Assembly: GCA_022483015.1 (NCBI GenBank) | Contig: JAKVOB010000001.1 | Span: 310,001 to 374,000, forward strand | Direction of reading: 5' to 3' | From: Atopobiaceae bacterium | Lineage (GTDB): Bacteria > Actinomycetota > Coriobacteriia > Coriobacteriales > Atopobiaceae | DNA length: 64,000 nt | Shown: positions 1-64,000 of the stretch, in pieces | How positions within the stretch are numbered: the first letter of the stretch is position 1 | Layout of the letters: every line of letters begins with the position of its first letter | Position numbers and translations under genes: made by a program | The notes under the pieces: generated by a model | What the model was told of the DNA's origin: nothing | What the model saw: the letters and a program-made list of their open reading frames with translations, nothing else | The model's database searches: none

Positions 1-141
1 GCACCGCCACGGGCACCCTGCCAGGAAGCAGACACAGGCGAGCTTGCCCGGCCAGTCCACCGTCGAGAACGACGTGATCCCCGCGATCGGGAGCTGTGGC
101 AGCGCCGCCGCGTCCGGGGTCCCCTCAGCTGTCTGATCCAT
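1..141 (-). CDS. nrdG: Anaerobic ribonucleotide reductase activating protein NrdG (N-terminal part only)
   Basis: The first 47 codons lie in the window and the gene runs off the left edge. NrdG is the radical-SAM activase that uses a 4Fe-4S cluster and S-adenosylmethionine to put the glycyl radical on class III ribonucleotide reductase. The visible protein contains the family start block [16 protein letters not shown] followed by GCPWRC, the beginning of the cluster-binding cysteine motif; the rest of the motif is outside the window. It is the last gene of the nrdD / radical-domain / nrdG operon, 72 bp after the small radical-domain gene. The ATG at 139-141 is the only start close to the conserved block. 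Confidence 0.9.
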
Positions 142-158
142 TCGACCACTCCCCTTAT

Positions 159-198
159 GACGACGCGGCCGGCAGGTCTCCCCGCCGGCCGCGTCGTC
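159..198 (-). terminator. Perfect 15-bp inverted repeat between the radical-domain gene and nrdG
   Basis: Positions 159-173 and 184-198 are exact reverse complements with a 10-base loop. No U-run follows on the minus strand, so this may be an attenuating or RNA-stabilising hairpin inside the operon rather than a full terminator. Confidence 0.45.
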
Positions 199-213
199 GA
201 TGATGCCCTATGC

Positions 214-414
214 CTACCTGCCGCAGCAGCAACCCGGCTCGACGAACTCCACGCGCTCGTGGAACTCGCCCTTCTTGCCGGTGTTGAAGAACGACACCGG
301 GCGGTAGTATCCCATCACGCGCGTCCAGACCTCGCAGGGCTGGCGCTCGTCGTTCTCGATGCGGACGCCGTCCACCACCGTGCCCGTGCTCTGAAGCTCT
401 TCCTTGTTGACCAT
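214..414 (-). CDS. Free-standing glycyl-radical domain of anaerobic ribonucleotide reductase (66 aa)
   Basis: This small protein carries what is normally the C-terminal end of NrdD. Residues 27-57 read like the radical loop: CEVWTRVMGYYRPV, then FNTGKKGEF and ERVEF. Gly35 in RVMGY matches the glycine that carries the radical (RVCGY in E. coli). The preceding nrdD gene stops just after its zinc motif and has no such loop. The protein ends in three consecutive cysteines (62-64), a possible redox or metal site. Start chosen at the ATG 412-414, six bases after a GAGAGGAG ribosome site (420-427); an upstream in-frame start would add five residues. It is 88 bp from nrdD, in another frame, so simple read-through cannot rejoin them. 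A TATAAT hexamer lies just upstream. I infer that it completes the NrdD active site in trans and is the NrdG substrate. Confidence 0.85.
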   Translation of the reverse strand: MVNKEELQSTGTVVDGVRIENDERQPCEVWTRVMGYYRPVSFFNTGKKGEFHERVEFVEPGCCCGR

Positions 415-502
415 GATGGCTCCTCTCAACTGCTATCTATTATATCCCATTTATGCCACGCCCGCGCGTCGCCCAGGTCCCCCACCGCAGCGCGCCTTGT
501 CC

Positions 503-2557
503 CTACGACCCGACGACCGTGCCCTTCTCGGCCTCCTCGGCCTGCTCGAGCTTCTTCTGCTGGGCGAGCTCCTCGTCGCAGATCGGGCAGTACTTGTGCT
601 CGCCCGCGATGTAGCCGTGCTTGGGGCAGATGGAGAACGTGGGCGTGATCGTGATGTAGGGCAGGCGGAACTGCTCGAGCGAGCGCTTGACCAGCTGGGC
701 GCAAGCCTCCTCCGAGCTCACGCGCTCGCCCATGTAGAGGTGGAGCACCGTGCCGCCGGTGTACTTCTTCTGCAGCTCCTCCTGCTCGGAGAGGGCCTTG
801 AAGGGGTCGGTGGTGTAGCCCACGGGCAACTGGCTCGAGTTGGTGTAGTAGGGCTCGGCGGGCGTGCCTGCCTGGAGGATGTCGGGGTAGCGCTTCTTGT
901 CCTCGCGGGCGAAGCGGTACGTGGTGCCCTCGGCGGGCGTGGCCTCGAGGTTGTAGAGGTGGCCCGTCTCCTCCTGGAAGTCGACCATGCGGGCGCGCAC
1001 GTAGTCGAGGATGTCGATGGCGAGCTGGCGGCCCTCGGCGTCGGTGATGTCATGGGCGTCGTGGGTGTAGTTGCGGACCATCTCGTTGATGCCGTTGACG
1101 CCGATGGTCGAGAAGTGGTTGCGGAGCGTCCCCAGGTAGCGGCGCGTGTAGGGGAACAGGCCCGTGTCGATGAGGCGCTGGACCTCCTTCCGCTTGAGCT
1201 CGAGCGAGACCTTGGCCAGCACCAGGAGGTCGTTGAGCTCGCCCGTGAGGCCGTCCCAGTCGCCGGCGTGCTTGTAGCCCAGGCGCGCCATGTTCATGGT
1301 GACCACGCCGATGGATCCCGTCTGCTCGGCCGAGCCGAACAGGCCGTTGCCGCGCTTGAGCAGCTCGCGCAGGTCGAGCTGGAGCCGGCAGCACATGGAG
1401 CGGACCATGTTGGGCTCGAGGTCGGAGTTCACGAAGTTCTGGAAGTAGGGCAGGCCGTACTTGGCCGTCATCTCGAACAGGCGCTTGGAGTTCTCGGACT
1501 CCCAGGGGAAGTCCTTGGTGATGTTGTAGGTGGGGATCGGGAAGGTGAAGACGCGGCCCTTGGCGTCGCCCTCGGTCATGACCTCGATGAAGGCGCGGTT
1601 GATCATGTCCATCTCGGGCTGGAGGTCGCCATAGGTGAAGTCCACCGGCTCGCCGCCCACCAGGGGCACGTCGCCCGCGATGTCGTCAGGGCAGGTCCAG
1701 TCGAAGGTGAGGTTGGAGAACGGCGTCTGGGTGCCCCAGCGCGAGGGCACGTTCATGTTGTAGACGAAGGCCTGCATCTCCTGCTTGACCTCCTCGTAGC
1801 CGAGGTGGTCGACGCGGACGAACGGTGCGAGGTAGGTGTCGGTGGACGAGAAGGCCTGCGCGCCCGCCCACTCGTTCTGGAGCGTGCCCAGGAAGTTCAC
1901 CATCTGGCCCATGGCCGCGCCCAGGTGCTTGGGCGGGGCGGACTCGACCTTGTTGGGGACGCCGTTGAAGCCCTCGTTCAGCAGCGTGCGCAGGCTCCAG
2001 CCGGCGCAGTAGCCCGACAGCATGTCGAGGTCGTGGATGTGCATGGAGCCCGAGCGATGGGCCTCGCCCACCTCGGGCGGGTAGATGTGGGAGAGCCAGT
2101 AGTTGGCGATGACCTTGCCCGAGACGTTCAGGATGAGGCCGCCCAGCGAGTAGCCCTGGTTGGCGTTGGCGTTCACGCGCCAGTCCGCGCGCGAGAGGTA
2201 CTCGTTCACGGAGCTGGTGACGTCGACGTAGGTCTCGCGGTCGCGTCGGGCCTGGCGGCGCTTCTCGCGGTAGACGATGTAGGCACGGGCCGTCTCGAAG
2301 TAGTTGGCCTGGACGAGCGTCTGCTCGACGATGTCCTGGACCTCCTCGATCTTGGGCGTGGCGCCCTCGAAGCGGTAGCCGATGACCTTGACGGCCTGGT
2401 TGGCCAGCTCCATGGCCTCGCCGGCCTCGAACTCGTCCGTGGCCTCGCCGGCCTTCTCGATGGCGGCGCAGATCTTGTCTGGGTCGAAGTCGACGAGCTC
2501 GCCGTCGCGCTTGATGATGGACTGAGGCATCTTCCAGGTAGCTGGATCCGGTGACAT
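503..2557 (-). CDS. nrdD: Anaerobic (class III) ribonucleoside-triphosphate reductase, catalytic chain without its glycyl-radical tail
   Basis: Reduces ribonucleotides to deoxyribonucleotides without oxygen. The 684-residue protein starts with an ATP-cone (PQSIIKRDGELVDFDPDKI near residue 10) that would sense ATP/dATP, followed by the class III barrel with SMHIHDLDMLSGYCAGWSL and RSMCCRLQLD segments that supply substrate-site cysteines. Near the C-terminus is the zinc motif C644-P-K-H...C657-P-I-C660. The protein then ends within about 25 residues, whereas ordinary NrdD continues into the RVxGY radical loop; that loop is encoded by the next gene. Start chosen at ATG 2555-2557, five bases after GGGAGG; a GTG four codons earlier overlaps the ribosome site. 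Upstream lie candidate NrdR boxes. Confidence 0.95.
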   Translation of the reverse strand: MSPDPATWKMPQSIIKRDGELVDFDPDKICAAIEKAGEATDEFEAGEAMELANQAVKVIGYRFEGATPKIEEVQDIVEQTLVQANYFETARAYIVYREKRRQARRDRETYVDVTSSVNEYLSRADWRVNANANQGYSLGGLILNVSGKVIANYWLSHIYPPEVGEAHRSGSMHIHDLDMLSGYCAGWSLRTLLNEGFNGVPNKVESAPPKHLGAAMGQMVNFLGTLQNEWAGAQAFSSTDTYLAPFVRVDHLGYEEVKQEMQAFVYNMNVPSRWGTQTPFSNLTFDWTCPDDIAGDVPLVGGEPVDFTYGDLQPEMDMINRAFIEVMTEGDAKGRVFTFPIPTYNITKDFPWESENSKRLFEMTAKYGLPYFQNFVNSDLEPNMVRSMCCRLQLDLRELLKRGNGLFGSAEQTGSIGVVTMNMARLGYKHAGDWDGLTGELNDLLVLAKVSLELKRKEVQRLIDTGLFPYTRRYLGTLRNHFSTIGVNGINEMVRNYTHDAHDITDAEGRQLAIDILDYVRARMVDFQEETGHLYNLEATPAEGTTYRFAREDKKRYPDILQAGTPAEPYYTNSSQLPVGYTTDPFKALSEQEELQKKYTGGTVLHLYMGERVSSEEACAQLVKRSLEQFRLPYITITPTFSICPKHGYIAGEHKYCPICDEELAQQKKLEQAEEAEKGTVVGS

Positions 2558-2618
2558 GTGACCTCCCACGGCGTGATGCGTATCGGGTGCGGATGACGTG
2601 GGTCAAGCGCGTAGTGAC

Positions 2619-2666
2619 CACATTACCTAGTGTGCGGCAGCTTTGCAAGATACCACAATTTGTGTT
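2619..2666 (-). promoter_or_regulatory. Candidate pair of NrdR boxes upstream of nrdD
   Basis: Two imperfect palindromes, CACATTACCTAGTGTG at 2619-2634 and ACCACAATTTGTGT around 2652-2665, are centred about 32 bp apart. NrdR sites are known as paired 16-bp palindromes (ACAC...GTGT type) about three helical turns apart upstream of nrd genes. The first matches about 11 of 16 consensus positions, the second about 9. They lie 62-110 bp before the nrdD start. The rest of the stretch to 2844 shows nothing convincing. Confidence 0.4.
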
Positions 2667-2844
2667 TTTGCCCGTGATATGGACGAGACGAGAAGGTGCT
2701 GCGTGGGGCCCGGGTCCGACAATTTCGCGAACGGTGCGGAAGGCGTGAGGTGACCGCTGGCGGCGGCAGACGGCCCGCGAACGGCAGCGCAAGGCGGCGG
2801 CAGGGCAGGTCCCCCGCACCCCGCAGGTGCCGCCGAGAGGGACC

Positions 2845-3777
2845 CTACAGCCCGGCCACCACGTCGGCCACGGCACAGGTCGCGCCGTACGAGACGCCGT
2901 CGCCTGTACCCAACAGCCGCACGCCGGCATCCCACAGCGCGCGCAGGCAGGCCTCGACGTCCGCGTCGCCGAGGGGCCAGGAGGGGTGTCCGTCCTCGAC
3001 GCCCTCCACCGCTCCCGCAGACGGTCGGCACACCACGCGCACGTGCGCCTCGTGCGCGGCGTCGACCACGGCAGGCGCCAGCCTCGCCAGCACGTCGGCA
3101 GGAACGCCGTCCACGCCCACGGCATCGGCGCCTGCGCTCGCGAGCGCCGAGAAGGTCTGCGCGAGCGGCTCGCCGTAGCCGAGGCATCCCTCGGCGTCGC
3201 AGGTGAGGCTCACGCACACGGGCAGGTCGGGTGCCGCCTCGCGGCAGGCGTCGAGCGCGGTGCGTGCGTCCAGGGCCGATGCCATCGACGAGACCATGAT
3301 CGCGTGCACGCCCGGTGCCAGCGCGCCCACCAGCTCCGCATAGGCCGCACGGGCAGCACCCCGCTCCCTGATGCCGCAGGGGCCCACCTCGCCCATCACG
3401 AAGCGCGGGCCGCCCGAGCGTGCGCAGCGCAGGGCCGATGCCACCACCGTGCCCACGTCCACGTGCACCCCCGCACGCCCGAGCGCAGGCGCCGTGGCCT
3501 GGGCCGTCGCCGTGAGGGCCACGTCGGCCCCCGCGTAGCGGTAGAGCTCGTGGATGTGCGAGACCGTCTCGGGCTCGTCGACGAGCCAGGCCGCGGCCGC
3601 GACGTCCTCCGCCCCGGCCTGGCGCGACAGCGGCTCGGCCATGGTGCCGGCGAACGCGAGCGGCGCGTCATCGTCTCCCGCGAGGATGCATCCCAGCTCG
3701 AAGGCCGCCTGGTCATCGGCGTCCACGGAGGCGGCGCGGCCGCGCCAGGCCTCCTCGCCACGCTCACTCTGCGTCAA
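2845..3777 (-). CDS. Homocysteine S-methyltransferase-like protein lacking the zinc cysteines
   Basis: The roughly 310-residue protein has the homocysteine-binding barrel of MetH/BHMT enzymes: an AGTM segment replacing the usual DGAMGT, IHELYRYAGADV early in the barrel, and FVMGEVGPCG matching the family GPxG strand. The three zinc ligands of active members are absent: the usual NC before the GP turn reads VGVDGVP, and the C-terminal GGCCGT reads LGTGDGV. It may therefore not be a conventional zinc methyltransferase. Start is uncertain; I chose TTG 3775-3777, which overlaps the end of the DtxR gene by 14 bases, because the frame upstream is only the shadow of that gene. Overlap implies translational coupling with the metal-dependent regulator. 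Confidence 0.7.
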   Translation of the reverse strand: MTQSERGEEAWRGRAASVDADDQAAFELGCILAGDDDAPLAFAGTMAEPLSRQAGAEDVAAAAWLVDEPETVSHIHELYRYAGADVALTATAQATAPALGRAGVHVDVGTVVASALRCARSGGPRFVMGEVGPCGIRERGAARAAYAELVGALAPGVHAIMVSSMASALDARTALDACREAAPDLPVCVSLTCDAEGCLGYGEPLAQTFSALASAGADAVGVDGVPADVLARLAPAVVDAAHEAHVRVVCRPSAGAVEGVEDGHPSWPLGDADVEACLRALWDAGVRLLGTGDGVSYGATCAVADVVAGL

Positions 3778-4180
3778 CGGAGAGTCCCTGCCCTTCGAGG
3801 TAGTCGATCCAGCGCAGCATCGTGTCGTGCGAGAGGGCGTGCTCCATGAGGCAGGCCTCCGCGTCGGCCGTCCCAGGCTCGACGCCGAGGTCCGAGACGA
3901 GGAAGGCGCGCAGCATGCGGTGGCAGCGCCAGACGTCGGTCGCCAGCTCGTCGCCCTCGGGCGTGAGCGTGACACGGCCGTAGCGTGCCTGCTCCACGAG
4001 GCCCCGCTCCTTGAGGGCGCCGAGCGCCTTGGTGACGCTCGCCTTCGACACGTCGAGCTTCTCGGCCACGTCGACGGAGCGCACCTCCGCCGAGCCCGTG
4101 TCGAGCGCGATGCGATGGATGGCCTCGAGGTAGTCCTCGTTGGCCTTGGAGAGGTCGTGGCTTGTGGTCTCTTCTCTCAT
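3764..4180 (-). CDS. DtxR/MntR-family metal-dependent transcriptional regulator
   Basis: A 138-residue regulator with an N-terminal winged helix (residues 12-75; recognition helix around DVSKASVTKALGAL) and a dimerisation/metal domain (80-130). Expected metal ligands are visible: Asp16, Glu19, His87, Cys110, Glu113 and His114. The AEACLMEH cluster resembles iron-sensing DtxR/IdeR (Cys-Glu-His), while Asp at position 16 replaces the DtxR methionine and resembles manganese-sensing MntR. There is no SH3-like third domain, so it is of the short MntR/SirR length. Start ATG 4178-4180 has a GAAGGAG site. It overlaps the zinc-less methyltransferase-like gene and follows the LCP gene by 18 bases. The metal sensed cannot be settled from sequence. 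Confidence 0.85.
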   Translation of the reverse strand: MREETTSHDLSKANEDYLEAIHRIALDTGSAEVRSVDVAEKLDVSKASVTKALGALKERGLVEQARYGRVTLTPEGDELATDVWRCHRMLRAFLVSDLGVEPGTADAEACLMEHALSHDTMLRWIDYLEGQGLSVDAE

Positions 4181-4198
4181 GCTGCTCCTTCGCCCCCC

Positions 4199-5239
4199 TC
4201 AGAGGGTGGTGCCGTCGAGGCCCTCGTCCATGGTGTCAGGCCCTTGCGGGTCCTCACCGGCATCGATCCGCTGCATCATCAGCGCCAGCTCGTCGGGGTC
4301 GGCGATGACGTAGGAGACGCCGTCGATGGTGCTCGTGGTGGAGGGTATGTTGGCAGAGCTCACGTCAGTCGAGGTGTCGATGCCCTTGAGCGAGAGGGCG
4401 AGCCCCGCTATGTCGGCGACCGTCATGTCGGTCGAGACCATGTCGGTCGTGGCGTTGACCACGCTGATGAGGGTGACGGGGTTGGCCTCGGCCTCGAGCT
4501 GGCCGAGCATGGCGGTCATGAAGAGCCGCTGGTGGCGCATGCGGGTGTAGTCGCCGTCCGCGTAGGCGCGCGAGCGGCAGAACGTGAGCGCCTGCGAGCC
4601 ATTGAGGGTCTGGGTGCCCGTCTCGATCACGTCCTCGCCGGCCTTCGCATCGTCGATGCGGTCGGGGACGTCGAGCGTGACGCCGCCCATCGCGTCGACC
4701 ACGTTGGAGAAGCCGTCGAAGGAGACCTCGACGTAATGCGAGATCTTGACGCCGCACAGGTCGTCGACGGCCTCGACCACGCCCTGGGCCCCGCCGTAGG
4801 CATAGGTGGCGTTGATCTTGCAGGTCTCGCCGTTGTAGGTGACCTTGGTGTCACGCGGGATGGACACGAGCGCCACCTTCTTGGTGGCGGGGTCGATGCG
4901 CGCGAGGATGATGGTGTCGGACCGGTAGTCCGTCTCGCCGGGACGGCCGTCAGTGCCGAGGAGAAGCACGTAGTAGGGCTGGCCCGGCGTCGTGGAGACG
5001 AGCGTGGAGCGCAGGTCGTCCGTGATGGTGTCGGACGAGAGGCGCATCTGGACCGAGACGCCCCAGGCACCGAGCGCCACGACGCCGACCACGAGGACGG
5101 AGACCGCGGCCACGACGACGCCATGGAACACGCCGCGGTGACGGCTCTTGCGCGCGGAGCGCTCATGGTAGGTCGAGGCGTTCGTGCGGCTATATGAGTC
5201 GAACCCCGAACGCGTATGTGACCTGCTGTGCCTTGACAT
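4199..5239 (-). CDS. LytR-CpsA-Psr (LCP) family cell-wall glycopolymer ligase
   Basis: LCP proteins transfer lipid-linked glycopolymers such as teichoic acids or capsule to peptidoglycan on the outside of the membrane. This 346-residue protein has a basic, Arg/Ser-rich cytoplasmic N-terminus, one membrane helix (VVVAAVSVLVVGVVALGAWG) and the LCP domain with the typical blocks LLGTDGR, RSDTIILARIDP, SIPRDT and RSRAYADGDYTRMRHQR, which hold the conserved Asp/Arg residues for pyrophosphate binding. The acidic C-terminus looks disordered. Start ATG 5237-5239, seven bases after GGGAGG; a longer frame to 5293 has no better site. It follows murA by 23 bases, consistent with an envelope operon. Confidence 0.9.
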   Translation of the reverse strand: MSRHSRSHTRSGFDSYSRTNASTYHERSARKSRHRGVFHGVVVAAVSVLVVGVVALGAWGVSVQMRLSSDTITDDLRSTLVSTTPGQPYYVLLLGTDGRPGETDYRSDTIILARIDPATKKVALVSIPRDTKVTYNGETCKINATYAYGGAQGVVEAVDDLCGVKISHYVEVSFDGFSNVVDAMGGVTLDVPDRIDDAKAGEDVIETGTQTLNGSQALTFCRSRAYADGDYTRMRHQRLFMTAMLGQLEAEANPVTLISVVNATTDMVSTDMTVADIAGLALSLKGIDTSTDVSSANIPSTTSTIDGVSYVIADPDELALMMQRIDAGEDPQGPDTMDEGLDGTTL

Positions 5240-5262
5240 GGGACACCTCCCTCGCGAAGCCT

Positions 5263-6540
5263 CTAGTCCTCGTCTGCGGATGCCACGTCGCAACGCTCCA
5301 CGTGGGCCCCCAGCGACTGGAGCTTCTCGGTGAAGTGCTCATAGCCACGGTCGATGTGATAGACGTCCGACACCGTGGTGATGCCGTCGGCCACGAGGCC
5401 GGCCATGACGAGCGAGGCACCGCCACGCAGGTCAGGCGAGCGGACCTCGGCGCCCGAGAGGTGCGGCACGCCACGGACGATGGCATGGTGACCCTCGATG
5501 CGCACGTCGGCACCCATGCGGATGAGCTCGCCGGCGAACATGAAGCGGTTCTCGAAGACGTTCTCGGTGACGATGCACTCGCCGTCGGCCACGGAGAGCA
5601 GGCACATGGCCTGGGCCTGCATGTCGGTGGGGAATCCCGGGAAGGGCAGGGTCTGGATGTCGACGGGCTTGATCGCGCCCGTGCGGCTCACGACGCAGCC
5701 GTGGTCCTCCCGCGTGACGTCGATGCCCATGAGCTCGAACTTCTTGAGCACGAGCCCCAGGTGCACGGGGTCGAAGCCCGACACGCGCATCGGCTGGCCG
5801 CAGAGGGCCCCCATGGCCAGGAACGTGCCAGCCTCGATGCGGTCGCCCACCACGCGGTGCTCCACCGGGTGGAGGTCGCCCACGCCCTCGACCTCGATGA
5901 TGGGGCTGCCGGCGCCACGTACGTCGGCGCCCATCTGGTTGAGGAGGTTCGCGAGGTCCACGATCTCGGGCTCGCGGGCGGCGTTCTCGATGGTGGTGGT
6001 CCCCTTGGCATGGACGGAGGCCATCATGAGGTTCTCGGTGGCGCCCACGCTCGCGAACTCGAGGGTCACGTCGGCACCGATCACGCCCTCGGGTGCCGTG
6101 GCATGGATGTAGCCGTGGTCGATCTCGAACTTCACGCCGAGCGCCTCGAGGCCCAGGATGTGCATGTCGATCTTGCGGGCGCCGATGTTGCAGCCGCCGG
6201 GCATGGCCACGATGGCATGGCCGAAGCGCGCGATGAGCGGCCCCAGGACGGCGGTGCTCGCACGCATCTTGTCGACGAGCTCGTAGGGCGTCTTCCACTT
6301 GTCGACGGACGAGGTGTCGATCTCGAGCGTGTGCTCGTTGTCCACCTTGACCGTGGCGCCGAGGCGCTTCAGGACCTTGCCCATGATGTGGACGTCCGAG
6401 ATGTTGGGCACGTTGGTCAAGGTCGTGACGCCAGGGGCCATGATGGTGGCCGCCATGAGCTTCAGGGCGGAGTTCTTCGCCCCTTCGACGACGACCTCGC
6501 CGCCGAGCGGGTACCCACCCTCAACCTTGATGACGTCCAT
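5263..6540 (-). CDS. murA: UDP-N-acetylglucosamine 1-carboxyvinyltransferase
   Basis: MurA transfers enolpyruvate from phosphoenolpyruvate to UDP-GlcNAc, the first committed step of peptidoglycan synthesis in the cytoplasm. The 425 residues match the usual length. Visible signatures are [13 protein letters not shown] near the start, the catalytic-loop motif [14 protein letters not shown] with the fosfomycin-reactive Cys117, and the C-terminal [14 protein letters not shown]. Cys rather than Asp at 117 predicts fosfomycin binding. The start ATG 6538-6540 follows GGAGGTCGC. It heads the murA-LCP-dtxR-like series. Confidence 0.97.
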
Positions 6541-6637
6541 GCGACCTCCGACTTGGCTCCTAGGCTACGTGCGCCCCAACCGGTCAAGTGTAGACGATGC
6601 CGAGCCGAGCTCAAAGGAGTAGCACCTACGCGACACA

Positions 6638-6700
6638 GACGGGCACGGCCAGGCCCCCATGGGCGAGGCCGGTGCAAGGCGGCAGGGGTCCGTGCCCGTC
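6638..6700 (-). terminator. Stem-loop just downstream of the yacP-like gene
   Basis: Positions 6638-6647 and 6691-6700 are complementary over 10 bp, with a GC-rich inner hairpin (GGCC...GGCC) between them. It starts immediately after the stop codon of the NYN gene; no U-run is present. Confidence 0.35.
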
Positions 6701-6701
6701 C

Positions 6702-7286
6702 CTATCGGCCCAGGAGCTCGTCGAGCTTGGCGCGCGTCGCCGGGTCGAGCCGGTCGCCCAGCGTCATGCGCGAGAAGGTGCGGTCGGCCAGCTCGGTGGC
6801 CGCGTCGTCGGTGGCATCCGAGACCTGCGAGATGAGCGCGGCGCTCGAGAGGCGCGTCACACCCTCGCCGCGCACCGTGGCCTGCACGGCCAGGTCGGAC
6901 GTGATCACCGTGACGGGATGGCCGGCTCGGCGCTCGCGCGTCGCCGCAGCCTCGATCACGGCGTCGGCGGTCTCACCGGGGCGCGAGAAGACCAGGCGCA
7001 CGCCGGCCTCATGGATCTCGGGACGCTCGGGGTCGAGGTTGCCGCCCCCGTCATAGACGATCACGGCCTGGTAGCGTCCCTGCGCGAAGGCCGCGACGTC
7101 GGCCACGAGCGCCTCGCGCGCCCGTGAGAACGGGTCGTTGGTGCGGCCACGCGTGTCCAGGTGGAGGTCGTCGTCGGCATCGCGCTCGTCCTTGAGGTCG
7201 AGGTAGCGGTTGGTGCCGTGGATGACGTTGTAGCCATCCACCAGCAGGAGCTCGAGCTTGGGGGCCCGCGGGCGTCTCCGCGCCAT
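6702..7286 (-). CDS. yacP: NYN-domain ribonuclease of the YacP/Rae1 family
   Basis: The 194-residue protein has the PIN-like NYN fold: LLLVDGYNVIHG near the N-terminus, VIVYDGGG in the middle and VTVITSDLAVQ later, giving the acidic cluster expected for a metal-dependent RNase. In B. subtilis the homologue Rae1 cleaves mRNA in the ribosomal A site. It sits last in the cysE-cysS-rlmB-yacP order, as in Firmicutes. Start chosen at ATG 7284-7286, which shares one base with the rlmB stop (TGATG), indicating coupling; a longer frame to 7331 overlaps rlmB. The function is assigned by family and position. Confidence 0.85.
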   Translation of the reverse strand: MARRRPRAPKLELLLVDGYNVIHGTNRYLDLKDERDADDDLHLDTRGRTNDPFSRAREALVADVAAFAQGRYQAVIVYDGGGNLDPERPEIHEAGVRLVFSRPGETADAVIEAAATRERRAGHPVTVITSDLAVQATVRGEGVTRLSSAALISQVSDATDDAATELADRTFSRMTLGDRLDPATRAKLDELLGR

Positions 7287-8266
7287 CAGAGGTGCGCACC
7301 GCCCTCGTCGGCGAAGGTCCTTCTCATCCACTCGTACGAGAGGACCGTGGCGGCCTGCGCCACGTTGAGCGACTCGACCCGGCCACGCTGGGGGAGCCTG
7401 CAGGTGAAGTCGCAGTGCTCGAGGACCAGGCGAGAGATGCCCTCGCCCTCCGAGCCCATGACGAGGGCCACGCGTCCCTCGAGCGGAGCCTCCCAGACCA
7501 CCTGGTCGGCATGCTCGGTCGCGCCGCCCGCCCAGAAGCCGGCGTCCTTGAGCTGGTCCAGGGCGTTCGCGAGGTTGGGGACCTGCGCCACGGGCATGTG
7601 CAGCACGGCCCCGGCGCTCGTCTTGTAGGCGGCGGCCCCCACGCTCACCGAGCGCGCCTTGGGGATGACCACGCCCGCGGCGCCCACGACCTCGGCAGAG
7701 CGGACGATGGCCCCGAAGTTGCCCTCGTCGGTGACGTGGTCGAGCACGACCACCAGGGCAGGGCCGTTCCCGGCCGCGGAGATGATGTCGGCAAGCTCGG
7801 TGTACCTGAAGGGCGCGGCCTTCGCCATCACGCCCTGATGGGCCCCATGGCTCGAGAGCGCGTCGAGCTGCGAGCGCGGCACGCGCTCCACCGCGACACC
7901 GGCGGCCTCCGCGCGTGAGACGAGCCTCGCCAGGCGCGTGTCGCCCTCGGAGTCCGCCACGAGGAGCCGTGAGAGCGGGAGGCCTGCCGTGAGCGCCTCG
8001 CCCACGGCGTTGCGGCCCTCGATGTAGTCGCGGGCGGGGGCATGTCCTGCGGAGCCGCGACCCTGCGTGCGAGGTCCGCGACCCGTGCTCGTGCCGCCAC
8101 CATGGCCCTGCGGGCGCGCACCCTGCCTCGGGCCTGCGCCCTGGCGCGGGCCACGCGACTTGGGAGCGGCGCCCTGTCGGCTGCCCGCACCCTGCTTGGA
8201 ACCGGCAGGCTTGCGTGCCCCGCCGCGTGGGCGCGACCCGCCCTTGCCTGATGACTTGGCTCCCAT
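7286..8266 (-). CDS. rlmB: 23S rRNA (guanosine-2'-O)-methyltransferase RlmB / TrmH family
   Basis: A SPOUT-class methyltransferase of 326 residues that would 2'-O-methylate a guanosine in 23S rRNA. The first ~75 residues are a low-complexity Gly/Arg/Gln/Ser/Lys region, probably a disordered RNA-binding tail. Next comes the substrate-binding domain (YIEGRNAVGEAL) and the knotted catalytic domain with VVVLDHVTDEGNFGAIVRSAEVVGA, ALVMGSEGEGIS and the terminal VESLNVAQAATVLSYEW (motifs 1-3). Start ATG 8264-8266 follows GGGAAG; the frame upstream of this lies in cysS. It begins 4 bases after the cysS stop and is coupled to yacP downstream. Confidence 0.92.
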   Translation of the reverse strand: MGAKSSGKGGSRPRGGARKPAGSKQGAGSRQGAAPKSRGPRQGAGPRQGARPQGHGGGTSTGRGPRTQGRGSAGHAPARDYIEGRNAVGEALTAGLPLSRLLVADSEGDTRLARLVSRAEAAGVAVERVPRSQLDALSSHGAHQGVMAKAAPFRYTELADIISAAGNGPALVVVLDHVTDEGNFGAIVRSAEVVGAAGVVIPKARSVSVGAAAYKTSAGAVLHMPVAQVPNLANALDQLKDAGFWAGGATEHADQVVWEAPLEGRVALVMGSEGEGISRLVLEHCDFTCRLPQRGRVESLNVAQAATVLSYEWMRRTFADEGGAHL

Positions 8267-8270
8267 ATGG

Positions 8271-9755
8271 CTACTTCCCTGCCGCCGGCTTGAGCCGTGC
8301 CCCGGCCGCCGTGTCCTCGACGACGAGGCCCAGCGCCTGGATGCCGTCGCGGATGGCGTCCGCGCGCGGCCAGTCCTTCTCGGCACGCGCCTGGGCACGT
8401 GCGGCGAGCAGGGCCGTGGCGGCGTCGTCGGCGTCGTCCCCCGTGAAGCCTGCCTGCGCGCAGGCCAGGTCCACGAGCTCGTGCGGGAGGGTCGTCTCGG
8501 CCACGCGCACCGAGTCGATGCCCAGGACGCCGAGCAGCTCCGCGATCGTGTCGGACGCGCGCAGCACCGCCGAGCAGCACAGGTCGGCGCCCGACTCGTC
8601 CAGGTAGGTGTTCGCCGTGGTCACGAGCCCGAACACGGCCGCGAGCGCACCGGCGGTGTTGAAGTCGTCGTCCATCTGGCGCACGAACTCCTCGCGGCAG
8701 GCGCGCACGGCGTCGCCCAGCACGTGGTCCGCGTCACAGACCGTGTGGTCGGCGCTGCTCGACGACTCGGCCGCCCAACGGAGGTTGGCGACCGTGCCGC
8801 GGATGCGCTCGAGCGTGCCCAGGGTGCCATCGAGCCTCGAGAACGAGAAGTCCAGCGGCGAGCGGTAGTGGGTCTGCAGCATGAGCAGGCGCACGGCATC
8901 GGCCGGGTACTTGTCGAGCACCTCCTTCAAGGTGTAGAAGTTGCCCAGGCTCTTGCTCATCTTCTCGCCGTCCACGCGCAGCATCCCCGTGTGCATCCAC
9001 ACGTTGGCGAGCTTCTCGTGCCAGCAGCACGTGGCCTGGGCGCTCTCGTTCTCGTGGTGCGGGAAGACCAGGTCGGACCCGCCGCCGTGGATGTCGATGG
9101 GCGTGCCCAGGTAGCGATGGATCATCGTGCAGCACTCGGTGTGCCACCCGGGACGGCCCGCCCCCCATGGGGAGTCCCAGCTGGGCTCGCCGGGCTTGGC
9201 CGCCTTCCAGAGGGCGAAGTCGAGCGGGTCGTGCTTGTCGGAGTTCTCCTCGATGCGCGCGCCCACCATGAGGTCGTCGACGTTGCGCCCCGAGACGGTG
9301 CCGTAGGTGGGGCAGCTGCGGACCGAGAAGTACACGTCGCCCGAGGCCACCGCATAGGCGTTGCCCTGCTCGATGAGGCTCGAGACCATCTCGATCATCG
9401 GGCCGATCTCGTGCGTGGCGCGCGGACGGATGTCGGGGTCGAGGACGTTCAGGCGCCGCATCTGGGCGATGAAGGCCTCCGAGAACTCGGTGGCGACCTC
9501 CTCTGCCGTGCGGCCCTGCTCGTTGGCACGGTTGATGATCTTGTCGTCGACGTCGGTGAGGTTCTGGGCGAAGGTGACCTCGTAGCCCTTGTACGAGAGG
9601 TACCTGCGGATGACGTCGAACGAGAGGAACGTGCGGCCGTTGCCGATGTGGATCTGGTCGTAGACCGTGGGGCCACAGACGTACATGCGGATCCTGCCGG
9701 GCTCGATGGGCTCGAGCTCCTGCTTCTTGTGCATCTGGGTGTTGTAGACGAGCAT
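8271..9755 (-). CDS. cysS: Cysteinyl-tRNA synthetase
   Basis: Class I synthetase that charges tRNA-Cys. The 494-residue protein shows the zinc and ATP motifs in order: MYVCGPTVYDQIHIGNGRTF (zinc Cys and the HIGH signature as HIGN), TDVDDKII, GWHTECC and FPHHENE (further zinc ligands), and KMSKS followed by LGNF. The C-terminal helical anticodon domain is complete. Start at ATG 9753-9755, five bases after AAGGAG; the upstream GTG lies inside that site. Only 2 bases separate it from the cysE stop, so cysE-cysS are coupled, the classic cysteine pair. Confidence 0.97.
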   Translation of the reverse strand: MLVYNTQMHKKQELEPIEPGRIRMYVCGPTVYDQIHIGNGRTFLSFDVIRRYLSYKGYEVTFAQNLTDVDDKIINRANEQGRTAEEVATEFSEAFIAQMRRLNVLDPDIRPRATHEIGPMIEMVSSLIEQGNAYAVASGDVYFSVRSCPTYGTVSGRNVDDLMVGARIEENSDKHDPLDFALWKAAKPGEPSWDSPWGAGRPGWHTECCTMIHRYLGTPIDIHGGGSDLVFPHHENESAQATCCWHEKLANVWMHTGMLRVDGEKMSKSLGNFYTLKEVLDKYPADAVRLLMLQTHYRSPLDFSFSRLDGTLGTLERIRGTVANLRWAAESSSSADHTVCDADHVLGDAVRACREEFVRQMDDDFNTAGALAAVFGLVTTANTYLDESGADLCCSAVLRASDTIAELLGVLGIDSVRVAETTLPHELVDLACAQAGFTGDDADDAATALLAARAQARAEKDWPRADAIRDGIQALGLVVEDTAAGARLKPAAGK

Positions 9756-9757
9756 GC

Positions 9758-10549
9758 TCACTCCTTGCCTCGGCCGGGCGCCCCGGTCTCGTTGTCTGCC
9801 TGCGTCGTCGCAGATGCCGGGGCATCCGTGCCCACAGGCTCGCCGGTGAGGCGGGCCACCAGGGCCTCGAGCTCGCTCACGCGGGCCGAGAGGGCGTCGA
9901 CGGTCTGGTCGAGCGGGTCGGGGAGGTACTCGCGGTGCTCGGTGTCCTCGCGCTGCTCGATGGCCTTCTCGATTGTAGCGGCGTCGGAGGTGTCAGGGCA
10001 GGGCAGGGCCTCCGTCGCACGGCGCACACGCACGCCGCCCGCCGTGGTGACGTGGCCCGGCACGCCCACGACGGTGCAGTCGGACGGCACGTCCCGCACC
10101 ACCACGGCGCCCCCGCCCACCTTGCAGCGGTCGCCGAGGAAGATGTCGCCCAGCACCTTGGCGCCGACCCCCACCGTGACGCCGTTGCCCAGGGTGGGAT
10201 GGCGCTTGCCGTGCTGCTTGCCGGTGCCGCCCAGGGTGACGCCCTGGTAGAGCATGCAGTCGTCGCCGATGATGGTGGTCTCGCCGATGACGATGCCCAT
10301 GCCGTGGTCGATCACGAACCTGCGCCCGATGGTGGCACCAGGATGGATCTCGATGCCATAGCGATGGCGCGACAGGGTCGAGAGGCTGCGCGCGAGCAGG
10401 TGGTGCCCCGCCTCCCAGAGCCTGTGCTGGCGACGGTATGCCCAGATGGCACGCATGCCAGGTGAGTTGAGGTAGATGGAGAGGTCGCTCGTGGCGGCCG
10501 GGTCATGGGCCCGGAAGGCCTCGATGTCCTCGCGATGCTTCTTAAACAT
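9758..10549 (-). CDS. cysE: Serine O-acetyltransferase
   Basis: Makes O-acetylserine from serine and acetyl-CoA for cysteine synthesis. The 263-residue protein has a helical N-terminal part and a left-handed beta-helix built of hexapeptide repeats containing HPGATIGRRFVIDHGMGIVIGETTIIGDD, with the catalytic His in DHGMG, then GGTGKQHGKRHPTLG. A C-terminal extension of about 70 residues after the helix is acidic and heptad-like (SARVSELEALVARL), longer than in minimal short-form enzymes. The start is the ATG at 10547-10549 after GAAGGAAG; an ATG 14 codons earlier has no ribosome site. A short 96-bp gap separates it from ispF. Confidence 0.95.
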   Translation of the reverse strand: MFKKHREDIEAFRAHDPAATSDLSIYLNSPGMRAIWAYRRQHRLWEAGHHLLARSLSTLSRHRYGIEIHPGATIGRRFVIDHGMGIVIGETTIIGDDCMLYQGVTLGGTGKQHGKRHPTLGNGVTVGVGAKVLGDIFLGDRCKVGGGAVVVRDVPSDCTVVGVPGHVTTAGGVRVRRATEALPCPDTSDAATIEKAIEQREDTEHREYLPDPLDQTVDALSARVSELEALVARLTGEPVGTDAPASATTQADNETGAPGRGKE

Positions 10550-10645
10550 GGCTTCCTTCGTATGGGGCTGCTGGTGGTGATGGTACGCCATCCGACAAGA
10601 ACAGGCACGCCGGGCGGGACTGCGCCCACGGTGGCATGGCTGACG

Positions 10646-11125
10646 TCACGCCCGCGTCTCGTCGAGCAGACAGACCGCCCAGGCCGCGATCCCCTCGCCG
10701 CGCCCCGTGTAACCGAGGCCCTCGGTGGTCGTCGCCTTGATGCCCACATGATCAGGCGGGACGCCGAGCGCACGCGCGACGCGGTGGCGCATCTCGTCCC
10801 GGTAGGGGGCGAGCTTGGGCGCCTGGGCGGCGATCGTACAGTCGCAGTCGGCGAGCTCGAAGCCATGGGTCCGGGCGATCTCCATCGCCTTCGAGAGGAG
10901 CACGAGCGAGTCGGCGCCCTCGTAGGCGGGGTCGGTATCGGGGAAGAGCTGGCCTATGTCGCCCAGGCGCGCGGCGCCCAGGATGGCATCGGCGATGGCA
11001 TGCACGCAGACGTCGGCATCGGAGTGGCCGAGGAGCCCTCGCTCGTAGGGGACGTGGACGCCACCGAGGACGAGCTCGCGACCCTCGACCAGCCTGTGGA
11101 CGTCGAAGCCGTGACCGATGCGCAT
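10646..11125 (-). CDS. ispF: 2-C-methyl-D-erythritol 2,4-cyclodiphosphate synthase
   Basis: Fifth step of the non-mevalonate isoprenoid pathway: cyclises CDP-methylerythritol phosphate, releasing CMP. The protein has 159 residues, the usual size, and starts with RIGHGFDVHRL, whose Asp8 and His10 bind the metal. LLGHSDADVCVHAIADA and the C-terminal KATTTEGLGYTGRGEGIAAWAV are family hallmarks. Its ATG directly follows the ispD stop (TAGATG), so ispD and ispF are coupled but not fused as in some proteobacteria. Confidence 0.97.
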   Translation of the reverse strand: MRIGHGFDVHRLVEGRELVLGGVHVPYERGLLGHSDADVCVHAIADAILGAARLGDIGQLFPDTDPAYEGADSLVLLSKAMEIARTHGFELADCDCTIAAQAPKLAPYRDEMRHRVARALGVPPDHVGIKATTTEGLGYTGRGEGIAAWAVCLLDETRA

Positions 11126-11908
11126 CTAGCGGCCCCCCTCGTCCGCGAAGGCGCTCGAGAGGCGGGCGTGCAGGACCGCCTCGACGAACGTGAGGTCCTC
11201 GGGCACCGTGAGCTTGATGTTGTCGCGCTGGGCGGCCACCATGGCCACGCGCCCTCCCATGCGCTCCACGAGGCTCGCGTCGTCCGTGCCCACGTAGCCC
11301 TCCTTGCGCGCCGCCTCGTGCGCGGCGCGGGCGACCTCGCGCCTGAACACCTGCGGCGTCTGGGCGCACCAGTAGACGGAGCGGTCGGGGGTGGCCACGA
11401 CCACGCCGTCCTCGACGAGCTTCAGGGTGTCGATGGAGGGCTGGCCGCACACGGCACCGGCCAGCGTGACGTCCTCGCGCACACGGGCGCACGAGGCCTC
11501 GATGGTCTCGACCGTGACGAGCGGGCGGGCGGCATCGTGGATGGCCACATACGAGAAGCGCGTCGGCACCGCGTGCACGCCGGCGCGGGCGGAGTCCTGC
11601 CGTGCCTTGCCGGCAGCCACGAGCATGACCGGCACCGAGAGCGTGATGGGGGCCACGACCTCGTCGGCGAAGGCCTCCATGGCGTCCTCGGGGCACACGA
11701 GCACGATGGCGCCTATCGAGGGGGCTCGCCCGAAGGCCATGAGCGACCACGAGGCCACGGGAAGGCCAGCCACGTCGACGAGCAGCTTGCCCCGCGGGTC
11801 GCCGAAGCGCTCGCCGGAGCCACCGGCCACGATGACGGCGCAGGTGTCACCTGGTACGGCGAGGTCCTCCACGAGCTGGGGAGCTGGTGAGGGGCAGACC
11901 TGCATCAT
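11126..11908 (-). CDS. ispD: 2-C-methyl-D-erythritol 4-phosphate cytidylyltransferase
   Basis: Transfers CMP from CTP to methylerythritol phosphate. The 260-residue protein shows the nucleotidyltransferase loop AVIVAGGSGERFG, SYVAIHDAARPLV and the C-terminal VPEDLTFVEAVL. A 15-residue extension precedes the loop. Two consecutive ATG codons (11906-11908 and 11903-11905) overlap the disA stop codon; I chose the first, though the second has a slightly better distance to the AAGGA. The GTG further up lies deep in disA. Confidence 0.95.
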   Translation of the reverse strand: MMQVCPSPAPQLVEDLAVPGDTCAVIVAGGSGERFGDPRGKLLVDVAGLPVASWSLMAFGRAPSIGAIVLVCPEDAMEAFADEVVAPITLSVPVMLVAAGKARQDSARAGVHAVPTRFSYVAIHDAARPLVTVETIEASCARVREDVTLAGAVCGQPSIDTLKLVEDGVVVATPDRSVYWCAQTPQVFRREVARAAHEAARKEGYVGTDDASLVERMGGRVAMVAAQRDNIKLTVPEDLTFVEAVLHARLSSAFADEGGR

Positions 11909-12976
11909 TCCTTCTTCCCCCACATGCGGTACAGGCTGTCGGCCAGGATCGTGGGGTTCTTGACGCCCAGCTCGTCGAGGCGGCTGGGGTTCTGCTCGAC
12001 GTCGTCGAGGATCTCCTGCAGGCTGCCGTACTCGTCGACGAGCTTGTCGGCCATGCCCTCGCGGACCACCGAGATGCGCGACAGGGTGCGCAGCCCCAGC
12101 GGCGCCATGACGGAGTCCTCGGTGAGGTCGTCGAAGCCGAGCAGGTGGGCCACGCGCTTGGGCGAGCGGAGCTGGTCCGCCTCGGTGTCGTGGAACTGCT
12201 TGCGGATGGAGGCCGCGGCCTCCTCGGAGGAGTCATGGGCGTAGTCGCGGATCATGAGGGTGTACTCCTCGTCCATGTCCCCCACGAGCTGGCTGCGCTG
12301 CATCTCGACCGTGCGGCCCGACGTGCCCAGCTCGGAGATGCACGAGTCGAGCTCGTCGGCAGCCGTCATGAGCACCTCGAAGTACGAGAAGATCGTGGCG
12401 ATGTCGCCCAGGGTGACGTAGTTGTCGAGCTCGAGGGACGTGAGGCGCAGCAGGTTGCGGTCAAGCGACTGACGCGTGGTCTGGAGGGTCACGAGCAGCT
12501 GGTTGACGTTGGTCATGACCTCGGCCACCGTGCGGAGCTGGTGCGAGTGCCCGCCGAGGTACACGTTCACCACCTGACGGCGCTCCGACACCGAGATCAC
12601 CGTGGCGTCGGTGAGCAGGCTCATGCGCGCCGCCGTGCGGTGGCGCATGCCCGTCTCGCTGGTGGGGAGCGACGGGTCGGGGTTGAGGTGGAAGTTGGCG
12701 CGGAGGATCTGCGTGAGGTCCTTGTCGATGACGATGGCGCCGTCCATCTTGGAGAGCTCGAAGAGGCGGTTGGCCGTGAAGGAGATGTTGAGCGGGAAGC
12801 CGTCGTTGCCCGCGGCGAGGACGGCCTCCTCGTCGCCCACGCAGATGAGGGCCCCGAGGTGACCCGCGATGATCATGTCGAGCGCAAGCCTGAGGGCGGT
12901 TCCCTGGCGCCGTGCGCCTGATGGCCTTCTCAAGCCGCTCCGCGGCCTCGCTGTCCTCCACGGGCGTTGCCTCCAT
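11905..12976 (-). CDS. disA: DNA integrity scanning diadenylate cyclase DisA, with an apparent +1 frameshift near its N-terminus
   Basis: DisA makes cyclic di-AMP from two ATP while scanning DNA for branched structures. The main frame shows the DAC domain (LALDMIIAGHLGALICVGDEE, KMDGAIVIDKDL, GMRHRTAARMS), a helical linker and the C-terminal HhH DNA-binding domain (EQNPSRLDELGVKNPTILADSLYRM). The expected first 25 residues, ending KAIRRTAPG, are in another frame starting at ATG 12974-12976, which has a good GGAGGT site. Removing one base from the CCC at 12902-12904 (plus strand) joins them as RRTAPGTALRLALDM, a normal DisA N-terminus. The CDS is given here as the joined gene. The shift is a sequencing error, a real mutation or, less likely, recoding. 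Confidence 0.85.
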
Positions 12977-13119
12977 GCGCGCACCTCCACCTTAGGCGGG
13001 GATGCGCCCCGCCAGAGTCGTCGTCTCCTGCCATCATACGCCCGCCGAGCGGGACGTTCCCCGTCGCGTCCGCAAGCAGCACCTATAAAGTGCCGAACCG
13101 CCTGCACGGCGGGGAGGCG

Positions 13120-15706
<2,587 letters not shown>

Positions 15707-15850
15707 GGGGTTCCTCTATTCCGCCTGGGGGCGCTTGCGCGAAGGAGGACAGGAGGACCTGGTCGCGCCGCACCGCCCACGCCGATTGTCTGGGTGGCTT
15801 CGGTACCACTCTACCCTTCGGACCCATGTGGCTTACATGCGCAAGCAGAA

Positions 15851-15864
15851 GTTCGCAGAACGCG
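15851..15864 (-). promoter_or_regulatory. Candidate ClgR-type operator upstream of clpC
   Basis: GTTCGCAGAACGCG at 15851-15864 fits the actinobacterial ClgR core CGC-N5-GCG with a central A and flanking A/T. It lies about 145 bp before the clpC start in the lysS-clpC gap. ClgR activates clp genes in Streptomyces and Corynebacterium; no ClgR gene is in the window. Confidence 0.35.
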
Positions 15865-15927
15865 ATACGGCGACGTGGGCCGGTGGCCGCGTTGCACGAC
15901 GCTTTCGACCGGCGGCTCCTCTTGGCC

Positions 15928-17439
15928 TTACGCCTCGGGACGCATGTGCGGGAAGAGGAGCACGTCCCTGATCGAGGCCTGGTCGGTGAGGAGCATCACC
16001 ATGCGGTCGATGCCGAAGCCGATGCCGCCCGCGGGGGGCATGCCGTACTCGAGCGCGCGGATGAAGTCCGTGTCGTAGCCCATGGCCTCGTCGTCACCGT
16101 GGGCCTTGGCCTCCATCTGGGCCGCGAAGCGCGCCTCCTGGTCGACCGGGTCGTTGAGCTCGGTGAAGGCGTTGGCGTACTCATGGCCCGCGATGACGAG
16201 CTCGAAGCGGTCGGTCAGGCGGTCGTCCTCGGGCTTGCGCTTGGCCAGGGGCGACACCTCCACGGGGTAGTCGCACACGAAGGTCGGGTCGACGATGGTG
16301 CACTCGACCAGCTCGTCATAGAGCTCGAACACGAGCTTGCCGGCGCCCCAGTCGTCCTTGCAGGGGATGTCGTGGGCCTCGGCCAGCTCGCGCAGGTGCG
16401 CGACCGGCGTGTCGAGCGTGACCTCCTCGCCCACGACCTCGCTCACGAGCTCGCACATGGGGCGGCTCTGCCAGGTGCCCGACAGGTCGATGTCGGTCCC
16501 CTGGTAGGTGATGTGCTCGCCGCAGCCCGCCGCCTCGGCGGCCGCGCGGAAGACGCCCTCGGCGAGCTCCTTCATGCCCGAGAGGTCGGTGTAGGCGCAA
16601 TAGGCCTCCATCGAGGTGAACTCGGGGTTGTGGGTGAGGTCCATGCCCTCGTTGCGGAAGCAGCGGCCGATCTCGCAGACACGGTCGAAGCCGCCCACGA
16701 GCAGCCGCTTCAGGGGGAGCTCCGTGGCGATGCGCAGGTAGCACTCGGTGTCGAGCGCGTTGTAGTGGGTCACGAAGGGCTTGGCGTTGGCCCCGCCCAT
16801 GATGTCCTGCAGGATGGGCGTCTCGACCTCGTAGTAGCCCTGGGCGTCCATGTAGTGCCTGATGCCGGACACGATGTGGAAGCGCCGCACGAACGTCTCG
16901 CGCACGTCGTCGTTCACGATGAGGTCGACGTAGCGCTGGCGGTAGCGGGTCTCCTTGTCGGTGAGGCCATGGAACTTGTCGGGCAGGGGACGGCACGACT
17001 TCGAGAGGAGCGTGAGGGCCGTCGGGCTCACCGAGAGCTCGCCGCGGCGGGTGCGCAGCACGCAGCCCTCCACGCCGATGATGTCACCGAGGTCGAGCTG
17101 CCCCAGGAGGTCCCAGGCGGCGTCGCCCAGGACGTTCTTGCGGCAGAACAGCTGGATGGTGCCCGTGGAGTCCTGGAGCACGAGGAAGGCGATCTTGCCC
17201 TGGTTCCGGAGGGCCCTGATGCGGCCGGCCACGCGGAACGAGTCCGTGGTGTCCTCGCCGTCGGCCAGCGCGGCGTAGCGCTCGGTCAGCTCGCCCGCGT
17301 GGGCCGTGACGTCGAAGTTGCGCGGATAGGGGTCGATGCCCTCCTCGATGAGGGCGGCACGACGGCCCAGGCGGACCTCGCGCTCGTCTGCGACCGACTC
17401 CGTGGCCTGCGTCCCCTGGTTGTCCGATGCCTCTGCCAT
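15928..17439 (-). CDS. lysS: Lysyl-tRNA synthetase (class II)
   Basis: Charges tRNA-Lys. The 503-residue protein has the OB-fold anticodon-binding domain at about residues 60-160 and the class II catalytic core: motif 1 around HYMDAQGYYEVETPIL, motif 2 FRNEGMDLTHNPEFTSMEAY, and motif 3 GGIGFGIDRMVMLL. Start ATG 17437-17439 is preceded by AAGGAG; the long upstream frame is antisense to nothing useful and lacks homology. It lies between greA and clpC, as an independent unit or read through from greA past a terminator. Confidence 0.97.
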   Translation of the reverse strand: MAEASDNQGTQATESVADEREVRLGRRAALIEEGIDPYPRNFDVTAHAGELTERYAALADGEDTTDSFRVAGRIRALRNQGKIAFLVLQDSTGTIQLFCRKNVLGDAAWDLLGQLDLGDIIGVEGCVLRTRRGELSVSPTALTLLSKSCRPLPDKFHGLTDKETRYRQRYVDLIVNDDVRETFVRRFHIVSGIRHYMDAQGYYEVETPILQDIMGGANAKPFVTHYNALDTECYLRIATELPLKRLLVGGFDRVCEIGRCFRNEGMDLTHNPEFTSMEAYCAYTDLSGMKELAEGVFRAAAEAAGCGEHITYQGTDIDLSGTWQSRPMCELVSEVVGEEVTLDTPVAHLRELAEAHDIPCKDDWGAGKLVFELYDELVECTIVDPTFVCDYPVEVSPLAKRKPEDDRLTDRFELVIAGHEYANAFTELNDPVDQEARFAAQMEAKAHGDDEAMGYDTDFIRALEYGMPPAGGIGFGIDRMVMLLTDQASIRDVLLFPHMRPEA

Positions 17440-17516
17440 GTGCCTCTCCTTGTGCCTTGCCGCGGATGCGGCAGCCGTCTCATGCCATGCCTCGCGCCGC
17501 GTCCACGCGTGAGAAG

Positions 17517-17557
17517 TAAAAGCGCGCCTCACCCGCATGCTGCGAGGGAGACGCGCC
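17517..17557 (-). terminator. Intrinsic terminator downstream of greA
   Basis: On the minus strand a GCGCGTCTCCCTCGCA / TGCGGGTGAGGCGCGC hairpin is followed by TTTT. It separates greA from lysS. Confidence 0.65.
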
Positions 17558-17578
17558 GTCCGTGTCTGGGGGTGCGCC

Positions 17579-18061
17579 CTAGCGCGTGATCTTGATGACC
17601 TTGTAGCTGTTCGTCTTGCCGGAGGGGGTGACGACGTCGAAGGTCTCGCCCTTCTTGTGACCGATGACGGCCGCGCCCACGGGGCTCTCGTTCGAGATGC
17701 GGTGCTCGAGGGAGTTGGTCTCGGTGGTGCCCACGAGGGTGAACTCGATCTTCTTGCCCTTGGCGTCCTCGAGGGTGATGGTGCAGCCGATGGAGGCCAC
17801 CATGCTGCGCTTGGTGCCGCCGGCGTCGGCCGAGACCGTCGCCGTGGCAAGGATCTTGCGGATCTCGGCGATGCGGGAGGCGTTCTTGGACTGCTCCTCC
17901 TTGGCATCGTCGTACTCGGAGTTCTCGGAGAGGTCGCCGAAGTCGCGGGCGACCTTGATGCGCTCGATGATCTCTGCGTCCTTCTCGCCCTCGCGGTAGG
18001 CGAGCTCGTCGACGAGCTTGTCGCGGCCCTCGGGGGTAAGGATGATTTCGCTGTTCGCCAT
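17579..18061 (-). CDS. greA: Transcription elongation factor GreA
   Basis: GreA rescues backtracked RNA polymerase by stimulating transcript cleavage. The 160-residue protein has the N-terminal coiled coil with the acidic tip ARDFGDLSENSEYDDAKEEQ and the C-terminal FKBP-like domain ending SPVGAAVIGHKKGETFDV. Length and order are standard. Start at ATG 18059-18061; the TTG two codons upstream is less likely. It is separated from the tatA-like gene by 52 bp on the same strand. Confidence 0.97.
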   Translation of the reverse strand: MANSEIILTPEGRDKLVDELAYREGEKDAEIIERIKVARDFGDLSENSEYDDAKEEQSKNASRIAEIRKILATATVSADAGGTKRSMVASIGCTITLEDAKGKKIEFTLVGTTETNSLEHRISNESPVGAAVIGHKKGETFDVVTPSGKTNSYKVIKITR

Positions 18062-18113
18062 GTTCAACTCTCTGTTCGTCGTGCTCGGTCAGGAGATGTG
18101 CAGCCCAGCGGAG

Positions 18114-18485
18114 CTAGGCCTCGGGGTGCAGGGGGGCGCCGCACTTGGTGCAGAAGTCGGCGGAGGCGGCGTTCTTGGTCCCGCACTTGGGGCAGAAGCA
18201 GGACTCCTCGTCAGAGGCGGCCTCGCCGTCGGCAGGCTTGTCCTCGGCAGCGGAGGCGTCGGAGTCCTCGGCCGGGGCATCCGCGTCCTCCTCGGCGACG
18301 ACCTCGACGGCGTCGTCCTTGTCGGACTTCTTGCCGTCCTTGCCGTCATCGCCCATGCCCTCGCGGATGTTCTTGACGGTCTTGCCCACGGAGGCACCGA
18401 GCTTCGGCAGGTTCTTGGGCCCGAAGATCACGAGGATGATGACGAGGATGATGACGAGTTCGGGAATACCCAATCCAAGAATCAT
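18114..18485 (-). CDS. tatA: TatA/E-type twin-arginine translocase protein with a C-terminal zinc ribbon
   Basis: TatA forms the protein-conducting part of the twin-arginine pathway for folded proteins. Residues 4-22 are the short membrane helix ([18 protein letters not shown]) followed by the family [10 protein letters not shown] hinge and the amphipathic helix up to residue 44. An acidic, Ala-rich linker (46-95) leads to a zinc ribbon, C98-P-K-C101 ... C112-T-K-C115. TatA proteins usually end in a disordered acidic tail; a zinc ribbon there is unusual. The ribbon resembles that at the N-terminus of the PASTA protein at 42.7-44.4 kb. Start ATG 18483-18485 follows GGAGGGA. No tatC is in the window. 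Confidence 0.88.
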
Positions 18486-18561
18486 TGTGTTCCCTCCAGT
18501 AGGGGTCATTTCTAAGGTCCGGGCTGGACGCCCCGACGTGTGAGCTTCTAGAACAGACGAT

Positions 18562-18591
18562 AGTATAGCCGAGTGACGTCTTGTGCCACAA
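18562..18591 (-). promoter_or_regulatory. Probable promoter of the tatA-like gene
   Basis: Minus strand TTGTGG, 18-base spacer, TATACT. It lies 77 bp before the tatA ATG in the divergent gap with the spermidine-synthase-like gene. Confidence 0.45.
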
Positions 18592-18619
18592 TCTAAACTC
18601 CGTCTACCCACCTTTGCAC

Positions 18620-19486
18620 ATGACGAGGTCATCCTTGGCTCAGGTTCTCATCATCGCGAGCGCCATCGGCCTGGCGCTCCTCCTCTTCGGCAGGTTCGCG
18701 CTGCCGCGCCTGCTCGAATGGCGCGGCGTGCACCTCACCCGCCACACCAGGTTCGGCATGGCGCTCGTCTTCGACTCGACCGACGCGGACGGCACGCCCA
18801 TCCGCCTGCTCAACGTGGGCGGGACCTTCCAGTCGGTCTCGTACGTGAGCGACGAACTGTGGTGCGAGCTCGTGTGCGCCTATCACCGCACGTTCGCCCA
18901 GGTGCTCGAGATGGCGCCCGCCGTGCACACGGCGGCGGTGCTCGGCGGGGGCGGCTACTCGTTCCCCAAGTACCTACTCACGCACGATCCCTCGGTGCAG
19001 GTGTCCGTGGTCGAGATCGACCCCGCCGTGACCGACCTGGCACGGCGCTACTTCCTCCTCGACCGCCTCGAGGCCCTGCCCGGCGTGGCAGGACGCCTCG
19101 ACCTCGTGTGCGACGACGCCTGGGGATGGCTGCGCGCCCATGACGAGCCGCTCGACCTCATCGTGAACGACGCCTTCTCGGGAGGCCACCCGCTCGGGGC
19201 GCTCGCCTGCGACGAGGGCGCCCGCCTCATCCACGGGCACCTCTCGCCAGAAGGCATCTACCTGGCGAACGTACGCTCCAAGCTGGAAGGTCGCGCCTCG
19301 CACGTGCTCGTGGACACCGCCGACGCCTTCGCCCGCGAGTTCGCCCATGTCTATGTCTTCCCCGAGCGTGCCGACGAGCCCGACAAGATCAACAACAACG
19401 CGTTGGTGGCCTGCGACGTCGAGCTGCCTTGCAACGGTGCCTGGACGGGAGCCATCGACCTGGCCGAATGGCAGGACCAGGCCTGA
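18620..19486 (+). CDS. Spermidine-synthase-like (Rossmann methyltransferase fold) protein with an N-terminal membrane helix
   Basis: The 288-residue protein starts with one hydrophobic helix ([21 protein letters not shown]), then a class I Rossmann core: [14 protein letters not shown] (nucleotide loop), [16 protein letters not shown] (acidic residue after strand 2) and [12 protein letters not shown]. These resemble the aminopropyltransferase family and the 'fused MFS/spermidine synthase' proteins, but without transporter helices. The usual polyamine-site DxxDP motif is missing, so the substrate is open. Start ATG 18620 was chosen; there is no clear ribosome site, and a TTG at 18581 is the alternative. 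It is convergent with an MTA phosphorylase, whose substrate is the by-product of aminopropyl transfer. A paralogue lies at 22.9-23.6 kb. Confidence 0.75.
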
Positions 19487-19493
19487 CGAGAAT

Positions 19494-19522
19494 GACGGCG
19501 CCGCCCGAGAGGCAGCGCCGTC
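19494..19522. terminator. Bidirectional stem-loop between convergent genes
   Basis: GACGGCGC (19494-19501) pairs with GCGCCGTC (19515-19522) around a 13-base loop, between the spermidine-synthase-like gene and the MTA phosphorylase gene. Confidence 0.5.
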
Positions 19523-19548
19523 CCCGAGTCGTCGTCCCTCTCGGCGGC

Positions 19549-20367
19549 CTAGTGCACCAGGCCGGCAGCCTCGTCGCAGGAGCAGGTGCGCTCGGTCGGC
19601 AGCGCGGGGACCATGACCTCGAGAAGCTGGCGGACCCGCCCGAGGTTCTCGCCGAAGACGCGCGTGACGTCATCGGCCTTGACGGCCTCATACTTGCCGA
19701 GGCCTGCGTCGTAGTCGGTCACGAGGCAGACGCCGCAGTAGCAGATGCCCAGCTCACGGGCGAGCCACGCCTCGGGGTACTGGGTCATGTTGACGCAGCT
19801 CCAGCCCATCTTGGTGAACCAGGCGCTCTCGGCCGCGGTGGAGAAGCGCGGCCCCTGGATGGTCACCACGGTGCCCCCGTCGTGCACGGTGATGCCGAGC
19901 TTGCGGCAGCCCTCGACGGCGGCGGCGCGCATCGCGGGGCAGTAGGGCTCGGCCGCGGAGAGGTGCTGCACGCCGAGGCCGGCCTCGTGCGTGAAGAAGG
20001 TGTCGGCGCGGTCCTTGGTGCGGTCCACGAACTGGTCGGGCACCACGAAGTCGCCGGGATGGATGTCGAGCGAGAGCGAGCCCACCGAGCACGGGCCGAT
20101 GACCTGCGTCACGCCCAGCTCGTGCATGCCCCACATGTTGGCGCGGTAGTTGACCTCCGAGGGTGCGTAGGTGTGCTTGTGGCCATGGCGCGGCAGGAAG
20201 GCGACGCGACGGCCGCCGATGGTGCCGATGGTGTAGACGTCCGAGGGACGCCCCCACTTGGTGTCGAGGCTGACCTCCTCGGCGTCGCCCTCGAACAGCT
20301 CGTAGAACCCGGAGCCGCCGAAGATGCCGATCTCTGCCTGGGGAAGCCCGTCCAACTCGTCTGCCAT
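19549..20367 (-). CDS. mtnP: S-methyl-5'-thioadenosine phosphorylase
   Basis: Phosphorolyses methylthioadenosine (the by-product of spermidine synthesis) to adenine and methylthioribose-1-phosphate. The 272-residue protein belongs to the trimeric PNP/MTAP class: IGIFGGSGFYELF, FLPRHGHKHTYAPSEVNYRAN with the phosphate site, GPCSVGSL and VVTIQGPRFSTAAES and MTQYPEAWLARELGICY. A change to inosine-type purine specificity cannot be excluded. Start ATG 20365-20367 after GAGAGGA. It is convergent with one spermidine-synthase-like gene and lies 2.5 kb from another, supporting an aminopropyl-transfer context. Confidence 0.9.
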   Translation of the reverse strand: MADELDGLPQAEIGIFGGSGFYELFEGDAEEVSLDTKWGRPSDVYTIGTIGGRRVAFLPRHGHKHTYAPSEVNYRANMWGMHELGVTQVIGPCSVGSLSLDIHPGDFVVPDQFVDRTKDRADTFFTHEAGLGVQHLSAAEPYCPAMRAAAVEGCRKLGITVHDGGTVVTIQGPRFSTAAESAWFTKMGWSCVNMTQYPEAWLARELGICYCGVCLVTDYDAGLGKYEAVKADDVTRVFGENLGRVRQLLEVMVPALPTERTCSCDEAAGLVH

Positions 20368-20456
20368 GGTGTTCCTCTCGTCGATGCGTGTCCGTGCGTG
20401 TCCGGATAGATGGTACCGCTTGCCTCGCGGCTCGCGCGGGGCGCGCGGGGCGCCGC

Positions 20457-22250
20457 TCACTCGTTCCAAGGGGCCTTGCTGCCGTCACTCCTGAGCAGGA
20501 CCTCGCCGTCGCACGACGTGGCCGTCAGCGCCTGCGCGATGCTGGCGTAGACGTCGTCCTTGTCCTTCTCCATGATGCGCTGCAGCTCGTACTGGGTGGC
20601 GAGGCTGTCGGTGGGGGCGACGGACCGCACGATCCTGATCTCGACATGCTGGCGCTCGAGGGTCGAGATGAGCTCGCGGATGCGGTCGGTGGCGCTCACG
20701 TCGATGTGCCTCACGCCCGTGACGTCCGCGATGACGAGGCGCGTGTCGGGCCCGACCTGGCGCATGAGCTCGCCCACGAGGGCCCCCACGTTGGCGAACG
20801 AGAGCGACTGGTCGAACCGGTAGATGACGACGCCGTCGACCGGGGCCACCGTGCCGTCGTGGGCGTCGAGCCTCGCGAAGTCGCCCGTACCGGCCCCCGC
20901 GCCCGCGTCGGCGCCCGACGAGGCCACCACGCCCATGAGGCCATGCTGCGGGTTGTGCCTGCGGTAGACCAGGCAGGCGAACGACAGGACCACGCCGAGC
21001 ACGACGGCCCAGATGGTCCCCAGGAAGAGGACGCACACCGCCACGGCGAGGAACACCCAGAACTCCAGGCGGATGTGGCGGCCGAGACGACGGATCTTCC
21101 TGAACTCGACGGTGTCGACCATCGCCGCGATGACGATCGCCGCCAGGATCGTCGAGGGCATCGCATAGAGCAGCGGGGCCAGGAACAGGACCACCGCCAG
21201 CACGGTGACGGCAGCGATGAGCGAGGTCATCTGCGTGCGCGACCCCGCCGACGTGCCGGCGGCCGAACGCGAGACGCTCGCCGAGCAGGCCGCGCTGCCG
21301 CAGAGGGCCGAGATGACGTCGGCCACGCCGAAGGCCGCAAGCTCACGGTTCTCCTGGGGCTGGAAGCCCTCGCGCATGGCGAAGGTGTTGACGCAGAGCA
21401 GCGACTCGGCCGCCACCACGAAGGCCAGCGTGATGCCGTGCGCCAGCACCTCGGGAAGCCGTGAGGTCACGAACTGGGGCAGCTCGAAGGTGGGCAGGCC
21501 CGTGGAGATGCTGCCGAGCACGGCCACGCCCTGTCCCTGGAGGTCGAACGCCTGGCTTGCCACGATGCCCACGACCACGAGCACGAGCGAGAGCGGGAAG
21601 TGCGGGCGGAGCCGCTTGCAGACGACGAGCGCCGCGAGCGACGCGAGGCCGATGCCACAGGTCACAGGGTTTGCCTGGGGAAAGCTCGACACCACGGCGA
21701 CCACGTTGGCGATGAAGTCGTCGCCGGTGGTCACGGTCGTGCCGATGAGCTTCGGGACCTGCGTCACCATGATGAGCACGGCCACGCCCGTGATGAAGCC
21801 CACCATGACGGGGATGGGCACGTAGTCCATGAGCTTGCCCAGGTGCAGGAGCGCGAACAGGATGAGGAAGCCGGCGGCCACGAGCGTGATGAGCGGGACC
21901 ATGCGGACGGCATCGGCAGATCCCAGGGTGATGCCCATGGCGATGAGGGCCGAGCCCGTGGTGGCACTTGCCGCGGAGTCCATGCCGAAGACGACGCCCG
22001 GCGTGCCCGTGGCGAGCGCATAGACGATGGCCGGGAAGACCGAGGCATAGAGCCCATAGACCGGGGGCAGGCCGGCGATCTGCGCGTACCCCATGGCGAC
22101 GGGGATCGAGAGGGCCGCCACGATGAGGCCGGCGATCGCGTCATGGGGAAGGTCCGAGACCTTGTAGCCGCGGAGCGAGGGGAACAGGGAGACGTGCACC
22201 CGGGCCTTCGCATCCGTACCGTGTCCTGCCTGCCGTGCCGATGTCGCCAT
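20457..22250 (-). CDS. SulP-family anion transporter with STAS domain
   Basis: An inner-membrane carrier of the SLC26/SulP family, which moves sulfate, bicarbonate or dicarboxylates. The 597-residue protein has the N-terminal signature DLPHDAIAGLIVAALSIPVAMGYAQIAGLPP..GLYASVFP, about 10-12 membrane segments, and a C-terminal cytoplasmic STAS domain (from about GVVIYRFDQSLSFANV, with VIADVTGVRHIDVSATDRI). The ATG at 22248-22250 follows GGGGGTG; an ATG 12 codons upstream has no site. Substrate cannot be read from sequence. It is 90 bp upstream of mtnP on the same strand. Confidence 0.92.
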   Translation of the reverse strand: MATSARQAGHGTDAKARVHVSLFPSLRGYKVSDLPHDAIAGLIVAALSIPVAMGYAQIAGLPPVYGLYASVFPAIVYALATGTPGVVFGMDSAASATTGSALIAMGITLGSADAVRMVPLITLVAAGFLILFALLHLGKLMDYVPIPVMVGFITGVAVLIMVTQVPKLIGTTVTTGDDFIANVVAVVSSFPQANPVTCGIGLASLAALVVCKRLRPHFPLSLVLVVVGIVASQAFDLQGQGVAVLGSISTGLPTFELPQFVTSRLPEVLAHGITLAFVVAAESLLCVNTFAMREGFQPQENRELAAFGVADVISALCGSAACSASVSRSAAGTSAGSRTQMTSLIAAVTVLAVVLFLAPLLYAMPSTILAAIVIAAMVDTVEFRKIRRLGRHIRLEFWVFLAVAVCVLFLGTIWAVVLGVVLSFACLVYRRHNPQHGLMGVVASSGADAGAGAGTGDFARLDAHDGTVAPVDGVVIYRFDQSLSFANVGALVGELMRQVGPDTRLVIADVTGVRHIDVSATDRIRELISTLERQHVEIRIVRSVAPTDSLATQYELQRIMEKDKDDVYASIAQALTATSCDGEVLLRSDGSKAPWNE

Positions 22251-22354
22251 GGCACCCCCATCCCGCTGTCTGGAGACGAACTGCATATCAGCGAGTGTAC
22301 GCCTTGGCCGGCACCAGGAGGCCTCGGATGGGAGGCGGGCAGACGGCTGGCAGC

Positions 22355-22798
22355 TCAGCCCTCCGGCGCCTGGTCCCTCTCGTCACGGCCGAACACCCAG
22401 GTGCGCTGCACGTTGTAGTTGAGGAAGAAGAGGCAGAAGTCCACCAGGAGCTTGGCCACGCGCTCGTCCATGCCCAACCCCGTGCTGCACAGGTAGACCC
22501 CCAGGCTCGAGAGCAGCGCCACGAGGGCGGCCAATGCCAGGTAGCGGGCCGCCGCGTGTCGCCTGCCGCCGGAACGGTCGAAGACCAGGTGACGGTTGAG
22601 GTTGTAGTTGATCGTGATCGAGGCGGCTCGGGCCACGTAGGTCCCGATGAGGATGCGCTGGTAGTCCATGCCAGGCATGAGCGGTTGGAGGACGGCGAAC
22701 AGCAACCAGGCCAAGCCCTGGTCCACCGCCGTGCAGGTGATCGACGACGCCGCGAACCGGAGGAAGCGACGCGAGATGGTATGGCCCCCTACCTGCAT
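22355..22798 (-). CDS. GtrA-family membrane protein
   Basis: Small four-helix membrane protein of 147 residues. It shows the GtrA pattern: RFLRFAASSITCTAVDQGLAWLLF, an ASITINYNLNRHLVF block after helix 2, and a final FFLNYNVQRTWVFG. GtrA proteins are thought to flip undecaprenyl-phosphate sugars or otherwise assist cell-surface polysaccharide synthesis. Start ATG 22796-22798 after GGGGAGAGG. It lies 70 bp downstream of the second spermidine-synthase-like gene; no partner glycosyltransferase is adjacent. Confidence 0.88.
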   Translation of the reverse strand: MQVGGHTISRRFLRFAASSITCTAVDQGLAWLLFAVLQPLMPGMDYQRILIGTYVARAASITINYNLNRHLVFDRSGGRRHAAARYLALAALVALLSSLGVYLCSTGLGMDERVAKLLVDFCLFFLNYNVQRTWVFGRDERDQAPEG

Positions 22799-22868
22799 GT
22801 CCCTCTCCCCTTGCCGATGTGCGAAGACCGATGCGGACACCCGAGAGTGTAACCCCGCGGGCCCTCCC

Positions 22869-23588
22869 TCAGGACAGCCGGACGGCATCGCCCAGCAGGA
22901 GCTCGACGTCCGACGCGACCACGACGTTGTTGTCGGCGACCTCCGGCTCGTCGGCCCCGCACGGCAGCACCCACACGTGCGAGAGGCACGTGCCCAGGGC
23001 GACGGTCGCATCGTGCAGCGGAGCCGACTCCCGGCCCTCGAGGGCCGAGACCACGTTGGCCTCGTAGCAGCCGCCCGCCCGCATGCAGGCCCGCGCCGCA
23101 CCCAGGCCGTCCGGCCCCAGCAGCTCCGAGACGGGCCGGGCACCCCAGAACGCGTCATCGACCACGAGGTCATAGGTCGCGTCGCAGGACTCGAGGTAGC
23201 GCAAGGCGTCATCCTCCACGATGCGCAGCCGCCCCAGGCCCTCGCGCGCGCAGAGCCCCTCGAGTCGGTCGAGGTAGAGATGATGCCGCGCCAGCTCGGT
23301 CACACGCGGGTCGACCTCGACCACGTCGATGGAGACCCGGGGATAGGTCGTCAGCAGGTGCTTGGGCCAGGCATAGCCGCCCCCGCCCAGCATGAGCACG
23401 TGCGCGTCCGCCGGCAACGAGGCCAGCGGCCGGTCGAAGAGCTCGTGATAGGGAAACACCAGGTCTGCCCAGGCATCATAGAGGTAGGTGGCAGACTGGT
23501 AGGTACCCGAGACCTCAAGCACGCGGATGGGCCGGCCGACGTCGTCGGTCGTCTCGGTGACATGTGGGCGCGGCGGGCGTCTGGCCAT
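22869..23588 (-). CDS. Spermidine-synthase-like protein, soluble paralogue
   Basis: The 239-residue protein shares the core of the 18.6 kb gene: VLEVSGTYQSATYLYDAWADLVFPYH, LMLGGGGYAWPKHLL, VVEVDPRVTELARHHLYLDRLEGL, YDLVVDDAFWGARPVSELL and NNVVVASDVELL. It has no membrane helix. The Rossmann signatures suggest an S-adenosylmethionine or decarboxylated-SAM dependent transferase; the canonical spermidine synthase DxxDP is absent. Start ATG 23586-23588 after GGGGAGG; the longer upstream frame crosses the intergenic region. It precedes gtrA. Confidence 0.78.
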   Translation of the reverse strand: MARRPPRPHVTETTDDVGRPIRVLEVSGTYQSATYLYDAWADLVFPYHELFDRPLASLPADAHVLMLGGGGYAWPKHLLTTYPRVSIDVVEVDPRVTELARHHLYLDRLEGLCAREGLGRLRIVEDDALRYLESCDATYDLVVDDAFWGARPVSELLGPDGLGAARACMRAGGCYEANVVSALEGRESAPLHDATVALGTCLSHVWVLPCGADEPEVADNNVVVASDVELLLGDAVRLS

Positions 23589-23766
23589 GGTGCCTCCCCG
23601 TTCATGATTGATGCCATGACGATAGCAGGATGTGGCACGCGGCAGCCCCCGACAGGACGCGGGACACGCCGACCCACCGTGATTCCCGTGACAGCGTCGC
23701 GCCCGTTTGGGCATAGCCCCCTGTGACCATCCGCGGCAGGCATCTGCCATCACAGAGGAGCGACCC

Positions 23767-25284
23767 ATGCAGGACACGATTCCGACCAGCAGCGACGAGG
23801 GCAAGGACACCACCGCGACAGGCGAGAGGAACCCCTCGTCAGGTGGTTCCTCTCGATGGGCTGACGTGCCCGAGGCCGCAAGCGCCTCGCTCACATGGAC
23901 GGCAGGCGACCGGCCGCTCGACTACACCGCCTGCGCCTCGCACCTCGACGTGACCGCCGACGACGGCTCGCCCATCGGCAGGATGTTCTCGCTCTCCTAC
24001 GTGGCCACGACCGATGGCGCGCCCGACCCGACACGCCCCGTGACCTTCTGCTACAACGGCGGGCCGGGCTGTGCCTCCGTGCCCGTGAACTTCGGCGGGA
24101 TCGGGCCACGCTGTGTCGTGACCTCGGGCCTTGACCACCTCTCGTCCCCTGCCCAGGTAAAGGACAACCCCTATACGCTGCTCCCCTCCAGCGACCTCGT
24201 GTTCCTCGACGCGCTCGGCACGGGCTGGTCGACGGTGGCCGACGGCGTGGACACGGGGAAGGTCTTCGGCATCGACGGGGACGCGGATGCCTTCGCGCGC
24301 GCCATCGAATGCTGGATCGAGCGCAACGGACGCTGGTCCAGCCCCGTGTACCTGTTCGGCGAGTCATACGGCACCGTGCGCAACGCCGTGCTCATGCGCC
24401 TGCTGGGCGAGCGCAGCGTCCCCGTGGCGGGCGTGGTCATGCTCTCGGCCATCTTCGACTGGGCCCAGACCCTGCCTGGCAACGACCTCTACTACGAGGG
24501 GATGCTGCCGGTCTATGCCGCAGCCGCCCAGCACTTCGGCCGCGCCGGCCAGGGCAAGGACGTCGACGCCTGGTACGACGAGGCCCTCGGCTTCGCCGAG
24601 ACCGACTACGCCCAGGCGCTCATCCTGGGCGACCGCTGCGATGCGGCCCAGAGGGAGCACGTGGCGCAGCGAGTCTCGGAGCTCTGTGGGGTCTCGCGCG
24701 GCTTCGTGCTCGAGCGCGACCTCCGCATCGAGCTCGATGACTTCAGGCGCGAGCTCCTGCGCGACGAGGGTCGGGTGTGCGGACGGCTCGACATGCGCTT
24801 CTCGTCGGACGCCCCGTCGCACGTGCAGGTCGACTCCGGCTTCTTCGAGGGCGAGGACGCCGCAGACGATGCCGTGGAGTCGGCCTGGACGGCGGCCTTC
24901 CGCGACTTCGTCTCACGCGAGCTCGGCTACCGACCGCACCGTCGCTACCTCAACGACAACTACGAGGTCGTCGGCAAGAACTGGCGTTGGGAGCACGAGG
25001 AGCCCGGCGTGGGATTCAAGGTGCCCGCGCCCAACGTGGCCGTGGACATCGCGTGCGCCCTCAAGCGCAGCCCCACCACCCGGCTCGCCATCCTGGGCGG
25101 TCGCTACGACGCCGCGACGCCGTTCTGGAACGTGCGGCACGACATGGCGGACCTGTTCCTCTCGGACGAGCTCAAGGGCAACATCACCTGGAAGCGCTAT
25201 GGCTGCGGGCACATGGCCTACGTGGACGTCCCGACGCTCGAGGCCATGGCGGCAGACCTCGCCGCGTTCTACGCAGGACGCTGA
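23767..25284 (+). CDS. Serine carboxypeptidase-like protein (peptidase family S10)
   Basis: The 505-residue protein has the S10 alpha/beta-hydrolase layout: oxyanion motif NGGPG at 97-101, nucleophile elbow GESYG with Ser200, Asp448 in GGRYDAATP and His482 in GCGHMAYVD. These form the expected catalytic triad of carboxypeptidases that remove C-terminal residues. There is no signal peptide, unlike the vacuolar or secreted eukaryotic members, so it should act in the cytoplasm. The start ATG 23767 follows GAGGAG. It is monocistronic, divergent from the spermidine-synthase-like gene. Confidence 0.88.
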   Translation: MQDTIPTSSDEGKDTTATGERNPSSGGSSRWADVPEAASASLTWTAGDRPLDYTACASHLDVTADDGSPIGRMFSLSYVATTDGAPDPTRPVTFCYNGGPGCASVPVNFGGIGPRCVVTSGLDHLSSPAQVKDNPYTLLPSSDLVFLDALGTGWSTVADGVDTGKVFGIDGDADAFARAIECWIERNGRWSSPVYLFGESYGTVRNAVLMRLLGERSVPVAGVVMLSAIFDWAQTLPGNDLYYEGMLPVYAAAAQHFGRAGQGKDVDAWYDEALGFAETDYAQALILGDRCDAAQREHVAQRVSELCGVSRGFVLERDLRIELDDFRRELLRDEGRVCGRLDMRFSSDAPSHVQVDSGFFEGEDAADDAVESAWTAAFRDFVSRELGYRPHRRYLNDNYEVVGKNWRWEHEEPGVGFKVPAPNVAVDIACALKRSPTTRLAILGGRYDAATPFWNVRHDMADLFLSDELKGNITWKRYGCGHMAYVDVPTLEAMAADLAAFYAGR

Positions 25285-25380
25285 GGGCCGCAGGCGCGTC
25301 TGCGGCTGCGTCTCCCATGCGGTGCCGCAGCCGCGCATCCCGTCCCGAAGACCTCGCGAGCGCCCGCATCCTCCCCCGAC

Positions 25381-25472
25381 CTGTTACACGAGCGCCCGTG
25401 TTCGGCAGGATTCTGTTACACAACCCGACCAGTTCGGCAGGATTCCTGCGAATCGGACGAGTTGTGTAACGG
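25381..25472. repeat. Three-copy palindromic repeat cluster
   Basis: Two 33-bp direct copies (25381-25413 and 25413-25445) share CTGTTACAC at one end and TTCGGCAGGATTC at the other, about 26 of 33 identical. A third copy lies inverted at about 25440-25472. Copies 2 and 3 form a near-perfect palindrome, 25415-25470, with outer 10-bp arms GTTACACAAC/GTTGTGTAAC. The stretch 25285-25648 holds no recognisable gene; a T-rich terminator and tRNA follow. Confidence 0.75.
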
Positions 25473-25648
25473 ATGGCCCAGGGGAGGGCGCGCATCTGGC
25501 CTCGACACGAGGCCCGGTCAGCCGAGAAGGACGTCCCGCCGCCGACGGCCATCGATGCCGCCGCACGCGGAATTACCGAATTCCAGGCACCTCGAACCCA
25601 CCGTCTGCATCCATATGACCAAAGTATGACCGACATATGGCCGCGAAC

Positions 25649-25678
25649 AAAAAAGGTCGCCGGCTTACGCCGACGACC
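25649..25678 (-). terminator. Intrinsic terminator of tRNA-Pro
   Basis: Minus strand GGTCGTCGGCG / CGCCGGCGACC-type stem (one mismatch) followed by six U residues, just downstream of the tRNA 3' end. Confidence 0.85.
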
Positions 25679-25688
25679 TGTGCTTTCG

Positions 25689-25765
25689 TGGTCGGGATGA
25701 CTGGATTCGAACCAGCGGCCTCTGCGTCCCGAACGCAGCGCTCTACCAAGCTGAGCCACATCCCG
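25689..25765 (-). tRNA. tRNA-Pro (anticodon CGG)
   Basis: The minus strand folds into a cloverleaf: acceptor CGGGATG/CATCCCG, D arm with GGCTCAGCTTGGTAGAGC, anticodon stem CTGCG/CGCAG around loop TTCGGGA (anticodon CGG, reading CCG), and T arm GCTGG TTCGAAT CCAGT. The 3' CCA is encoded (25689-25691). Confidence 0.97.
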
Positions 25766-25801
25766 ATAGCTCAAACATCCTAGCAGATGGATGGGTCGGT
25801 G

Positions 25802-26713
25802 TCACGCCATCTCGCGGGGCCCGTGATCGATGGGTGATGCGGACCTCGCCCACCAGCCCCGGCCCTGCGCGGCCGCGACCACCCGGGCAGCCACGTCGGC
25901 ACCCTCGCAGACGGCGAAGCATGTGCTGCCGGACCCGGTCACATGCGCGGCCCGTGTCCCGACCTGCCGCGCGAGCCAATCCCGGACCTCGCGCGTGACG
26001 GGGTCGAGGAGGCATGCGGCAGGCTCGAGGTTGTTGGCGATCGCGGCCACCACGCCGTCGGCGTCGCCCGCCACGAGAGCGGCGAGCATCGGCCCGATCG
26101 GAGCCGCTGCCGGAGGGTCCTTGTCGAAGGCCGCATAGGCGGCTGGGGTCGAGACCCCCTCCCCCGGAGCTCGCACGAGGGCGAGGTGGAGGCTGCCGAG
26201 AACCTCGGAGGCCTCGGGATAGGTGCGCTCGAGCACGTCACCGGCACCCGACAGCCAGGCGGCCGGCCCATAGAGGAAGAAGGGCACGTCGGCACCCACC
26301 GTGCGCGCCGCCTCGGCGAGGAGCTCGGTGCGACCGCCAAGGTCCCAGAGCCGGTCGAGGGCGAGCAGCACCGCCGCCGCGTCGGACGAGGCACCACCCG
26401 TGCCGCTCCGTGCCGGGATGCGCTTCCGTACGTCCACGCGGACGCACGGGTCGTGCCCGGTCGAGCCGGCAAGGGCTTGCACGGCCTTGTAGCAGGTGTT
26501 CCCCTGGACCGGGCAGCCAGCGTCGGGGTCGCAGACGACCTCGGTGGACATACCGGGCATGAGCTGCGTCACCGTGACGTCGTCATACACGTCGACGGCG
26601 CACATCACGGAGTCCACGCGGTGGTAGCCTCGCGCATCCCGCTGAGGGCGGACGCCAAGATAGAGGTTCACCTTGGCGGGCGCCTCGAAGGTATAGGACG
26701 CTCGGCTGGCCAT
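25802..26713 (-). CDS. ispE: 4-diphosphocytidyl-2-C-methyl-D-erythritol kinase
   Basis: GHMP kinase that phosphorylates CDP-methylerythritol in the non-mevalonate isoprenoid pathway, complementing the ispD and ispF genes at 11 kb. The 303-residue protein has APAKVNLYLGVRP at the N-terminus, the ATP loop RIPARSGTGGASSDAAAVL, where the family usually has AGMGGGSSDA, and the C-terminal HVTGSGSTCFAV. Start ATG 26711-26713 after GGAGG. It lies 15 bp downstream of veg, as veg and ispE are neighbours in Firmicutes. Confidence 0.95.
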   Translation of the reverse strand: MASRASYTFEAPAKVNLYLGVRPQRDARGYHRVDSVMCAVDVYDDVTVTQLMPGMSTEVVCDPDAGCPVQGNTCYKAVQALAGSTGHDPCVRVDVRKRIPARSGTGGASSDAAAVLLALDRLWDLGGRTELLAEAARTVGADVPFFLYGPAAWLSGAGDVLERTYPEASEVLGSLHLALVRAPGEGVSTPAAYAAFDKDPPAAAPIGPMLAALVAGDADGVVAAIANNLEPAACLLDPVTREVRDWLARQVGTRAAHVTGSGSTCFAVCEGADVAARVVAAAQGRGWWARSASPIDHGPREMA

Positions 26714-26728
26714 GAGACCTCCTGGAGA

Positions 26729-27034
26729 CTACTCTTCCTCGAGGTCCTCGTGGGGGCCGAAGTCGAACAAGCGCTCGCCCGTGGCCTCGTCGAACAGCTC
26801 GACCGTGCCCGTGAGCACGTCGACATACTGGTAGGACTGACGTGCCTTGCGGCCACGACGCTCCTCCACCTCGACCACGAACAGCGAGGGGTGGACCTGC
26901 GCGAGGGTGCCGGTGCGCTCGACGATGCGGGAGCGTCCCATGTTGGCCTTCACACGCAGGCGCTGGCCTTGAATCTCCTCGAGGCCATCGTGAATCTGGT
27001 CGACTCGGTTGACGGTTGGGGTCTCGTTCTCCAT
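26729..27034 (-). CDS. veg: Veg family protein
   Basis: Small conserved protein of 101 residues. The segment IHDGLEEIQGQRLRVKANMGRSRIVERTG followed by LAQVHPSLFVVEV and QSYQYVDVLTGTVEL is the Veg signature. In B. subtilis Veg stimulates biofilm matrix gene expression; its biochemical role is unclear. Start ATG 27032-27034 after AAGGA. It is transcribed from a good upstream promoter and is followed by ispE. The C-terminus is acidic. Confidence 0.93.
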   Translation of the reverse strand: MENETPTVNRVDQIHDGLEEIQGQRLRVKANMGRSRIVERTGTLAQVHPSLFVVEVEERRGRKARQSYQYVDVLTGTVELFDEATGERLFDFGPHEDLEEE

Positions 27035-27087
27035 GCCACGTTCCTTAGCGAAGAGGCTTTTCAGCCTGTTGTTTCAGTCGAACGTCT

Positions 27088-27116
27088 ATAGTAGTTCGCG
27101 CGCGTATGCCCCTCAA
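27088..27116 (-). promoter_or_regulatory. Probable veg promoter
   Basis: Minus strand TTGAGG, 17-base spacer, TACTAT, ending 53 bp before the veg start. The overlapping plus-strand TATAGT at about 27087-27092 could serve the divergent peptidase gene. Confidence 0.5.
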
Positions 27117-27196
27117 GGCAGGCGCTCGAGATACCACGACATAAGCACGACCGGGCCACGCGGAGGCCCGCATCCAAGAGGTAGGAGAACCATCAT

Positions 27197-28276
27197 ATGA
27201 ACGAACAACGACTCACGAACGTGCTGAAGAACCTCGACGACATGGGCCTTGAGCAGGCTCTCATCGTGGACCCCCTCTCCATCAAGTACCTCTGCGGATA
27301 CTTCACCCGCCCGATGGAGCGCTTCCTCGGGCTCTATGTGGCGCGTGGCTCGGAGCCCGTGCTCTTCTGCAACAACCTCTTCCCTGACGCGAGCGCCTGC
27401 TGCGACCACGTGGTCACCTTCTTCGACACCGATGACGTCATCTCGCTGGTCGCCGCCACAATCGACCACGAGAGGCCCCTCGGGGTCGACAAGGACCTTG
27501 CCGCCCGCTGGCTCATCCCCCTCATGGACGCGCATGCGGCGAGCGGCTTCGTCCTCGCAAGCAAGGCCGTCGACGACGCCCGCACCCTGAAGGACGCCCA
27601 CGAGGTCGACCTCATGCGTCGTGCCTCGGCCATCAACGACGAGGCCATGGGCTGGCTCGTGGAGCAGCTCCACGAGGGCGTGACCGAGCACGACATCGCG
27701 AGCCGCCTGGACGACAGATACCGCGAGCTCGGCGCGCAGGGCAACTCCTTCGCCCCCATCGTGAGCTTCGGCGCCAACGCCTCCGACCCGCACCACGAGC
27801 CCGATGACACCGCGCTTGCCAAGGGCGACGTGGTCCTCTTCGACGTGGGGTGCCAGGCCGACGACTACGTGAGCGACATGACCCGCACGTTCTTCTTCGG
27901 CGCCGAGCCGTCGGATCGCGACCGCGCGGTCTTCGACCTGGTGGCCAAGGCCAACGCGACCGCCGAGGCCATGATCGCCCCCGGGGTCACCTTCGCGCAG
28001 ATCGACGCGGCGGCCCGCGACGTCATCGACGCCGCAGGCTACGGGCCCGACTTCAACCACCGCCTGGGCCACCAGGTCGGCCTCTCGGTCCACGAGCCGG
28101 GCGACGTCTCCGCGGCCCACGACGAGGCGGTGCGCCCCGGTCAGTGCTTCTCGATCGAGCCGGGCGTCTACCTCACGGGCGAGATGGGCGTCCGCATCGA
28201 GGACCTCGTCTGCGTGACCGAGGACGGCTGCGAGGTGCTCAACCACTATCCCCACGACCTGCGCGTGCTCGCCTAG
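27197..28276 (+). CDS. pepQ: M24-family Xaa-Pro dipeptidase/aminopeptidase
   Basis: Cytoplasmic metallopeptidase that cleaves X-Pro dipeptides or N-terminal X-Pro bonds. The 359-residue protein has a creatinase-like N-terminal domain (1-125) and a pita-bread catalytic domain with all five metal ligands: Asp216 (LFDVG), Asp227 (VSDMTR), His292 (LGHQVG), Glu321 (SIEPG) and Glu335 (GVRIED). Start ATG 27197 follows AGGAG at about 10 bases. The gene is alone, ending in a strong bidirectional hairpin shared with nagB. Dipeptidase versus aminopeptidase cannot be separated here. Confidence 0.92.
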   Translation: MNEQRLTNVLKNLDDMGLEQALIVDPLSIKYLCGYFTRPMERFLGLYVARGSEPVLFCNNLFPDASACCDHVVTFFDTDDVISLVAATIDHERPLGVDKDLAARWLIPLMDAHAASGFVLASKAVDDARTLKDAHEVDLMRRASAINDEAMGWLVEQLHEGVTEHDIASRLDDRYRELGAQGNSFAPIVSFGANASDPHHEPDDTALAKGDVVLFDVGCQADDYVSDMTRTFFFGAEPSDRDRAVFDLVAKANATAEAMIAPGVTFAQIDAAARDVIDAAGYGPDFNHRLGHQVGLSVHEPGDVSAAHDEAVRPGQCFSIEPGVYLTGEMGVRIEDLVCVTEDGCEVLNHYPHDLRVLA

Positions 28277-28299
28277 GTCGCATGCAGGCAGAGAGATGA

Positions 28300-28335
28300 C
28301 GAAGGGGAGAAGGACGTATGTCCTCCTCCCCTTCG
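28300..28335. terminator. Bidirectional terminator between pepQ and nagB
   Basis: CGAAGGGGAGAAGGAC pairs with GTCCTCCTCCCCTTCG around a short loop, between two convergent genes. Confidence 0.75.
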
Positions 28336-28360
28336 TGGCATCGCCTCGGGGCGCCTGCGG

Positions 28361-29095
28361 CTACTTGCCCTCGCAGAGCGCGTAGGCCTCCTCGTCGACC
28401 ACGGCGACGCAGTTGGTGTGCAGCTGCAGGATCGACGCCGGGACCTTGGGGGTGACGGGGCCGAAGGCCATGTCGTAGACAGCCTGCGCCTTGTCCGCGC
28501 CGCTTGCCGCGATCACGATCATGCGCGCGTTCATGATGGTCTGCACGCCCATGGTATAGGCCTGGCGGGGAACGTCGTTGGGGTCGTCGAACAGGCGGCT
28601 GTTGGCCTCGATGGTACTCTCGGTGAGGTCCACGCAGTGCGTGCCCTTCGAGAAGGCATCGTCGGGCTCGTTGAAGCCGATGTGCCCGTTGCGGCCGATG
28701 CCCAGGAGCTGCAGGTCACAGTAGCCGGCAGCCTCCACAAGCGCGTCATACGACGAGCAGGCGTCCTCGACGTCGGGGTTGGCCCCGTCGGGCACATGGA
28801 CGTTATCGGGGTCGATGTTGATGTGGTCGAAGAAGTTCTTGTGCATGAAGAAGTGGTAGCTCTGCGGATCGCTATGCGTGAGGCCGCGGTACTCGTCGAG
28901 GTTGTAGGTCTTGACCTGCGAGAAGTCGACGTCGCCCTTCTCGTACCACTTGATGAGCTGCTCGTAGGCGCCGATGGGGGTGCTCCCCGTGGCCAGGCCC
29001 AGGTTGCAGTCCGGGTCGAGGATGACCTTCGCCGAGATGATGTTGGCCGTCTTGCGGCTCATGTCGGCATAGTCCTTGCAGCGAATGATCTTCAT
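28361..29095 (-). CDS. nagB: Glucosamine-6-phosphate deaminase
   Basis: Converts glucosamine-6-phosphate to fructose-6-phosphate and ammonia, feeding amino sugars into glycolysis. The 244-residue protein shows LGLATGSTPIGAYEQLI (phosphate loop), YNLDEYRGL with the catalytic Asp, and LLGIGRNGHIGFNEP with the ring-opening His. Start ATG 29093-29095 after GGAGG. No nagA is adjacent. A 7-bp inverted repeat (29140-29146/29156-29162) about 45 bp before the start could be an operator or the rdgB terminator. Confidence 0.96.
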   Translation of the reverse strand: MKIIRCKDYADMSRKTANIISAKVILDPDCNLGLATGSTPIGAYEQLIKWYEKGDVDFSQVKTYNLDEYRGLTHSDPQSYHFFMHKNFFDHINIDPDNVHVPDGANPDVEDACSSYDALVEAAGYCDLQLLGIGRNGHIGFNEPDDAFSKGTHCVDLTESTIEANSRLFDDPNDVPRQAYTMGVQTIMNARMIVIAASGADKAQAVYDMAFGPVTPKVPASILQLHTNCVAVVDEEAYALCEGK

Positions 29096-29193
29096 GGTGT
29101 TACCTCCAGCTCCGGCCGCATCGGCGGCTCCCGACGGTCATTCTCTCTCTGATTTAGAGAATACCCGTTTGAGCTGGGGAAACTGGCACAGAA

Positions 29194-29832
29194 TCATAGT
29201 ACCAGTTGTAATACCAGTGCCTCGAGCGCATGGAAGCGGTGCGAGATTGAGTTCTTCTCGTCGGCAGTGAGCTCGGCCATGGTCTTGCCCGGCGTATCCG
29301 CAGGCAGGAAGAGGGGATCGTAGCCGAAGCCGTGGTCGCCCCTGGGGGCGTGGCCCACCGTTCCCTCGCAGTCGCCCTCCCCTGCCAGGTAGGTCCCATC
29401 GCGCCGAACGAGCACCACGCACGAGTGGAACCGGGCCGTCCGGTCCTTGTCGGCGATACCAGTCAGCTCGTGGAGGAGCTTCTCGTTGTTGGCGGCGTCG
29501 TCACCGTGCACGCCCGCCCAGCGGGCGCTCATGATGCCGGGGGCACCGTCGAGGGCGTCGACCACGAGGCCCGAGTCGTCGGCCACGGCGAGGTCGGCGT
29601 CGACCTCGGCCAGGGCCGCACGTGCCTTGATGAGGGCGTTGTCACGGAAGGTGTCACCGTCCTCCACCGGGTCGGGAAAGCTCCCGAGCTCCCCCAGGGC
29701 CACGAACCTCGCCCCGGGCATGTGGGGGCCGAGGATGGCCTCTATCTCGGTGACCTTGTGGGGGTTGCCCGTGGCGACCACGATGGTGGTCGGCGTGCCG
29801 GACGTGGTGCTGTCGGTGCGTGACACGCTCAT
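29194..29832 (-). CDS. rdgB: Non-canonical purine NTP pyrophosphatase (RdgB/HAM1)
   Basis: Hydrolyses ITP, dITP and XTP to monophosphates, keeping them out of DNA and RNA. The 212-residue protein has TIVVATGNPHKVTEIEAIL at the N-terminus, GDTFRDNALIKARA, LAVADDSGLVVDALDGAPGIMSARWAG and FGYDPLF plus KNSISHRFHAL at the end, all HAM1 signatures. Start ATG 29830-29832 after AAGGGAG; the longer frame lies in rph. It follows rph by 25 bases in a murI-rph-rdgB operon, an order common in Gram-positives. Confidence 0.95.
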   Translation of the reverse strand: MSVSRTDSTTSGTPTTIVVATGNPHKVTEIEAILGPHMPGARFVALGELGSFPDPVEDGDTFRDNALIKARAALAEVDADLAVADDSGLVVDALDGAPGIMSARWAGVHGDDAANNEKLLHELTGIADKDRTARFHSCVVLVRRDGTYLAGEGDCEGTVGHAPRGDHGFGYDPLFLPADTPGKTMAELTADEKNSISHRFHALEALVLQLVL

Positions 29833-29857
29833 GACGGCTCCCTTGCGACGTATTCCC

Positions 29858-30598
29858 TTATGCCGAGAAACCCGTGACCTCGTCCTGGAGCGCCACGAGG
29901 CGCGCGATGCCGGACTGCCCGAGGTCGAGCAGGTGGTCGAGGGTCGCCCGGTCGAAGGTGGAGCGCTCGCCGGTGCCCTGCACCTCCACCATGCCGCCAT
30001 CGGGCGCGCCGACCAGGTTGAGGTCGACCTCGGCGTGGGAGTCCTCGGGATAGTCGAGGTCGAGCAGGCACTCGCCGCCCACGACGCCCATCGAGATGGC
30101 CGCGACCTGGCGTGTGAGCGGGAGACGCGGCAGCTGGCCCTTCTCGACGAGGGCGGCGAGGGCGTCATGGAGCGCCACCCAGCCACCCGTGACCGAGGCG
30201 GTCCGGGTACCGCCGTCCGCCTGGATGACGTCGCAGTCTATGGTGATGGTGCGCTCGCCCAGGGCCCGGAGGTCGCAGGCGGCGCGCAGGCTCCGGCCCA
30301 CCAGGCGCTCGATCTCCATGGAGCGGCCCTTGCGCTTGCCGTACTCGCGCTTCGAGCGGGTGTTGGTCGAGGCGGGGAGCATCGCGTACTCGGCCGTGAC
30401 CCACCCCTGGCGGCTGCTCTTGCGCCAGGCAGGAAGCGTCTCCTCCACCGTGGCCGTGCAGAGCACGCGCGTGTCACCGAACTCCGCCAGACAGCTGCCG
30501 CTGGCGTTCTTCATGACGTCGCGCGTGAGCGTGACCGGACGCATCTCGTCTGCGGCGCGCCCATAGCTACGGGCACGCGTCTCGTTCGTGTCGCTCAT
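29858..30598 (-). CDS. rph: Ribonuclease PH
   Basis: Phosphorolytic 3' exoribonuclease that trims tRNA precursors. The 246-residue protein contains RPVTLTRDVMKNASGSCLAEFGDTRVLCTA, the RSMEIERLVGRSLRAA block with phosphate-binding arginines, TIDCDVIQADGGTRTASVTGG and DLDYPEDSHAEVDLN. Size and order are typical. Start ATG 30596-30598 lies three bases after the murI stop with GGAGG overlapping it. Confidence 0.96.
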   Translation of the reverse strand: MSDTNETRARSYGRAADEMRPVTLTRDVMKNASGSCLAEFGDTRVLCTATVEETLPAWRKSSRQGWVTAEYAMLPASTNTRSKREYGKRKGRSMEIERLVGRSLRAACDLRALGERTITIDCDVIQADGGTRTASVTGGWVALHDALAALVEKGQLPRLPLTRQVAAISMGVVGGECLLDLDYPEDSHAEVDLNLVGAPDGGMVEVQGTGERSTFDRATLDHLLDLGQSGIARLVALQDEVTGFSA

Positions 30599-30601
30599 CG
30601 C

Positions 30602-31507
30602 CTAGTCCTCCTCGTCCTCTATGTCGCCGGAATCGGCCAGGGCCTCCAGGTCCTCCACGTCCACATGCTCGATGGAGGCCAGGGCGTGGCCGAAGATGAA
30701 GCCCCCCGCCACCGCGAACGACGTGATGTCGTCCGAGGTCGTGGCGAACCGGTAGTCAGGCACGTGCGCGGGCTCCGCGAGCTCGCCGCGGCGCGCGAGC
30801 GTGTCGGCCACCTCACGGCAGGTCTCCTCGGCCGAGCTCACGATGCGGACGCCTGGCCCCAGCGCCCGCTCGATCTGGTGGGCGAGGAGCGGGTAGTGGG
30901 TGCAGCCGAGCACCACCGTGTCGACGTCACGGCCGACGAGCGGTGCGACGTCCTCCTCCACGATGGCGCGGACCTCGCTGGTGTCGAAGATGGCCTTGTC
31001 GCTCATCCAGTCCTCATGGAGGTGCCGCCCTCCGGCGAGCTCGTCCTCGACGATGCTCACGAAGCGAGGGGCGGCACACTGCGTCACCCGCACGCCTGCG
31101 TCGAGGCCGTGGATGGCACGCACGTAGGCATGGGAGCGGACCGTCCCCGAGGTCGCCAGGACGCCCACGCGCCTGGTGTGCGTGGCCTGGACGGCGGCAC
31201 GTGCGCCCGGCTCGATGACGCCGATGACGGGCACGTCGAGGCTGCGCTGGAGGACGTCGAGGCCTGCGGCCGTCGCGGTGTTGCAGGCGATGACCACGAA
31301 CTTCACGTCCCGCTGCTCGAGCCATGCCCCCACCTGGCGCACGAACAGGCGGACCTCCCCCTGGTCACGGGTGCCATAGGGGCAGCGCTTCGTGTCGCCC
31401 ACGTAGGTGATGGACTCCGCCGGCAGGGCGTGGGCCACGGCACGCGCCACCGTCAGCCCGCCAAGGCCGGAGTCGAAGATGCCTATGGGCTTGTCACAAT
31501 CGCACAT
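30602..31507 (-). CDS. murI: Glutamate racemase
   Basis: Makes D-glutamate for peptidoglycan. The 301-residue protein shows GIFDSGLGGLTVARAV (catalytic Asp), VVIACNTATA with the first catalytic cysteine and VLGCTHYPLL with the second. A C-terminal extension of about 50 residues, acidic at the end (SGDIEDEED), goes beyond the usual 260-270. The start ATG 31505-31507 has GAGAGA upstream. It heads murI-rph-rdgB. Confidence 0.95.
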   Translation of the reverse strand: MCDCDKPIGIFDSGLGGLTVARAVAHALPAESITYVGDTKRCPYGTRDQGEVRLFVRQVGAWLEQRDVKFVVIACNTATAAGLDVLQRSLDVPVIGVIEPGARAAVQATHTRRVGVLATSGTVRSHAYVRAIHGLDAGVRVTQCAAPRFVSIVEDELAGGRHLHEDWMSDKAIFDTSEVRAIVEEDVAPLVGRDVDTVVLGCTHYPLLAHQIERALGPGVRIVSSAEETCREVADTLARRGELAEPAHVPDYRFATTSDDITSFAVAGGFIFGHALASIEHVDVEDLEALADSGDIEDEED

Positions 31508-31587
31508 GATGTCTCTCAGTCGACGATAAGAACCATCCTACCGCTCGCGAGGGGATGCCATGGGCCCTCCATGGCGCGAGCGCAAGC

Positions 31588-31619
31588 GGGGGCGCCTACC
31601 TCGGATGGCAGGCACCCCC
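31588..31619 (-). terminator. GC-rich stem-loop between tRNA-Val and murI
   Basis: GGGGGCGCCTACC (31588-31600) pairs with GGCAGGCACCCCC (31607-31619) with two mismatches. It probably ends the tRNA-Val transcript. Confidence 0.5.
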
Positions 31620-31631
31620 ACGAAAATGCCT

Positions 31632-31707
31632 TGGTGGGCGATGAGGGATTCGAACCCCCGACCTTGTGCGTGTAAAGCACCTGCGCTAGCCACTGCGCCA
31701 ATCGCCC
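31632..31707 (-). tRNA. tRNA-Val (anticodon TAC)
   Basis: Minus-strand cloverleaf: acceptor GGGCGAT/ATCGCCC, D arm TGGCGCAGTGGCTAGCGCA, anticodon loop TTTACAC (anticodon TAC) on a GTGC/GCAC stem with a G-A mismatch at its base, T arm CGGGG GTTCGAA TCCCT, and an encoded CCA. Confidence 0.95.
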
Positions 31708-31800
31708 CTCATACCTGCGTCGTTGCCGGAACAGGCTGCGGTAAGTGTACCACGGGGGCAGGCCCTCCGAAGAACGCATGCGCTTCTCGGGGTAGGCACG

Positions 31801-31806
31801 TATACT
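31801..31806 (+). promoter_or_regulatory. -10 element suggesting a leaderless murE-like mRNA
   Basis: TATACT ends 7 bases before the ATG at 31814, so transcription would start at or next to the start codon. No ribosome site is seen. No good -35 box is visible. Confidence 0.4.
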
Positions 31807-31813
31807 GGTGCCC

Positions 31814-33358
31814 ATGGATATCACACTCGCTTCTCTCACACACCTGCTCGACGACGAGGGCCTGCTCGCCCACAGCTCCTGCGACCCCACGCCCGTGTCA
31901 GGCGTCACCTTCGACTCCCGCGACGTGACCCCGGGAGACCTCTTCGTCTGCAAGGGCGTCGCCTTCCGCCCGGCCTTCCTCGAGGCCGCGCTGTCGGCTG
32001 GTGCCGTCGGTTACCTCGCGGACGAGTCCCACGCGGCCGAGCTCGCCGCCCTGGCCCCCGACGTCCCTGCGCTGGTCGCGCACGACGACACGCTGCGCCC
32101 TGCCATGGCCGATGCCGCCGCCGAGGTCTATCGGCACCCCGACCGCGACGTCCGTGTGGTGGGCATCACCGGCACGAAGGGCAAGTCGACCGTGGCCTAC
32201 CTGCTCAGGGGGATCCTCGACGGCGACGACCCCTATTCGACCTGCGGCATCACGGGCTCGATCGAGACCTTCGACGGCCTGGAGCGCTTCGAGAGCCGGA
32301 ACACCACGCCCGAGGCACCCGAGGTCTTCCGCCACATCGCCCACGCCCGCGACGCGCACCTCCCCTTCATGCTCATGGAGATCTCGAGCCAAGGGCTCAA
32401 GTACGATCGGGTCCGTGGCCTCTCGCTCGAGGTCGGGGCCTTCCTCAACATCGGCCGTGACCACATCTCCCCCGTCGAGCACCCAACCTTCGAGGACTAC
32501 TTCGCCAGCAAGCTCAGGATCTTCTCGCAGAGCGAGGTCGGCATCGTCAACCTCGGCTGCGACCACCTGGACAGGGTCCTCGCCGCCGCGGGAGCCTGCG
32601 AGCGGGTCATGACCTTCTCCGTGGATGCCCCAGGCCCCGTCTGCGGGACCGCCCCCGACGTCTGGGCAACGGACGTCCATCCCTCGCTCGGCTTCATCTC
32701 GTTCACCGCGCATACCCCCAGCTGGACCTCGCAGGTCATCCTGGGGATGGGAGGCCTGTTCAACGTCGAGAACGCGCTGGCGGCCATCGCGATCTGCGAG
32801 GTCCTGGGCATCGGCCAGCAGCGGGTGCGCGAGGGGCTCTCGAGGGCGAAGGTCCCCGGACGCATGGAGCTCGTGGAGTCCGGCGACGGGCAGTGCGTCG
32901 GCGTCGTCGACTTCGCGCACAACGAGATGTCCTTCGAGAAGTTCTTCACATCCATCAAGCAGGAGTATCCCGCCAGGTCCGTGGTGGGCGTGTTCGGCGC
33001 GCCTGGGAACAAGGCCGAGGAGCGTCGCACGCAGCTGCCCGCGGTGGCGTCGCACTACTGCGACCACATCGTCTACACCGAGGACGACCCCGCGCGCGAG
33101 GCCCCCTCTGACATCTGCGCCCAGCTCGTGGCGGCCACCCCGGCAGGGCAGTCGTACGAGGTCGTGCTCGACCGCACGGACGCCATCAGGCGCGCGGTCG
33201 ACATCGCCCGCGCCGGACGTGCCGCCGGGCAGGAGGCCGTCGTCTGCGTGCTTGCCAAGGGCAACGATGATTGGATCAAGCGCGGCACGACGTTCGAGCC
33301 CATGGTGCCGGACGCAGAGGTCCTGCTCAAAGCCCTGCGTTCGACCGAGAGCCTCTAG
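31814..33358 (+). CDS. murE: Mur-ligase family protein, UDP-MurNAc-tripeptide synthetase (MurE) type
   Basis: MurE adds the third amino acid to the UDP-MurNAc-dipeptide wall precursor. The 514-residue protein has the N-terminal UDP-binding domain with VTFDSRDVTPGDLFVCKG, the ATP loop GITGTKGKSTVAY, RNTTPEAPEVF, MEISSQGLKYDRV and NIGRDHISPVEH. The C-terminal domain is unusual: VDYAHTPD becomes VDFAHNEMS, and the selectivity motif reads EDDPARE, nearer the lysine-type DDPN than the DNPR of diaminopimelate enzymes. I infer a non-Dap residue such as Lys or Orn. ATG 31814 chosen; GTG 31808 is the alternative. It is followed by a HAD phosphatase 17 bp away. Confidence 0.8.
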   Translation: MDITLASLTHLLDDEGLLAHSSCDPTPVSGVTFDSRDVTPGDLFVCKGVAFRPAFLEAALSAGAVGYLADESHAAELAALAPDVPALVAHDDTLRPAMADAAAEVYRHPDRDVRVVGITGTKGKSTVAYLLRGILDGDDPYSTCGITGSIETFDGLERFESRNTTPEAPEVFRHIAHARDAHLPFMLMEISSQGLKYDRVRGLSLEVGAFLNIGRDHISPVEHPTFEDYFASKLRIFSQSEVGIVNLGCDHLDRVLAAAGACERVMTFSVDAPGPVCGTAPDVWATDVHPSLGFISFTAHTPSWTSQVILGMGGLFNVENALAAIAICEVLGIGQQRVREGLSRAKVPGRMELVESGDGQCVGVVDFAHNEMSFEKFFTSIKQEYPARSVVGVFGAPGNKAEERRTQLPAVASHYCDHIVYTEDDPAREAPSDICAQLVAATPAGQSYEVVLDRTDAIRRAVDIARAGRAAGQEAVVCVLAKGNDDWIKRGTTFEPMVPDAEVLLKALRSTESL

Positions 33359-33375
33359 ATCCGAAGGAGTCCCAC

Positions 33376-34290
33376 ATGTCGCACCTGCTCTTCCCCACGG
33401 CAAGGCCCGCCGGCGAGATGGCCGAGCGCCTTCGCAAGGTCCGCTACGTCATCTCTGACGCCGACGGCACCATGCTCACCGGCGCCAAGGCGACGGTCGC
33501 AAGCGACGGCTCCCCATCCGCCGAGCTCGTCGAGACGCTCGTCGAGCTCACGCGCGCAGGCATAGGCGTGATTCCCTGCACCGGGCGCAACCGCTCGATG
33601 ATCAAGGAGGACGCCCGCGTACTCGGCATGCCGGGATGGATCGCCGAGATGGGCGGCATCGTCTGCACGAGGGAGTCGAGCCAGCCCGAGTGGAGCTACT
33701 TCACAGGCGACATGCCCTATGACCCCGAGTGCGGCAGGACCCCGCACGACGTCATCTGCGAGACGGGCGTCATCGACAAGATGCTCATCCGCTTCGCCGG
33801 GCACCTCGAGTGCTACCACGACAACGGGGTCGGCTTCGAGTACCGCGAGGTCACGGTAGCCCTGCGCGGAGATGCCCCGGCCGATGTCATGCAGGACATG
33901 CTCGACGGGTGCGGGCTGCCCCTCTACCTTGCCGACAACGGCCTCGTGCCGAGGATCTCAGGCGAGACCACGCTCGAGTGCGACCTCGACCATCCCAAGG
34001 GAATCCACACCTACCACGTCACCCCCGTGGGCGTCACCAAGGGCACCGGCATCGTCCGCTTCGTCGAGCAGGCCGGGCTCTCGCCCGACGAGGTCATGGG
34101 CGCAGGCGACTCCCCGGCCGACTGCATCATCGCCGACCACGTGGGGGTCTTCCTCTTCATGATGAACGGGCTCGACCATCCCATGGCCGACGAGGAGCTC
34201 TCCGCCCGCTCCAACATCTACCTGTCGAGCAAGCCCTCGACCGATGGCTGGTGCCAGTGCATGAGGGCACTCCTGGCAGCCAAGGAGTAG
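33376..34290 (+). CDS. HAD-superfamily (Cof-type) hydrolase
   Basis: The 304-residue protein has the HAD nucleophile motif VISDADGTML (Asp28, Asp30), motif II-like VIPCTGRNR, a C2-type cap and motif IV GAGDSPADCIIAD after HVTPVGVTKGTGI. These fit Cof/YidA or mannosyl-3-phosphoglycerate phosphatase-type sugar-phosphate phosphatases; the substrate cannot be told. Start ATG 33376 after GAAGGAG. It is coupled to the MurE-like gene, which suggests but does not prove a role with wall precursors. Confidence 0.85.
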   Translation: MSHLLFPTARPAGEMAERLRKVRYVISDADGTMLTGAKATVASDGSPSAELVETLVELTRAGIGVIPCTGRNRSMIKEDARVLGMPGWIAEMGGIVCTRESSQPEWSYFTGDMPYDPECGRTPHDVICETGVIDKMLIRFAGHLECYHDNGVGFEYREVTVALRGDAPADVMQDMLDGCGLPLYLADNGLVPRISGETTLECDLDHPKGIHTYHVTPVGVTKGTGIVRFVEQAGLSPDEVMGAGDSPADCIIADHVGVFLFMMNGLDHPMADEELSARSNIYLSSKPSTDGWCQCMRALLAAKE

Positions 34291-34309
34291 CTGGGGTCAG
34301 GGCGAGGGA

Positions 34310-34348
34310 AGAGGGGAGGTCGGGACTCGTCGTCCCGGCCTCCCCTCT
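34310..34348. terminator. Strong bidirectional terminator between convergent genes
   Basis: AGAGGGGAGGTCGGGAC pairs with GTCCCGGCCTCCCCTCT around a 5-base loop, between the HAD gene and the alcohol dehydrogenase gene. Confidence 0.8.
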
Positions 34349-34373
34349 CGTTCGACCCTTGCGGGACCGGCTC

Positions 34374-35588
34374 CTAGAAGTCGACGTCCACGTCGTTGTA
34401 GACGCACTCGAGGAGCTTCTCCATCTCCTCCTGCGTGGGCTGACGGGGGTTGGCACCCGTGCAGGCGTCGAGCAGCGCGTTGGCCGCGACGTCATGCTTC
34501 TTGTCCTCGAACTCCTGGTAGTCGATGCAGGAGGTCTCGGACTTCACGCCGGCCTGGCCGTAGTTCTTGATGCCCTGGGGGATGTTGAGCTCGTCGTTCA
34601 TGCCGCGGATGTACTGCACGAGCGCGGCCACGAGCTCCTCGTCCGTGCTGCCGGAGAGGTGCAGGATCTCCTTGGCGACGTAGGCATAGCGCTCGCGGGC
34701 ACGGTCGTCGTGTGCGTTGAACTGGATGACCTTGCCGAGGTACATGGCGTTGGCGCAGCCGTGGATGATGTGCCCGCCGCTGAACGCCGCACCGGTCTTG
34801 TGGGCCATCGAGTGCACGATGCCGAGAAGGCCTGACGAGAAGGCGATGCCGGCGATGCACTGGGCCTCGTGCATGTGCTGGCGTGCGACCTTGTCACCGG
34901 TGTAGGACTGGGGCAGCCACTCGGTGATCTCACGGATGCCGTGCAGCGCGTTGGCATCGGTGAACATGCTGGCAGCCGTGGAGACATAGGCCTCGAGGCA
35001 GTGCGTGAGGGCGTCCATGCCGGTGTGCGAGCAGAGCTTGGCAGGCATGGAGTAGGTGAGCTCGGGGTCGACGATGGCGACGTCGGGGGTGATCTGGAAA
35101 TCAGCGATGGGGAACTTGATGCCCTTCTCGTAGTCGGTGATGATCGAGAAGGCCGTGACCTCGGTGGCCGTGCCAGACGTGGAGCTGATGGCGCAGAAGT
35201 GGGCCTTGTGGCGGAGCTCAGGCAGACCGAAGACCTTGCACATGTCCTCGAAGGTCGTGTCGGGATACTCGTACTTGATCCACATGGCCTTGGCTGCGTC
35301 GATCGGGGAGCCGCCGCCGATGGCGACGATCCAGTCGGGGCCGAACTCCTGCATGACGGCCGCGCCCTTCATGACCGTCTCGACCGAAGGGTCGCTCTCG
35401 ACACCCTCGAAGAGACGGACCTCCATGCCTGCGGCCTTGAGGTCGGCCTCGACGTCCTGCAGGAAGCCGCCAGCACGCATGCTATGGCCACCCGAGACGA
35501 TGATTGCCTTGCTCCCCTTGAGGTTCTTCACCTCGTGGCGGGAACCCTCACCGAAGTAGAGATCACGCGGATTGGTAAAACGACCCAT
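34374..35588 (-). CDS. Iron-containing alcohol dehydrogenase
   Basis: Group III (FucO/butanol dehydrogenase-like) NAD(P)-dependent dehydrogenase of 404 residues that reduces aldehydes to alcohols in fermentation. It has the dinucleotide motif AIGGGSPIDAAKAM, SSTSGTATEVT and the metal ligands in TGMDALTHCLEAY and VHSMAHKTGAAFSGGHIIHG. Start ATG 35586-35588 after GGAGG. The C-terminus (CTGANPRQPTQEEMEKLL) is typical. It is monocistronic. The upstream 257 bp to the cstA terminator contains no gene, and I see no clear redox-regulator (Rex) box there. Confidence 0.93.
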   Translation of the reverse strand: MGRFTNPRDLYFGEGSRHEVKNLKGSKAIIVSGGHSMRAGGFLQDVEADLKAAGMEVRLFEGVESDPSVETVMKGAAVMQEFGPDWIVAIGGGSPIDAAKAMWIKYEYPDTTFEDMCKVFGLPELRHKAHFCAISSTSGTATEVTAFSIITDYEKGIKFPIADFQITPDVAIVDPELTYSMPAKLCSHTGMDALTHCLEAYVSTAASMFTDANALHGIREITEWLPQSYTGDKVARQHMHEAQCIAGIAFSSGLLGIVHSMAHKTGAAFSGGHIIHGCANAMYLGKVIQFNAHDDRARERYAYVAKEILHLSGSTDEELVAALVQYIRGMNDELNIPQGIKNYGQAGVKSETSCIDYQEFEDKKHDVAANALLDACTGANPRQPTQEEMEKLLECVYNDVDVDF

Positions 35589-35845
35589 GACGTTCCTCCA
35601 AACCTAGGCCGACGAGCTTGTGCGCCGGCAACATATAAGAAGGGGACGCATCCCCTCAACGCCAAGGCTATTCACCAGCCGCACCACATGATGCAACCGG
35701 CGAGGACCAATTGGTATTGTATCCACGGCCTGAACCGGCATGCACGGGTATCGCTTCGCCGATTGTTCCGACCGCCTGCGGCAAAGACTACCTGGCACTA
35801 TTTACAGAATCGAATGACTACGCTCCAATGGACATTGCAGAGCAA

Positions 35846-35879
35846 AGGTCCCGAGCCGCCAGTTGACGGCCCGGGACCT
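35846..35879 (-). terminator. Terminator downstream of cstA
   Basis: AGGTCCCG...CGGGACCT stem with inner GCCG/CGGC pairing; on the minus strand it is followed by TTT. Confidence 0.7.
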
Positions 35880-35928
35880 CATTCGTTTCAGCGAGGGACG
35901 GGTGGCCCGCCCTCCGTATGATGGGACC

Positions 35929-37779
35929 CTATGCCTCGGCAGGCTTCGCCGTGTCAGAGGCCTTCGCGGCAGACTCGTCCGCCGCCACATGCTCGCGGCC
36001 CATCTCGGTCCACTCGGGCTCCTCGTCGGGGATGGAGCCGGCCTTCTTGGTGAAGAGCTCCTTGAGGCAGTTGTACGAGACGATGACGCCAAGGATCACC
36101 AGCAGGACGGCGAACACGAGCTGCAGGCCCGAGGTGGCGATGACGGTAACGCCACCAGCCGCCAGCGCGCTCGCGCAGCTCATGATGCTCTGGAAGAGGG
36201 AGGTGAAGGTGCAGACGAGCAGGAATGCCACAGGCACGTAGAGCATGGCACCCTTGCGGCCGGTGCACTTGCAGAAGACGGCGAGGCAGATCATGGTCAT
36301 GCCGCCCAGGAGCTGGTTCGAGGCACCGAAGAGCGGCCAGATGTTGAGGTAGCCGCCAAAGGTGAGCGCAAGGCCGGGGACGAGGGTGATGGCCGTCGCG
36401 AACCAGGGGTTGCAGAGGATCTTCTGGCCACGGGACTCGACCTTCTCGATGGCGAGGGCGTCGTTGGTCGTGGCAAAGAACTCGGAGAAGGAGAGGCGCG
36501 CGATACGGGCCACGGCGTCGAGCGAGGTGAGCGCGAGCGCCGATACGTTCATGGTCATGAAGACGGTGGCCAGCGTGGCGTTCACGCCGAAGGCCTCCAT
36601 GCCGCGGGCGATGGCCGCCGCGAAGATCTGGAACGGCGTCGAGGCGGCACCTGCGTTGAGCGCACCCGTGCCTGCCGTGTTCATGTCAGAGAACATGATG
36701 CCGGCGCAGACGATGGCGATGATGCCGACGAGTGACTCGAGGACCATGGCACCATAGCCGACGGGCAGGGCGTCGGCCTCGGACGAGAGCTGCTTGGAGC
36801 TGGTGCCGGAGGAGACGAGGCTGTGGAAGCCCGAGAGGGCGCCGCAGGCCACGGAGACGAAGAGCACCGGGAACATGTAGCTGGTGACGCCGGCCTTGGT
36901 GGTGTAGCTGAAGCCCACGAACGCGGGGGCGGTCATCTCGCCCTGACCGGTGAACGAGAGGATGGCGATGCCGAAGATGGCAGAGACGATCATGATGACC
37001 ATCATGATGGCCGTGAGGTAGTCACGCGGCACCTTGAGCGTCTGGATGGGCATGGCAGCCGCGAAGACCAGGTAGACCATGACGACGGCGATCCATCCGT
37101 TGGTATCGAGGTAGATCGGGAACTGCATGCCGATCGCGAACATCGCGACGAGCATCACCATGGCGACGACGAACTGTTTGACACCCTTGAGCTCGAAGCG
37201 GCGGTTGAGGAAGCCGAAGCCGATCGCGAAGAACGTGAAGAGCAGCGAGATGGTGCCGGCGGCACCGCCCGCGTAGGACTTGGTGAAGTCGACCGCACCG
37301 TCGACCACGGTGGTCTTGAAGGTGCCTGCCACCATGGACGTGAAGGCCGCGATGACGATGATGCAGAAGAGCCAGCAGAAGAGCAGGAACAGGCGCCTGC
37401 CCGTGCGCCCGATGTACTTCTCGATGAGCTGCGCGAGCGACTTGCCGTTGTTCTTCACCGACGCGTAGAGGGCGCCGAAGTCATGGACGGCACCGAAGAA
37501 GATGCCGCCGATGAGGACCCACAGCATGACGGGGACCCAGCCGAAGGCCATGGCCACGATGGTGCCCGTCACAGGGCCCGCGCCACAGATGGACGAGAAC
37601 TGGTGGGCGAACACGGTGAAGCGAGAGGCAGGCTGGAAGTTCTGGCCATCCTCCATGCGGCGCGCAGGAGTGAGGGCCTCCTTGTCGACGCCCCACTTGT
37701 TGGCTAGCCAGCGTCCATACCCGAGATAGCCAATAACCAGGATCACCGCGCTGATCAAGATGACTGTGATTCCGTTCAT
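35929..37779 (-). CDS. cstA: Carbon starvation protein CstA (peptide/pyruvate-type transporter)
   Basis: Large inner-membrane protein of 616 residues with about 16 membrane segments. It contains the CstA signatures YGRWLANKWGVDKEALTPA, FAHQFSSICGAGPVTGTIVA, GAVHDFGALYASVKNNGKS and GFHSLVSSGTSSKQ. CstA members import peptides or pyruvate when carbon is scarce. The C-terminal tail (after about residue 575) is acidic and Ala-rich. Start ATG 37777-37779, nine bases after GGGAGG; a GTG two codons upstream is possible. A near-consensus promoter and a leader hairpin lie upstream, and the flanking region has palindromes that could bind a regulator. Confidence 0.95.
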   Translation of the reverse strand: MNGITVILISAVILVIGYLGYGRWLANKWGVDKEALTPARRMEDGQNFQPASRFTVFAHQFSSICGAGPVTGTIVAMAFGWVPVMLWVLIGGIFFGAVHDFGALYASVKNNGKSLAQLIEKYIGRTGRRLFLLFCWLFCIIVIAAFTSMVAGTFKTTVVDGAVDFTKSYAGGAAGTISLLFTFFAIGFGFLNRRFELKGVKQFVVAMVMLVAMFAIGMQFPIYLDTNGWIAVVMVYLVFAAAMPIQTLKVPRDYLTAIMMVIMIVSAIFGIAILSFTGQGEMTAPAFVGFSYTTKAGVTSYMFPVLFVSVACGALSGFHSLVSSGTSSKQLSSEADALPVGYGAMVLESLVGIIAIVCAGIMFSDMNTAGTGALNAGAASTPFQIFAAAIARGMEAFGVNATLATVFMTMNVSALALTSLDAVARIARLSFSEFFATTNDALAIEKVESRGQKILCNPWFATAITLVPGLALTFGGYLNIWPLFGASNQLLGGMTMICLAVFCKCTGRKGAMLYVPVAFLLVCTFTSLFQSIMSCASALAAGGVTVIATSGLQLVFAVLLVILGVIVSYNCLKELFTKKAGSIPDEEPEWTEMGREHVAADESAAKASDTAKPAEA

Positions 37780-37843
37780 TCCCACAAACCTCCCTTGCGT
37801 GGACGCAGGCGAGCCTCTCTCGCCACACGTGTAAATTGTCGAC

Positions 37844-37872
37844 AGAATATGCGCCTAATCGTTATCTGTCAA
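37844..37872 (-). promoter_or_regulatory. cstA promoter
   Basis: Minus strand TTGACA, 17-base spacer, TATTCT, 65-93 bp before the start codon, in an unusually AT-rich patch. The predicted leader holds a GGCGAG-AGAGG-CTCGCC hairpin. Further upstream, about 37920-37950, ATGTGGT...ACTACAT and GTATGCATAC are palindromic. Otherwise the stretch 37873-38229 shows no gene. Confidence 0.65.
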
Positions 37873-38229
37873 CATGATTTCTCCAGGTAGAATGCTGTAT
37901 TCGGTAAGCGTAAACTGCATATGTGGTCTATGGTATGCATACTACATGAATACTTCACTAAAAATGCACGCAATCTCTGTGAATCCTGCAGGAAGGATAC
38001 CGTTAACAGTATAGAAACGTCGTCTCGTGGCTTAGTCCGTATCGACCAAGGTGATATTGGGTAGCAGGCCTCTGCTCATAGGGTCCTCGTGGCATCCATC
38101 GCCACCCCTCCGGGCGCGCCCACATGCCCTCGCCACCTGGCCTGGGCTCCGCCCCGATGCGCTTCTCCTGATTCGATCGAGCATGGTAGGGTACGAGCCG
38201 ACCGAGACGGCCTTCATCGAGAGGAACCT

Positions 38230-39366
38230 ATGGCGTTCGACCCGTATCGCGAGGACTACCAGCGCCTGGTGTTGCGCTATGCCTCCTCGCTCGACCAGAC
38301 GAACGCCCTCAAGGCAGCGCGCGCCTTCGCCTCGTTCGGTCGGCGGTTCTCCGAGACCCGGGACTCCCTGCCCCAGTCGGACTCGGACCGCGCCTTCAAC
38401 CTCGTGGCACAGGCGACGAACCTCATCGACTACACCCTCCCCTTCGCCCCTGACGAGAAGCTCGAGGGCATCGCCGGCGAGGCCGAGCACCTCCTCAACG
38501 AGGCGCTCGAGCTCGACCCCGACTGCTACGACGCCCGTCGGATGCTCACCATCGGGGCCCACGCGTCATTCGACGAGTGCTATCACGCACTGCTCCAGGG
38601 CCTCGAGGAGGTTCGACAGGGCTGCGAGGGTCGACGGGATGCCGCCACCGAGCGGGCCCTCGACCCCGCGACGCAGACCACTGCTGCCACACCCCTCACG
38701 TCCGGCGATGCGCGCGACGCCGCCGACCTTGCCGCCTCCATGGAGCTCTGGCCCTTGGAGCGCTGGCTGGCCACGCTCGCCTCGAAGGCGCTCATCTGCG
38801 GCCGCTACCGCGCGTGCGTCACGCATTCCCTCCAGCTTCTCGACCTCGACCCCGAGGACCTCCCCGACGTACGCCTCACCTGTGCGCTCGCCTATGCCAA
38901 GCTCGAGGATGACCAGGGGCTCGAGGCCCTCGCCCGACGTTGCTCAGACCTCTCTGACGGCAAGGCGGAAGACGCCTGGCTTGCCCTGTCCCGCATGGCG
39001 ATCGCCTTCAAGAGAGGTGACCTCGATGGGGCAAAGGCCCATGTCAGGGGCCTGATAAAGACCTATCCCTTCGCAGGGATGACCCTCTCACGCCAGGACG
39101 AGCTCCCGGACGGGGTCTTCTCGAGGCTTGACGTCGACCCCTTCGGCGAGGACGAGCTCATCCTCGCCGTCTCGGAGGCGACCGTCGTCCTCCAGGAGGG
39201 CCGCGACCCCTCCGAGAGGGGGACGCTCGGCTCTTGGATGGCCAAGCTCCCCGAGGTCGTCGACGCCGCCCGGAACGACGAGCAGTCAGACCGCGATGCA
39301 GGCCCTCGCCCTGACGGGGGCACCTCGCCGATCGGTCCCACCGCGGGAGGAGGCGAGGGGAAATGA
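38230..39366 (+). CDS. Unrecognised helical-repeat (TPR-like) protein, first of a tandem pair
   Basis: I do not recognise a named family. The 378-residue protein is soluble, acidic, without signal peptide or membrane helix. It is predicted almost wholly helical, with TPR-like stretches such as HLLNEALELDPDCYDARRML and LLDLDPEDLPDVRLTCALAYAKLEDDQGL. The C-terminal ~35 residues (DAGPRPDGGTSPIGPTAGGG) look disordered. Start ATG 38230 after GAGAGGA. Its TGA overlaps the ATG of the next gene (ATGA), and the two proteins align across the central repeats, so they arose by duplication. A scaffold role is possible but unproven. Confidence 0.8.
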   Translation: MAFDPYREDYQRLVLRYASSLDQTNALKAARAFASFGRRFSETRDSLPQSDSDRAFNLVAQATNLIDYTLPFAPDEKLEGIAGEAEHLLNEALELDPDCYDARRMLTIGAHASFDECYHALLQGLEEVRQGCEGRRDAATERALDPATQTTAATPLTSGDARDAADLAASMELWPLERWLATLASKALICGRYRACVTHSLQLLDLDPEDLPDVRLTCALAYAKLEDDQGLEALARRCSDLSDGKAEDAWLALSRMAIAFKRGDLDGAKAHVRGLIKTYPFAGMTLSRQDELPDGVFSRLDVDPFGEDELILAVSEATVVLQEGRDPSERGTLGSWMAKLPEVVDAARNDEQSDRDAGPRPDGGTSPIGPTAGGGEGK

Positions 39367-40331
39367 AGGCCCACTCAGAGCTGGTACGCCGCTGTGCGCT
39401 CGACCGCCTCGAGACGATAGGGCCCCTCTCGAAGGAGGGGTTCGCAGAGCTCGAGCTCGCAGTGGAGCGAGACATCGACTCCTTTGTCGAGACGCCGCAG
39501 ACCAGGGCCTTCCAGGTGGTCGCGGAGGCCCTCCCCAAGGCACAGCCGACCAAGGATGACGAGCTGCTCGATGACGAGGCCTACGTCCAGGAGCGCGACC
39601 GCAGGCGGGCACGGCTCAAGAGGGCCTGCGACTCGGCGCTCGCCCTCGACGATCGATGCCTCGACGCGCGACTCCTCGAGGCCATCATGGCCGAGGACGA
39701 CCCGGAGGCCCTCTTCGAGCGCCTCCTCTCACTCTGGCAGGGGGAGTCGGGAGGACTCCCTACCCTGGAGCCAGATACGTCCGACGCATGGTCCGACGTG
39801 CTGTCCCACCCGCTCCTTCGCCTGGGCGCCGCACTCTCGAGGGCGGAGCTCGAGACCGCCCGCTATCGCGCGTCGGCCGAGATGGCCTCCCTCGTCATGT
39901 CGCGGATGCCCCACGACGAGCTTGGGTGCCGCCACACGTGCGCCTTGGCCTATGCCCGCCTCGAGGACGAGGATGCCTTCGGACGGCTGGATGCGAGCAA
40001 CGACCGTCATGGCGACGCCTGGACCCATGTCGCCCGAGCCCTGCTCCTCTACAAGCTCGATCGCATGCCCGCAGCGCACCGCGCGCTCCTGGGCTTCGCA
40101 AGGCTCTGCGAGGGTGGGTCATACGCGTTGCTCAGACCGACCTATGTCGAGGCCTATCTGCCCGACCGCCCCGAGGTGAGACAGGGAAGCTTCGAGGAGG
40201 CGCAGCTCGCGCTCCACGAGGCCGACCCCATCGTCGTGGACACCCCTGACTTCGTCGCGTGGGCCGCCGACCAGGAGGGCATCGTCGACGGAGCCGTCTC
40301 GTTCGCCGAACGCGAGGGACTTGACTGGTAG
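39363..40331 (+). CDS. Unrecognised helical-repeat (TPR-like) protein, second of a tandem pair
   Basis: A 322-residue soluble, acidic, helical protein, coupled by a 4-base overlap to the preceding gene. It shares blocks with it: SALALDDRCLDARLLEAIMA corresponds to EALELDPDCYDARRMLTIGA, and RYRASAEMASLVMSR...HTCALAYARLEDEDAF corresponds to RYRACVTHSLQLLDL...LTCALAYAKLEDDQGL. Identity is low, so the duplication is old. No catalytic motif is seen. No other gene is in the unit. A cytoplasmic complex of the two paralogues is my inference. Confidence 0.8.
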   Translation: MKAHSELVRRCALDRLETIGPLSKEGFAELELAVERDIDSFVETPQTRAFQVVAEALPKAQPTKDDELLDDEAYVQERDRRRARLKRACDSALALDDRCLDARLLEAIMAEDDPEALFERLLSLWQGESGGLPTLEPDTSDAWSDVLSHPLLRLGAALSRAELETARYRASAEMASLVMSRMPHDELGCRHTCALAYARLEDEDAFGRLDASNDRHGDAWTHVARALLLYKLDRMPAAHRALLGFARLCEGGSYALLRPTYVEAYLPDRPEVRQGSFEEAQLALHEADPIVVDTPDFVAWAADQEGIVDGAVSFAEREGLDW

Positions 40332-40364
40332 GGGCCACGTCCCCGCAACAGAGTCCGACCTGCC

Positions 40365-41009
40365 CTATGCGACCTGCACGAGTCCCGGGATGGCGGCACG
40401 CACGGCACGCGCGAGCGCGATTCCCACAAGGCCCTTGATGATGTCGGGGATGATGAAGGGGGCGCAGGCAGCAGCGAAGGCCGCCATCGGGGTGAGGTTC
40501 CCCACGTACATGAGCCAGGCCCACCCGAAGGCATAGGAGGCGAGCAGGCAGGCACCTGCCGCGGCCAGCTCGCGGACGGGCGTCCTCCCCGCCTTGACGA
40601 TGACGAGGGCAAGCGCCACGCCCACGACGAAGCCCACGATGAAGCCGCCCGTGGGACCAGCCAGCACGCCGATCCCTCCCCGCATGCCCGAGAAGACAGG
40701 AAGGCCGATGGCGCCGAGGACCACGTACCCACAGATGGCGAGCATGGCCTGGCGCGGCGACAGGGCGAGCGCGACGAAGGTGACCACCATGGTCTGGAGC
40801 GTGAAGGGAACCGGGCCGAACGACACCGTCACCCACGCCGAGACGGCGAGCAAAGCGATGCTCACTCCCGAGAATGCGATGTCGCGCGTCGAGAAGAACG
40901 GCTCCTTCGGCTTCCCGTCATGCCCGACGGCCTTCCCCTTCGGAGTCCCATCATCCCCGAGTGTGGTGGCGTCAGCATCGATGCGTCGATCATCCGGTTC
41001 CTGAACCAT
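40365..41009 (-). CDS. bioY: Biotin transporter substrate-binding protein BioY
   Basis: S-component of an ECF transporter, or stand-alone biotin importer. The 214-residue protein has six membrane helices after a hydrophilic N-terminal tail of about 45 residues, longer than usual. Family features: VSFGPVPFTLQTMVVTFVALAL, GAIGLPVFSGMRGGIGVLAGPTGGFIVGF. The start ATG 41007-41009 follows AGGGGG. No ecfA/T or bio genes are adjacent, and I see no BirA-type palindrome upstream. If the tail is an artefact, no better start exists inside it. Confidence 0.94.
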   Translation of the reverse strand: MVQEPDDRRIDADATTLGDDGTPKGKAVGHDGKPKEPFFSTRDIAFSGVSIALLAVSAWVTVSFGPVPFTLQTMVVTFVALALSPRQAMLAICGYVVLGAIGLPVFSGMRGGIGVLAGPTGGFIVGFVVGVALALVIVKAGRTPVRELAAAGACLLASYAFGWAWLMYVGNLTPMAAFAAACAPFIIPDIIKGLVGIALARAVRAAIPGLVQVA

Positions 41010-41122
41010 GGCAATCCCCCTTCATGCCGCAGACCGTATGCCCGCGGGCGAATCGGGGGCCATGATAGCCCAGCGAGGACGCAGCCGCCGCACGATTCCG
41101 ACATATGCGCGACCAGGATGAC

Positions 41123-41160
41123 GAAAGGGGCGGGCCGGCCTCGTGTGCCGTCCCGCCCCT
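41123..41160 (-). terminator. Terminator downstream of hsp20
   Basis: AGGGGCGGG..CGGC pairs with GCCG..CCCGCCCCT, followed on the minus strand by TTTCG. Confidence 0.65.
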
Positions 41161-41196
41161 CCCATAGATGGTCCTGACTCGCTTCGCCGCAGGTAG

Positions 41197-41619
41197 CTAG
41201 TCGATGGAGACCTTGGTGACGTTCTCCTTCTCCTGCTGCTTGGGCACGTTCACCGTGAGGATGCCGTCCGCGAGCTTTGCCGTGAGGCCCGAGGTCGCCG
41301 CATCCTTGAGATAGACGCCGCGCGTGGAGCTGTACTCGGTCGTCTCCTTATGGATGTAGTTCTTGGCCTTCTCCTCGTCAGAGTCCTTCTTGTCCACGCT
41401 GACGGACAGGCGCCCCTCGTTGAGCTCGACATCGATCTGGTCGCGCTTGACACCAGGGACATGGGCCGTGATGGCATAGCCGTCATCGGTCTCCTCCACG
41501 TCCATCTTGAAGTCGGCCGTGGCGGCCTCCGGGATGGAGAGCACGTCATCGAGCATGTCGAACGGGAACATCGAGCGTGCGATCCTGCCGTAGCGATCAT
41601 AGGGAACCATGTTGGTCAT
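41197..41619 (-). CDS. hsp20: Small heat-shock protein, Hsp20/alpha-crystallin family
   Basis: ATP-independent chaperone of 140 residues that binds unfolding proteins. After an N-terminal arm it has the alpha-crystallin domain: FKMDVEETDDGYAITAHVPGVKRDQIDVELNEGRLSV and the conserved ADGILTVNVPKQ near the C-terminus. Start ATG 41617-41619 after GAAGGAG; the longer frame has no site. No CIRCE or HAIR operator was found upstream, although the 41700-41780 segment is AT-rich and holds its promoter. Confidence 0.95.
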   Translation of the reverse strand: MTNMVPYDRYGRIARSMFPFDMLDDVLSIPEAATADFKMDVEETDDGYAITAHVPGVKRDQIDVELNEGRLSVSVDKKDSDEEKAKNYIHKETTEYSSTRGVYLKDAATSGLTAKLADGILTVNVPKQQEKENVTKVSID

Positions 41620-41889
41620 CGTTACCACTCCTTCGTGTGCGGGTGCGGCGCACCCTCCGGCGCCTCTTTGGCACCATCTGCTGTCGCTCATAGTTGTTCC
41701 CCCGCGGCTTGCTTCTAAACACCATGCACAATATTTTCTTAGCTTCTATGACTGAGCTTATCTAAGTGTCCATATATCATGTTTTGCAAACTAGAGGAAG
41801 CCGAGGACAAGGTGAGCAGACTTACTTCAACGAGGAAGGATAGAATGCGAGTAACTGCCTTGTCCTGTCCTTTGGAAGGAATGCCTGCC

Positions 41890-42423
41890 ATGGCTGATGC
41901 AGACAACACGCATCCGGACCGCGCCGATGCCCGAGGTGCCAACGAGTCGCCACGCGCCAGGCGTTCGCCATCCCCTCAGGACGGACGGCCTGCACCCGCA
42001 CCATCACCGGCCGTTTCGGAACCGACGACCCATCAGGCCGCATATGCCGCGACGCCCGGACGAAGGCAGCCGGAGCCGGAGCCCTTCGTCCGTACCCGTT
42101 CCCCACATCTCACGCAGCCTCCCGTCGACGACCTCGCAGACGACGACCTCATGGCAGACTCCGCGCAGCATGACTCCTCGTACATCAAGCCCTCGAAGAA
42201 CCCGCTCGCAGGCATCGGGTACCGACGGTCACGCAGCAAGATGCCGCAGCTCCAGCACGAGCTGCACTATGGGCAGTACCTCGAGATGCCCAAGGGACGC
42301 CGCTCCATCTTCGCCTCGCAGGAACAGCGGCGGCACCAGCGCGGCGTCATCGCCGGCATCATCGTGGTGGCCGTCCTCGCCATCGTGGGGTTCCTGATCT
42401 GGAGAGGCACCATCGGAAGCTGA
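41890..42423 (+). CDS. Unrecognised proline-rich protein with a C-terminal membrane anchor
   Basis: About 177 residues. The first two thirds are Pro/Ala/Arg-rich and probably disordered; a short conserved-looking block (SYIKPSKNPLAGIGYRRSRSKMPQLQHELHYGQYLEMPKGRRSIFASQEQRRHQR) precedes a single C-terminal membrane helix (GVIAGIIVVAVLAIVGFLIW). The protein is thus probably tail-anchored with its bulk in the cytoplasm. No family is recognised. Start uncertain: ATG 41890 is used; ATG 41845 has a better-spaced AGGAAGG but lies inside a 9-bp inverted repeat (41804-41812/41858-41866) that looks like leader RNA. It is convergent with the small acidic gene. Confidence 0.65.
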   Translation: MADADNTHPDRADARGANESPRARRSPSPQDGRPAPAPSPAVSEPTTHQAAYAATPGRRQPEPEPFVRTRSPHLTQPPVDDLADDDLMADSAQHDSSYIKPSKNPLAGIGYRRSRSKMPQLQHELHYGQYLEMPKGRRSIFASQEQRRHQRGVIAGIIVVAVLAIVGFLIWRGTIGS

Positions 42424-42432
42424 TGGGTCCGC

Positions 42433-42660
42433 TCAGGACCAGGGGTCCTGCTCGTAGAGCGGTTCGCGCTTCGGACGGCGGTCGGACCATGGGTCGTAGC
42501 CGTCGTCATCCTCGTCCTCGCCGCGCGCGCAGGTACCCTGGTCGGGCAAGGCTCGAGGATGGTCGTCGACGGCCGAGCCCGGCTCGTCGGAAGGCGCGGC
42601 CCCCGCGATGCCGGTCGTCTCGTCCTCTGGCTCCGTCGGTCTGCTCTTCTCGTCAGCCAT
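42433..42660 (-). CDS. Small acidic protein coupled to the PASTA gene
   Basis: A 75-residue, highly acidic, Pro/Asp/Glu-rich protein with no membrane segment, ending YDPWSDRRPKREPLYEQDPWS. The paired DPWS motifs near the end (DPWSDRR and EQDPWS) are notable. It starts 3 bases after the stop of the zinc-ribbon/PASTA gene, with GGAG overlapping that stop, so translation is coupled. No family is recognised. The coupling suggests a partner of the membrane protein, perhaps binding its cytoplasmic part; this is inference. Confidence 0.7.
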   Translation of the reverse strand: MADEKSRPTEPEDETTGIAGAAPSDEPGSAVDDHPRALPDQGTCARGEDEDDDGYDPWSDRRPKREPLYEQDPWS

Positions 42661-42663
42661 GCC

Positions 42664-44382
42664 CTACTCCGTGCACAGGTCGTAGTACGCGACGAGGTCC
42701 GCATAGTTCGACCCGAACGAGCTGGTGTCATAGTACGAGCTCGTGGCATCCGTGGTCGGGAGGCACGTGACGGCAGCGGTGATTCCCGCGGACCCGTCAT
42801 ACACGAGCACGCTCCAGGTCATATCCCCCTGGGTGCCAGCGAGACAGACGAAGTCGCTGGGATTCGCCCCCTGAGGGCCGATGAAGGTGCTGGTCTTGCA
42901 CGACGAGGTAACGTTGTCGAGGCCGCACTTCCTCATGACGGCCTTTGCGACGTCGTCGCTCACCTCCTGCTTGGCACCCAGGGCATCCGGCAGGGTCTCC
43001 AGCCTGACACCAGACACGGACGCGCCCTGCGCCAAGGCATCATATGAGGAGTCCTGGCCGAAGTTCCCATGGTGGTGCGAGAGCGGGGTGCCCGTGAAGG
43101 TCAGCACGGTCGTGCCGTCGGTCAGGATCTCCTCGGCGACGCCGTTGTAGGCTGTCCCATACTTCAGCGCCCAGCCCGACCCCACAAGGTAGCTCGAGAT
43201 GCCTTCCGGCTTCATGCTGAGGTACGTCGCGACCTGATACGGGTCGCTCGGCGTGACGCTCTTCTCCTTTGCTACCGTGAGCTCGACCGTCGCACCTCCT
43301 TGCATCCTCGTCCCCGAATCCGGGGAGACTGCCAGGACGGTGCCAGCCGTCTTGTCGGACTCCTGATAGGTCACGTTCGACTTGAGCCCTGCCTTCTCGA
43401 TGGCAGCAGTGGCATCGGCCTCGGCCAGTCCGAGCACGTCGGGCACCGTATAGGCCTGTGCGACCGTGAGGGCGATGGCGTCCGTGGCCTTTGCCGTGGC
43501 GCCCTGGCCTGGGGTGACCGCCGTCACCGTGCCCTCGTCCTTGTCGGAGCTCTCATAGGCCGTCGAGATGTTGGTGTAGCCTGCATCCGACAGCTTCTTC
43601 TTCGCGTCATCGAGCGAGAGGCCGACCACGTCCGGGACGGTACGCGCCACGCCCACCGACAGGGTGACCGTCTTCGAGGTGTCGCTGCGGGTGCCGGCAG
43701 CCGGGTCGCTCGAGATGACCTTGCCGACCTGGTCGTCGCTCACGGCATCGACCGTCGCCGTGGGGAAGCCCGCCTGCGTGAGGACGTCTCGGGCGTCATC
43801 GACATCCTTGCCCACCACGTCCGGGACCTCGACCCCGCCCCAGATGTGGGCGGAGTACGTCGCATAGGCCACCGCGGCCACGGCCAGGGCCACGGCGACC
43901 ACGATGAGGGCCACCACGCCCTTCGAGAGGTGGCCCTTCGACCCACCGTCCGGCGAGGCGCCCGAGGTGCCTTCTGCTGAAGGTCGCACAGAGGCCTGGG
44001 AGCCTTGCGTGCGAATGGGTGGCACTGCCGTGGTCTCGCCCTCGAGCGACCGCTGGGCCTCGCCCGCCTCGGCGGAGAAGTCCTCCTCGGGAGGGGCCGC
44101 CTGTCGGTCGACGGGCTGGGTCTGGCCCGGCACCTCCACACGCGTCGCCCCCACGCCGACGAGCCTGGTCTTGGCCGAGGAGGCGTCGATCCGCTCGGTG
44201 AGGCCCCCGTCCGAAGGCAGCTCCTGGGTCCCTCCGTCTGATGCGGCCCCTGGCGCCACCGGACGCGCCCCTGCCACCTGGGTGGCATCCATGCCGCCGG
44301 GCGTCGCATCCAGGCGAGCCCCGCATTGTGGGCAGAACCTCATGCCATCAGGAACCGTCGCGGCGCATCTTGGGCAACGCAT
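42664..44382 (-). CDS. Membrane protein with N-terminal zinc ribbon and three extracellular PASTA domains, no kinase
   Basis: The 572-residue protein begins with a zinc ribbon (C3-P-R-C6, C17-P-Q-C20), then a long disordered Ser/Pro/Glu stretch, one membrane helix at about 155-180, and three PASTA repeats (roughly 184-245, 248-309, 312-372; each starts VPDVVG- or VPDVLG-like). PASTA domains bind muropeptides or lipid II outside the cell, normally on Ser/Thr kinases or penicillin-binding proteins. Here the kinase is replaced by a zinc ribbon. The last 200 residues form an unrecognised extracellular domain with four cysteines. The start ATG 44380-44382 follows GGAGGGGG. A role in wall sensing is inferred. 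Confidence 0.88.
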   Translation of the reverse strand: MRCPRCAATVPDGMRFCPQCGARLDATPGGMDATQVAGARPVAPGAASDGGTQELPSDGGLTERIDASSAKTRLVGVGATRVEVPGQTQPVDRQAAPPEEDFSAEAGEAQRSLEGETTAVPPIRTQGSQASVRPSAEGTSGASPDGGSKGHLSKGVVALIVVAVALAVAAVAYATYSAHIWGGVEVPDVVGKDVDDARDVLTQAGFPTATVDAVSDDQVGKVISSDPAAGTRSDTSKTVTLSVGVARTVPDVVGLSLDDAKKKLSDAGYTNISTAYESSDKDEGTVTAVTPGQGATAKATDAIALTVAQAYTVPDVLGLAEADATAAIEKAGLKSNVTYQESDKTAGTVLAVSPDSGTRMQGGATVELTVAKEKSVTPSDPYQVATYLSMKPEGISSYLVGSGWALKYGTAYNGVAEEILTDGTTVLTFTGTPLSHHHGNFGQDSSYDALAQGASVSGVRLETLPDALGAKQEVSDDVAKAVMRKCGLDNVTSSCKTSTFIGPQGANPSDFVCLAGTQGDMTWSVLVYDGSAGITAAVTCLPTTDATSSYYDTSSFGSNYADLVAYYDLCTE

Positions 44383-44544
44383 ATGTGACCCCCTCCGGGC
44401 CGTGTGACCGACGACCGGTCACATCGACATGCCGATCCGCCTCCATCCTAGGGCATCTTCAGGCTCGGTACAGCGGTTTCCGCCAGACGGAGGCCCTACG
44501 CACCCGAGACGTGCTAGGCTCATGCCCAACAGAGAGGAACCACC

Positions 44545-45576
44545 ATGCCTCACGATCCCGTCACCTCGGCGCCGTCCCACACGCGCGTCTTCGACCTCCA
44601 CTGCGACACGTTGGACTGCCTTGCCTGGCCCACGCTGCCCGACGAGCTCACCGGCGGGAAGAGCGTCCAGGACGAGCCCTGTGCGCACGTGGCGGGCCCC
44701 CTCGAGGACTTCGGCACCTGGGATGGGCATCTCTCGCTTGACGGCACCGCCGACCTCGAGTGGTGCCAGTGCCTGGCGGTCTTCCTGCCCGACGACTTGG
44801 ACGTCCCCCAATCGGTCGACTTCTTCGACCGCGTCTCGTCCACGCTCGCGACCCACGTCGGGGCGCATCCCGACCGCCTGGCACAGGCCCGCAGCATCCG
44901 AGAGGTCGATGCTGCGCTCGACGCCGGCAGGATGGCGGGGATGCTGACCATCGAGAACGGCAAGCTCCTGGCCGCCGGTCCTGACATGGTCGAGCGCATC
45001 GATGCTGCCGGCGTGCGCATGCTCACGCTCACCTGGAACGCCGCGAATCCCCTTGGCAGCGGCCACAAGAGCGAGGAGGGGCTCACATCCTTCGGGCGCA
45101 GCATGGTCCGCGAGCTGGAAGGTCACCACATCGTCGTGGACGTCTCGCATCTCAACGACCCGGGCTTCGCGGACGTCTCCCGCGTCGCGCGGCGTCCCTT
45201 CGTAGCGAGTCACTCCAACTCACGAGCCATCTGCGACGTCCCCCGCAACCTCACCGACGACCAGTTCAGGGCGATTCGCGACGCAGGGGGCATCGTCGGC
45301 CTCAACCTCTACCGGTCGTTCCTCTCGACCGAGCATGACGACCCCACGCCGGATGACATCTGTGCCCACGTAGAGCATTGGCTTGACCTCGACGGCGAGG
45401 ACGTCGTCGCGCTTGGCACCGACAACGACGGATGCACGACCCCGAGCTGGCTCCCCTCCTGCAGGCACATGGACACGCTGGCCTCGGTTCTTTCCGCCCG
45501 ATTTGGGTATGAGCTTGCAGACAGGCTGCTCTTCTCCAACGCACATGCCTTCTTCGAGAGGGCCGAACAGGACTGA
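44545..45576 (+). CDS. Membrane dipeptidase-type (M19) metallopeptidase
   Basis: Zinc dipeptidase of the amidohydrolase fold, 343 residues. Signatures are FDLHCDTLD near the N-terminus (His19, Asp21), the bridging-Glu block GMLTIENGK, VDVSHLNDPGF, PFVASHSNSRAICDVPRNLTDDQ and GTDNDGC with further metal and substrate residues. These enzymes cleave dipeptides, including D-amino-acid ones. There is no signal peptide, so it is cytoplasmic. Start ATG 44545 after GAGAGGA. It lies 13 bp before the patatin-like gene, forming a two-gene operon. Confidence 0.92.
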   Translation: MPHDPVTSAPSHTRVFDLHCDTLDCLAWPTLPDELTGGKSVQDEPCAHVAGPLEDFGTWDGHLSLDGTADLEWCQCLAVFLPDDLDVPQSVDFFDRVSSTLATHVGAHPDRLAQARSIREVDAALDAGRMAGMLTIENGKLLAAGPDMVERIDAAGVRMLTLTWNAANPLGSGHKSEEGLTSFGRSMVRELEGHHIVVDVSHLNDPGFADVSRVARRPFVASHSNSRAICDVPRNLTDDQFRAIRDAGGIVGLNLYRSFLSTEHDDPTPDDICAHVEHWLDLDGEDVVALGTDNDGCTTPSWLPSCRHMDTLASVLSARFGYELADRLLFSNAHAFFERAEQD

Positions 45577-45589
45577 CCCAGGAGGGACC

Positions 45590-46528
45590 ATGAGCCATCT
45601 CAACGGCGTCGGCATCGCGTTCTGCGGTGGCGGGTTCAGGTCGTTCTCGGAGGTCGCCGCCATCGAGAGCATGGAGCGGGCAGGCGTGACACCAGCCGCC
45701 TCCGCGGGGACATCGATGGGATCGCTCGTCGCCACGCTGGTCGCCGCAGGGCTTCCTGCATCGCGCATCGCCGATCTCCTGCTCGACCTCGACAGGCGCG
45801 TCGTCGAGACCGGTCTCCTCAAGAACCTCGGTCGCCACATCCTCAGCATGGTGAACGACCTCGGTCTCATACCGTCAGAGAAGATCCGCGAGCAGGTGGG
45901 GATCACCCTCGACGATGCCGGCATAGGGCGCTTCTCCGACCTCGCGATGCCACTTGCCATGCCCGCCGTGGACGTGCTCACAGGCGAGCTTGTGGTCTTC
46001 ACCAACACCCCTGGGCTGTTCGAGAACGACCGCGGGGGATGGACGTGCCTCGTCGGCGATCACTCGCTCGCAGACACCATAACGGCATCGGCCTCATATC
46101 CCCTGGCCATCCAGCCCATCCAACTCGCGGGGCACACCCTCATGGACGGCGGGAGCCGGATGAACCTCCCCACCCCGCTGTTCGACCGCTCGCTCGTGGA
46201 TGCCGTGGTGGGCGTCGGGATGATCCGCCATTACAAGCCGCTCGAGAGCCCTGGCCCCATGGACGTCTGGAACCGGACCGTCTCCTACGGCGCCACCCAG
46301 CTCGACCGCATCTATGCCCAGGCAGCCGACATCTACGTGAACCTGCCCGTCTCGGGGGAGGACGCCTTCCAGGCAGGCAGCGGCCCCACCGTCATCGCCG
46401 AGGCCCGTCAGATGATCGCCGAGAGACCCATCGACTGGGGCGCGGCCAAGCCGGGCCCCCTCACGGCGGTGGCACGTGCCGCGACCGACGCCATCGCACG
46501 CATGATGAGGCCCGCAGACCAGGCTTGA
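45590..46528 (+). CDS. Patatin-like phospholipase/lipid acyl hydrolase
   Basis: The 312-residue protein has the patatin catalytic dyad: glycine-rich oxyanion loop GIAFCGGGFRSF, nucleophile elbow GTSMGS with Ser42, and Asp186 in MDGGSR. ITASASYPLAIQPIQL corresponds to the conserved region before the DGG motif. Such proteins release fatty acids from phospholipids or other lipids. No signal peptide or membrane helix. Start ATG 45590 follows GGAGG; the frame upstream is inside the M19 gene. It shares an operon with that dipeptidase; a joint role is not obvious. Confidence 0.9.
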   Translation: MSHLNGVGIAFCGGGFRSFSEVAAIESMERAGVTPAASAGTSMGSLVATLVAAGLPASRIADLLLDLDRRVVETGLLKNLGRHILSMVNDLGLIPSEKIREQVGITLDDAGIGRFSDLAMPLAMPAVDVLTGELVVFTNTPGLFENDRGGWTCLVGDHSLADTITASASYPLAIQPIQLAGHTLMDGGSRMNLPTPLFDRSLVDAVVGVGMIRHYKPLESPGPMDVWNRTVSYGATQLDRIYAQAADIYVNLPVSGEDAFQAGSGPTVIAEARQMIAERPIDWGAAKPGPLTAVARAATDAIARMMRPADQA

Positions 46529-46536
46529 CCAAGAGG

Positions 46537-47565
46537 TCAGCCGCAGTGGCTCTCGGAGCCGTCCTCTGGCTCCTCGTCGACCCTCCAGAAGGCCTTGATG
46601 AGCGCACAGACGGCGATGCCCACCAGGATCAGCACCCAGCCAGGATGCCAGAGTCCCATGAGGAGCCCGACCGAGAGGAACGCGAAGAGGGCCGCGGAGC
46701 CCACGAGACCTGTGACGGCGCCACGCCGCCTACGAGACGAGCGTTCCCCACAGAAGGCGTCAGCGACCCCTGACACCCCCGACCAGACCCCTGTCGAGAA
46801 GAGCACCACGAGCCCCTCCCTCCACATGCCTCCCAGGACACCCATGCAGATGAAGGCGATGAGGGCGATCCAGCCACACGGGAACCGATGCATCCACGTA
46901 TGGTGGTGCTGCAGGTGCCTCTGGGCTTCGTTCCAGCTCTCACAGTGCTCGCCGTTCACCGTGAACCCGCCCGACGAGTCGGCGTGGACCTCGTTGCCGT
47001 CATGGTCGCTCACGCGGAAGGCACCGCCGGAGCCCATGTCCACATGGTCGCCCTTGCCGGGGTCGCTCACATGGATGCCGTCCAGCCCCACATGCACGTC
47101 GGTGCCCGCATGGTCATGGACGTTGATTCCGTCGCGCCAGTTCATATGGACATGGTCCCCGCCGTCGTGTACGTCGATCCCGTCCGAGAAGGACACGTGC
47201 GTAGGCTCGGCCTCCCTAGCTCCAACCGATGATCCCTTGTCCGCGTTCGTGCAGCCATCCGCGCTGTCGGCCTCAGGGTCCAAGGGAGCGCCCGCCCCCT
47301 CGACGACGTCGCATGCGACCGCAGGCTCATCGTTGCTGGCGTCCACGAGGTCATGAGCCTCAGGGTCGCCCTTGAGAAGGTCGTCCAGGCTCATGCCATA
47401 GAGGTCCGCAAGCGCGATGAGGTTGTCGGTGTCCGGGCTCGACTCAGCCCGCTCCCACTTCGATACGGCCTGACGGCTCACACCGAGCTGGTTGGCGAGG
47501 GACTCCTGTGAGAGCCCGCGGTCACGCCTGAGCTTGGAGAGACGATAGGCGATATCGACGTTCAT
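46537..47565 (-). CDS. XRE-family regulator fused to a His-rich repeat domain and four membrane helices
   Basis: The 342-residue protein starts with a Cro/XRE helix-turn-helix (residues 7-62; RDRGLSQESLANQLGVSRQAVSKWE). After an acidic linker comes a repeat region at about 122-206 in which 16-19-residue units recur: SDGIDVHDGGDHVHM, RDGINVHDHAGTDVHV, LDGIHVSDPGKGDHVDM, GAFRVSDHDGNEVHA, GGFTVNGEH. It is rich in His and Asp and looks like stacked beta strands. Then HHHTWMH and about four membrane helices (230-328). DNA binding tied to the membrane with a possible metal-binding sensor is my inference. Start ATG 47563-47565 after GAAGGG. A palindrome lies at its promoter. Confidence 0.85.
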   Translation of the reverse strand: MNVDIAYRLSKLRRDRGLSQESLANQLGVSRQAVSKWERAESSPDTDNLIALADLYGMSLDDLLKGDPEAHDLVDASNDEPAVACDVVEGAGAPLDPEADSADGCTNADKGSSVGAREAEPTHVSFSDGIDVHDGGDHVHMNWRDGINVHDHAGTDVHVGLDGIHVSDPGKGDHVDMGSGGAFRVSDHDGNEVHADSSGGFTVNGEHCESWNEAQRHLQHHHTWMHRFPCGWIALIAFICMGVLGGMWREGLVVLFSTGVWSGVSGVADAFCGERSSRRRRGAVTGLVGSAALFAFLSVGLLMGLWHPGWVLILVGIAVCALIKAFWRVDEEPEDGSESHCG

Positions 47566-47634
47566 GGCGTATCCCTTCGGTCTGGTTCGGTATGCAAGCA
47601 CCATCCTGGGGTTGCGGTATTGCCAATTCCACCT

Positions 47635-47671
47635 ATTCTAGTGCGCAATTCTCGACGCAACCAGCGGTTGC
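47635..47671 (-). promoter_or_regulatory. Promoter -10 and candidate autoregulatory operator of the XRE gene
   Basis: Minus strand TAGAAT (47635-47640) is preceded by the perfect palindrome GCAACCGCTGGTTGC (47657-47671), which would overlap the -35 region, a usual place for an XRE repressor. Confidence 0.4.
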
Positions 47672-47735
47672 GCCATGAGAGGGGAGTCCTTCTGGCCGTA
47701 GTTCCCGCTGCCGCGACAGGTGGCCCGCAAACGAG

Positions 47736-47769
47736 AGGAGGCCCCGGTCCAGACGGACCGGGGCCTCCT
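47736..47769 (-). terminator. rRNA operon terminator
   Basis: A perfect 15-bp stem (AGGAGGCCCCGGTCC and its complement) with a 4-base loop lies 27 bp beyond the 5S gene. Confidence 0.9.
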
Positions 47770-47796
47770 GCCTCGATAGAGAAAATGCCCTTCGTT

Positions 47797-47912
47797 GGTC
47801 AGCGACGACCTGCTCTCCCACGGACTACACCGCAGTACCATCGGCGCTCGGGGGCTTAACTTCTGGGTTCGGAATGGGACCAGGTGTACCTCCCCTGCCA
47901 TAATCGCTGACC
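47797..47912 (-). rRNA. rrf: 5S ribosomal RNA
   Basis: About 116 nt. The minus strand holds the conserved 5S core CCCATTCCGAACCCAGAAGT and GATGGTACTGCG. The ends GGTCAGCGA/TCGCTGACC pair, and flanking sequence extends this stem (AATGCCCTTCGTT...), the likely maturation stem. Confidence 0.96.
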
Positions 47913-48030
47913 AACGAAGGGCATTCTGCTGTCAAGGGGTCCGACTACGTCGTACCCTGATGGCTACACAGCGTGAACACGAGCTTTCCAAGAAGTCGCA
48001 TGAGATGCGCAAACACAAACCAAAAGAGAA

Positions 48031-52788
<4,758 letters not shown>

Positions 52789-53019
52789 CCGAAGCCCTAA
52801 AGTTTAAAGCAGTGAGCTGATCTCGTCTCGAATTCCGCTGATCTATTTCGGATTCGCTGATTTGAATTGACGTGGCACATATTGCTATGTACTCACATAT
52901 TCGAAATTTCGCTGGTCTGTCTTTGTCGATCTTTCGATCGCAGTATCCGGTTTTCAAGGTTCGCTGCGCCGTCCGTGTGCCCTTCGTTGCCTCTGGGCTC
53001 GTTTGCGGCGCGAGGAATT

Positions 53020-53048
53020 ACTATACGCACCCTCGGCGCCCTGAGGCA
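53020..53048 (-). promoter_or_regulatory. Candidate rRNA promoter and leader
   Basis: Minus strand TGCCTC, 17-base spacer, TATAGT, about 232 bp before the 16S 5' end. The -10 is good, the -35 poor. The leader 52789-53019 contains no gene; CTTGAAAACCGGATAC near 52952-52967 and palindromic ATCTTTCGAT are likely processing or antitermination elements. Confidence 0.4.
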
Positions 53049-53085
53049 CGGGAATCTGGTGAGCGGCCATTCGTTCACAGTTACT

Positions 53086-54477
53086 TCACATATCGCCATG
53101 GGCGAGGGCCGCACCGGCGTCGAGGAGGGCGTCCCTGCCCGCGGCCGAGGAGCACTCCGCCGTCACGCGCACGAAGGGCTCCGTGCGGGAGGGACGGACG
53201 AGCAGCCAGGAGCCGTCCTCCATCTCGAGGCGGATCCCGTCCATATGGTTGACGTGCACGGGGACCTGCCCGGCGACGCTCGCCGGGTTGGCACCAGGCA
53301 GCACGTTGCGGAGCGTCTGTATCTCCGCGGAGCCCAGCCGGACGTCGCGTCGTCCATAGTCCATGTGCCCCAGGCGTGCCTCGAGGTCATCGACCAGCTC
53401 CGTGAGCGTCAGGTGGGTGGTGCCCATGAGCTCGCAGACGAGCAGCGCCTCCATGAGACCGTCGCGCGTAGGCGCCAGGGCGGGCACGCACATGCCGCAG
53501 AGCTCGTCGCAACCGAGCAGCACGCCGCCACGCACGATCTCATCGTGCACCCAGCAGAAGCCGGCAGCACAGACGACGACCTCGCAACCCAGGCGCTCTG
53601 CCTGGCGCTTCACGAGCGCCGATGCCGACTGCGGCACGATGATCCTGCCGCTGAGCCCCCTACCCTCGACGAGATGGTCCATGATGAGCGCGACGACCTT
53701 GTGCGCCGGGACGAGGTTCCCGCGCTCGTCGACGATGCCGATCCTGTCTCCGGCACCCTCGCACACGATTCCGAGGTCCGCGCCCTTCTCGACGACCTCA
53801 CGCTCGCAGTCGTCGACCCATGGCTCGAAGACCTCGGGGTGAAGCCCGCCGAAGTCTCCCACGGCATCCCCGTGCATCTCGTGCACGTCCAGCCCCTCCT
53901 CCTCGAGGAGATGGGCGAGGTGCCCCCGTGCCGCGCCATACATGGGGTCGACGACGACCGAGAGCGATGAGCCTGCAAGGGCCTCGTGGTCCGCCAGGCC
54001 ATGCAACGTGCGCAGGTAGGGACCCATGAGGTCCACCGTCCCGACCTCCCCGGTGATGTCGGGGGCATCTGGCGGGACCAGCGCCTCCATGGTCTCCAGG
54101 TCGAGCGCATCCACGGCCGAGCCGTCCGCACACCTGATACGGAGGCCTCCCATGCCCGCAGGTCGCTGCGAGGCCGTGACCATGACGCCGCCGCAGGCCC
54201 CCTGGTCCGTGTTGATCGCGCGGGCGAGCGCGGGCGTCGGACAGGCCGAGTCAGAGAGGTGAACGTCGAGGCCGTGCGCCGAGAGCACGACGGCCGCGGC
54301 GCGCGCGAACTCATCTGACCCATCCCTGGTGTCATATCCTACGTAGACGGCAGCACCAGGCATCGAGGCAGACCACAGGGATGCCGCTGCGTCCACGACA
54401 CGGCTCACGTTGCCTACTTCGAAGCCGTCGTCGTAGCGTGCGTACCAACCATCTGCCACAAAGTGGATGACCTGCAT
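53086..54477 (-). CDS. Phosphohexomutase-family protein (phosphoglucomutase/phosphomannomutase-like) with degenerate active-site loops
   Basis: The 463-residue protein has the four-domain alpha-D-phosphohexomutase layout, but each loop departs from the norm. The phosphoserine loop TASHNP reads TASQRP, keeping Ser103. The metal loop DxDxDR reads E240-G-A-G-D244-R. The sugar loop GEESGH reads GCDELCGM, and the phosphate loop RPSGTEP reads RPSRTEP. It may still act on an unusual substrate or be a pseudoenzyme. It lies 52 bp downstream of galU in the glycogen region, where a glucose-1-phosphate mutase would fit. Start ATG 54475-54477; GGAGG is 12 bases upstream, somewhat far. Confidence 0.8.
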   Translation of the reverse strand: MQVIHFVADGWYARYDDGFEVGNVSRVVDAAASLWSASMPGAAVYVGYDTRDGSDEFARAAAVVLSAHGLDVHLSDSACPTPALARAINTDQGACGGVMVTASQRPAGMGGLRIRCADGSAVDALDLETMEALVPPDAPDITGEVGTVDLMGPYLRTLHGLADHEALAGSSLSVVVDPMYGAARGHLAHLLEEEGLDVHEMHGDAVGDFGGLHPEVFEPWVDDCEREVVEKGADLGIVCEGAGDRIGIVDERGNLVPAHKVVALIMDHLVEGRGLSGRIIVPQSASALVKRQAERLGCEVVVCAAGFCWVHDEIVRGGVLLGCDELCGMCVPALAPTRDGLMEALLVCELMGTTHLTLTELVDDLEARLGHMDYGRRDVRLGSAEIQTLRNVLPGANPASVAGQVPVHVNHMDGIRLEMEDGSWLLVRPSRTEPFVRVTAECSSAAGRDALLDAGAALAHGDM

Positions 54478-54529
54478 GTTGAACGATGACCTCCGAGGGG
54501 TCTCGAGATGGGTTCTGACTATACGTGCC

Positions 54530-55426
54530 TTATGCCAGCGATACCGGGCCCAGCGCCTCGCGGAATGCCTGCGCCATGACGGGATCCGCGAGCGCCATAC
54601 GTGCGTTGGTGGCTGCCCATGCCGCAGGCGTCCCGGTGTCGCAGCCCTCGTCGGCATCGACCACCACGGCATACATCTCCTCCTCGTCGAGGAGGCGGAC
54701 CATGGCGTCGGTCAGCTGGATCTCGCCACCTGCACCCGGCACCTGTGTGCCGAGAAGGTCCATGATCCGCGGCGAGAGCAGGTAACGACCCACGATGAAG
54801 AGGTGGGACGGCGCATCTGCCTGGGAGGGCTTCTCGACCATGCCTGACATCTTCCAGACCGCCCCCGCCTGCTCACCCGAAGCAGAGCTTCCCTCGAGGG
54901 ATCCGATGCATGAGCCTGCGATGATCCCATAGCGGCTCACCTGGTCGGCGGCGACTGGTGCCACCGCGATGACGGAGGCCATCCCATGCGCACGGGACAC
55001 CTCGAGCATGTCCTTGTTCATCTGCTGGTCGGGGACGAAGTAGTCGCCGAGGAGGACGAAGAAGGGCTCGTCGCCCACCTCGGACGCAGCACAGTGCACG
55101 GCATGGCCCAGGCCGAGCGGCTCGTCCTGGTACACGAACGACACCGGCAGGGCCCCTGCCTCGTGGACCTTGTCGGCCTCCGCGTCCTTGCCACGATGCC
55201 TCAGCATCGCCTCGAAATCCGGGTCTGGCGAGAAGTACTGCTCGATCTGGGGCTTCTCGCGAGAGTTGACGATCACGCACCCATCGACGCCTTCGGGCGC
55301 GAGGGCCTCCTCGACGACATATTGGATGACCGGCTTGTCAAGCACGGGCAGGAGCTCCTTGGCGCCGCACTTGGTGGCGGGCAGAAAACGAGTCCCGAGT
55401 CCCGCAGCCGGTATGATTGCCTTCAT
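54530..55426 (-). CDS. galU: UTP-glucose-1-phosphate uridylyltransferase
   Basis: Makes UDP-glucose from glucose-1-phosphate and UTP. The 298-residue protein opens with KAIIPAAGLGTRFLPATKC, the nucleotide-binding signature, then KELLPVLDKPVIQYVVEEA, LGLGHAVHCA, FVLLGDYFVPD and the late GGEIQLTDAMVRLL. Size and order are standard. Start ATG 55424-55426 after GAAGGG; the longer frame crosses the 160-bp gap to the GH13-GH77 gene. It is followed by the mutase-like gene. Confidence 0.95.
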   Translation of the reverse strand: MKAIIPAAGLGTRFLPATKCGAKELLPVLDKPVIQYVVEEALAPEGVDGCVIVNSREKPQIEQYFSPDPDFEAMLRHRGKDAEADKVHEAGALPVSFVYQDEPLGLGHAVHCAASEVGDEPFFVLLGDYFVPDQQMNKDMLEVSRAHGMASVIAVAPVAADQVSRYGIIAGSCIGSLEGSSASGEQAGAVWKMSGMVEKPSQADAPSHLFIVGRYLLSPRIMDLLGTQVPGAGGEIQLTDAMVRLLDEEEMYAVVVDADEGCDTGTPAAWAATNARMALADPVMAQAFREALGPVSLA

Positions 55427-55586
55427 GAGAATCCCTTCACTCCCATCCGAGGACTCCGGATGCCTTGTCGGTCGTTTGGCTAGCACCTCAGAAACGATAG
55501 CGCGTGGCACCTTGCAAGCCGCGCCCTTCCATAGAAAGAGCGTCGAGGGCGCCGCCGAGCGGTCACGCTTCACCCCCCGGGCGGGG

Positions 55587-58500
55587 CTATCCTTCGTCGG
55601 GACCTTGGTCCGGGCCGCGTCCTGGGCCCCGGTGCGACTCGAGGGTGATCTGGGACAGGAAGGGAACGGAGCCATCGAAGGCGCCTTCCTCGGCCTGCCA
55701 GCTCCAATTCCCCTCCGCCGTGCCAGGCACGTTCATGCGTGCGGTGTCATCGAGCGCGAGCGCGTCCTGCAGCGGCATGATCACCACCGATGCCCGACTC
55801 CCCCACACCGAACAGGCCAGACGGTCTGCGAGCGTACGGGCCTCCTCCCCCGCGACCCCGTAGCGCAGCTCGCTCCACCCCAGCAACGTCGACGTGTCAT
55901 GCGTGCTGGTGTAGGCGACCTTGCCCGGAGAGGGGACATAGCCCTGGAGCACGTCGGCGTCAGAGAACTCGAGCACGTCCATACCCGTGAAGCCCCCCTG
56001 CGCCACGAGGGCGCGCACGGCCGGCGTGATGGTGCCGAGGTCCTCCGCGATGACAGGCAGCCTGCCGAGCCTCTCGTAGGCGGCCTCGAACAGGGCCATG
56101 CCAGGGCCCGGGAGCCAGCGCCCCTCGCGGGCGGTCTTGCCCTCCTCGATCGCATAGTAGGAGGAGAAGCCCAGGAAATGGTCGAGCCGCACATAGTCGT
56201 AGAGGGAGAAGGCGCGGCGAAGGCGGTCGAGCCACCACGAGTAGCCGTCCGTGGCCATGACCTTCCAGTCATAGGTCGGATTGCCCCAGAGCTGACCATC
56301 GGCAGCGAACGCATCCGGTGGAGTCCCTGCCTGCTCGCTCGCGAGTCCGGCATCATCGAGCCTGAAGAGGTCGGGGTTCGCCCAGACATCCGCAGAGTCC
56401 GCACTCACATACATCGGCATGTCCCCGATGATGTGGACGCCGTGGTCATGCGCATAGGCATGCAGGTCCTGCCACTCCCGCTCGAAGCGGTACTGGCAGA
56501 AGCGCCTGAAGCGCACCTCGCGTGCGAAGCGGGGGTCGACGGCAAGCTCGCTGTCGTAGTGCCTGAGGTCGAGCGGCCATTCCTGCCAAGGCTCGTCATC
56601 GCGTGCGGCATGTATCGCCGCGAAGCAGGCATAGGGGTCGAGCCAACCTGCATTGGCCTCGCAGAAGGAGCGGTAGTCATGGTCGGTCTCGTCGAACCTG
56701 GCAAACCCGGCACGCAGGGCGGCCTCGTCCTCCTCGAGGAGGTTCACGTTGCCCGCCATGGCCGACACGCCCGCATAGGGCGAGCCGTGCTCGTCCGTCG
56801 GATTGACGGGAAGGACCTGCCAGTAGGTGAGCCCGCAACTTGCGAGCTGGTCGACGAAGTGCCGTGCCTCGGCACCCAACGTCCCATGGCCGTCGCGCCC
56901 GCCCGGCAGCGACGTCACATGGCAGAGGATGCCGGCGCCACGTTCTGGGGCCTGGGCGATGCGTTCCGCGCCATGGAAGTAGAGGACCGCTGACCCCAAG
57001 GGAGAGAGCAGCACGTGGGCGAGTCCTGCCTCGAGCGTGACCTGGGCACCACCGACAAGGTCCTCTACCTGATCGCCCTGCACGCGGACGTAGGCATCAT
57101 GCTCGCACGAGGAGGACCGGTTGACGAAGACCACCAGCGACTCGCCCGAATGCTCCCCAGTCCCTCTGCGGATGAACCCGTAGACATCGTCGCCGCAGGA
57201 CAGCGGCTCGAAGGTCCCATTCACCAGATAGGGGAACGTACGGCGGAGCGCCATGGCATTGCGATAGATCGTCTCGCAGTCAGCATCCTCGTGCCCCCAA
57301 GGGAAGGTCCCTCTGTTGCAGGGATCGGTGAGGCCCTCGAGCCCGGCCTCGTCCCCGTAGTACACGCAGGGGACCCCGGGCATCGTCATCTGCACGAGCG
57401 CGGCGAGCCATAGACGGCTCTTCGCAAGGCCACGCTGGCCCTCGGTGAGGCGATAGCAGGCTCGCTCCTGCTCGGTCATGCCACTTGGGTCAGGGCACCC
57501 CCCGAGCACGGAGAGAAGCCTGGTCCTGTCATGGCTCCCCAACAGGTTGAGCGCGCAGGCGAATGCCTCGGGAGGGTAGCTCTCCTGGAGCGACAGCATC
57601 CTCTCGACGACCTCGTCCGCAGGTATCTCGTTGGTGAGGAAGTCGAGCAAGGCCGTCCGGAAGGGGTAGTCCATGGCACTGTCGAGCTCATCGCCAAGCA
57701 GGTAGCGACGCGTCTTGCCATAGGCGACCTTGTTGGATGCGTCCTCCCAGACCTCACCTATGAGAAGCCCGTTCGGGCGCTCCTCGAGCACCGCCCCCTT
57801 GATGGCGGCGATGAAGTCGTCGGGAAGCTCGTCGGCGACATCGAGACGCCAGCCGCTCGCCCCCGCACGGAGCCAATGTCTGACGACGCCGTCCCTGCCA
57901 AGCATGAACCTGCGATAGCTCGGCTCCTCCTCCTCGACGTCCGGAAGGTCGGCGACGCCCCACCAGCTGCAGTAGGTCTTGCCATCGTTCTCTATCTTGT
58001 ACCAGCTGCGGTAGGGAGACTCCTCACTCTGGTAGGCACCAAGACCCGGATAGTTGCCATACTTGTTGAAGTAGCGCGAGTCGCACCCCGTATGGTTGAA
58101 CACACCGTCGAGAATCACATGCATGCCAAGGGACGAGGCCTCCACGCAGAGGGCACGGAAGTCCTCCTCGGTGCCCAGCAGGGGATCGATGCGCATGTAG
58201 TCGCCGGTGTCATAGCGATGGTTGCTCGCGGCCTCGAAGATGGGATTGAGGTAGATCACCGTGAAGCCCATCTCGCGCAGCCGGGAGAGCTCGCCGGTGA
58301 TGCCACGGAGGGTTCCCCCGTAGAAGTCCCAGCAGGTGATATGGCCTTCGTCATCCTTCTGATAGGTAGGGGGACGATCCCAGTCCTGCACGAGGACACG
58401 GTCGGGGCCATGGCGATGGCCCTCGAGCTCCACCTTGGCGTTGGCCTTCCAGTCATCACCTCGGCGGAACCTGTCCGGGAATATCTGATAGACGATGCCA

Positions 58501-58895
58501 TCCTCGTACCATGAGGGACGGACCGGCCGCGGGTGATAGACCGTCACCTGGAACGACGGGGGCATGTGGTCATAGACGGCACCTTCGCCGCCCGTCCTCC
58601 CCTGGGGGGCCCCGAGGTAGCGCACGATGCCGCCCGAGCACTCGATCACGAAGCAGTACCAGAGGGTCTTGGGATCGCCCGCTGGTAGGGTGCACGAGAA
58701 CCTCAGATGGTCTCCCTGGGGGGCAAGCATCATGGTGACGTAGGACTCCCCCACGCCATCCTCCCATGTGCGACAGGTCACCACGGCGTCGGGGTCATCC
58801 CAGATGTCTATGGCAAGAGAAACGGCGCCGCCATCACACACGGCGCCGTAGGGGCTTCGATAATCAGTATCCCTGCTGTTATGACGAGCTCTCAT
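55587..58895 (-). CDS. malQ: Fusion of a GH13 alpha-amylase/neopullulanase and a GH77 4-alpha-glucanotransferase
   Basis: One 1102-residue protein combining two glucan enzymes. Residues 1-125 are an N-terminal beta domain like those of neopullulanases. GH13 follows (about 130-630) with VILDGVFNHTG, the catalytic Asp352 (GWRLDVADE), Glu381 (GEVWED) and Asp456 (GSHDR). From about 651, ERGAGILCHVTSLPG opens GH77, with nucleophile Asp905 (RLDHFLGF), acid/base Glu951 (AEDLG) and Asp1000 (THDT). Both triads are intact. There is no signal peptide, so it works on internal glycogen or maltodextrin. Its ATG is 7 bases after the glgA stop; a weak GAGG lies upstream. The gene name reflects the GH77 half only. 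Confidence 0.92.
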   Translation of the reverse strand: MRARHNSRDTDYRSPYGAVCDGGAVSLAIDIWDDPDAVVTCRTWEDGVGESYVTMMLAPQGDHLRFSCTLPAGDPKTLWYCFVIECSGGIVRYLGAPQGRTGGEGAVYDHMPPSFQVTVYHPRPVRPSWYEDGIVYQIFPDRFRRGDDWKANAKVELEGHRHGPDRVLVQDWDRPPTYQKDDEGHITCWDFYGGTLRGITGELSRLREMGFTVIYLNPIFEAASNHRYDTGDYMRIDPLLGTEEDFRALCVEASSLGMHVILDGVFNHTGCDSRYFNKYGNYPGLGAYQSEESPYRSWYKIENDGKTYCSWWGVADLPDVEEEEPSYRRFMLGRDGVVRHWLRAGASGWRLDVADELPDDFIAAIKGAVLEERPNGLLIGEVWEDASNKVAYGKTRRYLLGDELDSAMDYPFRTALLDFLTNEIPADEVVERMLSLQESYPPEAFACALNLLGSHDRTRLLSVLGGCPDPSGMTEQERACYRLTEGQRGLAKSRLWLAALVQMTMPGVPCVYYGDEAGLEGLTDPCNRGTFPWGHEDADCETIYRNAMALRRTFPYLVNGTFEPLSCGDDVYGFIRRGTGEHSGESLVVFVNRSSSCEHDAYVRVQGDQVEDLVGGAQVTLEAGLAHVLLSPLGSAVLYFHGAERIAQAPERGAGILCHVTSLPGGRDGHGTLGAEARHFVDQLASCGLTYWQVLPVNPTDEHGSPYAGVSAMAGNVNLLEEDEAALRAGFARFDETDHDYRSFCEANAGWLDPYACFAAIHAARDDEPWQEWPLDLRHYDSELAVDPRFAREVRFRRFCQYRFEREWQDLHAYAHDHGVHIIGDMPMYVSADSADVWANPDLFRLDDAGLASEQAGTPPDAFAADGQLWGNPTYDWKVMATDGYSWWLDRLRRAFSLYDYVRLDHFLGFSSYYAIEEGKTAREGRWLPGPGMALFEAAYERLGRLPVIAEDLGTITPAVRALVAQGGFTGMDVLEFSDADVLQGYVPSPGKVAYTSTHDTSTLLGWSELRYGVAGEEARTLADRLACSVWGSRASVVIMPLQDALALDDTARMNVPGTAEGNWSWQAEEGAFDGSVPFLSQITLESHRGPGRGPDQGPDEG

Positions 58896-58902
58896 AGGGT
58901 GG

Positions 58903-61239
58903 TTACCTCGTACCCTCCTTGGATGCGTGCTTCGGTGCCGGCTTGGCCGTTGGCTTCTTGGCGGCCTTCGCGGCCGGCTTGGCCGCAGGCTTTGCGGCGA
59001 CCTTCGCGGCCGGCTTGGCCGCAGGCTTCACCGTGGACTTGGCGACCGACTTGGCTACTGGCTTTGTCGCAGACTTCGCGACCGGCTTTGCTGCGGCCTT
59101 GGTAGCAGGCTTTGCCGCGTGCTTCACAGCGGGCTTTGCAGCAGGCTTGGCGGCCGACTTCGCCGAAGGCTTGGCCACGACCTTGGTAGCGGGCTTGCTT
59201 GCCGACTTCGCTGCAGGCTTTCCTGCTGGCTTTGCCGTGTGCTTCACAGCGGGCCTAGCCGCAGGCTTCGCGGCAGGCTTCGCGGCAGGCTTCGCCGAAG
59301 GCTTAGGCGTCGTCCTTGCCGCAGGCTTGGCCGAGGTCTTGGCCACGTGCTTTGCCGCCGGCTTAGCGACGGGCTTCACAGCGGGCTTTGCCGCCGGCTT
59401 AGCGACGGGCTTCACAGCGGGCTTTGCCGCCGGCTTAGCGACGGGCTTGGCTGCGGTCTTGGCCGCAGGCTTTGCGGCAGGCTTCACGGCCGACTTTGCG
59501 GCAGGCTTTGCGGCAGGCTTCACGGCCGACTTTGCGGCAGGCTTTGCGGCAGGCTTCGAAGGGGCCACCGTGAGCGATGAAGTGGCCGCCTTGGAGCCCG
59601 TCGACGCCATGGCTGTCGGCCTTGCGGGAGGAACCTTGGCGATGGGCTGGGGCTTCACCTGGACGATGGGCTTTGGTCCAGACTTGACGACGGCCTTGGG
59701 CTCGGGGTTCTTCTCGGAAGGCTCGGCCTTGGGCTCGGGGCTCTTCGCGGCAGGCTTGGGCTCAGAAAGGTCGATCTCGGGATGAAGCCCCAGATAGACA
59801 TCCTTGTACTCCTCGGCAGCCTTCTCCCACCCAAAGTCGGTGGACATACCATGGACCATGAGGTCATGCCACGCCTGGCACTCGTAACGGTAGACGCCCA
59901 CGGCACCGAGTGCGCAGTCGCGGAACTCGTCCCCGTTGAAGTTGGCGAAGCTGAATCCCGTTCCCTCGCCCGTATAGTGGTTGAAGGGGATGACCGTGTC
60001 CTTGAGGCCGCCGGTCTCGCGCACGATGGGAATCGTGCCATAGCGCATGGCGATCATCTGCGAGAGTCCACAGGGCTCGAACTGCGAGGGCATGAGGAAC
60101 ATGTCCGCCCCCGCATACATGCGATGAGAGAACGCCGGGTCGAAGGCGATGCAGGCGCGCATGTTGTCGTGGTACTTCCAGTCGAAGTAGCGCAGGGAGT
60201 CCTCGTAGGAGCGGTCACCCGTCCCGAGGATGGCCACCTGCACGCCCTGACCCAGGATGGCGTCGAGCGCATACTGGATGAGGTCGAGCCCCTTCTGCTT
60301 GGTGAGGCGCGAGACCATGACCATGAGCGGGCGGTACGGATCGACGTCGAAGCCGAGCTCGCGCTGGAGCGCGGCCTTACACTCGGCCTTGCCCGAGAGG
60401 TCATCGACCGAGAACTCCTTGGCGATTCCCTTGTCATGGACAGGGTTGAACTCCTCCATGTCGATGCCGTTGAGGATCCCATGGAGCACGCTCTCGCGCA
60501 TGCGGAACATGCCATCCATGCCCTCGCCGTAGTACGGCATCTTGAGCTCCTGGGCATAGGAGGGGCTCACCGTGGTGAGCGCATCGGAATACGCGAGCGC
60601 CCCCTTCATGAAGTTCACCGTCTTCGGTCCGCAGGCCATCTGGCTCGCGGCCGCAGGGACGTGCGCGAGGCCACAGATGTCACCGAGGACGTCCTCGGAG
60701 TACTGGCCCTGGAACTTCACGTTATGAACCGTGAACACGGTCTTGATGTGCTCGTACTCGGGCAGGCCCTGATAGAACTCGCGCAGGAAGACCGGTGCCA
60801 TGGCGCACTGCCAGTCGTTGCAGTGGAGCACGTCACAGGTGAATCCAGGGATGTACTGGATGCACTCGACCACGGCCTTCGAGAAGAACGCGAAGCGCTC
60901 GGCGTCGTCGAAGTAGCCGTAGGCCCCGTCACGACCGAAGTAGTCCTGGTTGTCGACGAAGTAGAAGTCGATGCCGCGATAGTGAATCCGCTCGATGCCA
61001 CAGTAGGGGTTGCGCCAGCTGAGCGGCAGGTAGAAGTCACAGACGTGCTCCATCTTCTCCTGCCACTCGGGAGCGATGAACCCATACTTGGGAAGGATCA
61101 CCGACACGTCGAGTCCCGCATGGGCAAGCTCGACGGGGAGCGTCCCCGCGACATCGCCCAAGCCGCCCGTCTTCACGAAGGGTGCCGCCTCGGACGCGGC
61201 GAACAGGACATGCAGCTTCCTCTGCTCGGCCTTGCTCAT
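58903..61239 (-). CDS. glgA: Glycogen synthase GlgA with a long Lys/Pro/Ala-repeat tail
   Basis: Residues 1-491 are a complete GT5 ADP-glucose-dependent glycogen synthase: KTGGLGDVAGTLP (Lys23 binds ADP-glucose), LHCNDWQCAM, VFTVHNVKFQGQY, LNGIDMEEFNP, MVSRLTKQKGLDL and the C-terminal SQFEPCGLSQMIAMRYGTIPIVRETGGL. About 287 further residues follow. From about residue 562 they are tetrads such as KPAA, KPAV, KSAV and KPVA with a Lys roughly every fourth position, like histone H1 tails. No normal GlgA has this. The stop is at 58903-58905. The start ATG overlaps the glgD stop by 4 bases (ATGA), and a GAGAGGG lies upstream. Codon use in the tail is consistent with the genome. Confidence 0.95.
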   Translation of the reverse strand: MSKAEQRKLHVLFAASEAAPFVKTGGLGDVAGTLPVELAHAGLDVSVILPKYGFIAPEWQEKMEHVCDFYLPLSWRNPYCGIERIHYRGIDFYFVDNQDYFGRDGAYGYFDDAERFAFFSKAVVECIQYIPGFTCDVLHCNDWQCAMAPVFLREFYQGLPEYEHIKTVFTVHNVKFQGQYSEDVLGDICGLAHVPAAASQMACGPKTVNFMKGALAYSDALTTVSPSYAQELKMPYYGEGMDGMFRMRESVLHGILNGIDMEEFNPVHDKGIAKEFSVDDLSGKAECKAALQRELGFDVDPYRPLMVMVSRLTKQKGLDLIQYALDAILGQGVQVAILGTGDRSYEDSLRYFDWKYHDNMRACIAFDPAFSHRMYAGADMFLMPSQFEPCGLSQMIAMRYGTIPIVRETGGLKDTVIPFNHYTGEGTGFSFANFNGDEFRDCALGAVGVYRYECQAWHDLMVHGMSTDFGWEKAAEEYKDVYLGLHPEIDLSEPKPAAKSPEPKAEPSEKNPEPKAVVKSGPKPIVQVKPQPIAKVPPARPTAMASTGSKAATSSLTVAPSKPAAKPAAKSAVKPAAKPAAKSAVKPAAKPAAKTAAKPVAKPAAKPAVKPVAKPAAKPAVKPVAKPAAKHVAKTSAKPAARTTPKPSAKPAAKPAAKPAARPAVKHTAKPAGKPAAKSASKPATKVVAKPSAKSAAKPAAKPAVKHAAKPATKAAAKPVAKSATKPVAKSVAKSTVKPAAKPAAKVAAKPAAKPAAKAAKKPTAKPAPKHASKEGTR
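58920..59560 (-). repeat. Tandem DNA repeats encoding the GlgA basic tail
   Basis: The tail is built of 12-base variants (one KPxA unit). A 36-bp unit is exactly duplicated at 59354-59389 and 59390-59425 with a partial third copy to 59448; a second 36-bp family recurs at about 59470-59550. Such identity at DNA level indicates recent slippage or duplication. Confidence 0.85.
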
Positions 61240-62336
61240 ACCTGTCCCTCTCCCTTGCCCTGCACGAGCACCGCCTCAGGAGTGCCCCTCAGCTCGGTCC
61301 GCGCAGGGATGACGTTGTTGCGATCGACGATGGCGTTCTCTACGCGGGCACCGCTCTCGATGACACAACCCTGCATGACGATGCTGTTGCGGACGGTCGC
61401 GCCGCTATCGACGCGGACGTTCCTTCCCAGGATGCTGTCGGAGATGGCGCCTTGGATGCGGCAGCCCGCAGAGACGAGGGAGTTGCTCGCATGACCACCG
61501 GTCTCGTACTTTGCCGGCGGAGTGTCATGGGCCTTGGTGAGGATGGGCCTGCCTGCCGGGAAGAGCTGGTCATCGATCTGGGGGTTGAGCAGTTCCATGC
61601 TGTGACGGAAGTAGCTGGCCGCGTTGAAGATGCCTGCCGCGAACCCATCGAAGTTGAACGTGCGCACATCGACGCGCTCGAAGTCGGACTGCATGGCCTC
61701 GAAGAGGTCGAGGTAGTCGACGGCCGCATACCACTCGAGGTACTTGAGCAGCAGCTCGCGAGAGACGATGAAGCAGTCGAGGAAGGCGGTGTCGCCGAAC
61801 TTGCACCCGTGGGTGACGCCCTTCACGCGACCGTCCTGGACGAAGCACGAGGTGATGTCCTCGTCCGCGGCCTTGGCCTCCTGGGTGACGACGGTGATGT
61901 CGGCCCCGGACTCCTTGTGCGCGGCGATGAGCTCGCGGAAGTCCATGTTATAGACGATGTTCGAGGCGCAGCAGACCACATAGGGAGCCTTGTCCCGCTC
62001 GAGGAAGATCTTGTTGTGCTCGATGTCGCGGAGCAGGAAGCGCGCACCCGTGCGTGACGTTCCGGAGGCGGTGCCGGGAAGCATGAACAGGCCGCCGTTC
62101 TTGCGGTCGAGCGCCCAGTCCTTGCCGGAGCCCACATGGTCGATGAGCGAGCGATAGTTGTAGGGCATCACGACGCCGACCGTGCGGATGCCGGCGTTCA
62201 CCATGTTGGAGAGCGGGAAGTCGATGAGACGATAGCGACCCAGGTACGGCAGGGACGCGACGGGGCGCGCCTCGGTGAGGGCACTCTGGCTCTTGGTGGA
62301 GTAGTTCGTGGTGATGAGTCCGATTGCGCTTTCCAT
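61236..62336 (-). CDS. glgD: Glucose-1-phosphate adenylyltransferase subunit GlgD
   Basis: Regulatory partner of GlgC in ADP-glucose synthesis, typical of Firmicutes-like heterotetramers. The 366-residue protein has the nucleotidyltransferase fold (LPYLGRYRLIDFPLSNMVNAGI) but lacks the G-rich AGGxGxRL start loop and the catalytic DHxY motif, which here is replaced by CASNIVYNMD. A C-terminal left-handed beta-helix follows. It starts at ATG 62334-62336 with GGAGG overlapping the glgC stop, 2 bases away, and overlaps glgA by 4 bases. Confidence 0.93.
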   Translation of the reverse strand: MESAIGLITTNYSTKSQSALTEARPVASLPYLGRYRLIDFPLSNMVNAGIRTVGVVMPYNYRSLIDHVGSGKDWALDRKNGGLFMLPGTASGTSRTGARFLLRDIEHNKIFLERDKAPYVVCCASNIVYNMDFRELIAAHKESGADITVVTQEAKAADEDITSCFVQDGRVKGVTHGCKFGDTAFLDCFIVSRELLLKYLEWYAAVDYLDLFEAMQSDFERVDVRTFNFDGFAAGIFNAASYFRHSMELLNPQIDDQLFPAGRPILTKAHDTPPAKYETGGHASNSLVSAGCRIQGAISDSILGRNVRVDSGATVRNSIVMQGCVIESGARVENAIVDRNNVIPARTELRGTPEAVLVQGKGEGQV

Positions 62337-62338
62337 GA

Positions 62339-63487
62339 CTATTCCTCCCCCTTCCCTACGACCACGTCATCGCCGATGACAGCCGTGTCCTTTGTCTTGT
62401 CGATGCTGCCGAGACTGACGTTCTCCTCGACCGTGGAGTTCTCGCCGAGGATGGCGCGCACGACCCGCGCCCCGGCCTTGACCCGGGCGCCAGGCAGGAG
62501 CACGGAGTCGATGACGGTGGCCCGCTCTCCCACGAAGGAGTCCGTCGACAGGATCGAGTGGCGGACCGTCCCCAGGACACGGCAGCCATTGGCCACCAGC
62601 GCGTCATCGATCTCGCCGTCAGGACCCACATAGTGGGGTGGTCGCGGCGAGCTGTTCGACATGATGGGGAACTCCGACGAGTAGAGGTCGAAGTCGGGGT
62701 GGGTCCCCAGCAGGCTCATGCTCGTCTCGTGGTAGCTCGCGATGGTGCCGACGTCACGCCAGAAGCCGTTGAACTCGTAGGTGTAGATGCGCTTGTTCTG
62801 CGCGAGCATCGTGGGGATGATGTTCTTGCCGAAGTCATGCTCGGACTGGGGGTCGAGCGCATCGGCCTTGAGCGCCTCGATGAGGGGCTTGGCAGAGAAG
62901 ACGTAGATGCCCATGGAGGCGAGGTTCGAGTCAGGCTTGGTGGGCTTCTCGGTGAACTTGGTCACACGGTCGTCCTCGTCCTGCGTGATGATGCCGAAGC
63001 GCGAGGCCTCCTCCCAGGCCACTGGCATGACCGAGATGGTGAGGTCGGCGTTGTTGGCGATGTGGGCATCGACCATCTTGCGATAGTCCATGCGATAGAG
63101 GTGGTCTCCGGAGAGGATCACGACATACTCGGGGTCGTTGGTCTCGATGTAGCCGATGTTCTGATAGACGGCGTCTGCCGTGCCCTCATACCATGACCCG
63201 CCGGTCTCGGTGGCATACGGGGGGAGCACCGAGATGCCGGCGCCTCGCTCGTCGAGGTTCCAGGCAGCGCCGGTACCGATGTAGGAGTGCAGGAGGTAGG
63301 GACGATACTGCGTGAGGACACCGACCGTGTCGATGCCAGAGTTCGCGCAGTTGGAAAGTGAGAAGTCGATGATGCGGAACTTGCCGCCGAACGAGACCGC
63401 CGGCTTGGCTATGTTTCTCGTCAGCGCTCCCAGCCTGCTCCCCTGCCCGCCGGCAAGAAGCATTGCTATGCATTCCCTCTTGCTCAT
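62339..63487 (-). CDS. glgC: Glucose-1-phosphate adenylyltransferase catalytic subunit GlgC
   Basis: Makes ADP-glucose, the glycogen precursor, from ATP and glucose-1-phosphate. The 382-residue protein shows [60 protein letters not shown] and the sugar-phosphate site [10 protein letters not shown], with a C-terminal beta-helix that carries allosteric control. Start ATG 63485-63487 after GAAGGGG. It follows glgP by 32 bases. The long frame to 63619 reaches into glgP and is not used. Confidence 0.97.
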
Positions 63488-63519
63488 GGTGCACCCCTTC
63501 CCTTCGAAGTCCGAACCAC

Positions 63520-64000
63520 CTATGACGCGTGCCAGATCTCCTTCGCATACTCGCGAATCGTACGGTCGCTCGCAAAGTAGCCCGAGGTTGCCGTGTTGTG
63601 GAGCGCGATGCGGTTCCACCGGTGCGCGTCGGGGTAGATTGCCGTGAGCCTCTCCCAGGCGTCGACATAGGACCTGAAGTCCTTGAAGACGAGGTCTGGG
63701 TCATTACCCTGCATGAGATAGTCGTGGATGCTCTCGAAGTTGCCCGAGAGCGAGGCGAACGTACCGTCCACGAGCTCGTCGACCACGCGGCCGAGACGGT
63801 CGCGGTCGTTGTTGTACTCGTCCCACGAGAAGTACGTGCCCGCCGCACGGAGTGCCTCGACGTCTTCCACCCGAAGGCCGAAGACCTCGATGTTGTCGTC
63901 CCCCGCGAGCTGGGCGATCTCGACGTTGGCGCCGTCCATGGTGCCGAGCGTGATGGCGCCGTTCATCATGAGCTTCATGTTGGACGTGCCCGAGGCCTCC
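63520..64000 (-). CDS. glgP: Glycogen phosphorylase, C-terminal part (runs off the right edge)
   Basis: About 160 C-terminal residues of a GT35 phosphorylase, which releases glucose-1-phosphate from glycogen. The fragment includes the PLP phosphate-binding block [27 protein letters not shown], where most homologues have ASGTGN, so one Gly is Ser here. It continues with VFGL, SWDEYNN and the C-terminal [16 protein letters not shown]. It is the upstream gene of the glgP-glgC-glgD-glgA operon in the visible region. The N-terminus and promoter are outside the window. Confidence 0.95.

Follow-up and report, generated by a model that had tools for sequence, protein, structure and literature searches.

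Lysine-rich, histone-like tails on glycogen synthase and branching enzyme of the Coriobacteriales, and a possible link to the nucleoid

Why should a glycogen synthase end in nearly three hundred residues that resemble a histone? The question is raised by a glgA gene in the window, the 64,000-nucleotide stretch of DNA analysed here, which belongs to a genome consisting of a single contig of 2.276 Mb. The gene (58903..61239, minus strand) is a single open frame of 778 codons that encodes a catalytic core of the GT5 type (residues 10-483; 59791..61212, minus strand) and a C-terminal tail. The core matches the NCBIfam equivalog model of GlgA, NF001898, with 630.7 bits against a cut-off of 603, and is folded in the AlphaFold2 model. 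This full-length match above the cut-off, a match to PF08323 and the motifs KTGGLGD and EPCGLSQ identify the protein as GlgA, and the Pfam matches of the whole protein are to glycosyltransferase families only. By every sequence criterion examined, the protein is a bacterial GlgA (GT5). Since NF001898 covers residues 10-483, the synthase is complete without the tail, as the original prediction held. Ordinary GlgA and GlgB, such as those of E. coli and Agrobacterium, have the same cores (NF001898 for GlgA, NF003811 for GlgB); they differ in having no tail, the GlgA model ending near residue 480 and the GlgB model at 620-630.

The tail spans residues 486-778 (293 residues; 58906-59784, minus strand). 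An extent of 58903-59766, or about 287 residues, had been proposed for it and differs only in where the boundary is placed. It contains 88 Ala, 63 Lys, 53 Pro, 23 Val, 21 Ser and 15 Thr residues and has a net charge of about +59. Its first ~75 residues, roughly 486-561 (59557..59784, minus strand), form a linker of mixed Pro, Glu and Lys, the DNA of which holds a 33-bp repeat detected by TRF (59691-59756). The remainder, roughly residues 562-778 (58906..59556, minus strand), is a cationic KPAA-type repeat with Lys at every fourth residue, as indicated by TRF, motif counts and predicted disorder. The tail has 20 exact copies of KPAA, five of KPVA and three of KPAV, and the interval between successive Lys residues is four in 51 of 62 cases. 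Lys coincidences at a lag of four number 52, compared to 13.3 +/- 2.9 in shuffled tails, and none of 2000 shuffles reaches 52. The likeness to histone H1 and AlgP that had been noticed at the outset is upheld. AlphaFold2 gives residues 493-778 a pLDDT below 50 and neither helix nor strand, and this region is predicted to be disordered. No recognised Pfam or NCBIfam domain scores above cut-off in the tail, and its PDB matches (Plasmodium circumsporozoite protein and other low-complexity chains) were set aside as matches of composition only. An opposite-strand frame at 58919-59785 was likewise rejected as a gene; it is a mirror of the repeat.

The DNA of the repeat carries traces of two processes. 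TRF finds 12-bp and 72-bp arrays across the KPAA-type repeat, the latter a higher-order tandem duplication within it (59349..59557, minus strand), and the repeat is thus also expanding by copying. Neighbouring 12-nt units diverge at 0.55 of third codon positions but at 0.23 of the first two, with AAG serving as the Lys codon throughout the tail, as it does in the core. The bias of unit divergence to third positions, together with the constant Lys codon, makes the KPAA repeat look as if it is kept as protein sequence.

The genes around glgA place the protein in a pathway and show how selectively the tails are distributed. The operon runs glgB-glgP-glgC-glgD-glgA-glgX/malQ on one strand throughout, and this association with glgC, glgD, glgP and glgB supports ADP-glucose-dependent chain elongation as the probable activity of GlgA. 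The neighbours within the window, all on the minus strand, have no such tail. They are a fusion of a GlgX-type amylase with MalQ (55587..58895), whose start ATG lies 7 nt past the glgA stop, glgD, for the second subunit of ADP-glucose pyrophosphorylase (61236..62336), glgC, for ADP-glucose pyrophosphorylase itself (62339..63490, with the start codon inferred inside a longer frame reaching 63619), and the 3' end of glgP, for the phosphorylase (63520..64000), which runs past the window end. The first three were named by sequence and operon position. The branching enzyme gene glgB, upstream of glgP and 2 kb past the window end (G000:C1:376085-378343; L103:10086-12344), is different: its product terminates in a Lys/Ala/Pro tail (...APKKATAKKPAAKAAAKKPVAKKSAPAKATAKK...).

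A tail on GlgB turns out to be the rule in the order. Among 60 distinct GlgB tails of Coriobacteriales, 57 have at least 25 residues and a net charge of at least +10, with a median length of 83, and a basic Lys/Ala tail is present on GlgB in almost every Atopobiaceae genome examined. A Lys-rich tail is found even on the GlgB of G060, which is divergent (42% identical to the usual one). Outside the order, three genomes of Anaerovibrio (Bacillota; L161, L162, L165) encode GlgB with a Lys/Thr-rich C-terminal extension in frames of 784-841 residues, apparently independent of the Coriobacteriales tails. In the operon neighbourhoods read, 33 of 44 GlgB and 19 of 46 GlgA proteins were scored as tailed; the corresponding count for other closed frames is 1 of 351, the sole case being a fragment of a frame-broken GlgB in G019. 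The tails thus single out GlgA and GlgB, the two polymer-building enzymes of the operon. Judged by sequence, basic tails recur across the glycogen enzymes of Coriobacteriales, on GlgA and/or GlgB. We propose to group these proteins as tailed Coriobacteriales glycogen enzymes, defined by a basic Lys/Ala/Pro(Thr) C-terminal tail on either enzyme, and the window protein belongs among them. The idea that the tail is an oddity of one genome is rejected.

The distribution of the GlgA tail is more uneven. In the sister species (G020), GlgA has a core 75% identical to that of the window protein and a 180-residue tail at the same place with a different sequence, laid out as a PEPAEK linker followed by PKPAAKPKTTAA. 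GlgA was found in 134 of the 140 genomes searched in the window's own family, the Atopobiaceae, and in most it is tail-less, ending near ...LHPEVIRYNKRRD. Tails of at least 50 residues occur in seven of these genomes (G000 and G020, both of genus g1, and G019, G060, G010, G005 and G014), the GlgA of G011 being cut off by a contig end. For some genomes C-termini were bounded by the length of the open frame, which leaves room for no more than ~100 further residues, counting both ends; where such frames are longest, same-genus genomes were read and are tail-less. The tail is short in G014 and Glu-rich in G019. In the neighbouring family, that of Collinsella, all readable GlgAs of genera g38-g42 are tailed, with 138-464 residues (258-281 in named strains of Collinsella aerofaciens), and those of genus g37 are tail-less. 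Tail length, which the original prediction had proposed to check in other strains, varies among close relatives. On these sequences, the tail is near-universal on Collinsella-type GlgA and sporadic in Atopobiaceae.

A tree built from 75 GlgA cores cannot be reconciled with fewer than six changes of tail state, and each of the six is required by branches whose SH-aLRT is 95 or more; this is a quick count in which gains and losses are taken together. The GlgA of some Coriobacteriales is tail-less, and Atopobium fossor is essentially without a tail on either enzyme, which indicates that glycogen can be made without one. A second, divergent GlgA paralogue (42-44% identity) is encoded beside the main one in many of the family's genomes, for example G053, G054, G055, G064, G072 and G075; it is tail-less where read.

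Is the tail under selection? In the Collinsella aerofaciens group, dN/dS is 0.01-0.09 for the GlgA core, 0.17-0.33 for the GlgA tail and 0.23-0.52 for GlgB tails, and across aligned pairs of GlgA tails identity is 96.3% at Lys, 94.9% at Arg, 80.3% at Ala, 76.7% at Thr and 49.8% at Ser; alignments of repeats are uncertain, and all these figures are indicative. Under neutrality, the genetic code predicts that Lys would be less conserved than Ala, which is four-fold degenerate. Tail length in the group varies between 258 and 282 residues while net charge holds at +25 to +39. These indicative figures suggest that selection acts on the charge of the tail. The proximal third of the GlgA tail is acidic or close to neutral in most lineages, and the remaining two thirds are basic.

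Known proteins with similar tails offer a guide to what the tail may do. The closest in vocabulary is AlgP of Pseudomonas aeruginosa, in which a KPAA-repeat region of 154 residues contains 25 KPAA, 7 KPVA and 1 KPAV (PMC9239181). KPAA peptides of AlgP bind DNA, the protein associates with polyphosphate granules, and AlgP and its C-terminus are needed for even spacing of the granules (PMC9239181). Both proteins end in a disordered KPAA/KPVA tail with Lys every fourth residue, and their charges are comparable (+55 for the AlgP protein, about +59 for the GlgA tail). AlgP differs in being non-enzymatic, in its helical N-terminus and in its association with polyphosphate granules, whereas here the tail is fused to a glycogen synthase; the two tails share composition, from which homology does not follow. 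PhaF and PhaM use histone-like C-termini to hold PHB granules on the nucleoid (PMC13052382). They combine a granule-binding N-terminal part with a histone-like, DNA-binding C-terminal tail, and PhaM also contacts the PhaC synthase; however, the N-terminal part is not itself a polymer synthase, and the polymer is PHA rather than glycogen. Lys-rich low-complexity tracts, several of them DNA-binding, are also present in actinobacterial TopA, HupB/HupS, Ku and HrdB, and the TopA of this genome has one; the bodies of those proteins act on DNA, which is not the case for GlgA and GlgB. The Lys repeats of TopA and HupB in actinobacteria are histone H1-like and aid DNA binding (PMC7398561).

In family terms, GlgA has the disordered KPAA-type tail with Lys every fourth residue that characterises the AlgP and PhaF tethers, and lacks a phasin- or AlgP-type N-terminal domain. 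Nor does it qualify under the histone H1-like Hc2 models (PF07382, NF038052), there being no Pfam Hc2 match at E<=1; the GlgB tail of this genome gives a weak match to the chlamydial Hc2/histone H1-like family (PF07382; 28.5 bits, under the cut-off of 40). As far as its sequence goes, the tailed GlgA is not a member of the AlgP, PhaF or Hc2 families, despite the motif vocabulary of AlgP. By analogy, its tail may bind DNA and position granules as that of PhaF does. The cationic tail is of a known type; what appears to be new is the kind of enzyme that bears it, a combination that has arisen repeatedly across an order. In agreement with the expectation that no such GlgA had been described, we found no description of a Lys-rich tail on GlgA or GlgB, or of nucleoid-bound glycogen, in the open-licence literature, subscription papers lying outside this coverage. 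A 2025 review of bacterial organelle positioning leaves glycogen unmentioned (PMC13052382), as the accessible portion of a 2024 review of prokaryotic alpha-glucan enzymes does disordered regions, Collinsella and the nucleoid.

Which other proteins carry such tracts also bears on the question. Within the genome, pattern searches, which pass over tails with other Lys spacing and gave zero hits with reversed patterns, found tracts in GlgA, GlgB, an esterase, TopA, the N-terminal part of an unassigned protein, SecE and, in short form, the end of a putative glycosidase. In relatives, Lys-rich tracts occur in TopA, Rho, RpoD and the same esterase. Apart from the glycogen enzymes and the esterase, the clearest tract-bearing proteins act on nucleic acid. 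The esterase, an alpha/beta-hydrolase (PF00756) at about 24.9-26.1 kb of C1 (L105:2438-3580), has a KPAAKPATK tail of ~115 residues; its relatives in L305 (G111) and L296 (G039) have other Lys/Ala tails, and there is no obvious reason for an esterase to have one. No member of the HU/IHF family (PF00216) reached the cut-off in 18 Coriobacteriales genomes (G000, G020, G087, G146, G205 and others), compared to 9 of 14 control genomes that did. If the order lacks HU, Lys-rich tails may be of greater importance there.

We consider it possible, though somewhat short of probable, that the tails tether glycogen particles to DNA through the enzymes that build them. In the proposed mechanism, the GlgA core would hold the growing glycogen particle while the tail would grip a polyanion nonspecifically, with nucleoid DNA as the likeliest partner and RNA as a possible one. 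With the tether thus part of GlgA and GlgB themselves, glycogen would be spread over the nucleoid rather than pooled at a pole, and the particles would hence be shared between daughter cells. The job would be analogous to that of PhaF and PhaM on PHA granules and of AlgP on polyphosphate granules. Such an arrangement would address a problem that exists elsewhere: in E. coli, GlgA-GFP and glycogen gather at the old pole, the glycogen is inherited unequally, and when in excess it is believed to exclude the chromosome (PMC4836754). Further points in its favour are the match in motif vocabulary to AlgP, whose KPAA peptides bind DNA, the confinement of the tails to GlgA and GlgB among neighbouring genes, and their repeated evolution, seen in the GlgA tree, the divergent GlgB of G060 and the GlgBs of Anaerovibrio. 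The conservation of Lys, the tail dN/dS of 0.17-0.33 and the steady net charge point to selection on charge, and several of the other proteins with tracts (TopA, Rho, RpoD) act on DNA or RNA. Three points argue against the tether. The tailed esterase has no known role with nucleic acid; polycations bind any polyanion, which makes DNA a candidate partner among several; and the tail is absent from some Coriobacteriales GlgAs and short or Glu-rich in the carriers mentioned above. DNA binding, granule association and subcellular position of the tailed enzymes are all putative, being drawn from the analogy. The polyanion-binding or granule-organising role suggested originally is probably the most reasonable reading; the part of that suggestion which took the tail for a single oddity has given way to a recurrent trait.

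Several alternatives to the tether have been weighed. The tails may instead build an enzyme scaffold, in which the basic tails of both enzymes would combine with acidic Pro/Glu linkers, or with other acidic proteins, into a condensate or scaffold that gathers synthase and branching enzyme on the growing glycogen particle, with DNA uninvolved. Tails of this charged, disordered sort are typical of proteins that form condensates, both enzymes are tailed, often in one genome, and GlgA tails with an acidic or neutral first third and a basic end could pair mutually. However, the tails of GlgB, like the majority of short tails, are basic almost throughout and have no obvious acidic partner, and only GlgB is tailed in most Atopobiaceae, so mutual pairing is not general; we regard the scaffold as unlikely. 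A further candidate partner is polyphosphate or a different acidic polymer (storage or surface), and binding to it would couple glycogen to polyphosphate granules. This is suggested by the nearly identical repeat of AlgP, which sits on such granules (PMC9239181), and by PPK1 and PPK2, both encoded in the window's genome. Neither kinase was detected by these searches in the tailed genomes G014 (98% complete), G163 (99%) and G060 (89%), so kinase-made polyphosphate would not be a general partner, and this explanation appears distinctly improbable.

The tails could also be without specific function, a tolerated low-complexity expansion, with slippage lengthening GC-rich 12-bp repeats at a gene end where extra length is harmless. 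The 12-bp and 72-bp repeats are plainly visible in the DNA, tail sequences are wholly different between lineages, length varies among close relatives, and similar tracts occur in other proteins of the genome. Against this, dN/dS is well below 1, Lys is far better conserved than Ala, Ser or Thr, and the divergence between adjacent 12-nt units falls mainly on third codon positions (0.55 versus 0.23). The restriction of the tails to GlgA and GlgB among ~350 neighbouring genes, their persistence at the level of the order and their reappearance on a divergent GlgB also speak against it, and mere tolerance seems quite unlikely. The outcomes that could have undone the original prediction, an assembly error or a separate gene fused through a lost stop codon, have next to no probability, and nothing was found in their favour: the genome is a single contig, the tail is present within GlgA in the sister species and tens of other genomes, and the relatives' operons that were read contain no separate tail gene.

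If the tether is accepted, glycogen would follow PHA and polyphosphate as the third storage polymer that bacteria place on the nucleoid, here by a tether built into GlgA and/or GlgB. Such a tether would have evolved more than once within an order of Actinomycetota from gut and mouth where the HU-family search found none. This wider proposition is doubtful, though not far-fetched. If true, it would provide a simple genetic handle on how human gut bacteria, Collinsella aerofaciens among them, share out their glycogen when they divide. Even with a partner other than DNA, the tails are an order-wide, repeatedly evolved, charge-conserved and apparently undescribed extension of two textbook enzymes. 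Elsewhere in the window, a complete rRNA operon occupies 47797-52780 on the minus strand, with 16S at 51265-52780, 23S at 48028-51000 and 5S at 47797-47911.
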